Assembly: GCA_020432165.1 (NCBI GenBank)
Contig: JAGQGU010000011.1
Location: 53,684 to 100,422, forward strand
Direction of reading: 5' to 3'
Origin: Thermomicrobiales bacterium
GTDB lineage: Bacteria; Chloroflexota; Chloroflexia; Thermomicrobiales; UBA6265
DNA length: 46,739 nt
The position numbers and the translations under genes are program-made. Of the stretch, positions 1-46,739 are shown one piece after another (position 1 is the first letter of the stretch; each line of letters opens with the position of its first letter). A model generated the notes under the pieces. It saw nothing but the letters and a program-made list of their open reading frames with translations, was not told where the DNA came from and made no database searches.

Positions 1-21
1 TGATCCCGATCACGATATCAG

Positions 22-51
22 GGAGGCGTCGATGCCGACGCCTCCTTTTTT
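22..51 (+). terminator. Rho-independent terminator of a gene left of the window
   Basis: A perfect 9-bp stem (GGAGGCGTC / GACGCCTCC) with a 6-nt loop is followed directly by six T residues. It must end a plus-strand transcript that starts outside the window. Confidence 0.85.
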
Positions 52-217
52 GTTGCCCGGCGGAAATGGGGATCACCATCTCGGGAAGCGGCTATGCCTG
101 GATTTCATATGGGTAGTCAATTGGGTAATTCTTGCGGATGCTTTAGATACTTCCCCAGTCATACGCTAAGGCTGTGTCAATCAGTGGCACAACGCTTTTA
201 GCATGGGATGAGTGATT

Positions 218-1393
218 ATGGACAGTAAAGCCATTCAAAAGAAGAACTATACGTCGGTACTCAAGCCGAATCAGGTGCTTAACGAATTGAAGAATGACAA
301 TTCGAGTATTTTCGCTGCGCTGAGTATTGGCGAGAAGGCCATAGCGGATAAATACGCAGCTCTGGGTGGGGAACGCGCGTTTGGGCTCGTAACCGACAAG
401 GATGAGGGAAAGGTATGGTACTTTGGCGGTTCGGCTATTGTCTACAACAAGGAGAAAAAGGCAGCTTTCGCTATCCATGGTGCCATCTATGCCAAATGGC
501 ATGAGGCGGGCGGACTGAGTTTTGGCGTCCCAACGACTGATGAAACAGCCACTCTGGATGGCGTTGGTCGCTTCAATCACTTCAACAACAATACGGCCTC
601 GATCTATTGGTCTCCCCAGTCCGGCGCTCATACGATCTACGGTGCTATTCGCACACGCTGGGCTGAACTTGGATGGGAACGAAGCTATCTTGGCTATCCG
701 ACCTCGGATGAGGTCGATTTCGCCAGTGGCGGCCGTGCCAATGATTTCCAGAATGGTGGTATCTACTGGTGGTCAGATACTGATGCCATCGATCTGCGGG
801 ATGTCGTGGTGCGCTATACAGGACTCCACTGTTTCGGTGAGACGGACTGGGATCAATCATCGGATTCCGACGAGCCCTACGTCATTTTCGCAATGACCAC
901 ACCCAAGAATGTCTGGAGCGCTACCAGCCGCATCTATGATGATGTCGATGGCGGCGAGCAACGACCTGATCTGCAGGAACTCTATCGGGGCCGACCATAT
1001 GGACTGAATATCGGTATCGTCCTGATGGAGCACGATTTCGGCAACCCCAACAAATACCGGGATGAGGTGATGACAGTTGTGAGCGGCGTTCACGCCGCAG
1101 GTGTCGTCGGGCTTGGACTCATTCCTGTAGTCGGGCCGCTTATTGCTGCAGTCGCAGGATCGGCCCTGGGCTCTCTGATGCCAAAGCTGGGTGGTGCCAT
1201 CAATGATCTCCTCGATACCGGAGATGACCGTATTGGCACGACAACCATCACACTCGGAGCCAGGGAGATGGTGCTACTCGCTGCCCGCACCAATAACTCC
1301 AAACAGGGAGCCATTGGTTACAAGCGTGAGAGTCAGCTTATCTCTGGGCTCGGAGCCTCCTACAAGGTCTATATCGACGTCGTGCCAGCATAG
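218..1393 (+). CDS. LGFP-repeat protein with C-terminal domain of unknown function
   Basis: The N-terminal half carries three LGFP-type repeats, visible as ALGGERAFG, GAIYAKWHEAGG...FGVPTTDE and GAIRTRWAELG...LGYPTSDE. This repeat is known from surface or cell-wall-associated proteins of Actinobacteria and some Chloroflexota. The C-terminal half (from about residue 200) is not recognised; it contains a glycine-rich hydrophobic stretch near residues 295-325 (GLGLIPVVGPLIAAVAGSAL) that could insert in or pass a membrane. There is no N-terminal signal peptide, which is odd for an LGFP protein. An in-frame GTG lies 6 nt upstream of the chosen ATG; GGGATG just before it could serve either. It stands alone, with about 160 nt before it and a separate promoter after it. 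The repeat call is firm; the function is unknown. Confidence 0.8.
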   Translation: MDSKAIQKKNYTSVLKPNQVLNELKNDNSSIFAALSIGEKAIADKYAALGGERAFGLVTDKDEGKVWYFGGSAIVYNKEKKAAFAIHGAIYAKWHEAGGLSFGVPTTDETATLDGVGRFNHFNNNTASIYWSPQSGAHTIYGAIRTRWAELGWERSYLGYPTSDEVDFASGGRANDFQNGGIYWWSDTDAIDLRDVVVRYTGLHCFGETDWDQSSDSDEPYVIFAMTTPKNVWSATSRIYDDVDGGEQRPDLQELYRGRPYGLNIGIVLMEHDFGNPNKYRDEVMTVVSGVHAAGVVGLGLIPVVGPLIAAVAGSALGSLMPKLGGAINDLLDTGDDRIGTTTITLGAREMVLLAARTNNSKQGAIGYKRESQLISGLGASYKVYIDVVPA

Positions 1394-1438
1394 GCAGAAG
1401 TTGTTGGTCTCGCCCATGATATGCGCTGCCCTAAGGTA

Positions 1439-1468
1439 TTGCAGTTGATACCTTGTCCTCGGTATAAT
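1439..1468 (+). promoter_or_regulatory. Probable promoter of the siderophore-binding protein gene
   Basis: TTGCAG at 1439-1444 and a perfect TATAAT at 1463-1468 are separated by 18 nt. The -10 box lies inside the left arm of the double palindrome at 1459-1497, so a protein bound there would block initiation. Confidence 0.55.
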
Positions 1469-1497
1469 TCCGACATGAAAGATCGGAATTATACCGA
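1459..1497. promoter_or_regulatory. Double-palindrome operator, probably metal responsive
   Basis: Perfect 15-bp inverted repeat: TCGGTATAATTCCGA at 1459-1473 and its complement at 1483-1497, separated by 9 nt. Each arm is itself a near palindrome (TCGGTA-TAA-TTCCGA), so the site looks like two operators 24 bp apart, centre to centre. It overlaps the -10 box and lies about 60 nt before the gene. A site with the same 24-bp geometry precedes the ZnuA-like gene (28782-28824). A Fur/Zur or DtxR/IdeR-type regulator is the inferred binder; none is encoded nearby. Confidence 0.65.
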
Positions 1498-1557
1498 TCT
1501 TTCGACTCTATCGAAATGGTCGATGAGGTCAGCGCATATCAGTGGGAGTTGTAGGGG

Positions 1558-2673
1558 ATGAACAGTAGATCGGGAAACAGAACCGGCACCATGGGCCGCC
1601 GCCGTTTTGTTGGAGCAACGACCGCTGCCGGGTTGCTGGCGACCCATGCGGGACGCACATTGGCGCAATCATCAGCCACTCCCGAGGCGTCCGGATTTCG
1701 CCTGAATACGCTTTCGCCAGAGGAGCTGGGAGCGCCCGCAGTACCGGCGCCAACCAAGTCTGTTTCAGAGGAGCCATGGCTAATGGAAGACGCTCTGGCA
1801 CCATACAAGAACTATGGCACTGATGCAGCGCCGGGCGTTTTTCCGCGCACCATTCGCCATGAGAATGGCGAGACGTTGCTGGAAGCGAAGCCAGAGCGTG
1901 TGATTGCGCTCGAACTCGGAACCATCGATACGCTTTCCCTGCTGGGGATGGCACCCGCCGGTATTGTGGACTACAATCCGCTCCCGCTGGGCGATGTGAT
2001 GGAATCGTTCCTGGCTGATGTTCCGCGTGTTGCCAGCTGGAGCGAGGTCGATTCCGAGGCCGTGCTTGTTGCTGAGCCAGACCTTATCACCGCCGACTCC
2101 GGAGGAGATCCGATTCTGGCCGACCTCGCCCCGACAGTCTTCATGAAGAGCGCCGGCAGCGGTGTGTTGTGGAAGGAAGTCTTCGAGATGTCCATCCTCT
2201 CGCTTGGCGAGGAGGAGCGTGGTGCCGGCATCGTGGAGCAGTATGAGGAGCGTGTGCGTGCCCTCAACCAGGTCCTTCCTAGTCCACGACCAACAATTAG
2301 CTTCATTCGTGTGCAGGACGGTAGCATGCGCTATCACCTGCGCAACAACTTCATTGGTCGCATCCTCACCGATCTCGGCTTCCCTCGACCTGCCGCGCAG
2401 AACGTGGATGACTTTATGTATCTGAACATGTCGCTGGAGACACTCGGCGAGTATGCGGATGCCGACATCATCGTTGTTGCTACTGATGCGGGCGATGAAG
2501 CGGGTGCATTCATGGAAGAGATGCTGGGTGGCGCTGTATGGGAAACTCTGAGCGCTGTTCAAAACGATGCCGTCTGGCTGGTCGACAGCGCCATCTGGGT
2601 GGCAGGCGTCGGCTACGCGGGCGCTAACCGCGTGTTGGACGATATCGCTGCCTATTTTGGTGTTGAGGGCTAA
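1558..2673 (+). CDS. Tat-exported iron-siderophore ABC transporter substrate-binding protein
   Basis: A 371-aa periplasmic-binding protein of the FepB/FhuD (TroA-like, PF01497) class. The N-terminus has a twin-arginine motif (GRRRFVGA, residues 13-20), a hydrophobic stretch and an AQSS cleavage region near residue 38. The binding domain begins at about residue 105 (KPERVIALELGTIDTLSLLG) and includes the family's paired lobes (EPDLITAD...PTVFM, residues 175-200; DFMYLNMSLETLGEYADADIIVVA). The expected role is capture of ferric siderophore for an ABC importer, but no permease or ATPase gene lies in the window, so partners must be elsewhere. ATG 1558 follows a close AGGGG. The double palindrome and promoter just upstream suggest repression when metal is replete. 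Family confident; exact ligand unknown. Confidence 0.85.
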   Translation: MNSRSGNRTGTMGRRRFVGATTAAGLLATHAGRTLAQSSATPEASGFRLNTLSPEELGAPAVPAPTKSVSEEPWLMEDALAPYKNYGTDAAPGVFPRTIRHENGETLLEAKPERVIALELGTIDTLSLLGMAPAGIVDYNPLPLGDVMESFLADVPRVASWSEVDSEAVLVAEPDLITADSGGDPILADLAPTVFMKSAGSGVLWKEVFEMSILSLGEEERGAGIVEQYEERVRALNQVLPSPRPTISFIRVQDGSMRYHLRNNFIGRILTDLGFPRPAAQNVDDFMYLNMSLETLGEYADADIIVVATDAGDEAGAFMEEMLGGAVWETLSAVQNDAVWLVDSAIWVAGVGYAGANRVLDDIAAYFGVEG

Positions 2674-2703
2674 CCTGTACCGGAACTGAACTAAGACGGA
2701 GAG

Positions 2704-2740
2704 GCGGGATCCGGAAACGGGTCCCGCTTCTTGCTTTGTC
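2704..2740 (+). terminator. Terminator after the siderophore-binding protein gene
   Basis: A 10-bp stem (GCGGGATCCG / CGGGTCCCGC, one G-U pair) closed by a GAAA tetraloop is followed by the T-rich tract TTCTTGCTTT. Confidence 0.75.
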
Positions 2741-2903
2741 CTCCTGCCTCGACATATGTAGTCTGGCGGTCTCGACTTAACGTATGACACGGTTCTGCGC
2801 ATCATGAAGTGTAAATGGGTAATTCTAGCTAATGAGTAATTGCAATAAAAGTTCTATTGTAAGAATGCGCCAGACTGACGCGGAAATACTCAAGGGGAGG
2901 TTT

Positions 2904-5873
2904 ATGATGACCCATTTTCGCGGGCAGCAGCCCAACTCCTGTCCTACATGCTCGCATGAGGGAGCAGCTGGTACGCCACCTGCAGCCCTCGCTGTTGGCG
3001 GAGGCCACCAATTGTCACGGCGTGATCTCCTCCGAGGAGCCGCGGGACTGGCGGTTGGTACTGCAGCAGCATTAGCCGCGGTTGATCGAGTTGCGGAGCG
3101 ATATCTGCGATCCGGATCACAATCAGGGCCGTCGCGCGCTGCCGCCCAAAGCAGCGATCCACTCCAATTTGGTCAACAGATTACTACACCGGATGGTACG
3201 CCTCTCGGTGGACTGGTGCAGTTGGATGTCTGGCCGGATGGTCGCTACCACATCAGATTCCATATGCACTCCAGTAGTCATCTTGGCAAATTCGACTATA
3301 CCCTCCGTGCGTACCTGAATGCACCCGACTTCCCCACGCTCTTCCTCCTGCATAGTGGCCACGTCAGCGGTGTAGATGACTCCGATCACGAAGAAGATGG
3401 TTTCAATGCCCTCATTCCGCTCTATTGGGATCAGCTGGTAGCCGGTGGATCGTTCAATGTTGGTAAGGATTACCAGTGGGGTGGGATTGTCGGTGGTTTG
3501 CTGAGCATCCCTGATTTCCTGTCCGAACTCCTTGGCTTCGGGGTCGATCTGGTAGCTGGTGGATTGGGTGCAATCATTGGCGGCACACTGGAGGCATCTT
3601 CTGTGCTCGGCGTCGACCTCGGACCGGGCGGCACGCTTGGTGTCCTTGGTGGTGTCGGCGTGTTTGCCGTCAGTATGGGGCTTGGGTTGCCCCTGGGGGC
3701 CTCATTGATACTGGCGACCGGTGCTGGCGTCGGCATCGGAGCACTGGCGGAATCGATGATCGAATCGCGACCGCTGAACGATACCGAGATTGCACTCGCG
3801 CGCTCGGTATACGGTGAGACAATTCCTTACGAAAACGTCCTGCTTACCAATCTGAATGGGGTGAGCGACAGGGCGTTCACGGTGCCCGGTGCTGATGGCA
3901 AGACCTACCTTAACCTCGGGTCGAATTACGCTGACCCGATTGGTGCAACTGACGGTAGCTATCCCGTCCGCGGCCAGTTGCTTATACATGAGCTCGGTCA
4001 TGCCTGGCAGATCGAACAACGTACCTTTGTGGCCGGATATATGTGTAGTGCGCTCGTGAGTCAGGCACAGAATTCGTTCTATAGCAGCGCCTACAAGTAC
4101 GGTGATCCAGGTCCTGATTGGGACGATGGCTTCAATTTGGAGCAACAGGCATCGATTGTCGATAACTGGTTCGCAGCCGTGGACAACAGCGCGGGTTATC
4201 GACCGATGGATCAGGGAAACCCATATTATCGATATATCTGGGATAACATCCTGCACAAGGACATTCCGTTTACCGCACCGGGGAATCTGCGTTCGGCATC
4301 TGGTATGGCGATATCACCGCATTCGTGGGAGATTGACGTCTGCTATGCCGGTGCTGACGGAAATATCTATGAGAGCTATTGGCAGGATCAGATCGGCTGG
4401 ACCGGTCCAGTTGGAATTGCCAACGCGGGTACTGCCGCGAATGCCGGTGTGGCGATGGCCACACGCATCGAGAATCTGGACATGTTCTGGCCCGGCCCGG
4501 ACGGATCGATCTGGCATCAGAGCTACGATGGTGGTATCGGTAGTCCCGGTACTGTCGCCGGGGCCGGGAGTGCGATTCTTACATCACCGAACGGATTTGC
4601 GCAGTCTGTCTCTGTTTCCTGCAAGACTCCATGGCACATGGATATCTTCTCTGTCGCTCCCGATGGATCCATCATGACTGTCTGGTGGGATGGTAACGGT
4701 CCCACCTGGGGTACAGCTACGCCGATAACGGTCCCTGGCGTCGCGGCAGGTGCCGTCGCCACTGTTGCCCGCAATCCGAATCATGTCGATGTCTACTGGG
4801 TTGCACCTGACGGTGCGGTGGATATCGCGTGGTGGGAACAGGCATCCGGTTGGTCGCCTGTCTATGCAATTGGCCCACCAGGTAGCGCGGTGCCAACATC
4901 GCTGGGTGTGTGCTGTCGCAATCCAGAACAGATCGATATCTTCTGGGTGACACCAGATGGTTCGGTTGGCTCGAACTGGTGGAATCCGGATGGCTGGCAT
5001 GCTCCATTCCTGGTTGCTGGTCCGGGTAGCGCTGTTGGCGGAATCACGGCCATAGCGAGTAATCCGGAACACGTGGTGGTCTTCTATGTTGCGCCGGATG
5101 GTTCGATCGGACACGTCTGGTGGGAGCCATCGGATCCGGGTTGGAGGGGACCATACACATTGACCGCGCCGGGTAGTGCCAGTGTGGGATCAACGATCAG
5201 AGCGGTCGCGCGTACGCCGAAGCTCTGTGACATTTTCTGGATCGGTCCCGATGGATCGGTGCGGTCCAACTGGTTCGATGGTGCCAACTGGCGCGGGGAG
5301 TTCTCTCTGGCTGGCCCTGGCTCCGCGGCTGTACCGCCAACGCCCGGCGTTGCTACTGCGAACGAGACGATCGATACCGGTGGCATGGATTCCGATGGTG
5401 ATGGCCTCAGTGATGACGATGAGACGTTGGTCTACGGCACTGATCCGATGAACACCGACACTGATGGCGATGGTGTCAGCGACGGTCAGGAGGTTGCCGA
5501 TGGCACCGATCCTTTGGATCCGGCGATCTATGCTGGCGCACCTGGTCCTGACATTGATAGTGATGGTGATGGTCTCACCGATACTGATGAAACCGACCTC
5601 TACGGCACCGATCCCAACAATAGCGACACGGATGGTGATGGGGTAGGGGACGGTCAGGAAGTTGCCGACGGCACTGATCCGCTTGATCCGAACGACTACC
5701 TCGAACCGGGCCGACTGGATTCGGATAACGATGGCCTCTATGACGACGATGAGATCGATATATACGGTACCGATCCCTTCCTGTGGGACACCGATGGTGA
5801 TGGAGTGGATGACGGCCAGGAGATATACGACGGCACTGATCCGCTCAATCCAGGCAGCTTTATCGAGCACTGA
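2904..5873 (+). CDS. Large Tat-exported HExxH / DUF346 propeller / TSP3-repeat protein
   Basis: About 989 aa. ATG 2904 (or ATG 2907) is chosen because AAGGGGAGG lies directly upstream; an in-frame upstream extension to 2832 has no such site. Order of parts: a Tat signal ([15 protein letters not shown], about residues 36-50); an unassigned domain with H/D-rich segments; a long glycine-rich hydrophobic stretch (about residues 210-285); a zincin-type HELGH motif (H362, E363, H366) followed by an EQQA glutamate that could be the third zinc ligand; seven DUF346/PLL-like repeats; and three calcium-binding thrombospondin type-3 repeats at the C-terminus. It is probably secreted and carbohydrate- or surface-binding. 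Whether the HExxH site is catalytic is not shown. It has its own transcription unit, with terminators on both sides. Confidence 0.8.
4296..5330 (+). repeat. Seven DUF346-type repeats inside the secreted protein
   Basis: Seven units of about 47-54 codons recur with the pattern (V/I)D(I/V)FWVAPDGS(I/V)...WW...W. The best examples are the last five, such as [12 protein letters not shown] and [12 protein letters not shown]. Seven units fit a seven-bladed propeller of the PLL-like lectin fold (inference). Confidence 0.75.
5389..5860 (+). repeat. Three thrombospondin type-3-like calcium-binding repeats
   Basis: Three copies of a roughly 45-residue unit: [12 protein letters not shown]...YGTDP followed by [22 protein letters not shown]-like text. 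DxDxDG loops bind calcium in this family. The copies start near 5389, 5548 and 5716 and remain similar at DNA level. Confidence 0.85.
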
Positions 5874-5911
5874 CAGGACTTGTCCGGTGTAGACGGACTG
5901 ATAGGCGAGAA

Positions 5912-5946
5912 GCCAGATAGGGAGTTTGTCCTAACTGGCTCTTTCC
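5912..5946 (+). terminator. Terminator after the secreted repeat protein
   Basis: Stem GCCAGATAGG / CCTAACTGGC with one A-A mismatch and an 8-nt loop, followed by TCTTTCC. The rest of the gap up to 6089 shows nothing further that I can name. Confidence 0.6.
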
Positions 5947-6089
5947 TTGCCCGCAATAGGGCAAAGTCCACGAGATGCGCCAAAGCCAGCCGCCGGGAAC
6001 AAGATCATCTCCTACGTCGTACTCAGTAAGGCGCGAGAGCGTGTAGCTCACTCAACTCTCCCGGGGTGGTTGCTCCTCGGAAATGAGTA

Positions 6090-6118
6090 TTGACGCGCTA
6101 TATTCCATATGGAATAAT
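6090..6118 (+). promoter_or_regulatory. padR promoter with overlapping PadR-type operator
   Basis: TTGACG (6090-6095), a 17-nt spacer and AATAAT (6113-6118) form a good promoter. A perfect 16-bp palindrome, TATTCCATATGGAATA (6101-6116), covers the spacer and -10 box. PadR repressors commonly bind such AT-rich dyads, so autoregulation is likely. Confidence 0.7.
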
Positions 6119-6213
6119 CGCAGTGAACTATTTATGGTTCATCGCAATTTGGGGTGGGATTCAGGCCGTGTGGTGTCTGGTGCCCGTCGGCATTGGTTGG
6201 CAGGGAAGGGACA

Positions 6214-6816
6214 TTGGCGCAAAAAGAAATCACACCGCTGGGTATTATCACCCTCGCATTGCTTGATGAGTTGGGAGAAAGCCACCCGTATGAGATTTAT
6301 CAGGTGCTACTCAAACGCAATAGCGATCGCGTCGTCAAACTGAGTACGGGCACGCTGTATCACACCATCAATAGATTGGAGAAATGTGGGTTTGTGCGCG
6401 CCCTGGGCACCGAACGATCGGGAAACCGGCCCGAGCGTACTGCCTATGAAGTCACAGCTCAAGGTATTCAGGCCTTACACAATCGGGTGATCGATCTGCT
6501 GGCGAATCCACCAGCGGAGTATCCGGTGTTTCCAATCGTGATTGGTGAGATTCACCACCTGGCGCCTTCAACGGTCGTGAGCCTGTTACAGCGGCGGGTG
6601 GATCGTCTCCAATCGGCGCGGGAATCATTGGCCTGGCTTGATGATGATGAAGCGTCTACTGTGGCGAAGCGTTATCTCCTCGGTGCCGATTACCTCCGTA
6701 TGCAACTCGATGCGGAACTCGCCTGGATCCAGAATCTGATTCACGGCATCGAATCTGGCGCAATTGACTGGACTGAAACCGATCCGGTAACGGTCACCGA
6801 CGAGGAGAACTCCTAG
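6214..6816 (+). CDS. PadR-family transcriptional regulator
   Basis: A 200-aa protein with an N-terminal PadR winged helix (EITPLGIITLALLDELGES, PYEIYQVL, LSTGTLYHTINRLEKCGFV, YEVTAQG) and a long C-terminal helical region as in PadR subfamily 1/Vir. TTG 6214 is preferred as start because GGGAAGGGA precedes it and the PadR fold begins at once; an upstream ATG (6154) would add 20 unconserved residues. The gene sits 83 nt before an MFS exporter gene on the same strand, the usual arrangement in which PadR represses a drug pump and is relieved by an inducer. The palindrome over its promoter supports autoregulation. Family confident; ligand unknown. Confidence 0.88.
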   Translation: MAQKEITPLGIITLALLDELGESHPYEIYQVLLKRNSDRVVKLSTGTLYHTINRLEKCGFVRALGTERSGNRPERTAYEVTAQGIQALHNRVIDLLANPPAEYPVFPIVIGEIHHLAPSTVVSLLQRRVDRLQSARESLAWLDDDEASTVAKRYLLGADYLRMQLDAELAWIQNLIHGIESGAIDWTETDPVTVTDEENS

Positions 6817-6899
6817 TTCGCTAATCCATCCTGTGTCAAAATCTCCGAGTTGCGATTTGATTCATGATGATCGCCGCTCTTTGTATAGAAGGAAATGCA

Positions 6900-8402
6900 A
6901 TGGCAACAATGGCCCCGGCACCTGATGTGGTGCCACCAATCCAGGGACGCGAGCGTACGATTGCGCTTTGGTCACTCTTTTTGGCGTTCTTCATGGAGTT
7001 GCTGGATGCGACGATCGTGAATGTCACGCTGCCATCAATCGAGCGATCGCTGAACGCCTCGTCTGGTGAACAGCAGTGGATGGTTGCTGCTTATGGTCTT
7101 GCGTTGGCGATCGGCTTGATGACTGGTGCGCGACTTGGTGACATCCATGGCCGGAAGCGACTTTTTGTGATCGGCCTGACCTGCTTCGTGCTCGCATCGA
7201 CCTTCTGCGGTGTAGCGCAGAATCCGGAGATGCTCATCGTTTCGCGTGCCTTGCAAGGCTTCTCGTCGGCAATGATGATTCCGCAGGTGCTGAGTAGCAT
7301 CCAGGTGATGTATCGGCCCTCGGAGCGTGGTTCGGCCATGGCCGGATTCTCCGCGTTGGCTGGTGTGGCGTCGGTGTCCGGGCCGATCCTTGGCGCGGTG
7401 TTGACCGACGCCGATCTCTTCGGGCTTGGTTGGCGCTCGATCTTCCTCGTGAATGTGCCCGTAGGGATCTTCGCTGTCATGATGGCGATCCGGCTCGTAC
7501 CAGAGTCGTTCGCGCCGAACCGCCCAACACTCGATATCCCTGGAGTATTGATGTTGGCGGCAGGTTTGCTGGCTATCCTCTACCCATTGATGATGGGGCA
7601 AGAGAAAGACTGGCCTGCGTGGACGTTTATCAGCATGGCGATTGGTCTGGTGATCCTCGCCGGTTTCGTCTACTTGCAACGGCGCGAGGCGTTGGCCGGG
7701 GGTGAGCCGCTGGTCGATCTCTCGCTCTTCAATATCAGATCATACGCAAGCGGTGTCTTCACCATCTTCGTCTTCTTTATGGCGATGGCTGGCTACTTTC
7801 TCGTGCAAACCATCTATATGCAGGAGGGATTGGAGTTCAGTATTCTGCGCGCGGGTCTGACAATGATTCCATTCTCGATCGGTGTTTCCCTCTTCGCCGG
7901 GCTTTCGGCAGCGAAGCTGGTCGGAATCATGGGACGCAAAGTTCTGCAACTCGGTCCGATTGTGATGGGCGCCGGTCTCCTGTTGACCCTCTTCATATTC
8001 AATCGCAGTGGTATGGATACGTCGTCGTGGGTGTTGGCCCCGGGACTTTTCGTTGCTGGTGCGGGTATGGGCATGGTCGTTGCACCGATCGGAATCTTCG
8101 TCTTGTCGGAAGTGCCGGTGAGCAAGGCTGGTCCAGCCTCGGGGCTCTACAACACGCTGCAGCAACTGGCTGGCGCGGTTGGCGTCGCGATCATCGGTAC
8201 GATCTTCTTCAATCGGATCGAGCACTATTTCACGGAGAACATCGCCGCGATCCAGACGGGCACGATGGCCCCGGACAAACCGTGGACAAGCAGCTATGCG
8301 GTCACCGTCTGGGTGATGGTTGCCTTTATGATTGCTGCTTCGTTTGCAGCCAGCCTGTTACCCGCACACCCGGAGTATGACGACTCAGTCATGAATCACT
8401 GA
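6900..8402 (+). CDS. MFS transporter, DHA2 (EmrB/QacA) family
   Basis: About 500 aa with 14 predicted membrane segments. The N-terminal signature MELLDATIVNVTLPSIERSL is the DHA2 motif D1, and GARLGDIHGRKRLF is the MFS motif A loop. Expected function: proton-driven efflux of hydrophobic drugs or metabolites across the inner membrane. ATG 6900 is chosen because GAAGGA lies 5 nt upstream; the longer frame from 6864 lacks such a site. It follows the padR gene and is probably its regulatory target and co-transcribed with it. Substrate cannot be read from the sequence. Confidence 0.9.
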   Translation: MATMAPAPDVVPPIQGRERTIALWSLFLAFFMELLDATIVNVTLPSIERSLNASSGEQQWMVAAYGLALAIGLMTGARLGDIHGRKRLFVIGLTCFVLASTFCGVAQNPEMLIVSRALQGFSSAMMIPQVLSSIQVMYRPSERGSAMAGFSALAGVASVSGPILGAVLTDADLFGLGWRSIFLVNVPVGIFAVMMAIRLVPESFAPNRPTLDIPGVLMLAAGLLAILYPLMMGQEKDWPAWTFISMAIGLVILAGFVYLQRREALAGGEPLVDLSLFNIRSYASGVFTIFVFFMAMAGYFLVQTIYMQEGLEFSILRAGLTMIPFSIGVSLFAGLSAAKLVGIMGRKVLQLGPIVMGAGLLLTLFIFNRSGMDTSSWVLAPGLFVAGAGMGMVVAPIGIFVLSEVPVSKAGPASGLYNTLQQLAGAVGVAIIGTIFFNRIEHYFTENIAAIQTGTMAPDKPWTSSYAVTVWVMVAFMIAASFAASLLPAHPEYDDSVMNH

Positions 8403-8593
8403 CCCTGGCGCTCTCTTCCATCAACGGCCGAACAGCACCCATGGCTCGAATCCCTTGGGACAGGCATAGTTGAATTGTGGCTTTGATTGGTACTGCGAGT
8501 AGACGAGACGTCAAGATATTCCATCCTACCTCCGACCCCAAATGAATTGACACGGCTGGTAAGGAAGGCGCGTGCCAGCTGGTTGTGGAAGCA

Positions 8594-8899
8594 ATGCCGG
8601 TGAAAACAACATCGAAAAGGAGCCTGCGACGCAAGCTTTCTCCCGAGATGATCTGTGAGATAGTGCAGCGATATGAGTCTGGTGAATACACCACGGACCT
8701 CAGCCGGGAGTACGGCATATCCAAGAGCGGACTTCTCAAGCTACTTCGGGAAGAGGGTGTCAGGATGAGGAAACAACCGATCACACCGGAAGATGAGCAG
8801 AACGCTGTGAACCTCTACCAAGGTGGGATGACGATCAATCAGGTGGTGGAGCAGATCGGATACTCGTATGGGACTATCCGTCGAGTGTTGTATGAGTGA
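8594..8899 (+). CDS. Small two-HTH DNA-binding protein
   Basis: About 101 aa containing two consecutive resolvase/transposase-like helix-turn-helix units: LSPEMICEIVQRYESGEYTT...YGISKSGLLKLLREEGV and ITPEDEQNAVNLYQGG...IGYSYGTIRRVLYE. Such short proteins often sit beside recombinases and mobile elements in Actinobacteria and Chloroflexota. No recombinase is next to it here. It marks the left edge of the accessory island. A GTG 9 nt upstream is an alternative start. The preceding 190 nt after the exporter hold nothing I recognise. Confidence 0.65.
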   Translation: MPVKTTSKRSLRRKLSPEMICEIVQRYESGEYTTDLSREYGISKSGLLKLLREEGVRMRKQPITPEDEQNAVNLYQGGMTINQVVEQIGYSYGTIRRVLYE

Positions 8900-8965
8900 G
8901 GCGCTACCGTCCGAGCCAACTGCATAACAAAACGACACTCAACTTAGCGGAAAGAATCCAGTCTA

Positions 8966-9100
8966 CTAGAACGGTTTTCTCGTCTTAGGCGGAGGAGGGG
9001 TTCGTTTGTCCGTGCCCACGATCTTTGGGTCTTTGGGCGGTGGCGGTGGTTTCGGGGGTGGATTCTTAGGTGTTCTGTCTGAACCGGTAATTTGCATCAT
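8966..9100 (-). CDS. 44-aa proline-rich peptide, last gene of the TIR operon
   Basis: A 44-aa frame, MMQITGSDRTPKNPPPKPPP at the start and RTPPPPKTRKPF at the end, with 15 prolines and 10 lysines or arginines. It starts 17 nt after the stop of the 7-TM gene and has a strong GGAGGG 7 nt before its ATG, better than most genes in the window. Proline-rich basic peptides can bind SH3-like folds or act as flexible tails; here the role is unknown. Its position and ribosome site argue that it is translated with the TIR/7-TM genes. Too short for domain searches. Confidence 0.6.
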   Translation of the reverse strand: MMQITGSDRTPKNPPPKPPPPPKDPKIVGTDKRTPPPPKTRKPF

Positions 9101-9117
9101 TTTGAAGCCCTCCACTA

Positions 9118-10281
9118 TCAGTTAAAAAACAGGATTCCAGACGCCACTAGAATCTCAGCAAAAAGGCTAACGATGGCAATATTGATCCAGTGGGAGATTG
9201 ATGCGGTTATTGTCTCGTTCTTGCTGATTGCGTATCTACGTCCATCGGCGATGTTCTCGACGGCTTTTGCTTTGGGTGCATTCTTGTAACCAAATAGGGT
9301 TTCAGCATCTGGAGCCCTTTGAAAGTCCCTCAGTCGATAGGACTGAATGAAGGAGATAGCACATGCTCCAAAAGTTGCTATTAGGGCCGCTGTCCAGGTC
9401 CAGTGTACCTGATCCCAGCTCTGTCCGCTGTATGCCAGAATAGCAGCGAGAATAGCTGAGCTCGCTGTAAACAGGAAAGCAGACTTGGTTGCAAGTGCTT
9501 GAATCTGATCGTCTTGAACGCTCTCTCTGTATCTCATTTCTTCAGCGACGATCGCGATTGTTTCTGGATCGGTTGGCGGCTCGCTGGCTTCTTCCACACC
9601 CTGTTGCTGATTCCTCGCTTCGATTTGCTCCGATTCCATGTTGGCACCTTTCACGCGGCCCCACTTTATCTGGAGCTTCGGATACACCCTGAGAAAGAAG
9701 AAGCAAGCTAGAATTGATAGGCCGATGACTGTGTCCACCCACAGATAGCCTAATGGGTAATCTGAAGCCACCCACAGATTGAAAAGGAGTGCAGAAGTCA
9801 CAGTCGCGACAGAGATTGGAAATATGAAAACATATGCCAACCAGGCTACATTGAGAATTGTCGGGTAATCCTCCTCGTACATTGCGCCTTCTCGCTGGTA
9901 TAGCATCCCACCACCTAAAGCGGGAGAGATTTTCTTCTCTAGGAAGTGAATGTACGGATAACTCCGGTCAACTGCAACCGCCGCTTGACAGTATCGAAGT
10001 GCAACCGCCAAGGCTGCGATCCAGGTCATGGTTAGCAGAGCGGCTAGTGGCATTGTCTTCAGTGAGAACTCATAACCTGTGATAGCGATAGTTCCGAGAG
10101 CCTCGTGGAACTGTGATGGATATCCCACCTGTATTGAGATCAAGGAGTAAATCACGATCACCCAGACAAAACTGCGATCTCGTGATCTCTCCTGCGAGCG
10201 TAATCGTTCGAAGGACTCCTTGTAATGATCGTGGAGTATCTCCATCCTAGTGTCCGAGGAGATCATTTCCTGGCTATTCAT
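9118..10281 (-). CDS. Seven-TM protein with Pycsar/SLATT-like C-terminal membrane domain; putative effector
   Basis: 387 aa with predicted membrane segments near residues 38-54, 76-98, 142-170, 181-200, 264-284, 295-313 and 364-386, and a charged cytosolic linker at 203-260. The N-terminal four-TM part (HYKESFERLRSQERSRDRSF, then ALRYCQAAVAVDRSYPYIHF and KISPALGGG) belongs to an uncharacterised bacterial family as far as I can tell. The C-terminal part (DDQIQALATKSAFLFTASSA, then a second TM and RLRDF) resembles the TM domains of Pycsar- and SLATT-type effectors. Its ATG overlaps the stop of the TIR gene by 8 nt and AAGGGG precedes it, so translation is coupled. Inferred role: membrane-damaging or channel effector switched on by a TIR product. 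Confidence 0.7.
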   Translation of the reverse strand: MNSQEMISSDTRMEILHDHYKESFERLRSQERSRDRSFVWVIVIYSLISIQVGYPSQFHEALGTIAITGYEFSLKTMPLAALLTMTWIAALAVALRYCQAAVAVDRSYPYIHFLEKKISPALGGGMLYQREGAMYEEDYPTILNVAWLAYVFIFPISVATVTSALLFNLWVASDYPLGYLWVDTVIGLSILACFFFLRVYPKLQIKWGRVKGANMESEQIEARNQQQGVEEASEPPTDPETIAIVAEEMRYRESVQDDQIQALATKSAFLFTASSAILAAILAYSGQSWDQVHWTWTAALIATFGACAISFIQSYRLRDFQRAPDAETLFGYKNAPKAKAVENIADGRRYAISKNETITASISHWINIAIVSLFAEILVASGILFFN

Positions 10282-10708
10282 TGATCCCCTTCAGGATCTT
10301 GTCGACAGTAAAGGACATTGCCCAGCTCGTTCCTGAGTTAAGCAGAGGGTCTGGAGAAAGATTCGTGCTGTTGATCTTTACAGCAATCAACTTCTTACCA
10401 AGGCTTTTAGCTTTGTTTATCTCCCACCATTGCCAATTGCGGTCACCGATCAGCAGATAGTCGGAGTGGAGCTCGTTTGCGTGTTCACCGACTATCACGA
10501 GGAGGTGAGTTGAATCTCCTATCTTCTGCGACAAAGAGGCTTTGACCCGACCTACATCGCTCGAATTGATTTCCCCAGGGGTCAGATCCTCAAAGTCAAT
10601 CAACGATGATTCATTCTCCTTCAATGCCGTCAGAAGGTATCGGTATCGACTGTCGTTATGAAAATCGAAGCTGATGCAGATCTTCTTAGTTCGGTGAGTG
10701 TTGTTCAT
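10274..10708 (-). CDS. TIR-like (ThsB / DUF1863-type) domain protein
   Basis: A 144-aa single-domain protein. It has the ThsB/MTH538-like TIR layout: first strand and loop KKICISFDFHNDSRYRYLL, the central DSTHLLVIVGEHANE strand, and WQWWEINKAKSLGKKLIAVK, where E96 aligns with the catalytic glutamate of NAD-consuming TIRs. In Thoeris, ThsB makes an ADP-ribose-derived signal that activates ThsA. Here no SIR2- or Macro-type ThsA lies nearby; the neighbour is a 7-TM protein instead. The ATG lies 8 nt after the RyR-like gene's coding end; AGGAAA overlaps that gene's stop codon, and its own stop lies inside the start of the 7-TM gene. Enzyme activity is inferred from family, not shown. Confidence 0.8.
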   Translation of the reverse strand: MNNTHRTKKICISFDFHNDSRYRYLLTALKENESSLIDFEDLTPGEINSSDVGRVKASLSQKIGDSTHLLVIVGEHANELHSDYLLIGDRNWQWWEINKAKSLGKKLIAVKINSTNLSPDPLLNSGTSWAMSFTVDKILKGINE

Positions 10709-10716
10709 GGTTTTTC

Positions 10717-11013
10717 CTAGTCGCTAAGTTGCAGCTTGCGGGCGGCTTCTCGAATGGCCTCGGCGTATGGCTCGTCCTCACGTTGTACAGATAGCGACAA
10801 CTCCTTGAATGGCAGTATGTTCCGGTTTCCAGGATCATGTTCTATAGCCCACACTACCCATGCGTCATGAACATCCTCTGAAGTGACTGCTTCTCCTTTC
10901 GCCAGCGCGAGAACAGCGTATTGACAAAATAACGAGATGTAATCATCGGGAGGAGAAGAGTCCGGCTCTGCGATCCTCTGGATCTCAGCCGCAATCAACT
11001 CTAGGTAGTTCAT
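10717..11013 (-). CDS. RyR-domain-like small protein
   Basis: 98 aa. The C-terminal two thirds read as a prokaryotic ryanodine-receptor (RyR, PF02026-like) repeat: SEDVHDAWVVWAIEHD matches the conserved nVHDxWa segment, and NILPFKELSLSVQREDEPY matches HPxLVPFdeLpxxxqxxD. RyR repeats in bacteria occur next to nucleotide-signalling conflict genes and are thought to sense a ligand (from memory; inference here). ATG 11013 is chosen because AGGAG lies 6 nt upstream; a TTG directly before it is a weaker choice. First gene of the compact operon with the TIR and 7-TM genes. The family match is by eye and needs a profile search. Confidence 0.6.
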   Translation of the reverse strand: MNYLELIAAEIQRIAEPDSSPPDDYISLFCQYAVLALAKGEAVTSEDVHDAWVVWAIEHDPGNRNILPFKELSLSVQREDEPYAEAIREAARKLQLSD

Positions 11014-11141
11014 CAACTTCTCCTAAACTGGGATCGGAACGGATGTTCAACTTGGCCCCTCCTGTAATCATGAATTGGTGTGATCGAAGATGCTAGGAAC
11101 GACTAGCGGCTACGACCCAGGTTTGACTTCAAATCCAGTCC

Positions 11142-11324
11142 CTAGTCTTGGCGCTTGTCTGGCTCCTTGGCTACGCCTTTGAATGGCCCAGGCGAAGTTT
11201 TCTGGTCAAGAAATTGACCGTTCTCTCGGTTGCGCTTCACCCAATTGCCATTTGGATGCTGGAACTGGGTTCGCTTGGTTACTGAACCTTTACGGGAATT
11301 GTCTTTGGGAGGGTTTTTTGCCAC
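11142..11324 (-). CDS. 60-aa basic hypothetical protein
   Basis: A short basic protein (MAKNPPKDNSRKGSVTKRTQ, ending FKGVAKEPDKRQD). The pattern of a Ser/Thr-Arg-Thr-Gln stretch, an NGNWVKR segment, NGQFLDQK and FKGV recurs in short uncharacterised proteins of phages, plasmids and genomic islands. GTG start with GGAGG 6 nt upstream, an excellent site. It is the first gene downstream of the minus-strand promoter and lies 128 nt upstream of the RyR-like gene, so it is probably the leader gene of the TIR operon. Confidence 0.65.
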   Translation of the reverse strand: MAKNPPKDNSRKGSVTKRTQFQHPNGNWVKRNRENGQFLDQKTSPGPFKGVAKEPDKRQD

Positions 11325-11380
11325 CTTTGGCCTCCATTAATGGATGGATTATCCGCTGATACAAGATCGAACACGCCGTG

Positions 11381-11394
11381 CTCTATAGAGAACA
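11381..11394. promoter_or_regulatory. Candidate XRE repressor operator 1
   Basis: CTCTATAGAG (11381-11390) is a perfect palindrome; the wider TAGAGAACA (11386-11394) recurs at 11474-11482 just before the XRE gene. The site lies just downstream of the predicted minus-strand start point, a classic repressor position for the TIR operon. Confidence 0.5.
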
Positions 11395-11404
11395 AGGTGA
11401 TGAT

Positions 11405-11434
11405 ATGATAAGTGCGTAAAATACGATGTGTCAA
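11405..11434 (-). promoter_or_regulatory. Promoter of the TIR/RyR operon
   Basis: On the minus strand, a consensus TTGACA (11429-11434) and TATCAT (11405-11410) are 18 nt apart. It points toward the 60-aa, RyR-like, TIR and 7-TM genes. Confidence 0.65.
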
Positions 11435-11473
11435 GGGGGCGTCTCTGAGCGTGTGCAGTGGAATCGTATTCAA

Positions 11474-11482
11474 TAGAGAACA
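11474..11482 (+). promoter_or_regulatory. Candidate XRE repressor operator 2
   Basis: Second copy of TAGAGAACA, 12 nt before the ATG of the XRE gene and next to its AGGAAA ribosome site. Same orientation as the copy at 11386; autoregulation is inferred. Confidence 0.4.
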
Positions 11483-11494
11483 CTAGGAAAAGCA

Positions 11495-11896
11495 ATGGAG
11501 CTTAAAGATCGGTTGGCCGAATTACGACGGTCTAGAGGATTCTCTTTGCGAGAGCTCAGAGAGCGGATTGAAGACCGCACTGGAGAGCAGATGGCAATTT
11601 CTTACCTCTCGGCCTTAGAACGACTAGGACGGGCGCCCTCGATTGACTCTCTTAGTAAGATTGCGGCTGGCTACGATATGTCGCTGAAGGGTCTTCTCGC
11701 TCCAACCAACCTAGTCAGCACCACTTTGGTGCAAGACCTCCCGCCAGGGCTGGAAGCAGCTAGGATTAAGTTCAGGCTTAGCGACCACGAGGTAGCAGAG
11801 CTTGCTTCTATACCTTTCCGTGGTCGTCGCCCAGAGACGGAACGGGAGTGGGAGGTGCTTCTGTCTGTGCTTGGGTTTGGTGAGGAGCAAGATTAA
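11495..11896 (+). CDS. XRE-family HTH regulator (ImmR/CapH-like)
   Basis: 133 aa. The N-terminal 70 residues form an XRE helix-turn-helix (LKDRLAELRRSRGFSLRELR, YLSALERLGRAPSIDSLSKI). The C-terminal part (residues 80-133) is short and charged, a plausible dimerisation and cleavage region. It is followed within 6 nt by an ImmA/IrrE metallopeptidase gene, the standard pair in which the protease cleaves the repressor after a stress signal. It is divergent from the TIR operon, with shared TAGAGAACA sites between. This is the same logic as CapH/CapP control of CBASS. AGGAAA precedes ATG 11495. Target assignment is inference. Confidence 0.85.
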   Translation: MELKDRLAELRRSRGFSLRELRERIEDRTGEQMAISYLSALERLGRAPSIDSLSKIAAGYDMSLKGLLAPTNLVSTTLVQDLPPGLEAARIKFRLSDHEVAELASIPFRGRRPETEREWEVLLSVLGFGEEQD

Positions 11897-11902
11897 GCGG
11901 CC

Positions 11903-12724
11903 ATGCCTACAGAATTCCTATCCGACTATAAACTGGAGTCATCTGTATTGGCTCTCGTGCACAATTTCCGTGATGAATACAACTTACCTTCACATGTTCC
12001 AGTGTCTCATGTGCTGTCGACTCTTGGGTTGACCTTGCGATATGCCGACCTTGGCGTTGATCGTGATGGAATGCTGAAGGGTCGAGAAGTGCTCATTAAT
12101 AGTCGCGTCAGAAACGCAGCTCGAGCCGAATACACCATTTTTCATGAAGTTATGCACCACTTATTGGATCAAGATGGAACTCTTTATGAGTACCTCACCG
12201 AGAAACTGCCAAATGATGAGGTGGCGTTTGATCGGGCGATCGAACGATGGTGCCAGATTGGTGCGGCGGAGTTTGTGTTGCCGAGGGTGGAAGTGCATCG
12301 CATACTTGAACGCGATGGCTTTTCGGTAACCGTGGTGCCAACCATGAGGCACGAGTTGGGAGCCTCATTGGTTGCCTGTGGCATTCAGCTAGCCGAATGT
12401 GCACCAGTGAAGTGCTATGTGTTGATCTGTCGGCACGGTCGTTCACCGAGGTTCCCTTATCCCACAACTTTGTACGTGGAGCAGGCGTCGTTTGGCGTCA
12501 GACAGAAATATCCCATTGCTAAGGGAACAGTAATTCCTAAGCCTCATATATTCTGGGATGCATGGGAGCTCGGAAAGAGTCAAGCGCCTACATCGGTTGT
12601 GCCATTTAGGAGTGGCAGGTCGATGCCATGCAAGGCCGCTGAGGCTGTCAGAGTTGATGCTCGAGTCGTAGGTTTGCTCTGCTTGGAGAATCCGATCTCG
12701 CCTAGCCAGCTTCCATTGTTATGA
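11903..12724 (+). CDS. ImmA/IrrE-family metallo-endopeptidase (CapP-like)
   Basis: 273 aa with the zincin motif HEVMHH (FHEVMHHLLDQDGTLY, about residues 83-98) and downstream EFVLPR, typical of the ImmA/IrrE (COG2856) fold. The C-terminal 100 residues include paired cysteines and may be a sensor. In family members this protease cuts its partner XRE repressor, on DNA damage in ICEBs1, Deinococcus IrrE and CBASS CapP. It lies 6 nt after the XRE gene. No good ribosome site precedes ATG 11903, so coupling to the XRE gene is likely. It ends before a 51-nt convergent gap. Confidence 0.85.
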   Translation: MPTEFLSDYKLESSVLALVHNFRDEYNLPSHVPVSHVLSTLGLTLRYADLGVDRDGMLKGREVLINSRVRNAARAEYTIFHEVMHHLLDQDGTLYEYLTEKLPNDEVAFDRAIERWCQIGAAEFVLPRVEVHRILERDGFSVTVVPTMRHELGASLVACGIQLAECAPVKCYVLICRHGRSPRFPYPTTLYVEQASFGVRQKYPIAKGTVIPKPHIFWDAWELGKSQAPTSVVPFRSGRSMPCKAAEAVRVDARVVGLLCLENPISPSQLPLL

Positions 12725-12775
12725 TATCTGGCGAACAAGGTTCGCTTGGCTGTGGGATCCGACTGGAAACAGGAA

Positions 12776-13129
12776 CTATTTGTTTTCTGGGTCAATCATG
12801 TATTGCAGTGACCCGACTCCCCGCTGCAACTCATGGAGCGTATCGGACAATTCGCTCCATCGACTCGATACCTTACCCAGTGTTTGGTTGAGGCGATTGC
12901 GCTCCGCTTGGATTTGCTCACTACGTCCCTGTGAGAACTCCACACCCATTTCTTCAGTAGAGTAGGTATCTGCGATCGTGAGAGTGGCAATCTTACTGAG
13001 GTTCACGATGGCGTCGCGAAGCTTGATATGCTCATCGTCCATGGCTTGGTTGAGCTTCTCAGCCATGCTGAGCTCATTGGAATCTTCCAATTGGTGGCTC
13101 TCAAAGTCTGGAGGGTTATTGATGTTCAT
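12776..13129 (-). CDS. Coiled-coil hypothetical protein
   Basis: 117 aa, acidic and largely helical, with a heptad-like C-terminus (RSEQIQAERNRLNQTLGKV, WSELSDTLHELQRGVGSL). I do not recognise the family. ATG 13129 is preferred since AAGGAG lies 9 nt upstream; an upstream in-frame extension to 13177 overlaps the preceding gene's reading frame. Its start overlaps the end of the interrupted DUF5049-like frame (13116-13397), which suggests the two formed a coupled pair. Reads toward the ImmA gene. Confidence 0.55.
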   Translation of the reverse strand: MNINNPPDFESHQLEDSNELSMAEKLNQAMDDEHIKLRDAIVNLSKIATLTIADTYSTEEMGVEFSQGRSEQIQAERNRLNQTLGKVSSRWSELSDTLHELQRGVGSLQYMIDPENK

Positions 13130-13397
13130 CAGGGGCAACTCCTTGGTCCTCGAGCGAGTCGATTCGATCGTCATCAATGACGATCGGACCCTTGAAGATC
13201 AGCTCAGCGTAGGTCCGCCTGTCGGAGTTCTCGATCTAGTCGGCGGTTGCATCGAAGTCCCACTCCCTAGCTAGTTGGAGGACCGTTGGCCGGTTCAGCA
13301 TATTACTGAATCCTGACTGCCGGATAAACTCCAGTCCGTCAAAAACCTCCTTGGTGATTTCCACGCCATTTTGTTCTGGTTGTGGCATCTTTTCCAT
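13116..13397 (-). pseudogene. DUF5049-like small gene interrupted by an in-frame TAG
   Basis: From ATG 13397 (AAAGGGGG upstream) the frame runs 53 codons (VFDGLEFIRQSGFSNMLNRP is the DUF5049 core) to a TAG at 13236-13238. It then continues without another stop for 39 codons (IENSDRRTYAELIFKG) to TAA at 13116-13118. The family normally has a Trp or similar residue, then IE.n...Y...IF.G, exactly at the break, so TGG to TAG is the simplest explanation. The read-through end overlaps the start of the next gene. It is either a recent pseudogene, an amber read-through, or an assembly error. Confidence 0.6.
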
Positions 13398-13467
13398 AGC
13401 TGCACCCCCTTTCGTTGCCTTATTGACAACTTAGTGTTGGTGCTTCCATCGTACCTCTGAAGGTGAA

Positions 13468-13611
13468 ATGAATCAATACGAAAATAACGTAGAATGTGTT
13501 GATGAAGAGGGCTTAGGGTGGTTTTGTGAGATGCAGGTATTGGCAGCACATGAGAACAGATCTTTGGGTCTGTTGTTGTCGGATTTGTGTTTTGCGAGTC
13601 ACCTCCAATAA
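13468..13611 (+). CDS. Possible 47-aa small ORF
   Basis: ATG 13468 with AAGGTGA just upstream opens a 47-aa frame (MNQYENNVECVDEEGLGWFC, then acidic to hydrophobic). No family recognised. The gap from 13398 to 13711 holds little else; no clear promoter of the helicase operon was found in it. Could be chance. Confidence 0.2.
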   Translation: MNQYENNVECVDEEGLGWFCEMQVLAAHENRSLGLLLSDLCFASHLQ

Positions 13612-13711
13612 CTGTATCCTTTAGGGCTGGATACCGAGACAGCAGCAAATCCCGATCTGGGCGAGCTTGGCGCAATCTTCTCCGTATGGTGAGGAAGGGG
13701 AGTACCTTCGC

Positions 13712-16700
13712 ATGGCGCGACTTGAAGACATCGTGACGGGCTCAAGAATCGAAGGCATCGATCCGCACGGACCGGTTGAGATCGAAAGCGCGAAGTGGTT
13801 CGGATCCGATGTTCTCGATATCATGTATCGCGATTCTCAGGGCCAACCGCGTGATCGTATGCTCTACCGTCATGATGAGCCATTACTTCGCGTTCTCGGC
13901 GAAAGCCGTCGCTGGAGTTTTGATGCTGACCCTGCACTAACGCGTCTGGCGGCGGAAGCCCAGCGAATACGACTCGCCTACAATTTCGATCCTCATCTCG
14001 CTATCCATAGCTCCGATGTCGATCCTTTGCCACACCAGATCACTGCCGTTTACGAATCAATGTTGTCGCGTCAGCCAATGCGTTACCTTCTAGCGGATGA
14101 TCCCGGTGCTGGTAAAACAGTCATGACAGGGCTCTTCATGAAAGAACTCTACCTTCGCGGAGATCTCGAGCGGTGTATGATCGTCTGCCCCGGAAGTCTT
14201 GCCGAACAGTGGCAGGATGAGTTGGATCAGAAATTTGGACTCTCTTTCGAAATCTTCACAAACGATCAGGCAGAAGCATCTCGCACCGGCAATTGGTTCT
14301 CTGAGCACGACATGGTCATTTGCCGACTCGACCAGTTGAGTAGGAACGAGGTTCTCCAGGAGCAACTGGAGCAGACCGATTGGGATCTTATTGTCGTAGA
14401 TGAAGCGCATAAAATGTCGGCCTCATATTATGGTGACGAGTTGAAGAAGACTCGTCGGTATCAACTGGGTGAGAAGCTCGGTGGACTAACCAGGCACTTC
14501 CTCCTACTCAGCGCTACCCCTCACAACGGGAAAGAGGCCGACTTTCAATTGTTCATGGCGCTCCTGGATGGTGATCGGTTTGAGGGTAAGTACCGTGAGG
14601 CAGTTCACACGCAGAAGGCCGATGACCTCATGCGAAGAATGGTCAAGGAGCAGCTGGTACAGATGGACGGCAGGCCGCTCTTTCCAGAGCGATTTGCCTA
14701 CACCGTACCCTATGCGCTTTCCGACAAAGAGGCGGTTCTCTACGAAGCTGTGTCCGAATATGTTCGTGATGGATTCAACCGAGCTGATTCTATTGAGGAT
14801 GGGAATCGCAAGAATAATGTTGGATTTGCGCTCACTGTGCTTCAGCGACGAGTTGCTTCCTCACCCGAGGCTATCTATCAATCTCTCGTGCGACGTCACG
14901 ACAGGCTGAAAACGAGGCTCGACGAGGAGCGCATCAATCGGCAAGCGGGCGATTTCCGTTTGCAACAGCTGGAAACCACGTCCGAGGAAGACCTCGACGA
15001 AATCGACGAAGGATTGGCAACCGACTTCGAAGATCAAGAGGATTCATTGGCAGATCGATCGACCGCGTCGATGACGCTACGAGAGCTCGAGGCAGAGATC
15101 ACTGTGCTGGAAGGCCTGGTGCAACTTTCTGACGAGGTGCGTAAGAGCGGGCAGGATCGTAAGTGGGAAGAACTCTCCTCCATTCTGCAGGAACGAGTGC
15201 CGGAGAAGGAGGAGACTCCTGCCAATCGGAAACTGGTCATCTTTACCGAGCATCGCGACACGCTCAACTACCTTCACAAGAAGATTGCGAATCTGACTGG
15301 GAAGCCAGAAACCATCGTGTCCATTACGGGTGGCATGAGCCGAGATGAGCGCCGCAAGGCTCAGGAGGCATTCACGCAAGACAAAACGGTGCAGATCCTG
15401 CTAGCCACTGATGCTGCGGGTGAGGGAATCAACTTGCAGCGTGCCCACCTGATGGTGAACTACGACCTCCCCTGGAACCCTAATCGACTCGAACAGCGTT
15501 TTGGCCGCATCCATCGAATTGGTCAACGCGAAGTCTGCCACCTATGGAACTTGGTTGCGCACGAAACTCGCGAAGGCGCGGTTTACCGTACATTGCTGGG
15601 CAAACTGGAGCAAGAACGAGAAGCCCTCGGTGGCAAAGTGTTCGATGTTCTTGGATCTATAAAATTCGGCGAGAACCAAACGTTACGAGATCTCCTTGTT
15701 GAAGCCATGCGATACGGAGACCAGGCCGATGTGAAACAGCGTCTCGACAAGGTGATAGAGGGCTCGGTCAACACGGAATCTCTCCAGCGATTGCTCAGCG
15801 AGAATGCACTTCACGGCTCAATACCGGCGATTGATGTCCAGGAGATCGCTGAGGCTATGGAGCGAGCTAATGCTCGCAGATTGCAGCCTCACTACATCTC
15901 ATCCTTTTTTCGGGAAGCGTTCACGCTTCTCGGAGGCAGGCTCAAGGATCGAGAAGCGGGCCGGTTCGAGATCAGCCATGTACCGGGAATCCTCCGCCAG
16001 AGAGGCCGGCTTATGGGCCGGGGTGCGGCACTGCTCGATCGCTACGAGCGCATCACGTTCGATCGTCAATATCGATACGTAGATGGTCGACCCAGTGCGC
16101 AATTCGTGACACCAGGTCATCCGTTGCTGGACACTGTTATTGACGTAGTGCTGGAACGCCATCGCATGCTGTTGCAGCAGGGCACGGTGCTCGTAGATGC
16201 CGAATCCACATCCAACACACCTCGCGTGCTTTACCTGATGGAACACGAAATCGTAGATGGCCGAACTAATCGCAATGGAGACCCGTTGACGGTCTCCAAA
16301 CGCATGCAGTTTGTTGAACTTGGCGCAGACGGAGCAATCCGAGATGCAGGACCAGCCCCATACCTAGATTACGAAGCACCGGTAGATGAGGTCTCCGAGG
16401 AGATAGCCAACATTTTGCACGATGAATGGCCCTCCAAGGATCTTCATCAGGAAGCTATCAGTCATGCCATTAGCACCGTTGCCCCTATGCACCTGCTGGA
16501 CGTGAAGCAACGAACAGACAGGCTCATCGATCGCACACTCAGCGCCGTTCACGAGCGCCTCACACATGAGATTCAGTATTGGGACCATAGATACGTCACG
16601 TTGGCGGAGGATGAATCTCGCGGCAAAAAGAAGCGTGTTACTGCCGAGGGGGCCAAAAGACGACGAGATGATCTCCAACGTCGGTTGGAAGAGCGCACGC

Positions 16701-17230
16701 ACGAACTAGAGCTGCAGAAGCGGCTTGCACCACGGAAACCTGTGCTGAAGGGTGCCATGCTTGTGGTTCCAGCAGCAATGCTGTCGACGTACGAGGCAAT
16801 CGATGACGATCAGTCCACACCAGAAGAGCGCAAACGTATCGAGTTGGCGGCTATGGAAGCCGTGATGCGGTTTGAACGGTCTCTTGGAAACGAGCCTCGA
16901 GACGTGAGTGGTCAAAATGCCGGCTACGATATCGAATCTCGCGTTCCCAACGCGCCGCCAGGAACCCTCCGCATGATCGAAGTAAAGGGGCGAGTCAAAC
17001 ACTCCCGCACCGTGATGGTAACCAAGAATGAGATCCTCACTGCCAAGAATAGCCCGGAAACCTGGATCCTCGCTCTTGTAGAAGTTGACGGCGAGCAAAC
17101 AGAGCTTACATATCTCACGGAGCCCTTCTCCAACCTTCAAGATCCCGACTTCTCAGTTGCGGGCGTCAGTTTTGTTATCGACAGGTTAATTAATGTCGCC
17201 AGAGGGAGTATGTCCAATGCAAGCCAGTGA
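13712..17230 (+). CDS. SNF2/DEAD-type helicase with C-terminal DUF3883
   Basis: About 1172 aa. ATG 13712 is preferred: GGGGAG lies upstream and conserved text (MARLEDIVTGSRIEGIDP) begins there; a TTG at 13667 would add 15 residues. Superfamily-2 motifs: DDPGAGKT (about residue 130), DEAH in LIVVDEAHKM (about 230), LLSATPHNGK, then LLATDAAGEGINLQ (about 563) and RFGRIHRIGQ (about 596). The last 120 residues match DUF3883 (GYDIESR...RMIEVKGRV...LTAKNS). Such helicases occur beside DUF1156 methylases and DUF499 ATPases in predicted defence islands and resemble DISARM DrmD. Probable role: ATP-driven DNA translocation during recognition or processing of foreign DNA. First gene of a four-gene operon; its stop lies inside the next gene. 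Confidence 0.85.
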   Translation: MARLEDIVTGSRIEGIDPHGPVEIESAKWFGSDVLDIMYRDSQGQPRDRMLYRHDEPLLRVLGESRRWSFDADPALTRLAAEAQRIRLAYNFDPHLAIHSSDVDPLPHQITAVYESMLSRQPMRYLLADDPGAGKTVMTGLFMKELYLRGDLERCMIVCPGSLAEQWQDELDQKFGLSFEIFTNDQAEASRTGNWFSEHDMVICRLDQLSRNEVLQEQLEQTDWDLIVVDEAHKMSASYYGDELKKTRRYQLGEKLGGLTRHFLLLSATPHNGKEADFQLFMALLDGDRFEGKYREAVHTQKADDLMRRMVKEQLVQMDGRPLFPERFAYTVPYALSDKEAVLYEAVSEYVRDGFNRADSIEDGNRKNNVGFALTVLQRRVASSPEAIYQSLVRRHDRLKTRLDEERINRQAGDFRLQQLETTSEEDLDEIDEGLATDFEDQEDSLADRSTASMTLRELEAEITVLEGLVQLSDEVRKSGQDRKWEELSSILQERVPEKEETPANRKLVIFTEHRDTLNYLHKKIANLTGKPETIVSITGGMSRDERRKAQEAFTQDKTVQILLATDAAGEGINLQRAHLMVNYDLPWNPNRLEQRFGRIHRIGQREVCHLWNLVAHETREGAVYRTLLGKLEQEREALGGKVFDVLGSIKFGENQTLRDLLVEAMRYGDQADVKQRLDKVIEGSVNTESLQRLLSENALHGSIPAIDVQEIAEAMERANARRLQPHYISSFFREAFTLLGGRLKDREAGRFEISHVPGILRQRGRLMGRGAALLDRYERITFDRQYRYVDGRPSAQFVTPGHPLLDTVIDVVLERHRMLLQQGTVLVDAESTSNTPRVLYLMEHEIVDGRTNRNGDPLTVSKRMQFVELGADGAIRDAGPAPYLDYEAPVDEVSEEIANILHDEWPSKDLHQEAISHAISTVAPMHLLDVKQRTDRLIDRTLSAVHERLTHEIQYWDHRYVTLAEDESRGKKKRVTAEGAKRRRDDLQRRLEERTHELELQKRLAPRKPVLKGAMLVVPAAMLSTYEAIDDDQSTPEERKRIELAAMEAVMRFERSLGNEPRDVSGQNAGYDIESRVPNAPPGTLRMIEVKGRVKHSRTVMVTKNEILTAKNSPETWILALVEVDGEQTELTYLTEPFSNLQDPDFSVAGVSFVIDRLINVARGSMSNASQ

Positions 17231-18140
17231 ACTCATGTTTAGCACTACGTTGAAGCAGCTGGAGAGTAGCCTCTCTGTACAGCTTGTAGCGGGAAACCAT
17301 CTCCGTGTTTTTGAGACCGATGAGTCAAGTTCCAGTGCATTTTCAGAAATGAATGAGATGGATTTCAGCCAGGCTCCAGTTTCGTCTGATGGTCAGGTCG
17401 TTGGCGTTATTGATCGAGAGGACACGGACCGAGGCGCTTTGGTGGCGCATTGGATGAAGCCATTGTCCGCCTCCCATTTGATTTCTAGTCAAACCAGCTT
17501 GCGAGAAGTGATTCGGATTCTTGCAAGTGACAAGAGAAGATATCGTCTAATACTGACCGGAAGTGATGTGACTGGCATTGTCACAAGGAGCGACCTTCAG
17601 AAGCTTCCCGTAAGACTGCTTGCCTTCAGCTACGTGACCCATTTGGAAACCCTGTTCACAGAGTTGATACTTTCTGAATCGTCTGCCGATGAATGGGTGG
17701 ACTACTTGCGTGATTTTGACTCCAGTCTGGGTGGGTTTGCTCAGAATATGCTTGGTCCGTTGATTGGAACCAAAGCGGTAGAGGATCTTTACAAGAAGCA
17801 GCAAAACTTTGCTCATAAGGACGTTGTTCCTCCACTTGTAGAAGTTTTGGAGTTTTCTCAGAAGTGGTATGTCGTCTGTAGAGCACTTGACTTCGGTGAG
17901 AAGTTTGCGGCGGACATGGCCGGGATTCAGAGATACTTGAGGAACCCGGTTGCACATTCCAGAAATTATGTATCCAGCGATTTGCAACTCGAGCAGTTGA
18001 ATCGTAGGCTCGAAATCTGTGAAGAATGGATAGAGGTACTGACTGACTCAGTGATTGGAGCGACTCCGGTTTCAGACTCAGTTGATCCTGATATTCGTAT
18101 ACAACAGTGGGAAGATAGTTTGTCATGGCCAAAAAGCTGA
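17217..18140 (+). CDS. CBS-pair / HEPN-like protein embedded in the defence operon
   Basis: About 307 aa. Residues 45-140 hold a CBS pair (MDFSQAPVSSDGQVVGVID; then VAHWMKPL...SLREVIRILASDKRRYRLIL and DVTGIVTRSDLQK), a fold that binds adenosine nucleotides. The C-terminal 150 residues are helical and end with LRNPVAHSR, a good RNxxxH (R-X4-H) HEPN ribonuclease-type motif. The gene overlaps the helicase by 14 nt and the methylase by 16 nt, so it is fully embedded. AGAGGGAG lies 8 nt before ATG 17217; an ATG at 17193 is less likely. Its codon use looks more AT-rich than its neighbours, hinting at separate origin. Proposed role: nucleotide-gated RNase arm of the system. The HEPN call is by motif only. 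Confidence 0.6.
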   Translation: MQASELMFSTTLKQLESSLSVQLVAGNHLRVFETDESSSSAFSEMNEMDFSQAPVSSDGQVVGVIDREDTDRGALVAHWMKPLSASHLISSQTSLREVIRILASDKRRYRLILTGSDVTGIVTRSDLQKLPVRLLAFSYVTHLETLFTELILSESSADEWVDYLRDFDSSLGGFAQNMLGPLIGTKAVEDLYKKQQNFAHKDVVPPLVEVLEFSQKWYVVCRALDFGEKFAADMAGIQRYLRNPVAHSRNYVSSDLQLEQLNRRLEICEEWIEVLTDSVIGATPVSDSVDPDIRIQQWEDSLSWPKS

Positions 18141-20920
18141 TCGAAGTCGCACTCCCACTCGAAGAGATCAACAAGGCGAGTGCTCGCGAGAAATCTATCC
18201 GGCATGGACATCCCAGCACGCTTCATCTCTGGTGGGCGCGCCGACCATTGGCCGCAGCGAGGGCAGTCATCTTCTCGTCCCTTATCACCGACCCAGGTGA
18301 TCCGGACTATCCATGGAAAGACGGGCAGGAGCGCGATGTGGAGAAGGAGCGAGGTCGCCTCCATCAGCTCATCGTCGATCTTGTGCAATGGGAGAACACC
18401 ACCAACGAGACCGTGCTGAACAAGGCTCGTGAGGAGATTCTGCTGCACACCGACGGAAACCCTCCGCCTCTGCTGGATCCCTTTGCCGGAGGCGGAGCTA
18501 TCCCACTGGAGGCCCAACGTCTCGGCCTGGAAGCCCACGCCAGCGACCTGAACCCAGTAGCCGTGCTGATCAACAAGGCCATGATTGAGATTCCGCCGAA
18601 GTTCGCCGGTATGCCACCAGTGAATCCAGAGCAGCGCAACCAACCGAAGGTGGCATGGAAGGGTGCTGCCGGGCTGGCGGAGGATGTGCGTTACTACGGC
18701 AAGTGGATGCGCGACGAAGCCGAGAAGCGCATTGGTCACCTGTATCCGAAAGTGACATTGCCAAAGGAGCAGGCCGGTGGCGAAGCGACAGTAATCGCCT
18801 GGCTCTGGGCGCGAACCGTCACCTGCCCGAACCCGGCATGCGGTGCCGAGATGCCACTTATCTCTTCGTACTGGCTCTCGAAAAAGAAGGGCAAAGAAAC
18901 ATGGGTTGAGCCAATCATCGATGGCAAAGAGGTCTCGTTCGAGGTTCGTACGGGTAAGAGTGGCCCGAAGGTCCCCCCCAAGCAGGGACGTGGAGCGAAG
19001 TTTGCATGTTTGGTCTGTGGCGATGTGGCACCGGAACAACACATCAAGGCAGAGGGCACTTCGCATCGCATGGGACAGAAGTTGATGTCCATAGTAGCGG
19101 AAGGCCACCGGGGTCGGGCGTACATTGCACCGTCTGCTGAACACGAAGAGTTGGCCAGAGACGTGCGAGCAACATGGCGACCCACAATAGAGCAACCAAA
19201 GAACCCGAGATGGTTTTCTCCGCCAGCATATGGCCTGACTACCTTCGGCGATCTTTTCACCGAGCGCCAACTTGTCGCATTGACGACGTTCAGTGATCTT
19301 GTCGGTGAAGCACGGGAGTGCGTGCTCGCAGATGCCACGATGGCACTGAGCGCAGAATACGCCATCAGCGTACGGCCTCGTGCCAAGGCGTACGCTGATG
19401 GCGTATCTACCTATCTTGCCTTCGCCGTAGATCGAATAGCCGACAGAGGATCAACGATAGCATCCTGGGACAGTTCCGCATCAAAGATGCGGAACTCGTT
19501 CGGTAGACAGGCCTTACCGATGACGTGGGATTATGGGGAGGCCAACCCGTTTAGCTCATCCACTGGTTGTTGGGATAATGCTATCTCCTGGATCGAAGAG
19601 GTCGTGGAAGCCTTGCCTGCGAATAGCCCAAGTGTGGTGAGCCAGCAAGATGCCACTCGAGTGAGGGGATTCGATGCGGGAATAATCTCTACTGATCCGC
19701 CGTACTACGACAATATCGGATATGCAGACTTAAGCGACTTTTTCTATGTTTGGCTCCGACGAGCCCTTGTGGATGTTTGGCCGTCTTTATTCACAACACT
19801 TCAAGTTCCCAAAGAAGAGGAACTCGTTGCGACACCTTATCGCTTTAAAGGCGGAAAGAAGGAAGCGGAGAGGTTTTTTGAGGACGGGCTTCGGCACACG
19901 TTTGCCGGTACCGTTCAGATTCAAGACCCAGATTTTCCAACTACTGTCTACTATGCGTTCAAGCAGGCTGAGACCATTGAAACCAAAGATGGGCAGGGTT
20001 CTGAATCCGCTTCAACAGGGTGGGAGACCATGTTGGAAGGCTTGATTGTGTCTGGGTATCAAATCACTGGTACCTGGCCGATGCGGACCGAAATGTCCAA
20101 TCGCAATATCGCGTCTGGTACCAACGCTCTTGCCTCCTCAATTGTTCTCGCGTGCCGTGTTCGACCAGGCAACGCACCCGAAGCGACACGCCAGCAGTTC
20201 CTGCGCGAGATGAGAAGTAAACTTGCGGAGGATCTCAAGCCACTCCAACACTCCAATATCGCACCGGTCGATCTTGCCCAGGCAGCTATCGGCCCAGGTA
20301 TGGCCATTTATTCCAAGTACAGTCGTGTACGGGAGGCATCTGGCGATTCCCTTCGTGTTCGCGAGGCGCTTGCCCTCATTAATCAGGTGCTGGATGAGGT
20401 GCTGGCAGAGCAGGACGAGGAGTACGATCCCGCCACTCGCTGGGCTATTACCTGGTACGAACAACACCAAATGAACGAGGGTCCATATGGCGATGCCGAA
20501 GGCCTGGCCCGAGCACGCAATGTTTCTGTGGACGATATGGCAAGCGATGGCATGCTGCTTTCCGGTCGTGGCAAAGTCCGCTTCATCTGGCGTGAAGAGC
20601 TGCCCGAACTCGTTCCAGGCTGGAAGCCACGTTCACAAGATGTCGCTGATTGGGTGATCATGCAGCGGCTCGCCCACGCTGTGCAGGATGGCCAGCGCGA
20701 TGCCGCTACTATCAAAGCGGCAATCGATGCTGCATTGCCCGGTCGCACCGAGCTCGCTCGCGATCTCGCATATCGTGCCTATAACATCGCCGAGCGCAAG
20801 GGTTGGCAGCGCGAGGCACTGGTGTACAACACCCTCGTACAGAACTGGGCAGCAATAGAGCAGCTTGCGGATGAGATGTCCATGCCAAACGTCGAACGTC
20901 AGTCCGGTCTCGACCTGTAA
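18125..20920 (+). CDS. DUF1156-type adenine-specific DNA methyltransferase
   Basis: 931 aa. The N-terminus (KLIEVALPLEEINKASAREK, then HPSTLHLWWARRPLAAARAV) is the DUF1156 signature. AdoMet motif I is DPFAGGGA (about residue 119) and the catalytic motif IV is DPPYYDN (about residue 524), as in N6-adenine methylases. A Cys-rich pair (CPNPACGAEMP and CLVCGDVAP) suggests an internal zinc ribbon. Probable role: host modification that marks self DNA for the operon. It overlaps the CBS-HEPN gene by 16 nt and is followed after 18 nt by the DUF499 gene. Family confident; the recognition sequence is unknown. Confidence 0.9.
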   Translation: MAKKLIEVALPLEEINKASAREKSIRHGHPSTLHLWWARRPLAAARAVIFSSLITDPGDPDYPWKDGQERDVEKERGRLHQLIVDLVQWENTTNETVLNKAREEILLHTDGNPPPLLDPFAGGGAIPLEAQRLGLEAHASDLNPVAVLINKAMIEIPPKFAGMPPVNPEQRNQPKVAWKGAAGLAEDVRYYGKWMRDEAEKRIGHLYPKVTLPKEQAGGEATVIAWLWARTVTCPNPACGAEMPLISSYWLSKKKGKETWVEPIIDGKEVSFEVRTGKSGPKVPPKQGRGAKFACLVCGDVAPEQHIKAEGTSHRMGQKLMSIVAEGHRGRAYIAPSAEHEELARDVRATWRPTIEQPKNPRWFSPPAYGLTTFGDLFTERQLVALTTFSDLVGEARECVLADATMALSAEYAISVRPRAKAYADGVSTYLAFAVDRIADRGSTIASWDSSASKMRNSFGRQALPMTWDYGEANPFSSSTGCWDNAISWIEEVVEALPANSPSVVSQQDATRVRGFDAGIISTDPPYYDNIGYADLSDFFYVWLRRALVDVWPSLFTTLQVPKEEELVATPYRFKGGKKEAERFFEDGLRHTFAGTVQIQDPDFPTTVYYAFKQAETIETKDGQGSESASTGWETMLEGLIVSGYQITGTWPMRTEMSNRNIASGTNALASSIVLACRVRPGNAPEATRQQFLREMRSKLAEDLKPLQHSNIAPVDLAQAAIGPGMAIYSKYSRVREASGDSLRVREALALINQVLDEVLAEQDEEYDPATRWAITWYEQHQMNEGPYGDAEGLARARNVSVDDMASDGMLLSGRGKVRFIWREELPELVPGWKPRSQDVADWVIMQRLAHAVQDGQRDAATIKAAIDAALPGRTELARDLAYRAYNIAERKGWQREALVYNTLVQNWAAIEQLADEMSMPNVERQSGLDL

Positions 20921-20938
20921 TCAGAAGAGGAACTCCCA

Positions 20939-23900
20939 GTGGCACTTACAAACAGACAACGTGTAGATGAAGCACTCCTGACCTTGCGCGATGGACTCAA
21001 GCTCTTTTTGGAGCAAGTGATTACTGCCAAATACAATGCCGATGCCTGGACATTTGCCGCCGAGGGATCCGATCGCTTCAATACTCGATCCGACGAGCTC
21101 GATCTCACGCGCCTGTTTAACATTTTTCATGAGTACCGGAACGATATCCGGGAGATTCTCGGCAAATCTGCCATGAACATGATTCACGAAACCCAGGAAA
21201 TTCGGAATCAGTTTTCGCATCAGAAGCCGTACTCCACGGAGGATACACTCCGCGCCCTGGATACCATTCAGCGTGTTCTGGAAGCAGTTCAGCAACCGAA
21301 GCTTCATGAAGCAGTAGCTGCCTCGCACGAGCAGGTATTGCGCGAACTGTTTGCCAAGCAGGCGCAAAACGCCACCCGCAAACACGTGCGCAGTATCAAA
21401 TCACAGGCCGATGCTGCGCTGAGCCCCTGGCGGGATGTTGTGGTGCCTCATGACGACGTGCGCACTGGTCAACTGAAGGAGGCCGAGTTTGCCGCCGATC
21501 TGGACCAGGTGGCTCGTGGCAAGGCTGGCCCAGAGTATCAGGACCCGCATGAGTTCTTTGCACGCACGTATCTGACCGAGGGCCTCACCGAATTACTCAA
21601 GACCGCGCTACACCGACTTCATGGTACCGGCGGCGATCCTGTAGTGGAACTCCAAACAAATTTCGGTGGCGGTAAAACGCACAGTATGATTGCGCTCTAC
21701 CATCTCGGGGCAGGGCTCGACCTTACAACCATTCCGTCCCTTGAATCGCTTGTGCGGGATATGGGATCCATCGAACCCCTGTATGTACAACGTGCCGTTA
21801 TTGTGGGTACCAAGCTCTCACCCAACGAAGTAGATACGAAGCCGGATGGTACCGAGGTCCGCACGCTCTGGGGCGAACTCGCCTGGCAGTTGGCGGGTGC
21901 AGATGGGTACGCGTTGGTTGCGGATTCTGATAAGAGTGGATTCGCACCCGGTTCCACAGTCATTCAGAAACTTTTCGATCTCGCTGGCCCAAGTCTCATC
22001 CTCATCGACGAATGGGTTGCATTTGCTCGCCACTTGTACTCCGCCGGAGATACTCCACCTGCGGCAGGGTCGTTCGACTCCAACCTCACATTTGCGCAAT
22101 CGCTTACCGAAGCAGTTGCCGTAACTCCACACGTGTTGCTGGCTGCATCTCTGCCCAGCTCGGAGATCGAAGTTGGCGGGCGCGGTGGTCAGGAAGCACT
22201 GAGCAGGCTAAGCAACACGTTCAGTCGCGTCAAGGCAACGTGGCGGGCTGCATCGAGCAACGAGGGCTTCGAGATCGTCCGTCGACGCTTGTTCAAGGAT
22301 ATCGATGATCCCCGCAAGCGCGACGCCACCATTCTTATGTACCTGAAGATGTATCAGGAAGGCAAAACCCAGTATCCCACCAAGGTGCACGATGCAGATT
22401 ACAAGCGTAGGATGGAAGCGGCATATCCGTTCCATCCGGAAACGTTCGATCTCCTCTTCGATGTTTGGGGATCGTTGGAGCGATTTCAGCGTACCCGTGG
22501 CGTGCTGCGCCTTATGGCAAACGTGGTTCACACCCTGTGGGATCGTAACGATTCCAGTCCACTAATCATGCCGGCGAATCTGCCGCTGGATGCATCCAGT
22601 GTAATTACCGAGATGGGAAGTTATCTTCCAGATTCCTGGTCGTCAGTAATCGAGCATGATATCGACGGCGATCACGCGTACTCAGTGGCGATTGACCGTG
22701 CCAACGCCAATTTCGACAAGCTTTCTGCTACGCGTCGAGTGGCGAGAACCGTGTTCATGGGTTCTGCGCCTACATTCCGCAGCGAGAATCGCGGTATCGA
22801 TGATCGCACGATCCGTCTGGGCGTAGTACAGCCCGGTGAGAGCGCTGCGATTTTTGGTGATGCACTCCGCACACTCGCAGATAAGGCAACGTATCTCTAT
22901 TCGGAGCATGGTCGCTACTGGTTCTCCACCCAAGCGAGCGTGACGCAGCAGGCACAGGAGCGGTTGGCGCAGCTCCCGGAAGCAGATGTCGATCACGAGA
23001 TTACTGAGATGCTGCGCAAGCAACAGTCGAGTCGTGGAATCTTTGATCGCGTTCATGTTGCCACAAACGGCAGCAGCGACATTGCTGATACCCCAGAAAC
23101 TGCGCTAGTTATACTCGGGCCTTTGTACGCCCACGTGCGGGGGCAAATGGGTGCGGATGATGGCATCAGTTCAGATGCAATACACGCCGCGAGAAACGCT
23201 GTTGATACCCGTGGCGACGCTCGCCGCCAGTATCGAAACGCGCTTCTGTTCCTCGCTCCCGATAACAGCAAGCTGACCGATCTGCGCAAAGCGGTAGCGG
23301 ATCACATCGTATGGTCTGGAATCGTAGACGCTCAGGAAAGTTTGAACCTGGATGCACAGCAATTGCGCCAGGCGCGAAGCAGGATGGAAGAGGCTGCGCG
23401 CTCATCGAGTGCCCGCCTCCGAGAAACCTGGAGTTGGCTGCTAGCGCCGTGGTCTGACCCAGTTTCCGGTGCGGACATCAAGTGGGAGGCTCGCCAGTTG
23501 AAGTCGGGCCGGGATGATGAACCGCTCGCCGTTATCGCCGGAAAGCGAGCGCTGCTGGAAGAGTTCGTTATCGAGAACTACGCAGGATCGATGTTGAGGG
23601 GGCAAATCGATCAGTTGCCGATTTTCCAGGATGGCTGGTCTCACATTGCTATTCGTGATCTGGCAACCTGGTTCTCAAACTATCTTTACCTGCCGCGCCT
23701 GAAGAGCCCGGCAGTGCTGCAAAAATCGATTTCTGAGGGGCTTAGGTTGCTCACATGGGAGCGAGATACGTTTGCCTACGCCGACGCGTGGGACGAGAAA
23801 GAACAGCGGTATCGCGGGCTCACCACGGGTCTGAGTAACGTCATTGATGTCAATATGCATAGCTCTGCAGTTCTTGTGAATCCGGTGGCTGCCAAACAGC

Positions 23901-24307
23901 AATTTGACGCCGACGAGCGAGAACGGGCGGAGCGGGAACAAGCGCAGCTGTATCCCACCACGTCCACTGGCGATTCTGGGTCGCAGGTCAACGAATCTGG
24001 CGCAGTTGCTCCAGGCGCGGCCACTCCGGATCTTGCCGGAGAGCAGGTCAGCAGGAGGTCCGTATCCCATTTAGCGCGGCGATACTACGGAACTGTTGCA
24101 TTGAATCATCAGACTCTGGCGTCACAGGTGACCGAGATATCACGTGAACTCATTACTCATCTGAGCAGCATCTACGGAGCGTCAGTGAAGATTTGCCTTG
24201 AGATTGAAGCTGAGATTCCCGATGGGGTTCCTGAATCCACGAGAAAGCATGTGGAGGATCGCGCGTCCGATCTAAGGTTCGATCAGTCTGAGTTCGTGGA
24301 GGATTAG
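20939..24307 (+). CDS. DUF499 AAA+ family ATPase
   Basis: 1122 aa. Walker A is FGGGKTHSM (about residue 243) and Walker B is LILIDEW (about residue 354). The N-terminus is an Swt1/DUF499-type helical region (ETQEIRNQFSHQKPYS). The C-terminus includes a low-complexity linker (DERERAEREQAQLYPTTSTG) and ends in an Asp/Glu-rich tail. DUF499 (COG1483) proteins pair with DUF1156 methylases and helicases in archaea and thermophilic bacteria, a long-predicted defence association. GTG start, GAGG 8 nt upstream. Last gene of the operon; after its stop the sequence becomes mobile-element debris. Biochemical role not established. Confidence 0.88.
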   Translation: MALTNRQRVDEALLTLRDGLKLFLEQVITAKYNADAWTFAAEGSDRFNTRSDELDLTRLFNIFHEYRNDIREILGKSAMNMIHETQEIRNQFSHQKPYSTEDTLRALDTIQRVLEAVQQPKLHEAVAASHEQVLRELFAKQAQNATRKHVRSIKSQADAALSPWRDVVVPHDDVRTGQLKEAEFAADLDQVARGKAGPEYQDPHEFFARTYLTEGLTELLKTALHRLHGTGGDPVVELQTNFGGGKTHSMIALYHLGAGLDLTTIPSLESLVRDMGSIEPLYVQRAVIVGTKLSPNEVDTKPDGTEVRTLWGELAWQLAGADGYALVADSDKSGFAPGSTVIQKLFDLAGPSLILIDEWVAFARHLYSAGDTPPAAGSFDSNLTFAQSLTEAVAVTPHVLLAASLPSSEIEVGGRGGQEALSRLSNTFSRVKATWRAASSNEGFEIVRRRLFKDIDDPRKRDATILMYLKMYQEGKTQYPTKVHDADYKRRMEAAYPFHPETFDLLFDVWGSLERFQRTRGVLRLMANVVHTLWDRNDSSPLIMPANLPLDASSVITEMGSYLPDSWSSVIEHDIDGDHAYSVAIDRANANFDKLSATRRVARTVFMGSAPTFRSENRGIDDRTIRLGVVQPGESAAIFGDALRTLADKATYLYSEHGRYWFSTQASVTQQAQERLAQLPEADVDHEITEMLRKQQSSRGIFDRVHVATNGSSDIADTPETALVILGPLYAHVRGQMGADDGISSDAIHAARNAVDTRGDARRQYRNALLFLAPDNSKLTDLRKAVADHIVWSGIVDAQESLNLDAQQLRQARSRMEEAARSSSARLRETWSWLLAPWSDPVSGADIKWEARQLKSGRDDEPLAVIAGKRALLEEFVIENYAGSMLRGQIDQLPIFQDGWSHIAIRDLATWFSNYLYLPRLKSPAVLQKSISEGLRLLTWERDTFAYADAWDEKEQRYRGLTTGLSNVIDVNMHSSAVLVNPVAAKQQFDADERERAEREQAQLYPTTSTGDSGSQVNESGAVAPGAATPDLAGEQVSRRSVSHLARRYYGTVALNHQTLASQVTEISRELITHLSSIYGASVKICLEIEAEIPDGVPESTRKHVEDRASDLRFDQSEFVED

Positions 24308-24568
24308 GTACAGAGTTTTCTCCACTATCAGCAATCCACTAGGTCTGCGACTGCTCGCTAAGATGCTGCTCCGACCCGTCCTCAGACCCATTCTCGATCA
24401 GCCAGAGCCGAAGTTCCAGTTCAGTGAGATATTCACCAAGCGACGGATCATCATCGTCTCACTCAACTAGGGCTTAATCGGATCACAGTTGGCCACGCTC
24501 TTGGGATCGCCGATGGCTTCCACCTTCTTGCACTCGTCGAGGGCCAGGTTCATATCCATTCCCAGCAG
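24308..24568. other. Non-coding debris between DUF499 gene and IS630 remnant
   Basis: No intact gene. On the minus strand a start-less frame (24339-24458) encodes acidic text such as DDDPSLGEYLTELELRLWLI, possibly the end of a truncated gene. GCAATCCACTAG at 24331-24342 resembles GCAATCCCACTAG at 25038-25050 beyond the transposase remnant. Confidence 0.35.
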
Positions 24569-25021
24569 GATCGCTGCTGGCAGCGACGAGGCGTCCCCAC
24601 CCGTATCCCCGCCGCAGGAACCGACCAGCGCCTAGCGGTGTTTGGGCCCTTGGACTATGGCTCCGGGGAGCTCGCAACCGCCCAGGAGCAGACTGCCAAT
24701 GCGGCAATGTTCGTCGTGTTCCTCCATCATCCGTTCGTCCACTGGCCCACCGGTCAGCTGGTGCTGGTCCTGGACAATGCCAGCTACCACCGGACGGCGG
24801 CGGTGCATTCATGGTTCGCCACACATCAGAACCGGATCAGCGTGATCTGGCTGCCGACCTTTCCCCAGCTCAATCTGATCGAACGCGTGTGGCGATTCCT
24901 GAAGACGATGCTCGCCTGCCATCGCTTCTGGAACGATCGCGACAGCTTGGCCAAGCGAGCCCAATCCCTCTGCGATGCGATCCGCGCGACCTTCCACGCC
25001 GAGGCCTCGCCACACATCTAG
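24569..25021 (+). pseudogene. IS630-family transposase, C-terminal remnant
   Basis: The frame encodes the last DDE-domain part of an IS630 (Tc1/mariner-like) transposase: RIPAAGTDQRLAVFGPLDY, VLVLDNASYHRTAAVHSW (second Asp) and WLPTFPQLNLIERVWRFLK (catalytic Glu region). The N-terminal HTH and the first catalytic Asp region are missing or degenerate, and there is no proper start. The sequence after the stop, up to the CACTAG at 25050, may keep the right terminal end; no matching left inverted end is seen. Not functional. Confidence 0.8.
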
Positions 25022-25245
25022 ATCAGTCAGAACTTTTGCAATCCCACTAGAGACATGATGCACTAGTCTTTATTTCGGAGTCAGCGCCGACGCTCCATTG
25101 TAAACGTCGCAGCTTTTACTGGCATCTGCTTCAGGTCGATTTGAGCGGACGCGTGCTGGCATACTAGTCGACAAGGGACCTAGCCTCACGTATCGAAGAC
25201 GTATCCGGCTCGCCCATCGGCGGCTATTGCAGAGGTGTTGTTTGC

Positions 25246-27174
25246 ATGCAGCTTCACGCGGTGACCTTGACGAACTATCGACGCTTCGTTGACGAGACGA
25301 TCCTGCTCTCCGGGAGCCCAATCGCGCTCATTGGCCCCAACGAGGCTGGCAAAAGCACGGTCTTGCAAGCGATCCGCGATGTTCATTCGGAGCGAGCGAT
25401 TCCACTGCGTCGTCGATCGCGTGGATCAGATGAGCGCGTGTCAGTGACTGCGAGCTACGTCCTTGATGATAATGACCGTTCGGCACTCAAGGGTATCCGA
25501 GGTGGTGATGTAGCAAGAACCTTCGACTACACCAAATGGGTCGACGACGAGGACGACGGTGTCTCGTTCGCGATCGCGCCGCGCCCGGAGCGGGATCTGT
25601 CAGACCGGCATGCGCTTGGGCTCTCTCTCGCAGGCTGGCATGAACAGCAGGAAATCCTGAACCTCAAGAACGCCGATGGCAAAGACGTAAGCGTTGTCGC
25701 TGATGCAGCGATCGCGGTCCTTCAGGACAGCGCCGAGACACTGACCACACAGAACCTGGCAGCGCTGCGGGAGTATGTCCGCATCATGCGCCTATTCAGC
25801 CAAGTGGCAGATGCAGAATATACGGAGATTTCTGATGAGTATCGTCAACTCCTAGGTACGTTGGAGAACTACGTCGAGGAAGACGCCCCAATATATCAGG
25901 CGCTCAGTGTTCTGGAGGAGCGCAGGCCTGCCTGCCTGGAGTTCTCTGACGAGGACCGGACACTCCGTTCGTCCTATTCCTTGCCAGAAGTGGTGACGGA
26001 TACACCGCAGTCGCTCCGCAACTTCCTCGCGATGGTGAACGTCGACGTTGCGGACATTGAGCGAGAGCGTGGCAAGGACGACCCTCCCGCACTCCAGACT
26101 CTACTGAATCGGATCAACCGGCAACTTCGCGAGACATTCACATCAAGCTGGGATCAGTCGCTGTTACGAGTTGAGATTAGCATAAACGGGGACGTTCTTC
26201 ACCTCTTCCTCTCTACGCCCGATGACGCCTTGAGCGCCATTGAAGAGCGTAGCGATGGCCTTCGGTCCTTCATCGCGTTGCAGTCATTCGTGCACGCGCA
26301 CGAAGCCGTTATCCCACCGATTCTCACGATCGACGAGGCCGAGGCTCACTTGCACTACGACGCTCAGGCCAACCTCATCGACATGTTGACAGAGCAGACA
26401 GCTGCTTCAAAAGTGGTGTACTCGACCCACTCATTTGCATCACTTCCACCTGACCTTGGAACGGGCATTCGCGTTGTGCGTCCCGTCTCGGGAAAAGAAC
26501 AGAGCCAAGTGCTTCCTAGCATCTGGAGCGATGCGTCTCCCGGGTTTCGCCCCCTCCTGACTGGACTCGGAGCAACGTCGTTCGCTTTCCTCCCTTCTCG
26601 CCATGTGCTCTTTGGCGAAGGCCCTGTCGATGCCATGCTGCTGCCCACGATGTTCCGAGAAGCATTGGGTACTGACCACCTTTCGTTTCAGGTGGCGCCT
26701 GGGATCTCCATCATCAATCGCGACAGACTCGGGGACCTTCTCGATGAGGGTGGCCGCGTCGCGTTCATCACCGATGGCGATGGTGAGGGGCGGGGGTTTC
26801 ATGATCAGCTCGTAGCTGCCGGCGTGAAAGAAGATGTCATCTTCTCACTTGCAGACCTCGGCCTGGGAGCGATGATCCTCGAAGATCTGGTCCAGAAAGA
26901 TGCCTACCGTCTTGCTGTGATCGAGGAGCTCTCGTCCAAGCATCCCGATCTGGCCTTCTCTGGCCTTCCACAGCCTGATGACCTCGGCCGAATCGCCCAG
27001 TATCGGAAGTGGTGTTCCCGGCATAATCTTCCCAAGCCGAACAACAAGCGGGATGTCGCCCAAAGAATCCTGAACCGTCGAATTTCGGATCCTTTGGCGG
27101 TGGTGCTGGATGCACGTTATCGAGAGAGGATGGCGCTGCTCGCAGAGAAAATTGAGGATTCGTTCCAGCGTTGA
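25246..27174 (+). CDS. OLD-family ATP-dependent nuclease (AAA ATPase plus TOPRIM)
   Basis: 642 aa. The ABC-like ATPase starts at once (MQLHAVTLTNYRRF) with Walker A GPNEAGKST at residues 30-38 and Walker B LTIDEAEAHLH near 362, followed by the STHS H-loop. A C-terminal TOPRIM domain has the metal-binding Glu in FGEGPVDAM (about 457) and FITDGDGEG (about 509). This is the layout of OLD nucleases and of GajA of Gabija. No UvrD-like GajB follows, so a class-1 stand-alone OLD or an orphaned GajA-like gene is the best reading. ATG 25246 has GAGGTG 8 nt upstream. The 220 nt before it hold no gene. It lies between transposase debris on both sides, consistent with acquisition. Confidence 0.85.
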   Translation: MQLHAVTLTNYRRFVDETILLSGSPIALIGPNEAGKSTVLQAIRDVHSERAIPLRRRSRGSDERVSVTASYVLDDNDRSALKGIRGGDVARTFDYTKWVDDEDDGVSFAIAPRPERDLSDRHALGLSLAGWHEQQEILNLKNADGKDVSVVADAAIAVLQDSAETLTTQNLAALREYVRIMRLFSQVADAEYTEISDEYRQLLGTLENYVEEDAPIYQALSVLEERRPACLEFSDEDRTLRSSYSLPEVVTDTPQSLRNFLAMVNVDVADIERERGKDDPPALQTLLNRINRQLRETFTSSWDQSLLRVEISINGDVLHLFLSTPDDALSAIEERSDGLRSFIALQSFVHAHEAVIPPILTIDEAEAHLHYDAQANLIDMLTEQTAASKVVYSTHSFASLPPDLGTGIRVVRPVSGKEQSQVLPSIWSDASPGFRPLLTGLGATSFAFLPSRHVLFGEGPVDAMLLPTMFREALGTDHLSFQVAPGISIINRDRLGDLLDEGGRVAFITDGDGEGRGFHDQLVAAGVKEDVIFSLADLGLGAMILEDLVQKDAYRLAVIEELSSKHPDLAFSGLPQPDDLGRIAQYRKWCSRHNLPKPNNKRDVAQRILNRRISDPLAVVLDARYRERMALLAEKIEDSFQR

Positions 27175-27529
27175 GGGGTAACATCGGTGCTAGCATAAAA
27201 GTTGCGGGTGGACTGTTTCGAGTTTATGTTCGCCTTTATTGACGTCGGCACGCTAGGGGCATCGTTGCAAGGCGCTGCGGCGGTTGTAGTCATGGAAATT
27301 GTCGATCCACTGACTCATTCGTTCTCGGCGTTCGAGATCGGGCTGATCTCAGCGTCGGTGTTCATGTTCGGTGTCCGGAAGGCGAAGCGTGACGAGCATG
27401 GAACGGACGAGACCTTGGTCCGACATGCGGGTCGGAGCGGCCTCCTTCACTGCTGATGCCAGGGATTCCCCCGATTCAAGTGTGTACTGGCCGGTGCATT
27501 GTTTGAGTAAGGCGAGTTTGGTGTCCCTT
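27175..27529. other. Gene-free stretch with possible degenerate integrase-like text
   Basis: No convincing intact gene. The minus strand carries broken text (ERRERMSQWIDNFHDYNRRS) that faintly resembles the C-terminal end of IS3/IS481 integrases, interrupted by stops. The plus-strand frame at 27202-27456 has no family match. Read as eroded mobile DNA next to the tRNA. Confidence 0.3.
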
Positions 27530-27605
27530 TGGTACGCCCGGCAGGATTCGAACCTGCGGCCTTCTGCTCCGGAGGCAGACGCTCTATCCCCTGAGCTACG
27601 GGCGC
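27530..27605 (-). tRNA. tRNA-Arg (anticodon CCG)
   Basis: 76 nt with encoded CCA. Acceptor GCGCCCG pairs with CGGGCGT; T arm GCAGG-TTCGAAT-CCTGC; anticodon stem TCTGC/GCAGA with loop CTCCGGA gives CCG, reading codon CGG. Its 3' end faces the accessory island, the side on which tRNA-integrating elements insert. Confidence 0.95.
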
Positions 27606-27678
27606 TCGGGTTGCAGGCGAATTGTACGCCTCCTCCCGGTATCCTGCTAGTCCTGGCGACAGGACCAGCCCATAGAAC

Positions 27679-27720
27679 AAAAAGAGAGCGCAGGGACCCA
27701 GCTGTCCACTGCGCTCTCTT
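27679..27720 (-). terminator. Terminator of the znuA-like gene
   Basis: Read on the minus strand: AAGAGAGCGCAG / CTGCGCTCTCTT stem extended by GGAC/GTCC after a mismatch, then TTTTTG. It lies 14 nt past the stop. Confidence 0.85.
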
Positions 27721-27733
27721 CCTGATCTGATGG

Positions 27734-28765
27734 TTAGGCCAGAGCCTCGACGAAGACCCGCGTGTTGTAGGTCATCATATCGACATAGGTGGAACCCTCG
27801 GAATCGGCATCGCCTAGAGCGTCCGTGAAAAGTGTTGGTCCCAGCTCCACGCCAGCCTCGTCCGCAATCGACTGCATGAGATCCGGATTGGTTACATTTT
27901 CGGCGAAGATTACCGGCACGCCTTCATCCTTGACCTCGTTGACCAGTTCAGCGATCTCCTGCGCCGAAGGATCGCCACCCTCGGTGGAGAGTGATCCAAG
28001 CGCGGTTCCGACGATCTCGAAGTCATAGGCGTGAGCATAGTAGCCAAAGGTATCGTGGGTGGTTACCAGTTTGCGGCGATCTTCTGGAATGGTGCCGGTG
28101 TCGGTGCGAATCGACGCATCCAGTTCTTCAAGTTCTGTGATGTAGGCCATTCCGTTGGTACCATATGCGGCTGCATTTGCAGGATCGATCGTGCTTAGTG
28201 TGCCGATGATGTTCTTCACCGCGATGATGGCGTTCTGCACGTCGCCCCAAATATGTGGATCCTGGCTACCGTGATTGTGCTCATTTTCGTCGTGATCATC
28301 GTGATCATCGTGGTCGTCATGGTCAGTCTCAGCCGTCGCCTCGGCATCATGATCATGATCTTCTTCGTGATCATGGTCATCGCCCGATTCCTCAAACGCG
28401 AGCACACTCACGCCATCGCTGACGGTGATTCGCTCCGCTGTCGTGCCTGATGACTCAATCATGCGGTCCAGCCACGTCTCGAACTCCAGCCCGATCTGGA
28501 AGATGATATCGGCATCGGCGATCGAGGCAACCTGCTCAGGGGAAGGATCGAATGTATGGGCGTCGCCTCCTGCTGGCACGAGATTGACGACAGTGAGTAC
28601 ATCACCTGCGACCCGCTGGATCCAGTCAGCCAGGATGCTGAAGGTAGCGACAACAGTCGGGGCGGTGGATTCCTGCGCAAACGTGGGGCGGGCGAAGGTC
28701 ATGACGGCGGCGGTAGCACCGACACCACTGACGAAGGTGCGTCGGGACATGATTGGTGAGGACAT
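27734..28765 (-). CDS. znuA: ZnuA-like zinc ABC transporter substrate-binding protein, Tat-exported
   Basis: 343 aa, metal-binding cluster A-I family (PF01297). Signal: SRRTFVSGVG is a twin-arginine motif followed by FARPTFAQES. Metal ligands: the first His in GGDAHTFDPSP, then DPHIWGD, a third His in THDTFGYYAH and an Asp near the C-terminus. Between the first two is a histidine/aspartate-rich loop (DDHDHEEDHDHD and following, about residues 128-170), typical of zinc-specific members. It delivers zinc (possibly manganese) to an ABC importer; no znuB/znuC lie here. ATG 28765 has GGAG 6 nt upstream. The promoter and double palindrome directly upstream predict Zur-like or DtxR-like repression. 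Zinc over manganese is inferred from the loop. Confidence 0.88.
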   Translation of the reverse strand: MSSPIMSRRTFVSGVGATAAVMTFARPTFAQESTAPTVVATFSILADWIQRVAGDVLTVVNLVPAGGDAHTFDPSPEQVASIADADIIFQIGLEFETWLDRMIESSGTTAERITVSDGVSVLAFEESGDDHDHEEDHDHDAEATAETDHDDHDDHDDHDENEHNHGSQDPHIWGDVQNAIIAVKNIIGTLSTIDPANAAAYGTNGMAYITELEELDASIRTDTGTIPEDRRKLVTTHDTFGYYAHAYDFEIVGTALGSLSTEGGDPSAQEIAELVNEVKDEGVPVIFAENVTNPDLMQSIADEAGVELGPTLFTDALGDADSEGSTYVDMMTYNTRVFVEALA

Positions 28766-28781
28766 GGAGGACTCCGTTACA

Positions 28782-28824
28782 AGTGATACTCGGTATCAAG
28801 ACGATGATGATACCGAGTATCACT
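28782..28824. promoter_or_regulatory. Double-palindrome operator before znuA-like gene
   Basis: Perfect 17-bp inverted repeat (28782-28798 and 28808-28824) with a 9-nt spacer. Inside each arm is a perfect 6-3-6 palindrome, TGATAC-TCG-GTATCA and TGATAC-CGA-GTATCA, with centres 24 bp apart. It starts at the -10 box of the promoter. Geometry matches the operator at 1459-1497. Confidence 0.75.
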
Positions 28825-28850
28825 ATAGTGCCGAGACTTCGCGGAGTCAA
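28822..28850 (-). promoter_or_regulatory. Promoter of the znuA-like gene
   Basis: Minus strand: TTGACT (28845-28850), 17-nt spacer, TATAGT (28822-28827). The -10 box overlaps the first arm of the double palindrome. Confidence 0.7.
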
Positions 28851-28973
28851 CACCATCCTGCCGAAGTCTTTTCGTAGAGATGGCAGTTTCGTAGCACATT
28901 CGTTCGTATCTCCCCCCCGGCAGCATGATATAATCGTAGCGTCGGTGTGAGGTAAGCACTCGCTGACGTATAT

Positions 28974-29332
28974 GGGGATGTCCGGTTTCGACAGGGTCGA
29001 ACGCCAGGTCATTGCACGCCGAAGCGCCCGAGGCTTCGTAAAAACGGGCAAAACAATAGTTGACAACAATCAACTTGCTTACGCTGCCTAAGTCACTGAC
29101 CTCTAGGTAGCGCGTCCCACGATTCTCTCTCCGTCGGAATCGGTTCGGGGCGCCACCAAGACGGGGTGCTGCGATTCAGACCGCTGATTCGAGATCGCTC
29201 AAGCCAATTCAGCAACCTGCTACGAGAGCCGGTCGATGGGCGCTCCAGGCAGGTACAAAACATCGACTAAGCGTGTAGTAGATGGCCGGTTGACGGTTCT
29301 GGACGGGGGTTCGATTCCCCCCATCTCCACCA
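28974..29332 (+). ncRNA. ssrA: tmRNA (transfer-messenger RNA)
   Basis: The 5' end GGGGATGTCCGGTTTCGACA pairs with the 3' end CATCTCC-A-CCA through the acceptor stem, and the 3' part has a T arm (GGGGGTTCGATTCCCCC). The tag frame at 29047-29091 reads GKTIVDNNQLAYAA then TAA, with the resume codon GGC inferred. A TATAAT at 28929-28934 is a likely -10 box. tmRNA with SmpB rescues stalled ribosomes and marks the product for proteolysis; Lon, encoded at 41.2 kb, is one of the proteases that can degrade tagged proteins. Confidence 0.95.
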
Positions 29333-29440
29333 GAAGGTCGATACTTAAACCAGCAACGTTTCCAGATTAGAGTTCGGGCTTCATTCTCGTGTCTGACGAC
29401 GATTGGGCTCTGAACCTCCCCGGCCAAGAGGAAGCGGAAT

Positions 29441-30424
29441 GTGCCCGTGACTCCAGAACCCAATGCGGATATCCATCCACTCGACGAGTATCGTGACCCA
29501 TCCGATATAGCCTTTGTTCGGAACCTGGCCGCCGGGATCGCGGTTCGCTACGGCGCAGACATCACGCGGATGCAGCGAGCAAACGGATACTCCAACGCGA
29601 CGTGGGTCGGTGATGGTATCGCCGTAAAGATCGCACATACGCCTGTCGATATGGCTCGCGAAGTCGCGCTCATCCGCGCATTACCGCGGGAGGTCGGGCA
29701 TCCGGAGATTCTCGGGGAGGGCACCATCGAGGGCCACGGCTGGATCGTAACTGCAGAGGTTTATGGTCGGAATCTGTACGAGTCATGGCCGAAGCTGACG
29801 CCAGCGGAGCAGAGACAGGCGATTCATCAGCTGTGGGCTCGGACACAGATCGTCCACGACGCGAGTTCGATGCTCCGAACCCATGTCGCCTCGCATGGAG
29901 GCTTCATCCCCGCCACGATCGACGATGCCATGGCGATGGTGAAACGTGCCGAGGCCGCACTGGGATTGTCTATCACCAAGCAGCTACGCCTCCACGAGAG
30001 TATCGAGAAATACTTCAGCGCGGCGCCCGTGGTCGAACACGTCGTCAACCAAGGCGATCTTGCGCTGATGAACGCTCTCTGGGATGGCGAGGTCGTTGCG
30101 CTGCTGGACTTCGAGTTCGCTGTGCTCGGACCCGTCGAGATCGACCTCTGCCGACTGGTATGCGAGGCTCGTGTATCCGAGGATGGCCAACGCATTGATT
30201 CGGAGGCTGGGAGTGCGGCCGTCGAAATCGCCGCTCGTCACATGGATTCGGTGCATGGTCGCGCACTTATCCACGGCGCCGCTGTGCTCGATCAACTACG
30301 TGATCTTGATATCTGGCTTGCCCATGACGACCCCGAGGAACCCGTCGAGAACTGGCGACCATGTCGCTTGCTCGCTGACCTGCTCGATTCCGAGGGTGGT
30401 TATCTCGCACCTCTACTCAGGTAG
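29441..30424 (+). CDS. Aminoglycoside phosphotransferase (APH)-fold kinase
   Basis: 327 aa. Kinase-like fold with the catalytic loop NQGDLALMNALWDG (Asp and Asn as in HGDxxxxN, His replaced by Gln) and metal-binding DFEFAVLGPVEIDL. The N-terminal part (ANGYSNATWVGDGIAVKIAH) is the nucleotide-binding lobe. Such proteins phosphorylate small hydroxylated compounds; this need not be an antibiotic-resistance enzyme. GTG 29441 with AGAGGAAG upstream; GTG 29447 is an alternative. It stands alone, 108 nt after tmRNA. Substrate unknown. Confidence 0.75.
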   Translation: MPVTPEPNADIHPLDEYRDPSDIAFVRNLAAGIAVRYGADITRMQRANGYSNATWVGDGIAVKIAHTPVDMAREVALIRALPREVGHPEILGEGTIEGHGWIVTAEVYGRNLYESWPKLTPAEQRQAIHQLWARTQIVHDASSMLRTHVASHGGFIPATIDDAMAMVKRAEAALGLSITKQLRLHESIEKYFSAAPVVEHVVNQGDLALMNALWDGEVVALLDFEFAVLGPVEIDLCRLVCEARVSEDGQRIDSEAGSAAVEIAARHMDSVHGRALIHGAAVLDQLRDLDIWLAHDDPEEPVENWRPCRLLADLLDSEGGYLAPLLR

Positions 30425-30482
30425 CGGACTTCGGCACGGGGCGAAGGGGGATATGCAGATTCGCCGGATGGAAGCGCGGTCT

Positions 30483-31361
30483 TCATATCACCAGGGCCAG
30501 TGTTCCTCCCACGATGAGCACCAGACCCACAGCTGCCCGTTGAGAAAGCCGTTCATGGAAGACCATCGCGCCGATACCGATCGAGACCAGAATGCTGAGC
30601 TTGTCGATCGGCACCACCACGCTGGCTGGCCCGTCCTGCAGCGCGCGGTAGAAGCATAGCCAGGAGAGGCCGGTCGTCACGCCAGAGAAGAGCAGGAACA
30701 TCCAGCTGCGGTTATCGATCTCTGGTATCAGGCGCTGACCACCCTGCATGAGGACGATGAGCCACGCCATCACCAACAAGACTGCCGTACGAATAGCGGT
30801 GCCAAGATTAGACTCGATTCCTTCGATACCCACCTTGCCCAGAATCGCCGTCAGTGCTGCGAAGATGGCCGATCCCGCCGCGAAGACAAGCCACGTCCAG
30901 CCAGAACCTTCGCTCACCTGACTGGACTCCGTGTTTTGGTTTGCTCGGAGCTCGATCATCAACAACGTGCCGATACCGATGCACACCATCGCTATCACCA
31001 CCAGCGCATCCAGGCGTTCGCCCAGAAAGACAACGGCCAGAATCATGGCCAATACGGTACTGCTCTTGTCGACAGGTACGACCTTGTTGAGATCACCAAT
31101 CTGCAGCGCGCGGAAATAGCAGAGCCAGGAGCCCCCTGTCGCCAGGCCAGAGAGCACCAGGAAGAGCCAGGTGCGCCCACTCACGTCACTTAACGTGTCC
31201 TCCGAGCCGACGATAAACACCATGACCCAGGCCAAAACCAGCACCACAATCGTGCGCAGCGCCGTCGCCAGATTGGAATCGACATTCCGAATCCCCAGCT
31301 TGGCCAGAACCGCTGTTATCCCGGCAAAGAAGGCCGAACCGAACGCAAACGCTATCCACAT
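30483..31361 (-). CDS. EamA/DMT-family transporter
   Basis: 292 aa with ten predicted membrane segments and two EamA domains that are clear internal repeats (LAKLGIRNVDSNLATALRTI and LGKVGIEGIESNLGTAIRTA; WLCYFRALQIGDLNKVVPVD and WLCFYRALQDGPASVVVPID). Drug/metabolite transporter family of the inner membrane; substrate unknown. It begins 23 nt after the P-loop kinase stop, so the two are probably one minus-strand operon. Confidence 0.88.
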   Translation of the reverse strand: MWIAFAFGSAFFAGITAVLAKLGIRNVDSNLATALRTIVVLVLAWVMVFIVGSEDTLSDVSGRTWLFLVLSGLATGGSWLCYFRALQIGDLNKVVPVDKSSTVLAMILAVVFLGERLDALVVIAMVCIGIGTLLMIELRANQNTESSQVSEGSGWTWLVFAAGSAIFAALTAILGKVGIEGIESNLGTAIRTAVLLVMAWLIVLMQGGQRLIPEIDNRSWMFLLFSGVTTGLSWLCFYRALQDGPASVVVPIDKLSILVSIGIGAMVFHERLSQRAAVGLVLIVGGTLALVI

Positions 31362-31384
31362 GATGTATTGGCTCTCCTCGTATC

Positions 31385-32014
31385 TCAGCGTGAAGCGGGA
31401 AGACGAATGATCAGATCAGCGCGAGATCGGGTGTTCTCGATGACGGTGGCGTTGGCCTCGTCCACGGTTTGAACCCACGCCGTAGCATCCGCGAGCGTGT
31501 CACCGAAAGATTGTCGGCGAGCGATGAGTCTCGCTTTTCTCACATCATGATCCACGTCCAGGAACCATGCCTGATCCAGCAACTCGCGCACATTTGCCCA
31601 GCCTTCAGAGGAACTGAGCAAGTAATTGCCCTCGGTAATCACGAGTGGTGTAGTGGCCAGCACGGGAATGGCACTGCCGATAGACTCCTCGATACTGCGA
31701 TCAAACGCTGGCGCGTAGATGGCTCCTTCATTTTGATCACGAAGACGACGGAGAAGATTGGTATACCCGTCAGTATCGAAGGTGTCCGGCGCACCCTTGC
31801 GGTCGCGACGACCAAGGCGAAGCAACTCCTGGTTAGCGAGGTGGAATCCATCCATGCCAACCAACACAGCCAGATCGCCAAGTTCACCTAATAGCGCCGC
31901 ACTCAGAGTGGATTTGCCAGCACCAGGCGGTCCTGCGATGCCGAGTATTCTTCGTCGACCATCCTGTACCAGGCTCCTGGCCAGGGTGACGAGATACGGA
32001 ATATCTGCTTCCAT
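31385..32014 (-). CDS. P-loop nucleoside/nucleotide (fructose/pantothenate-like) kinase family protein
   Basis: About 209 aa from ATG 32014. Walker A GIAGPPGAGKST; VGMDGFHLANQELLRLGRRD and KGAPDTFDTDGY are the substrate-loop signatures of the uridine/pantothenate kinase-like family; ITEGNYLL follows. The conserved family starts near this ATG; a 54-residue N-terminal extension to 32176 has no conserved text. A TTGACA 17 nt from a weak -10 just before the ATG could give a near leaderless message. It phosphorylates a small molecule, possibly a sugar or nucleoside; which one is unknown. Upstream of and co-directional with an EamA transporter gene. Confidence 0.8.
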   Translation of the reverse strand: MEADIPYLVTLARSLVQDGRRRILGIAGPPGAGKSTLSAALLGELGDLAVLVGMDGFHLANQELLRLGRRDRKGAPDTFDTDGYTNLLRRLRDQNEGAIYAPAFDRSIEESIGSAIPVLATTPLVITEGNYLLSSSEGWANVRELLDQAWFLDVDHDVRKARLIARRQSFGDTLADATAWVQTVDEANATVIENTRSRADLIIRLPASR

Positions 32015-32235
32015 CACCGATACATTGGTGTTTTGTACTTCTGTCAACTGGATTCCTGTATCTCCAATGGTCGGCGGCGGACGGAGATCTTCATCGCCCG
32101 AAGTCGTTGTCTTGTGTCTGTGGCAGAGATGAGTCACCACATCAGCGCCCTGTGCGTTTACCATAGATGGAAACACGAGGTTTGAGCAATCCTTGAGATT
32201 GACCTATACCTGAGATTTCATGGGTGGGGGAGCAC

Positions 32236-33144
32236 ATGCGATATCCACAGGTCGGCATCTTCGCACTTGGTACGCCGGAGAACGATTATCTTGAGCTGGA
32301 TCTCCAGTCGGGCAAGACGCTGGAGGCGTTGATCCGGGCGCTGGTGAATCTGAAAAGCTTTCACAGCGAGATCGGTGTCAATCTGGTCGTTGCCTTCAGA
32401 CCGAGTCTCTGGAGTGCCTTGCAACCGGGGGAGCACCCTGCCGATGCCGCCGACTGGACCGAGCCGATTACCGGTGTCGATGGCTTCACCATGCCGGTTA
32501 CCCCGCATGATGCCTGGGTATGGGTATCTGGTCCGGATCGCGCTGCGGTTTTCGATTCGGTGCTCGAAATCCGCAATGCTGTTGCTGATATCGCCGATGT
32601 TGCCACCGAACTTACAGGCTGGCATTACAAGCAGGGCCGTGATCTCACCGGCTTCATCGATGGTACCGAGAATCCTCAATTGATAGAAGCACCCTCCATT
32701 GCTACCGTGCCGGCGGATCAGCCGGGAGCGGGCTCCTGCATCCTCATCGTGCAGCAATGGGATCACGATATTAGGGCCTGGACCAGTCTCTCCACGAAAG
32801 AGCAGGAGAATGTCTTTGGTCGCTCGAAGGAAGATTCCATCGAGATGCCCGATGATGTGAAGCCGCCGACATCACACGTATCTCGCACTACGGTTGATCG
32901 TGATGGCGTCGAGCGCAAGATCTTCCGGCACAATGTCGCTTATGGCAACACTGGCAGGCACGGGACACTCTTTGTGGGGTTCAGCGCTGATCAGTGGCGG
33001 CAAATGGAAATGTTGCGGCGGATGGCTGGTGTCGATGGCATCCGTGATGCGTTAACCCACTTCACCACACCGAAAACTGGTGCGGCCTATGTGGTGCCAT
33101 CCACTTCGGTGTTGGCTCAGTACGTGGTGGACGATGATGACTGA
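32236..33144 (+). CDS. DyP-type heme peroxidase
   Basis: 302 aa. Diagnostic GFIDGTENP (GxxDG motif with catalytic Asp), the proximal heme-ligand region SHVSRTTV and distal Arg region RKIFRHNVAYGN. YfeX-like (class P/B) layout; no Tat signal, so it is either cytoplasmic or encapsulin cargo, and no encapsulin gene is visible. ATG 32236 has GGGGGAG 3-4 nt upstream; GTG 32224 is an alternative. Oxidises dyes, phenolics or porphyrins with peroxide. Its stop is overlapped by the next gene. Confidence 0.92.
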   Translation: MRYPQVGIFALGTPENDYLELDLQSGKTLEALIRALVNLKSFHSEIGVNLVVAFRPSLWSALQPGEHPADAADWTEPITGVDGFTMPVTPHDAWVWVSGPDRAAVFDSVLEIRNAVADIADVATELTGWHYKQGRDLTGFIDGTENPQLIEAPSIATVPADQPGAGSCILIVQQWDHDIRAWTSLSTKEQENVFGRSKEDSIEMPDDVKPPTSHVSRTTVDRDGVERKIFRHNVAYGNTGRHGTLFVGFSADQWRQMEMLRRMAGVDGIRDALTHFTTPKTGAAYVVPSTSVLAQYVVDDDD

Positions 33145-33643
33145 GAACCGCATTCACATCCTTACCGATAGCAGTGGCAGTTGGCAGGTAAGCCTCTATC
33201 CGCCGGATGAGCGCCCGGAGGGTGAACCTCACGGTTCCGAGGCGATCATCATGATCGATGATCAGCAGACCGTGCTGGTGCGCAATGTCGATGGTCGTCT
33301 CAACACCCCAGGTGGACATCCCGAACCGGGTGAGTCGAGTGAAGAAACAATGATTCGCGAAGTGCGCGAGGAAGCCTGTGCGGAGGTAACCTCGTGGACC
33401 CCGATTGCCTTTGCCCGTAGCGAAAAGCTGGACGGTGACAATGCTGGCTTCGCAATGGTGCGCGATATGTACGTTGCCCGCGTCGTGCTGCTTCCGTGGG
33501 AGCAGCCGGCTTTCGAGATCGTGGAGCGCATGGTCGTGGACCTGGATGATCTTGTTGAGATCATGAGTGCCGATTGGCCAGGACTGGATGACTTTTCTGC
33601 AGAGTTGGTTGAACTGGCCCGAGACGCGTTGCAGGATATCTGA
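33137..33643 (+). CDS. NUDIX hydrolase
   Basis: 168 aa. The NUDIX box reads GHPEPGESSEETMIREVREE followed by ACAEV, i.e. Gx5Ex7REUxEE with the usual following Gly replaced by Cys. It hydrolyses a nucleoside diphosphate linked to some moiety. ATG 33137 overlaps the DyP stop by 8 nt, so translation is coupled. The pairing with a DyP peroxidase suggests clean-up of oxidised nucleotides, but that is only inference. Confidence 0.88.
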   Translation: MTENRIHILTDSSGSWQVSLYPPDERPEGEPHGSEAIIMIDDQQTVLVRNVDGRLNTPGGHPEPGESSEETMIREVREEACAEVTSWTPIAFARSEKLDGDNAGFAMVRDMYVARVVLLPWEQPAFEIVERMVVDLDDLVEIMSADWPGLDDFSAELVELARDALQDI

Positions 33644-33653
33644 ACCTCGTTCT

Positions 33654-34790
33654 TTATCGCCCGGCCAGATCGAGAATGTGATCCGCGACATTTGCGGCGG
33701 CATCGCCCCGGCCAAGCGCGCGGGCGTTCGTGGACATCGTGGTCAATCGTTCGCCATTCTCCAGCAACGCACGGAGTGTGCTCTCCAGCGTCTCCGCAGA
33801 TGTCTCTTTTTGCGCCACTACAACGGCCGCTTCGGCATCAGCCAGCAGCCGCGCATTCTTCCACTGTTCGTCACCACCGGTGCCATCGAGAGGGATCAGG
33901 ATCGCGGGCAGACCCAGGTAGGCGAGTTCCGCCACGGTGCCTGCCCCGGAGCGACCGATAACAAGACTCGCCATTGCATAGATATCGGCCATCTCATCGG
34001 TGATCATCTCGCGGACCTGGTAGCGGGAGCGAACGCTATCAGGCAGTGAGGCTTGCAGGGCGGAAAGTCGCGGGAAATCCGGATTGGCGTCAATCGGGCC
34101 GGTCTGATGAATTATCTGGGTTATCTCCAGAATATCCGGCAGCATCGCTTCGATACGTTCGTTGATCGCGCTGGCACCACGGGCTCCGCCGGTGACAAAG
34201 AGCACCGGCAGGCTGTCAGAGAAACCGAACCGCTCCAACCCCCGTGCCTTGTCTCCCGAGGTCAATGTTTTTCGTACCGGATTCCCGGTAACCACTACAT
34301 CCTTGTGCATGGTGCGGGCTATCACCGCGGTCTGTTCGTAGCTACAGGCGAACCTCGTCACCATCCGCGCCGAAATCTTGTTCGCCATGCCGACCTGGGC
34401 CGTTTGCTCATGCGTGAGAATCGGTGCGCGCCACTTGCTGGCTATCACGGTCGGCACACTGATATTGCCACCAGTGCTGAAGACGACATCTGGCTTGAAG
34501 CCGCGGACAATGCTCCACGCCTGTACTGTTCCGACCGGTAGTCTCAGCCCATCGACGAAGTTCTCCCAGGAGAAATAGCGGCGCAGTTTGCCGGTCTGAA
34601 TCTGCCGAAAGGGGATACCGCGCTCACGTGTGAAGCGCGCTTCAACACCGTCGTCGCTGCCGACCCAGAGGACATCCATCTCGATCCCACGGTCCTGCAA
34701 CTCGTCCAGCACCGCCAGTGCTGGAATCACGTGACCACCGGTGCCACCACCGGCGATGAGGAGTCTGAGAGGAGATGAACCTGTGGACAT
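33654..34790 (-). CDS. murG: UDP-GlcNAc:undecaprenyl-pyrophosphoryl-MurNAc-pentapeptide transferase
   Basis: 378 aa, glycosyltransferase family 28. N-terminal GGGTGGHVIPALAV loop, THEQTAQVGMANK lipid-I-facing segment, and C-terminal UDP-GlcNAc site (IGRSGAGTVAELAYLGLPAI, PLDGTGGDEQWKNA). It makes lipid II at the inner membrane face in peptidoglycan synthesis. It is outside a dcw cluster, divergent from lspA across an 82-nt gap with a 17-bp palindrome, and convergent with the NUDIX gene, 10 nt apart. Length normal for MurG. A paralogous role cannot be excluded. Confidence 0.88.
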   Translation of the reverse strand: MSTGSSPLRLLIAGGGTGGHVIPALAVLDELQDRGIEMDVLWVGSDDGVEARFTRERGIPFRQIQTGKLRRYFSWENFVDGLRLPVGTVQAWSIVRGFKPDVVFSTGGNISVPTVIASKWRAPILTHEQTAQVGMANKISARMVTRFACSYEQTAVIARTMHKDVVVTGNPVRKTLTSGDKARGLERFGFSDSLPVLFVTGGARGASAINERIEAMLPDILEITQIIHQTGPIDANPDFPRLSALQASLPDSVRSRYQVREMITDEMADIYAMASLVIGRSGAGTVAELAYLGLPAILIPLDGTGGDEQWKNARLLADAEAAVVVAQKETSAETLESTLRALLENGERLTTMSTNARALGRGDAAANVADHILDLAGR

Positions 34791-34839
34791 AGCGATTCCC
34801 TGAGAGTGAACGGACAGTTTCTCCCGGCATTATAGTGCG

Positions 34840-34856
34840 CATGCGATAATCGCATG
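34840..34856. promoter_or_regulatory. 17-bp perfect palindrome between murG and lspA
   Basis: CATGCGAT-A-ATCGCATG. It sits beside TATAAT on the minus strand (toward murG) and contains GATAAT on the plus strand (toward lspA), so one regulator could act on both. No matching -35 box is clear on either strand. Confidence 0.45.
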
Positions 34857-34872
34857 GATAGATCGGGAGGCG

Positions 34873-35364
34873 ATGGTGCAATCGGGTAACCACATGCGGA
34901 GATTCTTGTGGTTGCTGTCGCTGATACTCGGTATCGCGCTGGCCGATCAATTGGTTAAGCGATGGATGGTCGAGCTCATCGGACCATCGGCCAGCCAGCA
35001 TCGCATTGAATTGCTCGGTAGCTTCGTGGCGCTTGAGTATTTGCAGAATACTGGCGCCGCCTTCGGTATGTTCCGGGATGCGACGACGCTCTTCGCTATC
35101 GTCGCGGTGGTGGCAATCGGTGTTGGGCTCTTCCTGGTCTGGCGAGAGGCGGCATCCGATTGGCCGCTCGCATTCGGTATCAGCTTCATCATCGGTGGGG
35201 CGCTCGGGAATGTGATCGATCGCATCGTGCGCGGCTACGTGGTTGATTTCGTTGCTATCGGTCGTTTCTGGAAGTTCAATCTTGCCGATAGTTGCATCAC
35301 GCTTGGTGTACTCTTCGTGTTCTGGCTCCTGTGGCGAGCCGACAATCAGGAATCAGATACATGA
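34873..35364 (+). CDS. lspA: Lipoprotein signal peptidase II
   Basis: 163 aa, four membrane segments, with the two catalytic aspartates in GNVIDRIVRGYVVDF and FNLADSCI, and the conserved NTGAAFGMF. It cleaves the signal peptide of diacylated prolipoproteins. ATG 34873 is very close to GGGAGG; GTG 34876 is an alternative. First gene of an overlapping operon with rluD (ATGA overlap), a glycerate kinase and a nucleoside hydrolase. Confidence 0.95.
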   Translation: MVQSGNHMRRFLWLLSLILGIALADQLVKRWMVELIGPSASQHRIELLGSFVALEYLQNTGAAFGMFRDATTLFAIVAVVAIGVGLFLVWREAASDWPLAFGISFIIGGALGNVIDRIVRGYVVDFVAIGRFWKFNLADSCITLGVLFVFWLLWRADNQESDT

Positions 35365-36335
35365 CACATCAGATACAGGAAGATCAACAGGAGTTGATCG
35401 AACTTTTTCCCCAGCGCGAGCATCTCGGCCTGCGTCTCGACAAGTATGTGGCGGACGAGCTCCCCGAGCTTAGCCGCACCTACCTTCAGCAGCTCATCAG
35501 CGATGGATCAGTCCTTGTCGATGGTCTCGTGCGCCGCACGAGCTTCAAAATCACTCCAGGACAGATCGTCACCGTCGAGTTGCCGGAGGTCGAGGAGACA
35601 GAGCTCCTCGCCGAAGACATCCCGCTGGATGTCGTTTACGAGGATAGCGATATCCTTATGATCAATAAACCAGCGGGTCTGGTCGTGCACCCGGCTGCAG
35701 GACATAGTCATGGCACGTTGGTGAATGCGGTGTTGTTCCATGCGCCGGAGATCTCGATTCAGGGCAGCACCCGCCCCGGCATCATCCATCGCCTGGATAA
35801 AGACACCTCCGGCATCATGGTGATCGCCAAGTCAGATCGTGCGCAGACCTCATTGGTGGAGCAGTGGCAGGCACGAGAAGTGCGGAAGCAATACCTTGCT
35901 CTGGTCTCTGGCGTGATTGAGGAAGATACCGCCACTATCGATGCTCCCATCGGCCGCTCATCGGCCAATCGGCAGCAGATGACCGCCACGCGGAGTGGTC
36001 GCGAGGCGATAACGCACTTCACGGTGCTGGAGCGGTTTGAGGACTGCACACTCCTTGATGTGGCGATTGAGACGGGTCGCACCCATCAGATTCGCGTGCA
36101 TCTGGCGTTCATTGGTCACCCGGTCGTTGGTGACGCGCTTTATGGCAACAAGCCGAGTGCCCGTGTAGCCGAGCGGCTGGGTGTGAAACGTCAGTTCCTG
36201 CATGCACAGAGTCTCTCCTTTGATATGCCCGGTGCTGGCGAACGGGTGACGTTCGAAGCCCCGCTGCCGTCAGACCTATCGGTGGTACTTGAGGAATTGC
36301 ACAGCGAGGAGACCGATGCCGACAGCGTCGTTTGA
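35361..36335 (+). CDS. rluD: 23S rRNA pseudouridine synthase, RluA/RluD family
   Basis: 324 aa. S4 RNA-binding domain at residues 20-85 (LRLDKYVADELPELSRTYLQ), then the RluA core with catalytic Asp in IHRLDKDTSGIM and GRTHQIRVHL. Isomerises uridines in 23S rRNA. ATG 35361 overlaps the lspA stop by 4 nt (ATGA). lspA-rluD is a widely conserved order. The next gene starts 20 nt before this stop. Confidence 0.93.
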   Translation: MTHQIQEDQQELIELFPQREHLGLRLDKYVADELPELSRTYLQQLISDGSVLVDGLVRRTSFKITPGQIVTVELPEVEETELLAEDIPLDVVYEDSDILMINKPAGLVVHPAAGHSHGTLVNAVLFHAPEISIQGSTRPGIIHRLDKDTSGIMVIAKSDRAQTSLVEQWQAREVRKQYLALVSGVIEEDTATIDAPIGRSSANRQQMTATRSGREAITHFTVLERFEDCTLLDVAIETGRTHQIRVHLAFIGHPVVGDALYGNKPSARVAERLGVKRQFLHAQSLSFDMPGAGERVTFEAPLPSDLSVVLEELHSEETDADSVV

Positions 36336-37575
36336 GCTCATTCGGCACCTCTATGAACGTGGTTTGGCGAGTGTCGATCCGGCCACGGTGACGAAGAGTG
36401 CGTTGGCAGACCTCAATACTGATACTGGCAAGCTCATCGTGCTGGCAATCGGTAAGGCCGCAGTGCCCATGGCCCAGGCTGCCCGCGATATATATGGCGA
36501 CCGGATCGATGCTGGTCTCCTGGTCACCAAGCAGGGGCAATACACTGCCGAGGTTGAGGGCTTTGTCGGTATCGAGGCTGGGCATCCTGTGCCCAACCTG
36601 CCTAGCTTGCAGGCTGGTGAACTTGCACTCGATATTGTTGCGGACCTGACCAGCGGCGATACCGTGCTGGCGCTTATCTCTGGCGGTGGCTCCGCATTGA
36701 TGGAAGCCCCGGTGGAAGGAGTATCCCTGGCGGAACTGCAGGTCACCACTGAGATGCTCATGCATGCCGGTGCTGACATCTACGATCTCAATACTGTGCG
36801 CAAGACATTAAGCCAGATCAAAGGTGGGGGACTCCGCCGGGCTATTGGCGCTGCGCGGTGCATCACCCTGTTGCTTAGTGACGTTCTGGGGAATGATCGC
36901 GGCGTGATCGCCAGTGGCCCAACCATTCTCGAATCCATCGATCCGGCAACTGACTGGAAGATTCTTAAGCGACATCGCGTTCAGGATCGCGTGCCGGAGT
37001 CGGTGCTGAGGGTGCTGCAGGCAGACCCCGTTCCCATCGAAGAAGTCGATACCTCTCGCGATATTGTTGACGTGATTGCCGATAACGATACGATGATCGC
37101 CGCTGTTGCCGGAGCGGCGGAGTCCGAAGGTTTCACGGTGCAGATTGCCTGGCCGGATTGGCGGGGCGATGCGCGTGAGCTTGGTCAACGCATTGTTGAC
37201 GACTGCCTCGTTTCATCAACCGATGTGCTCATCGGCGGTGGCGAGGCCACCTGCAGGGTGCGGGGCAATGGTCGTGGCGGTCGCAACTCTGAGGCAGCAC
37301 TCATCACGGCGCTGGCATTGCGCGGCAACGACGAGTGGACCGTTGCCAGTCTCGCCTCCGATGGCGATGACGGAAACTCACATGCGGCCGGTGCGATTAT
37401 CGATGGCACGATTATTGACGATGCATCCGCGGCGCTGGCAGCGCTGGAGGAGAGTAACTCCGCTGGCTACCTGTCTGACCGAAAAGCTCTACTGGTTCCC
37501 GGACCCACCGGTACCAATGTCAACGATATCTATATCGCGGTGCGGAGAAGCGCCGCTGAAGGAGGAATTGCGTGA
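36316..37575 (+). CDS. Glycerate 2-kinase, MOFRL/GckA family
   Basis: 419 aa. N-terminal GlxK2 domain (VLAIGKAAVPMAQAA, LISGGGSALMEAP, SDVLGNDRGVIASGPT) and C-terminal MOFRL domain (GGGEATCRVRGNGRGGRNSE, ASDGDDGNS). Phosphorylates glycerate to 2-phosphoglycerate. ATG 36316 with GAGGAG 4 nt upstream, overlapping rluD by 20 nt. The nucleoside hydrolase gene overlaps its stop by 4 nt. Confidence 0.9.
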   Translation: MPTASFELIRHLYERGLASVDPATVTKSALADLNTDTGKLIVLAIGKAAVPMAQAARDIYGDRIDAGLLVTKQGQYTAEVEGFVGIEAGHPVPNLPSLQAGELALDIVADLTSGDTVLALISGGGSALMEAPVEGVSLAELQVTTEMLMHAGADIYDLNTVRKTLSQIKGGGLRRAIGAARCITLLLSDVLGNDRGVIASGPTILESIDPATDWKILKRHRVQDRVPESVLRVLQADPVPIEEVDTSRDIVDVIADNDTMIAAVAGAAESEGFTVQIAWPDWRGDARELGQRIVDDCLVSSTDVLIGGGEATCRVRGNGRGGRNSEAALITALALRGNDEWTVASLASDGDDGNSHAAGAIIDGTIIDDASAALAALEESNSAGYLSDRKALLVPGPTGTNVNDIYIAVRRSAAEGGIA

Positions 37576-38504
37576 ACCCCATTCTGCTCGATTGTGATAC
37601 CGGAGTTGACGATGCCGCCGCTATTGCCTACGCGTTGGGGCTGGAGGCGGATCTGGTGGCGTGTACCACCGTGGCTGGCAATATCCATATTGATCTCACC
37701 ACTGGTAACACGCTGAAGGTGCTCAGTCTGCTTGGTGCGGAGGATGTCCCGGTCTTCCGCGGAGCATCACGTCCGTTGGTGCAACCCTTTCAGGATGCCT
37801 CTCATGTGCACGGCGGCAATGGCCTGGGCGGCGCCGAGATTGGTGAAGCGTTGGCCGCAGAGTCCGATTTGACGGCGCCTGAAGCGATCATTGCCTACGC
37901 CGAGGAGTTTGACGGCGAGCTCACACTGGTTGCTACCGGACCACTCACCAACATCGCCATCGCGTTGAGTTTGCGTCCGGGTATCGCCCAGCAAGTTCGT
38001 AAGCTGGTGCTGATGGGTGGCTCGTTCTTCAATCCCGGCAATGTCACGCCGTACGCCGAGTTCAATATCTGGGCCGATCCGGACGCTGCCACCCAGGTCT
38101 TTGCCGCTGATTGGAATGAAATCCTCGCTATCGGACTTGATGTCACTCATCAGGTTGCGATCACAAAGAAGATGTGGGAACTCATCCCTGACGATGCCGA
38201 AGGTGCCGTCGGTATGATGAAGGCCATCTCCGAGCGGACGTTTGTAACACGTGTCCGCAGCGGCTTCTTCCTGCACGATCCATTGGCGATGGCCGTGGCG
38301 CTCGATGAATCGCTGGTCACGCTCACACCCTACGCCGTCGATGTGGTTGTCGATGGTGAGGAACGCGGTCGTACTGTCGTCAGTGATGGTGGGAATGTGC
38401 TCGTTGCTACCGCCGTGGATGCAACCGGGTTTCTGCAGCGTTTCTGCGCAGCCCTCGGCATTCCCTACATTGATGATGTGGACGGTATCTCTGCTGCAGA
38501 ATAA
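37572..38504 (+). CDS. Inosine/uridine-preferring nucleoside hydrolase
   Basis: 310 aa. N-terminal calcium-binding DCDTGVDDAAAI motif, HGGNGLGG, LVATGPLTNIA and GGSFFNPGNVTPYAEFN are hallmarks of the IUNH superfamily. Hydrolyses the N-glycosidic bond of ribonucleosides for salvage. GTG 37572 overlaps the preceding stop (GTGA), so it is the last gene of the lspA operon. Base preference not readable. Confidence 0.92.
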   Translation: MNPILLDCDTGVDDAAAIAYALGLEADLVACTTVAGNIHIDLTTGNTLKVLSLLGAEDVPVFRGASRPLVQPFQDASHVHGGNGLGGAEIGEALAAESDLTAPEAIIAYAEEFDGELTLVATGPLTNIAIALSLRPGIAQQVRKLVLMGGSFFNPGNVTPYAEFNIWADPDAATQVFAADWNEILAIGLDVTHQVAITKKMWELIPDDAEGAVGMMKAISERTFVTRVRSGFFLHDPLAMAVALDESLVTLTPYAVDVVVDGEERGRTVVSDGGNVLVATAVDATGFLQRFCAALGIPYIDDVDGISAAE

Positions 38505-38554
38505 CGGATTCATTCGTGGCCCCGGGGTTGCCCCCGAGGTGGTTTGCTCGATCT

Positions 38555-39595
38555 CTACACCGACCGAATCGTCGCCAAATCCAGCAACTGATCCAGGCCC
38601 TCACGCACATCCTCGTTGGGAATGCTGGTCAGGCGCGCGCGCGCAGCCGCAACATATTCCTGCGCGATCTCTCCAGCCTGTGCGAGGGCATCGGATGCCC
38701 GAATATCGCCGATCAGCGCATCGATCGTGACCTGATCGGTCTCTTCACCAGCAACAATCCGCTCGATCAACTCGCGATGTGGGTGATCCGCCTGGAGTCC
38801 GGAGATATATCGCATAACCGGCACGGTGACCACGCCCTGGCGGAGATCGTTGCCAGCGGGTTTGCCGATGGTCTCGCTGCTTTCACGGAGATCAAGCACA
38901 TCGTCAATTACCTGGAAGGCCATGCCGAGATCGCTCCCGATCTGGCGCAGATTGGCAACCTGATCATCAGTGCCGCCACCCAGAACTGCACCCATCTCGG
39001 CCGCGCCGGCGAATAGAGCCGCTGTCTTGCCATAAATGCGGGCTTCGTATTCCGCCATGGATTGATCGATACGATGAGCTTCCAGTGTCTCCCGAATCTG
39101 ACCATCGCAGATCTCGGCGAGGGTGGTGGCGAAGATCACCATGACGCGGGGATTCTCTGGCTTTGCCGCCAGAATAGCACTCTGGGCGAAGAGATAATCG
39201 CCGATCAGAATCACCGCACCGGTACTGAGTTCAGTATTAAGGGTGGGATTACCGCGGCGGAGCGCTGCCTTATCGATACTGTCGTCGTGCACCAGGCTGG
39301 CTGTGTGCAGCAACTCCACACCCGCCGCGACATGCACGGCACGATCATTCTCCTGATCGAATGCTTTCGCCGCGAGCATAAGCAACAGTGGTCGCAATCG
39401 CTTGCCGCCGCCGCTGACAATCGCCCTCAGCAATGCATTGATCATTGGATAATCGATGGTGGCCGCCGAGACGAGCACATCCTCGACCCGGTCGAGTTCT
39501 GGCTTCATCATGACGAATACGTCGCCTGCGCGCACGTTCAATGGACTCTCTCCCGTGGGCTCATTCTCAGCCCGCTCCCCGAAACGTTCCCCCAA
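38555..39595 (-). CDS. Polyprenyl diphosphate synthase (long-chain trans type)
   Basis: 346 aa. GGGKRLRPLL, first Asp-rich motif in LVHDDSID, GDYLFAQSA, and second motif in FQVIDDVLDLRE. Makes the isoprenoid chain for menaquinone or lipid carriers. The start is uncertain: TTG 39595 has no good ribosome site, while ATG 39511 or a TTG near 39535 would remove part of a weakly conserved N-terminus. Convergent with the nucleoside hydrolase gene, 50 nt apart; divergent from a UbiA-type gene. Confidence 0.9.
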   Translation of the reverse strand: MGERFGERAENEPTGESPLNVRAGDVFVMMKPELDRVEDVLVSAATIDYPMINALLRAIVSGGGKRLRPLLLMLAAKAFDQENDRAVHVAAGVELLHTASLVHDDSIDKAALRRGNPTLNTELSTGAVILIGDYLFAQSAILAAKPENPRVMVIFATTLAEICDGQIRETLEAHRIDQSMAEYEARIYGKTAALFAGAAEMGAVLGGGTDDQVANLRQIGSDLGMAFQVIDDVLDLRESSETIGKPAGNDLRQGVVTVPVMRYISGLQADHPHRELIERIVAGEETDQVTIDALIGDIRASDALAQAGEIAQEYVAAARARLTSIPNEDVREGLDQLLDLATIRSV

Positions 39596-39671
39596 GTATC
39601 ATAGGTGCAATAGGGGATTGCAACGCGGAAGTATTGCGATTTCATGCCAGTTTTCTGCCTGAAGGATACGC

Positions 39672-40544
39672 ATGGAGAAGCTCGCTGTCTGGTTTCGCCT
39701 GCTGCGCGGAACACAATGGAGCAAGAATGCGGTGGTCTTTGCCGCCCTTGTTTTCGGCGATCCCAGGATAGATCATCCGCTTCTGCGTACGCTGGCCGCG
39801 TTCATTCTCTTCTGCTGTATCAGTAGCGCCATCTACATTCTGAACGATTGGCGTGACATGGAGCAGGACCGCTTGCATCCGACGAAGTCCAGGCGACCGA
39901 TGGCCGCTGGAATGGTGAGTGCTCGCGCTGGACTCGTTGTTGCGGCAATCCTGGCGACCATCACCGTTATCGGATCGCTCCTGGTTTCGCCATGGCTCAC
40001 CCTGGTCCTGGCGGTCTATGCACTACTGATGCTGGCATATATCTTCCGGCTCAAGGAGGTCGTGCTACTGGATGCGTTTGTGATCGCAACCGGCTTTGTG
40101 TTGCGGGCCGTGGCAGGTGCCGCTGCGGTTGAGGTACCCGTCTCGGCCTGGTTGGCGCTCTGTACGATGCTGTTGGCGCTCTTCCTCGCATTCGGTAAAC
40201 GTCGGAGTGAACTGGTCAAGCTTGGTGCAGATGCTTCGGCGCATCGACATGTTCTCGCCGGTTATACGCTGCCATTGCTCGATGGCTTGCTGATCATGAC
40301 CGCCAGTTGCGCGATCATGGGATACAGCATCTACAGCTTCACCTCGGAGTCGGTACCAACCAATGGTGCGATGATGCTGAGTGTGCCTTTTGTCGTCTTC
40401 GCTATCATGCGCTACCTCTATTTGCTCGTGAGCAAGGGTGAGGGTGGCGCACCGGAAACGCTGTTGTGGCGAGATATGCCTCTCCTCATTGCGGTCGTGC
40501 TTTGGGGGGTCACGGTGCTTGCCGTCATGACCCTCGGCGGTTAA
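39672..40544 (+). CDS. UbiA-family prenyltransferase, decaprenyl-phosphate phosphoribosyltransferase-like
   Basis: 290 aa, about eight or nine membrane segments. The first Asp-rich motif is NDWRDMEQDRLHPTKSRRPM, in the NDxxDxxxDxxHPxKxxRP form of DPPR synthases (mycobacterial UbiA) rather than quinone prenyltransferases. The second loop includes LDAFVIATGFVLRAVAG. Predicted reaction: transfer of phosphoribose from PRPP to polyprenyl phosphate, giving a D-arabinose or ribose donor precursor. AAGGA lies 5 nt before ATG 39672. Stand-alone, divergent from a polyprenyl synthase gene that could supply the lipid. Subfamily by motif. Confidence 0.8.
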   Translation: MEKLAVWFRLLRGTQWSKNAVVFAALVFGDPRIDHPLLRTLAAFILFCCISSAIYILNDWRDMEQDRLHPTKSRRPMAAGMVSARAGLVVAAILATITVIGSLLVSPWLTLVLAVYALLMLAYIFRLKEVVLLDAFVIATGFVLRAVAGAAAVEVPVSAWLALCTMLLALFLAFGKRRSELVKLGADASAHRHVLAGYTLPLLDGLLIMTASCAIMGYSIYSFTSESVPTNGAMMLSVPFVVFAIMRYLYLLVSKGEGGAPETLLWRDMPLLIAVVLWGVTVLAVMTLGG

Positions 40545-40572
40545 TATTCCCGGTAACTCACGAACGGTAAGT

Positions 40573-40594
40573 TGATATGACTTATGGCATATCA
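40573..40594. promoter_or_regulatory. Inverted repeat upstream of hsp20-lon
   Basis: TGATATG (40573-40579) and CATATCA (40588-40594), a perfect 7-bp dyad with 8-nt centre, about 100 nt before hsp20. TTGATA overlaps its left arm and a TATAGT follows at about 40608. It is not a CIRCE element. A heat-shock or stress repressor site is inferred. Confidence 0.4.
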
Positions 40595-40695
40595 GTGCTA
40601 CGTGATGTATAGTTCCCATTAGGCATATCGGGAAGACTCTTCGAATGCATTTCCCCGATGTGTCAACTACTACTCAGTTTTGAAAGGAGCATTGT

Positions 40696-41151
40696 GTGAT
40701 CGTTGTACGTAGAGTCGGGGCGCGGCCGCAATCGCGACGCCAGCATGAAATCGACTCGATGTTCCTTGCCATGCTCGGCGCCAATGCCACCACCGAGCGC
40801 AATCGTCGTCCGATGTGGCGGCCACCGGTGGAGGTCTACGAGACCGATGGTACGTTGGAAGTGGTGGCTGAAATCGCCGGTATGAATCCGGAAGAGATCG
40901 ATATCGTGCTTGAAGGAGATTTGCTCACCATTCAGGGAGAGCGTCCTGATCCATGCGAGAGTCGACCGCGTAGTTACCACATCGCCCGTATCGGTTACGG
41001 TCCATTCGGCGTCGAGATTCGACTACCTTTCCAGGTGGAGCAGGATGGAGCCGAGGCAGCTTACGAGAACGGTTTCCTTCGCATCACGCTCAAGCGTATG
41101 CAGGGCGTCACCATCGTGCCGAAGCGCGTCATTTCCCAAACCGAGAACTAA
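40696..41151 (+). CDS. Small heat-shock protein, Hsp20/alpha-crystallin family
   Basis: 151 aa. Alpha-crystallin domain (WRPPVEVYETDGTLEVVAEI, GMNPEEIDIVLEGDLLTIQG, FGVEIRLPFQV, AYENGFLRITL) with a short N-terminal arm and a C-terminal VTIVPKRV (IxI/V-like) motif. Holds unfolding proteins in an ATP-independent way. GTG 40696 with GGAG 6 nt upstream. 15 nt before lon, so a chaperone-protease operon is likely. Confidence 0.93.
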   Translation: MIVVRRVGARPQSRRQHEIDSMFLAMLGANATTERNRRPMWRPPVEVYETDGTLEVVAEIAGMNPEEIDIVLEGDLLTIQGERPDPCESRPRSYHIARIGYGPFGVEIRLPFQVEQDGAEAAYENGFLRITLKRMQGVTIVPKRVISQTEN

Positions 41152-41166
41152 TTCAGGAGAAGCATT

Positions 41167-43677
41167 GTGACAGATTACGAAAACACCAACCCAGATCCGG
41201 TTGAGGAAGAAGTGACCGCCGAGGAGACCGTTATCGAGCAACTTGATGCGGCTCCGGTCGAAGAGATCATTCCATTGTTGCCATTGAAGGCGACCGTTAT
41301 CCTCCCGCATACGCTGGTGCCGCTGGCTGCCGCTCAGGAACGATCGCTCAAGCTGATCGACTCGGTCATGCAGGGCGATCGCCTGGTCGCGATGGTGATG
41401 CAGAAGGACGACGAGCAGGATAACGCTGGTCCGGACGATATCCTTTCCATTGGCTCCGTGGCGACTATTCACCAAATGATGCGCGTGCCTGACGGCACCA
41501 TGCGTCTGGCCGTACAGGGCCTGGAGCGCATGGAGATCCTCGAGGTGGTGGAAGAACAACCATTCCTCAAGGCGCGCGTTCGCCGTACACCGGAGATCGC
41601 TGAGGAATCCGTCGAGATCCAGGCATTGGCGCGCAACGCACATGAGCTCTTCGAGCGTGCTGTTGGTTTGGTTCAGCATCTGCCGGACGAACTCCTCATT
41701 GCCAGCATGAATGCGCTCGATGATCCTGTGCATTTGGCCTATCTCATCGCCTCGAATCTCCGTATGGAGCCGAGTGAGCGTCAGCATGTGCTGGAGGTGA
41801 CCGATGTCGCCGAGAAGCTGAAGTACCTCATCACCTATCTGACCAAGGAGCTGGAGGTGCTCGAACTCGGGCGCAAGATCCAGTCCGATGTCCAGGAGGA
41901 GATGGGCAAGAGCCAACGCGAATACTTCCTGCGGGAGCAGATGAAGGCGATTCAGCGTGAGCTCGGTGAGAGCAACGACCAGGAAGCCGAGATCAACGAT
42001 CTGCGCGAGCAGATCAGCAACAGTGGCATGAGCGATGAAGCGCGCAAGGAAGCCGAGCGTGAACTCGATCGCCTGAGCAAGCTGCCGCCGGCCGCCGCCG
42101 AATACGGCGTGATCAAGACCTACCTCGATTGGTTGGTGAGTCTGCCATGGGGTAAGACCACCGAGGAGCCGATCGATATTCAGCGCACACGTGCGATCCT
42201 GAATGAGGATCACTACGGGCTGGAGAAGATCAAGGATCGTATCCTGGAATACCTGGCTGTGCGCAAGCTGAAGCAGGATCAGGCAGCCGAGAACGGCGAT
42301 GACACCGCCATTAACCGCGAACCGATCCTCGTCTTTGTCGGACCTCCGGGTGTCGGTAAGACCAGTCTGGCACAGAGTATTGCCCGTGCGCTCGGTCGGG
42401 AACTCACCCGAATGAGCCTTGGTGGTGTGCGTGATGAGAGCGAGATTCGCGGTCATCGGCGCACCTATGTCGGGGCCATGCCTGGTCGCATCATTCAGGC
42501 TATCCGCCGCGCTGGTACCAGTGATCCCGTCTTTGTACTGGACGAAGTGGATAAGCTCGGCAACGATTGGCGTGGCGATCCATCGTCGGCATTGCTGGAA
42601 GTGCTTGATCCCGAGCAGAACGGTGACTTCCGCGATCACTACCTGGATGTGCCCTTCGATCTGAGCAAGGTGATGTTCATCGCCACCGCGAATATGTTAG
42701 ATACGATTCCGGCACCATTACGCGACCGCATGGAGATCGTTGAACTCAGCAGTTACACGGATGACGACAAGCTGCAGATTGCGAAGCGCTATCTTGTGCC
42801 GAAGCAGATGAAGGCAAACGGCCTGGCTGGTCGCGAGATTGAGTGGGACGATGATGCGCTGCTGGCGATCATACAGCACTACACGCGCGAGGCTGGTGTT
42901 CGTAACCTTGAGCGTGAGATCGGTTCGGCCGCGCGCAAGCTCGCGACCCGCGTGGCCGAAGGAGTGGATGTACCCCAGCACATCACCACGGTTGAGATTC
43001 GTGAATTCCTCGGCCGCCCCCGCTTCTTCTATGAGGAGTTGGAGCAGCGGACATCACAACCCGGTGTCTCCATCGGTGTTGGTGTCAATGCCTTCGGCGG
43101 CGACATCATGTTCATCGAGGCAACGAAGATGCCCGGTAAGGGTGGCATGATCGTGACCGGTCAGCTTGGCGATGTGATGAAGGAGTCAGCGCAGGCAGCC
43201 TTTAGCTTCGTGCGTAGCCGTGCGGCCGAGCTGGGGATTGATCCCGATTTCTACAAGGAATCGGATATCCATATCCACGTTCCCGCCGGCGCTGTGCCTA
43301 AGGATGGCCCGAGCGCAGGTGTCGCGATCACGACAGCGCTGGTCTCACTCCTGGCGGGCGTGCCGGTGCGTGGCGATGTCGCGATGACAGGCGAGTTCAC
43401 GCTGCGGGGTCAGGTACTGCCTGTCGGCGGCATCAAGGAGAAGGCGCTGGGTGCGCTCCGTGCAGGCTGCACCACATTCATCCTGCCGAAGCGCAACGAG
43501 GTCGATCTCGACGATCTGCCAGAGGAAGTGCGCGATGCCATGACCTTCGTTCTGGCCGATACGCTGGATGATGCCCTGGCTGTAAGCATGCCGGAGGAGT
43601 TCCACAATCTTCGCTCGGGTGCGCACAGCGGCGAATCCGCATCGACCGAACCGGTGGCACCAGCCGCGGTCGCGTAA
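41167..43677 (+). CDS. lon: ATP-dependent Lon protease
   Basis: 836 aa, typical LonA size. N-terminal substrate domain (IPLLPLKATVILPHTLVPLA), AAA+ module with Walker A GPPGVGKTSLAQS and Walker B FVLDEVDKLG, and the Ser-Lys protease with PKDGPSAGVAIT (catalytic Ser) and GGIKEKALGA (catalytic Lys). Degrades misfolded and regulatory proteins. GTG start with AGGAG upstream. The last 90 nt, encoding FHNLRSGAHSGESAS and onward, recur imperfectly at 44668-44757. Confidence 0.96.
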   Translation: MTDYENTNPDPVEEEVTAEETVIEQLDAAPVEEIIPLLPLKATVILPHTLVPLAAAQERSLKLIDSVMQGDRLVAMVMQKDDEQDNAGPDDILSIGSVATIHQMMRVPDGTMRLAVQGLERMEILEVVEEQPFLKARVRRTPEIAEESVEIQALARNAHELFERAVGLVQHLPDELLIASMNALDDPVHLAYLIASNLRMEPSERQHVLEVTDVAEKLKYLITYLTKELEVLELGRKIQSDVQEEMGKSQREYFLREQMKAIQRELGESNDQEAEINDLREQISNSGMSDEARKEAERELDRLSKLPPAAAEYGVIKTYLDWLVSLPWGKTTEEPIDIQRTRAILNEDHYGLEKIKDRILEYLAVRKLKQDQAAENGDDTAINREPILVFVGPPGVGKTSLAQSIARALGRELTRMSLGGVRDESEIRGHRRTYVGAMPGRIIQAIRRAGTSDPVFVLDEVDKLGNDWRGDPSSALLEVLDPEQNGDFRDHYLDVPFDLSKVMFIATANMLDTIPAPLRDRMEIVELSSYTDDDKLQIAKRYLVPKQMKANGLAGREIEWDDDALLAIIQHYTREAGVRNLEREIGSAARKLATRVAEGVDVPQHITTVEIREFLGRPRFFYEELEQRTSQPGVSIGVGVNAFGGDIMFIEATKMPGKGGMIVTGQLGDVMKESAQAAFSFVRSRAAELGIDPDFYKESDIHIHVPAGAVPKDGPSAGVAITTALVSLLAGVPVRGDVAMTGEFTLRGQVLPVGGIKEKALGALRAGCTTFILPKRNEVDLDDLPEEVRDAMTFVLADTLDDALAVSMPEEFHNLRSGAHSGESASTEPVAPAAVA
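43588..43677 (+). repeat. Direct repeat, copy 1: 3' end of lon
   Basis: 90 nt, identical at 82 positions to 44668-44757. This copy is the real C-terminal coding end of lon, stop TAA. Confidence 0.9.
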
Positions 43678-43701
43678 CCTGTAAGCAATACCAAACGTAC
43701 T

Positions 43702-43733
43702 AACGCGTCCATCAAGCAATTGGTGGGCGCGTT
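43702..43733 (+). terminator. Hairpin after lon
   Basis: AACGCGTCCA / TGGGCGCGTT, a 10-bp stem with one G-U pair and 12-nt loop, but no T tract follows. May be a weak or factor-dependent terminator. Confidence 0.4.
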
Positions 43734-43777
43734 CTGCTGCATAAGGAACTATCGATTTCTCAATATGTCGGAAAAAC

Positions 43778-43807
43778 TTGACGTGTCGGAATAATCCGAC
43801 ATATAAT
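43778..43807 (+). promoter_or_regulatory. arsR promoter with operator filling the spacer
   Basis: TTGACG (43778-43783) and TATAAT (43802-43807) are 18 nt apart, and the spacer is exactly the perfect palindrome TGTCGGA-ATAA-TCCGACA (43784-43801). A further half-site TGTCGGA lies 18 nt upstream at 43766-43772. Strong case for autorepression. The ATG is 6 nt past the -10 box, so the message should be leaderless. Confidence 0.8.
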
Positions 43808-43813
43808 GAGGCC

Positions 43814-44149
43814 ATGGCAAACGACGTATTTGGCGCGATGTCTAATCCAATCCGCCGTCAGATCCTGGTTTCATTGCGGGAAGGTCCGAGTTCCGTCAAC
43901 GATCTTGCGAGTATGTTCGAGTTGGGTCGGCCGGCTATCTCGGAGCACCTTCAGATTCTGCGCACGGTAGGACTCGTCCGCGAAGAACCTCGTGGTCGCC
44001 AGCGCTTTTATCACCTTGTGCCAGAACCGTTGAGAGAGATCGATCAGTGGCTCGGTCTGTTCCAGAGTGTCTGGCGTGGGAGATTCGATGCGATGTCGGA
44101 CGTCCTTGCTGAAGAAACCAGAAATGCGCAACCGCAACAAGGAGAATGA
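43814..44149 (+). CDS. ArsR-family transcriptional regulator
   Basis: 111 aa winged helix (MSNPIRRQILVSLREGPSSV, LASMFELGRPAISEHLQILR, LVREEPRGRQRFYHLVPEPL). No CxC metal motif, so it belongs to the non-metal group commonly paired with AHSA1 (SRPBCC) proteins. ATG 43814 is the only start compatible with its promoter. It overlaps nothing and lies 3 nt before the AHSA1 gene. Flanked by two copies of the lon 3' end. Confidence 0.9.
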   Translation: MANDVFGAMSNPIRRQILVSLREGPSSVNDLASMFELGRPAISEHLQILRTVGLVREEPRGRQRFYHLVPEPLREIDQWLGLFQSVWRGRFDAMSDVLAEETRNAQPQQGE

Positions 44150-44152
44150 GGT

Positions 44153-44563
44153 ATGGCTGACGTACGTACACTGACATTTGATCAGGTGATTTCATTCCCG
44201 CCAGAAGAGGTTTGGCGCGCACTGACAGAACCACAACTGCTTGCACGATGGTGGGCACCGGGTGATATTCGGCCCGTTATCGGTCACAAATTCACTTTGG
44301 ATATGGGGGCGTGGGGAGTTCGCGACTGCGAGGTTCTTGCTGTCAAGGAATATGAGCTCCTCCAGTACTCCTTCTCTGGTGGGGGACTCGATACGGTTAT
44401 CTCCTGGCGTTTGGTTCAAGAAGAAGGTGGTACTCATCTATTCCTTGAGCACTCCGGATTCGATTTCGATACAGAGATCGGCGAGACCGCGTTCAAGGGG
44501 ATGGGATCCGGTTGGCCCACCGTTTTGGGACGGATCAGCGATGTGCTGGTTACGACGGGCTAG
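44153..44563 (+). CDS. SRPBCC/AHSA1-family protein
   Basis: 136 aa START-like fold: TFDQVISFPPEEVWRALTEP, LARWWAPGD, ISWRLVQEEGGTHLFLEHSG and GWPTVLGRISDVL. A hydrophobic pocket may bind a lipid or small ligand; function unknown. Co-transcribed with the ArsR gene, a very common bacterial pairing. GGAG lies upstream of ATG 44153. Confidence 0.88.
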   Translation: MADVRTLTFDQVISFPPEEVWRALTEPQLLARWWAPGDIRPVIGHKFTLDMGAWGVRDCEVLAVKEYELLQYSFSGGGLDTVISWRLVQEEGGTHLFLEHSGFDFDTEIGETAFKGMGSGWPTVLGRISDVLVTTG

Positions 44564-44667
44564 CGCCTAGATTTCGAGACACACGAGTTGGGTGATTCGA
44601 GTGATCTCTCCAACTGCTACTGCGGTGGTTGGTGTTGGCATTGACTCGGCAGGATCTTGCGGTGAGG

Positions 44668-44757
44668 ATGCCGCAGGAGTTCCATGATCTCCGCTTGGGT
44701 GCGCACAGCGGCGAGTCCGCATCGACCGAACCGGTGGCACCAGCCGCGGTAGCGTAG
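44668..44757 (+). repeat. Direct repeat, copy 2: displaced lon 3' end
   Basis: 82 of 90 nt match 43588-43677; it would encode MPQEFHDLRLGAHSGESAS and the same VAPAAVA end, then TAG. No start or upstream lon sequence is present, so it is a scar and not a gene. Offset between copies is 1080 nt. Confidence 0.9.
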
Positions 44758-44817
44758 TCAGCTTCGAGCCCGATGAGTTGACCGCGACCATTACGTTGAC
44801 CCTTGTGGCACCCAAAC

Positions 44818-44862
44818 AAGAGCGAGCCCGACACCCGATGAATAAGTGTCGGACTCGCTCTT
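44818..44862. terminator. Bidirectional terminator
   Basis: AGAGCGAG-C-CCGACAC / GTGTCGG-A-CTCGCTCT long stem with 11-nt loop, followed by TTTC on the plus strand and TTGTTT on the minus strand. It separates the ArsR/AHSA1 unit from the convergent amidotransferase pair. Confidence 0.8.
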
Positions 44863-44884
44863 TCATGTATAGATAGATGAACTT

Positions 44885-45619
44885 TTACCTGTTGGCGTAA
44901 TCCTTCGCTGCTGTCACAAAGCCATCGAATAGCGCCTGTTGTTCGGCATGTTGGGCGGCCAGCCGCTCTGGATGCCATTGTGTTCCGAGCGCGAAGGTAG
45001 CATCCGGTGCGTAGACGGCCTCGATAATGCCATCGTCACCGCGCGCAACCACCTTAAGAGAATCAGGCACTGTCCCCAGCGCTTGATGATGGAACGAGTT
45101 GATCTGAATCTCGCCACTACCCAGTGCTTTCGCCACGGGATTCTCCCCATCGTCAAGCACCGCTTGCTGGAAGATATCGTGTTCACCCGCACCTTCCGCG
45201 CGCTGGTTGTGCTTCTTCGTGGAATCCGTCTGGGAAGGGATATCCTGAACGAGGTCACCACCGCGTTCCACATTCATCACCTGAATACCTCGGCAAATTG
45301 CCAGGATCGGCATGTCGCGTGCGAACGCAGCGCGCATGAGCGCTATCTCGAAGGTATCGCGTTCGGCATCAATACCGCCCGTCGTCTCGTGCGTCTCCTG
45401 GTTGAAGATCCCGGGATCGATATCGCCACCACCGCTAAAGAGGACGCCGTCCAGCGTATCCAGCAGGGCATCGATTTCGGTAATATGCAGCGGCAGAATG
45501 ACCGGGATCCCGCCAGCTCGCTGCACTGCCATCGTGTAGTCGGCCGCGATCGCATAGGCACGGACACCGAGATCGTTATCGCCGCCGCTAGGGGTCACAC
45601 CGATGATGGGTGCATTCAT
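44885..45619 (-). CDS. Class-I glutamine amidotransferase-like hydrolase (peptidase C26, PuuD-like) 1
   Basis: 244 aa. SGGGDIDPGIF, nucleophile Cys in LAICRGIQVMN, and His/Glu in GTQWHPERL, the PuuD/gamma-glutamyl-GABA hydrolase layout; NSFHHQAL is typical. Likely cleaves gamma-glutamyl amides. Its ATG overlaps the stop of its paralogue (ATGA, 45616-45619), so the two are co-translated. Confidence 0.88.
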   Translation of the reverse strand: MNAPIIGVTPSGGDNDLGVRAYAIAADYTMAVQRAGGIPVILPLHITEIDALLDTLDGVLFSGGGDIDPGIFNQETHETTGGIDAERDTFEIALMRAAFARDMPILAICRGIQVMNVERGGDLVQDIPSQTDSTKKHNQRAEGAGEHDIFQQAVLDDGENPVAKALGSGEIQINSFHHQALGTVPDSLKVVARGDDGIIEAVYAPDATFALGTQWHPERLAAQHAEQQALFDGFVTAAKDYANR

Positions 45620-46368
45620 GAGTTCACCTCTGATTCGTGATGCTTCTCGCTCGCTTCTACCAGTGATCTGAAGATAGCAGCGTGTTCATCGTACTTATGT
45701 GCGAGCAGCTCCGGGTGCCACTGCACCGCCATCCCCCAACTGATACCGGGATGCCAAACAGCTTCGACAAGACCATCTTCCGCGGTAGCGATTGCCTGCA
45801 GATCGCTTGCCAGCTTGTCGATTCCCTGATGATGGAATGAGTTCACTTCCATCGTGCCATTGTCGGCAATCTCCTTTAGAGGATGTTCGCCGGGAGCAAT
45901 TGTCACGCTATGGAAGCGTTCTTCTGCGTGAACGCCCAGGCTTTGCTGGCGGTGTTCCGCAGGATCTGGCTTGAGATCTTCGACATCCTGATAGAGTGTG
46001 CCGCCGAGACCCACATTGAACATCTGCAGACCTCGGCAAATGCCCAGAATAGGCATATCCCGCGCTATTGCAGATTTGAGCACCATTTGCTCGAAAGCGT
46101 CACGCTCGGAATCAATCTCATCGGTCTTGGGATGTTGATCCTGTTCGTATTCTGCCGGATTGATATCGCCGCCACCAGTGATCACCACCCCATCAAGTCG
46201 ATCCAGCATGGCATCGGCGTCATCGAAGTTGCTCGGCAACATCACCGGGATGCCTCCAGCAGCTGCAATCGCACGCGAGTAATGATCGGAAAGGGTGTGC
46301 CGACGGAATGTACCGTGCGGCATATTGAGTAGTTCCGGTGTCGGCGTCAGGCCGATGAGTGGTTTCAC
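45616..46368 (-). CDS. Class-I glutamine amidotransferase-like hydrolase (peptidase C26, PuuD-like) 2
   Basis: 250 aa, paralogue of the following gene: TGGGDINPAEY, ILGICRGLQMFNVGLGG with the nucleophile Cys, NSFHHQGI and AVQWHPELL. GTG 46368 with AGGAG upstream. A minus-strand TATACT near 46410 may be its -10 box. Two tandem copies with different specificity segments suggest separate substrates or a heterodimer (inference). Confidence 0.88.
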   Translation of the reverse strand: MKPLIGLTPTPELLNMPHGTFRRHTLSDHYSRAIAAAGGIPVMLPSNFDDADAMLDRLDGVVITGGGDINPAEYEQDQHPKTDEIDSERDAFEQMVLKSAIARDMPILGICRGLQMFNVGLGGTLYQDVEDLKPDPAEHRQQSLGVHAEERFHSVTIAPGEHPLKEIADNGTMEVNSFHHQGIDKLASDLQAIATAEDGLVEAVWHPGISWGMAVQWHPELLAHKYDEHAAIFRSLVEASEKHHESEVNS

Positions 46369-46490
46369 GCTGGTTCTCCTGTACAGGTATTTCTACGCAC
46401 TTTTCGGCAGTATAGGGGAGAGTTTCCGACGTGGAAAGGAGCGGGTTTGATGCCGTAAAAACGAATATGGAAATTGGCCCCCAAAATCCC

Positions 46491-46519
46491 TTGACATCCG
46501 TTTTGGGGACACGTAGTAT
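46491..46519 (+). promoter_or_regulatory. Strong promoter P1 at window end
   Basis: Consensus TTGACA (46491-46496), 17-nt spacer, TAGTAT (46514-46519). The start point would be about 46526. Confidence 0.75.
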
Positions 46520-46592
46520 TTCCCTCGTTGCCCCGGAGACGGGGCGGCAAAACGGGTCTCGGGAGACGAGGCAGATGAGTCTGAAAAGCCTC

Positions 46593-46622
46593 TTGACGGC
46601 CCGGAAATGGATGTGCTACGAT
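46593..46622 (+). promoter_or_regulatory. Strong promoter P2 at window end
   Basis: TTGACG (46593-46598), 18-nt spacer, TACGAT (46617-46622), 102 nt after P1. No convincing protein gene or complete RNA gene follows before the window ends; 46623-46739 looks like a structured leader, as in front of rRNA or tRNA operons. Confidence 0.6.
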
Positions 46623-46739
46623 GTACATCCGCCGCTGGTGAAAGCCACGCGGCAAGAGATGCGACAGTGACGTCGTTCTGCAATGAACGCAACTGAGCGG
46701 GGGCTTCGGCCTCGTGGCATCTCTCGCCCTAGTGATGGG

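Follow-up and report, generated by a model that had tools for sequence, protein, structure and literature searches.

We find that the window, a stretch of 46,739 nucleotides from a Thermomicrobiales bacterium (GCA_020432165.1, JAGQGU010000011.1:53684-100422), holds what is probably an ordinary Hma operon whose slot between hmaA and hmaB is filled by an autonomous, DS-11-like CBS-HEPN abortive-infection gene, which would be swappable and not an obligate subunit of the system. We regard the additional gene as an accessory because of a survey of the same slot in other genomes, and a swappable suicide-backup module is its most likely role, given that the cargo of the slot varies and that CBS-HEPN proteins are a validated stand-alone type of defence. 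This connects a recently validated kind of one-gene defence with the cargo slot found in a widespread methylase-helicase-ATPase system. The same type of gene also occurs inside DISARM and restriction-modification operons.

All four genes are arranged head to tail on the plus strand, in the order hmaA (13712-17230), CBS-HEPN gene (17217-18140), hmaB (18125-20920) and hmaC (20939-24307). According to the ORF calls, the CBS-HEPN gene overlaps hmaA by 14 nt (17217-17230) and hmaB by 16 nt (18125-18140), both as reported in a preliminary description of this DNA. A longer ATG start for the gene is also present at 17193, and a Shine-Dalgarno-like GAGGGAG is located upstream of 17217. Using PADLOC and Pfam models, HmaA is assigned as an SNF2 helicase with a C-terminal NOV_C/DUF3883 nuclease-like domain at residues 1043-1134 (PDLC00659, 1559 bits over residues 1-1164; Helicase_C, SNF2 and NOV_C), HmaB as a DUF1156 adenine-N6 methyltransferase with a DPPY motif (PDLC00660, 1137 bits; PF06634 at the start of the protein, E 7e-26) and HmaC as a DUF499 AAA+ ATPase (PDLC00662, 942 bits; PF04465, E 2e-28). 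HmaC also carries a Swt1-like HEPN domain at its N-terminus (residues 12-117, 20972-21289, plus strand; PF18731, E 5e-18) with the motif RNQFSH at 21203-21220, as do 35 of the 39 HmaC proteins in our survey with respect to the Swt1-type domain, and the operon consequently encodes two HEPN domains. In a scan for promoters and terminators the site count was below that of shuffles. The helicase, DUF1156 methylase and DUF499 ATPase named in the preliminary description thus agree with the Pfam and PADLOC assignments, but its comparison with DISARM does not hold: HmaA scores 1559 bits against 420 for DrmD in PADLOC, and since the helicase is HmaA and neither DrmB nor DrmC is present among the nine proteins scanned around the operon, we do not use DISARM as a label. 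By their profile matches, the core three genes are the Hma system (HmaA/B/C), alias Type-1 BREX-related (BR)(PMC12839542).

The fourth gene encodes a protein of 307 aa with a CBS pair at residues ~18-128 and a predicted HEPN domain at ~129-281, the boundaries being drawn from Pfam, AlphaFold2 models, structural matches and the family alignment. Pfam detects CBS (E 9e-9) and none of its models detects HEPN in this protein. In the full-length AlphaFold model (mean pLDDT 70.8), the CBS pair precedes a helical region, and the modelled pair resembles nucleotide-bound CBS structures at a Z of ~9.5 (2rc3, 9.7; AcuB with ADP or AMP, 9.3; MJ0100 with SAM/MTA, 9.3), with human CBS bound to SAM also among the matches. 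Foldseek matched the CBS part alone when given the whole model and returned no significant HEPN match for a model of the HEPN region only (pLDDT 77.5). A second look with VIA-align at the HEPN-only model, among 306 aligned chains, gave HEPN proteins in all of the best 11 rows, at Z values of 9.7-6.7, a range of which 7-10 can be middling for helical bundles, ahead of the first unrelated row at 6.3; these rows comprise 1wwp (9.7), seven HepT/HEPN toxin entries (7.8-8.2), Csm6' (7.7), 1ufb (7.5) and AbiF (6.7). A HEPN helical-bundle fold of the C-terminal region is supported by this modelling, and both folds postulated in the preliminary description are thereby detected in models.

The RNPVAH motif (residues 242-247; 17940-17957, plus strand), which had been noticed before, is a predicted HEPN Rx4H catalytic motif. 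In the models it closes a long helix and precedes the final helix of the bundle, which is the usual HEPN arrangement. Its R and H are invariant in 21 of 21 relatives in the family alignment, the adjacent N differs in two of them, and the first HEPN helix has a Glu that is invariant across the same 21. The second CBS domain retains T123 and D126, invariant in ten. The corresponding T-x-x-D of other CBS proteins contacts adenosine ligands, so binding of an adenosine-type ligand by the CBS pair is plausible from the conserved residues. An origin of the gene by duplication of the HmaC HEPN was considered and is unsupported, given that profiles of the CBS-HEPN protein and of the Swt1-HEPN in HmaC matched weakly (56.6%, 32 columns).

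A functional precedent comes from DS-11, an anti-phage system published in 2026 that consists of a single CBS-HEPN gene and defends E. coli by itself, with defence abolished by changes to a CBS tyrosine or to the HEPN catalytic residues, and for which modelling favoured ATP as the ligand (PMC13092281). Like DS-11, the window protein has a CBS pair followed by a HEPN with RN-x3-H, and the two are homologous over both domains: in an hhalign comparison, our family profile matched five Chloroflexota DS-11-type proteins at 97.9% in an alignment of 203 columns that spans both CBS domains and reaches the HEPN motif, where RNPVAH aligns with their RNDVMH. Unlike DS-11, it is embedded in Hma and has no counterpart of the N-terminal ~80 aa, and it scores 20.7 bits against the curated DS-11 model (NCBIfam NF053863), below the cut-off of 260. 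In the approximate region of the adenine-contacting Y157 of DS-11, only some CBS-HEPN members have an aromatic residue. Judged by homology, the window protein probably works like DS-11, though it falls outside the curated cut-off. The nucleotide-sensing RNase arm proposed in the preliminary description is supported as a prediction, and that it adds abortive infection is plausible by analogy with DS-11 (PMC13092281); a HEPN arm is not, however, first brought into the system by this gene, for HmaC already has one.

We evaluated how often such a gene sits in Hma operons through a search for HmaB in 400 Chloroflexota genomes, 82 of which had a match at E 1e-60, plus 158 genomes of the class. This provided 55 partly non-independent loci, all from Chloroflexota and exclusive of the window, in which hmaA and hmaB share a strand (48 + 7). 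The junction between the two genes measures at most 110 nt in 23 of the 55, 13 of these being exactly a 4-nt overlap of hmaA and hmaB; it is 121-458 nt in six, and in the other 26 it exceeds 600 bp and is filled with 0.7-4.2 kb of unrelated genes. Cargo of this kind includes SLFN_AlbA_2 (L062, L079), AAA_15/OLD (L065, L091, L111), GmrSD_N (L070, L080), Macro/DarG (L076), AbiJ-NTD4 (L063), MNT-HEPN (L113, L164), ADP-ribosylglycohydrolase (L086), a sacsin-like giant (L066), protein kinases (L109, L115) and SAVED (L118). The fit can be as tight as in the window, with 4-nt overlaps at both ends of the cargo in L070 and L079 and nearly so in L066. On a FastTree phylogeny of HmaA, the slot switches between cargo and empty on at least nine occasions, and even sisters can be in opposite states: L079 has 2.4 kb where L085 has a 4-nt overlap, and L086 and L100 form another such pair. 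The junction between hmaA and hmaB serves as a cargo slot with turnover of its contents, and about half of the sampled Chloroflexota Hma operons bear accessory genes at exactly this point. In the Hma-type slot of L118 (4821-7930), the SAVED-domain protein is accompanied by a nucleotidyltransferase-like gene, a CBASS-like arrangement.

A profile search for CBS-HEPN across the slots of the 55 other Chloroflexota operons returned none, and the combination of Hma with CBS-HEPN rests on one locus. A conserved fourth subunit is therefore unsupported, as none of the other junctions surveyed has the gene and the slot holds many other defence genes instead. HmaB has no match in congeneric genomes, as expected of acquired DNA.

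Relatives of the CBS-HEPN protein were collected by a contig scan with one narrow pattern, by which members were certainly missed, and by profiles, which were adopted later because a single-protein query across the phylum gave mostly generic CBS pairs. In two class-1 DISARM operons (L141 and L142, the identity tested on the latter and the gene order being the same in the former) a CBS-HEPN gene lies between drmMI and drmA. The encoded proteins (L141:5847-7622 and L142:9934-11709) have 591 aa, and their C-terminal part matches PADLOC PDC-S11. Elsewhere, CBS-HEPN is found with a type IIG-like methylase on one side and a BrxH/DrmD-like helicase on the other (L136), in the vicinity of a type IIG methylase (L137) and, broken by a transposase, beside a DruE-like helicase (L025). 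In Haladaptatus (L021) a methylase-like protein carries it as a C-terminal fusion, with a UvrD-type and a second helicase adjoining; the fusion, at L021:5245-6717 on a plasmid, belongs to a row of UvrD/RecB-like, DrmE-like (weak) and helicase genes that is possibly an undescribed system. Seven haloarchaea have CBS-HEPN without obvious defence neighbours. A second, orphan CBS-HEPN with the motif RNVIMH is present in the window's own genome (L158:9884-10894; G000:C50), and it recurs in two congeners in a similar neighbourhood (L158-L160). None was found in phages or IMG/VR, and plasmids gave three distant haloarchaeal matches only. A search for HmaB in the haloarchaeal and actinobacterial hosts of CBS-HEPN gave no match, and neither did the control in that search. 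Given the occurrence of relatives in DISARM, in methylase/helicase loci and alone, the CBS-HEPN family moves between systems and can stand alone.

From these data we propose the following mode of action. Methylation of self DNA is the expected role of HmaB, and HmaA, through its helicase and NOV_C nuclease, would restrict unmethylated phage DNA together with the HmaC AAA+ ATPase, as can be extrapolated from the related systems (PMC12839542); the HEPN of HmaC would be a built-in RNase. The CBS-HEPN protein would be made from the same message as its neighbours and co-expressed with them through the start/stop overlaps. Judging by the fold, the motif and DS-11, its CBS pair would bind an adenine-containing nucleotide and keep a HEPN dimer inactive until infection alters the ligand, whereupon the R242/H247 (RN-x3-H) site would cut RNA and halt the cell. 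Abortive infection may in this manner form a second line of phage defence if Hma is overwhelmed or inhibited.

Overlaps on both sides of the gene could equally mean a co-translated working subunit. CBS-HEPN would then bind HmaABC as a fourth component, read a nucleotide or the state of the complex, and fire its RNase only after Hma recognises phage DNA. The presence of CBS-HEPN in DISARM and other methylase/helicase operons, and the one fusion to a methylase-like domain, can be read in the same direction. We nevertheless consider this unlikely: the 55 other junctions surveyed are either empty or hold unrelated genes with equally tight overlaps, DS-11 functions alone and further relatives are alone in haloarchaea. 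Less probable again is that CBS-HEPN is dedicated to guarding methylase-based defence, as a SAM- or adenine-nucleotide-sensing RNase recruited separately by Hma, DISARM, type IIG loci and the methyltransferase fusion, which would kill the cell when a phage attacks the cofactor or the system.

Another reading, in which the protein guards the methylation side and HEPN is freed upon depletion of S-adenosylmethionine by a SAM lyase or upon a block of the methylase, is to our minds improbable. SAM and MTA are known ligands of CBS pairs, MJ0100 and human CBS being among the structural matches, and six family members occur with methylases (the window, L136, L137, L141, L142 and L021), but for about half of the relatives there is no methylase in the vicinity (haloarchaeal L119-L125, L126 and L158) and the modelling of DS-11 favoured ATP (PMC13092281). 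We attach the least probability to a chance, non-functional or housekeeping insertion, such as a CBS protein that regulates RNA turnover and takes no part in defence. Some relatives do lack defence neighbours, and that of L158-L160 has neighbours that are conserved in the genus and are not defence genes; however, in the window the frame is intact, the catalytic pair is invariant and the gene sits at a precise site in a defence operon, and the family has been placed repeatedly in DISARM and restriction-modification operons. Compared with all of these, a swappable, autonomous suicide-backup gene remains the probable explanation, and the main uncertainty is whether CBS-HEPN reads the state of Hma itself. 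With two point mutants and the four genes, an independent backup can be told apart directly from a guard of the host system.

The surroundings of the operon contain further candidate defence genes. Upstream on the plus strand lie an HTH repressor-like, CapH-like gene (11495-11896; PADLOC capH, E 1e-6; Pfam HTH_3) and an ImmA/IrrE-type M78 metallopeptidase gene, CapP-like (11903-12724; PADLOC capP, E 8e-13; Peptidase_M78). CapH/CapP-like pairs are often found upstream of defence operons as regulators, and this one (11495-12724) may control hmaA, ~1 kb downstream, or the island. On the minus strand, a ThsB-like TIR gene (10274-10708) overlaps by 8 nt a gene encoding 387 aa with several apparent membrane segments (9118-10281), and the two are possibly a Thoeris-like pair of TIR and membrane effector. 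Downstream of hmaC, an AAA_15/OLD-TOPRIM-like protein is encoded on the plus strand (25246-27174), probably a further defence gene, and between the two a frame resembling a transposase remnant with a DDE-type ending is located at 24638-25021. Close to this frame are a tRNA-Arg (27530-27605) and a tmRNA (28974-29332), and together the three likely mark an island boundary.

Hma has been renamed the Type-1 BREX-related (BR) DUF499 system (PMC12839542), and the window shares with it the helicase, methylase and ATPase in that order, the C-terminal nuclease domain of HmaA, DUF1156 and the HEPN on DUF499; it differs in the CBS-HEPN gene between hmaA and hmaB, for which PADLOC has no model. HEPN-DUF499 fusions have been known since 2013 (Anantharaman 2013, PMC3710099), and the passages of that paper on HEPN fused to CBS (alr3009, Pelobacter) treat it as a predicted nucleotide-sensing RNase architecture, the one predicted here, with no link to Hma given there. 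Core loci of BREX and BR are described as holding embedded auxiliary or backup effectors, namely HEPN, Schlafen, TOPRIM and PIN (PMC12839542), among which a CBS-regulated HEPN is not described in the main text of that paper, where "CBS" has 0 mentions. Hma-embedded candidates (HEC) and PDC genes were named by "guilt-by-embedding" (Payne et al. 2024, preprint, cited in PMC12988326). The window resembles them, as portrayed there, in having a defence gene between Hma core genes (17217-18140), and our survey reproduces such embedding; its CBS-HEPN protein differs in matching no PADLOC model at E 0.01, HEC and PDC models included, which agrees with the earlier remark that it is not a listed component. 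The core system, the embedding and the CBS-HEPN defence type have each been described already, and it is their combination, Hma with CBS-HEPN, that is new to the searched databases.

Follow-up and report, generated by a model that had tools for sequence, protein, structure and literature searches.

The 46,739-nt stretch of DNA analysed here (the window) contains an intact lon gene, followed in the same orientation by a small operon with genes for an ArsR-type repressor and an AHSA1-family protein, and then by a second 3' end of lon that has no gene body attached to it. Our best reading of this locus is a gene-acquisition scar; its kind is known, the gene affected is unusual, and the event is modest and largely ordinary. 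With slightly better than even confidence, we propose that DNA from a relative, comprising a lon end, a terminator and the ArsR–AHSA1 operon, was imported by recombination in lon, so that the resident lon end was displaced downstream.

The host is an uncultured bacterium, and its assembly (G000) comprises 3.2 Mb in 105 contigs with 3.34% contamination. The lon gene (endopeptidase La, 836 aa; 41167–43677, plus strand) matches TIGR00763 with 924.7 bits (cut-off 608) and the Pfam families Lon_C, LON_substr_bdg and AAA. Its final 102 nt, in frame and up to the stop codon, constitute copy 1 of the repeated lon end (43576–43677). A hairpin with a 14-bp stem begins 24 nt past the lon stop (43702–43733, plus strand); it has no T-run, none of 200 shuffles was equally stable (fold z-score −4.5), and it may serve as the terminator that belongs to the 3' end lon has at present. 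The ArsR–AHSA1 operon is followed by a 92-nt spacer (44564–44655), at the end of which the right-hand, apparently non-homologous junction would be situated. Copy 2 (44656–44757, plus strand), probably the displaced resident end, comes next, then a bidirectional terminator-type hairpin (44818–44862; fold z-score −4.0) and, on the minus strand, a convergent Peptidase C26 or gamma-glutamyl-GABA hydrolase-like gene (44885–45619; PF07722, 210.7 bits).

Within the window, blastn aligns 43576–43676 with 44656–44756 as a direct repeat with 90 of 101 nucleotides identical (89%, E = 5.7e-34). An earlier, sequence-only reading of the locus had reported 82 identical nucleotides out of 90 in the same orientation (43588–43677 and 44668–44757, 1080 nt from start to start); this is confirmed, and the homology extends further left, to 43576 and 44656. 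On the other side, it reaches no further than the lon stop codon, which is TAA in the first copy and TAG in the second. The same reading described copy 2 as having no lon upstream of it, and rightly so: alignment of the spacer to the upstream part of lon fell within the range of shuffled sequences (P = 0.37 and 0.86), and a lon-like reading further to the left of copy 2, suggested by eye, was rejected, as the shuffles matched equally well. The locus consists of a gene body with an intact 3' end and, behind it, another 3' end of that gene to which no body belongs. There is no third lon-end copy in the 3.2 Mb assembly, where the next match is 21 nt long (E = 0.4). A functional RNA element in the copies is not supported: they fold no better than shuffles (z-scores −0.26 and −0.25), and an Rfam search of 43000–46739 yielded no match.

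For comparison we used 31 other lon loci (12 of 80 from one match set and 19 of 20 from another, the own locus being left out), of which 28 were distinct, 26 with at least 500 nt downstream of lon and two with at most 33 nt. In the sister species G003 (locus L009), lon is followed by 12 nt, a bidirectional terminator and two convergent Peptidase C26 genes, and this cassette-free arrangement represents the empty site; the sequence-only reading had proposed comparing the region downstream of lon in close relatives with and without the cassette. The right flank of copy 2 is arranged as the 3' flank of lon in L009, with the hairpin at 44818–44862 in the place where the empty site has its terminator between lon and Peptidase C26; judged by L009 and by the position of this terminator, the probably displaced lon end adjoins the ancestral downstream flank. 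A convergent Peptidase C26 gene is found downstream of lon in 20 of the 28 distinct loci, within 1000 nt in 18 of them. Neither ArsR/AHSA1 genes nor a second lon end occur downstream of lon in any of the 28, counting the two with at most 33 nt downstream; hence the pattern that had been named as a sign of an old local duplication, both copies being shared by all relatives, is not what is observed.

A DNA search with 43000–44880 matched 39 of 40 other relatives, every listed match falling in the lon part of the query, and neither the cassette nor the orphan end was among the matches listed. In 400 genomes of the phylum, the region 44564–44880 was matched, outside the own genome, in 14 genomes and over no more than 22 to 45 nt, and the cassette (43678–44563) only short matches, in 4 genomes. 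The insertion downstream of lon thus looks private to the own lineage, as far as the loci and genomes covered here go. Along lon, sliding identity to L009 had no clear breakpoint except at the variable ends.

With the stop codon included, the copies differ at 12 positions, and 8 of these differences are synonymous, with 28% expected (P = 0.006); the encoded C-terminal peptides are the same except for 4 residues. The left 41 nt contain 9 differences (78% identity), and the last 60 nt only 2 (97% identity), although the significance of this contrast (P = 0.0065) refers to a split point picked after looking. Species differ greatly in the C-terminal tail of lon, and the tail of L009 cannot be aligned there with either copy; therefore both copies likely come from very near lineages, or else the tail has been homogenised. 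The 97% identical tail beside a left part that is 22% different does not fit neatly with one simple import, which would not predict it; recombination between the ends, or later allele replacement of the left part of lon, could have produced such a tail. When 9 lon differences were polarised with L009, 2 were assigned to copy 1, 4 to copy 2, and 3 were left unplaced. Since the changes on copy 2 are 2 synonymous and 2 not, the lon orphan alone gives no sign of coding evolution. Each lon end has its own terminator-type hairpin behind it, as expected of two separate lon loci.

The sequence-only reading had left the choice between recombination and duplication followed by divergence, and had taken the 8 differences as arguing against a recent tandem duplication. 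We favour recombination because the sister species has an empty site, none of the 28 loci has this structure, and synonymous differences are in excess. Import with displacement would account for an insertion private to the lineage, for the synonymous divergence of the copies, for the presence of two hairpins and for copy 2 lying by the ancestral terminator. The incoming DNA would have comprised the lon 3' end of a relative, its terminator hairpin and the ArsR–AHSA1 operon, recombined into the resident chromosome; the left joint would rely on homology inside lon, with the reading frame kept, and the right joint, without clear homology, would lie just inside the resident lon end. Alternatively, the fragment could have been circularised and then integrated through a single crossover within the tail that both ends share. 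As a result, lon would remain intact, ending in copy 1, and the resident end, copy 2, would be shifted 1080 nt downstream, still next to the terminator it had before and to the convergent gene for Peptidase C26; it would presumably now be a scar without coding function, within the 3' untranslated part of the ArsR–AHSA1 transcript. From these comparisons we infer that the insert is foreign, which copy came with it, how it was joined and that copy 2 lacks a function; the word foreign is to be taken in this sense because no donor was found. As copy 2 is the one beside the ancestral terminator, it is more natural, albeit not proven, to regard copy 1 as having come with the cassette and copy 2 as the displaced resident end.

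The main alternative, which we consider improbable but of some weight, is a local duplication: the lon end would have been copied downstream of the cassette, or downstream of lon before the cassette was there, and both copies would then have diverged, copy 1 being selected for Lon function and copy 2 being free to change. Both copies carry a lineage-specific tail that is absent from the other examined species, and no donor was found in 400 phylum genomes and 41 relatives. The sequence-only reading had suggested searching for a genome with a lon end closer to copy 2; the same genomes contained none, and this keeps duplication in consideration. Moreover, the synonymous excess is partly expected from the constrained copy: for lon together with the Gfo-type case described below, 15 of 20 changes are synonymous, which gives P = 0.13 if half of the changes arose in that copy. 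Against this stand the left part of the repeat, which differs at 9 of 41 positions, about the between-species level, the separate hairpin of each copy, and the fact that the segment ends exactly with the stop codon, a boundary for which a random local duplication would have no preference.

It is also conceivable, although unlikely, that the import went in the opposite direction, the arrangement lon–ArsR–AHSA1 being the resident one. The lon end and the Peptidase C26 side of a cassette-free relative would then have come in with an illegitimate right joint behind AHSA1, so that copy 2 and the right flank would be foreign. Such an event yields the same final structure and explains why the orphan has the ancestral right flank, as from a cassette-free donor; in addition, of the 6 lon sites that could be polarised, copy 1 has the outgroup state at 4. 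Two events would be required, however, and no sequence here distinguishes this variant from the import of the cassette.

An assembly artefact, that is, a wrong joining of strains from the metagenome, is highly improbable. The division of the assembly into 105 contigs and its 3.34% contamination make it worth considering, but a single 100 kb contig carries both lon ends at a distance of 1080 nt, and further cases, one in the own genome and one in the sister species, exist (see below); besides, an error of the assembly graph in the 35 nt that are shared would be expected to swap paths and not to place both copies around the cassette. A decayed integrative element that targeted and restored the lon 3' end, the repeats being attL and attR, would explain an insert bracketed by direct repeats at the 3' end of a gene that is kept intact, but is scarcely credible, as the copies enclose only ArsR and AHSA1 and neither a recombinase nor any other gene for mobility, repeats of 89% identity with synonymous differences are unlike an att core, and plasmid and phage records contained no match to a mobile carrier.

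C-terminal displacement is known from polymorphic toxin loci. At rhs loci, as described in Jackson 2009 (PMC2935791), the old 3' end lies dissociated behind an intact gene that has acquired a new one, and the lon locus shares with them this body-less end after an intact gene. It differs in that lon encodes a housekeeping protease and no toxin or immunity gene is present here; furthermore, its ends are 89% alike, and so the new and the old one are not different exchangeable tips. For type VI effector genes of Vibrio cholerae, Kirchberger 2017 (PMC5361080) reports sequential displacement through homology-facilitated illegitimate recombination, with a homologous upstream anchor, a non-homologous far joint and the old 3' end shifted back; a similar displacement case appears in PMC9711863. 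The homologous left anchor, the non-homologous right end and the old end moved downstream together with its flank are what we propose for lon, whereas the cargo here is an ArsR–AHSA1 operon and the mechanism is deduced only from structure. As for the entry of a circle, Amarir-Bouhram 2011 (PMC3240628), in its account of E. coli conjugation, describes a circularised fragment that integrates by a single crossover; direct repeats of the shared segment on either side of the insert would be expected in both situations, the circle in our case being hypothetical and about 1.1 kb long. A literature search on partial duplication, displacement or recombination gave no such case among the matches listed, and one on lon/ArsR in Chloroflexi gave no match, from which we do not claim that none exists. 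If the proposed import is true, it would extend C-terminal displacement to a housekeeping gene, with coding-like orphan 3' ends that stop at the stop codon, downstream and in the same orientation, as its signature, and any genome could be scanned for this signature in search of small foreign insertions.

We scanned for direct repeats of this kind in the own genome (817,329 nt, later 1,258,526 nt) and in parts of two others, G003 and G038. One further orphan was accepted in the own genome, where the end of a gene on contig C105 (33676–33809), presumably of Gfo/Idh/MocA type as far as we recognise its sequence, has a copy at 34895–35028: 134 nt long, 94% identical and ending at the stop codon, with 7 of 8 differences synonymous. 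In G003, the counterpart of this gene is followed by a hairpin-like element and a gene that we take to be NYN-like, without a second end; as the NYN-like gene also follows there, the stretch between the C105 copies is not simply the insert. G003 itself contains a gene, glycosidase-like in our assumption, whose 3' part recurs as an 87% identical orphan some 2 kb further downstream, next to a transporter-like gene that is the conserved neighbour; one filter of the repeat scan missed this case, which a separate scan caught. Of its 35 differences, 21 are synonymous and 14 are not (P = 3e-5). In the own genome the same glycosidase-like and transporter-like genes enclose other genes and no orphan, and 400,000 nt of G038 contained no gene-end orphan. 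The recurrence of such orphans counts in favour of the import proposed for lon.

Several candidates were discarded. The pair C21:87966/93133 of the own genome (98%, 155 nt) overlaps just a 117-aa ORF of doubtful reality and was not counted; two that had passed the filter, namely the 46-nt repeat of C64 (L264) and a match at C50:79229 of G003 that looked antisense, were rejected on inspection. A match at C9:71690, antisense to a longer repeat-bearing ORF, was rejected as well. Tandem paralogues, e.g. C76:3684/4373, were set aside as ordinary.

Pooled over the three accepted loci, 12 of 22 changes on the orphan branch are synonymous and 10 are not (P = 0.008), a figure that parallel changes in the distant outgroup could inflate. 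This weakly suggests, the outgroups being distant, that for some of their past the orphans were the coding ends of genes. That gene-end displacement is a general route for the uptake of small operons in this bacterial lineage is a doubtful, tentative idea: incoming DNA would anchor in an ordinary gene at its conserved 3' end, the gene would be kept whole, and the old gene end would be left behind as a datable scar. Were this so, orphan gene ends could be used to locate and time small horizontal insertions outside toxin loci.

The gene content of the cassette is ordinary. Both of the plausible genes between the copies, ArsR (43814–44149, 111 aa) and AHSA1 (44153–44563, 136 aa), are on the plus strand and score above the Pfam cut-offs. 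The winged helix-turn-helix of ArsR is recognised by PF01022 (51.5 bits) and NF033788 (80.6 bits, cut-off 55), and AHSA1 by PF08327 (61.2 bits, cut-off 22.1). Their GC3 is 55%, compared with 70% in lon, a difference that counts in favour of the import. The ArsR/SmtB repressors have a cysteine metal site, though not in every member, and there is no cysteine in all 111 aa of this one. Upstream of ArsR, a candidate operator (43766–43801, plus strand) comprises a half site TGTCGGA (43766–43772) and a perfect 7-4-7 palindrome TGTCGGA-N4-TCCGACA (43784–43801) with no mismatches, which has one match in the window. It overlaps a predicted near-consensus promoter, TTGACG-18-TATAAT (43778–43807), and because of this overlap autorepression of the cassette by ArsR is a fair guess; the two-gene unit of the sequence-only reading thus stands, with its autoregulation deduced from the palindrome. 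Among viral contigs, none contained the exact 35-nt pattern sought as a trace of a mobile carrier. AHSA1 has a match in 11 of 301 phylum genomes and in 2 of 32 family genomes, the own genome included in both counts. The pair is scattered across the phylum, which also speaks for the import, with ArsR adjoining AHSA1 in 8 of 11 loci outside the own genome; the pair described here shares this adjacency and differs by its position behind lon and by its cysteine-free ArsR.

In the genome to which the window belongs (G000), the second gene-end orphan, a body-less downstream copy of a gene's 3' end in the same orientation, derives from a Gfo/Idh/MocA-type gene and is located behind a NYN-like gene (region L154:12591-15860 = G000:C105:32591-35860). 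A REP-type transposase-like ORF adjoins this orphan. Ahead of the NYN-like gene, we also observe two copies of a hairpin-like element (L154:13825-13921 and 14011-14095), present in one copy only in the sister species, G003. The latter has an orphan copy of the 3' part of a glycosidase-like gene approximately 2 kb downstream of that gene (region L223:8368-10607 = G003:C50:28368-30607), adjoined by a transporter-like gene.

A 155-nt repeat, probably non-coding, occurs in two 98% identical copies 5.2 kb apart (G000:C21:87966-88119 and 93133-93287).

In the window, only 6 nt separate the end of the predicted -10 box from the ArsR start codon (43802-43816), hence, judging by the box position, the ArsR-AHSA1 message may be leaderless. 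To the right of the orphan lon end, two Peptidase C26 (gamma-glutamyl-GABA hydrolase-like) paralogues lie side by side (44885-46368), the tandem being common to the window and L009, the insert-free lon locus of the sister species.
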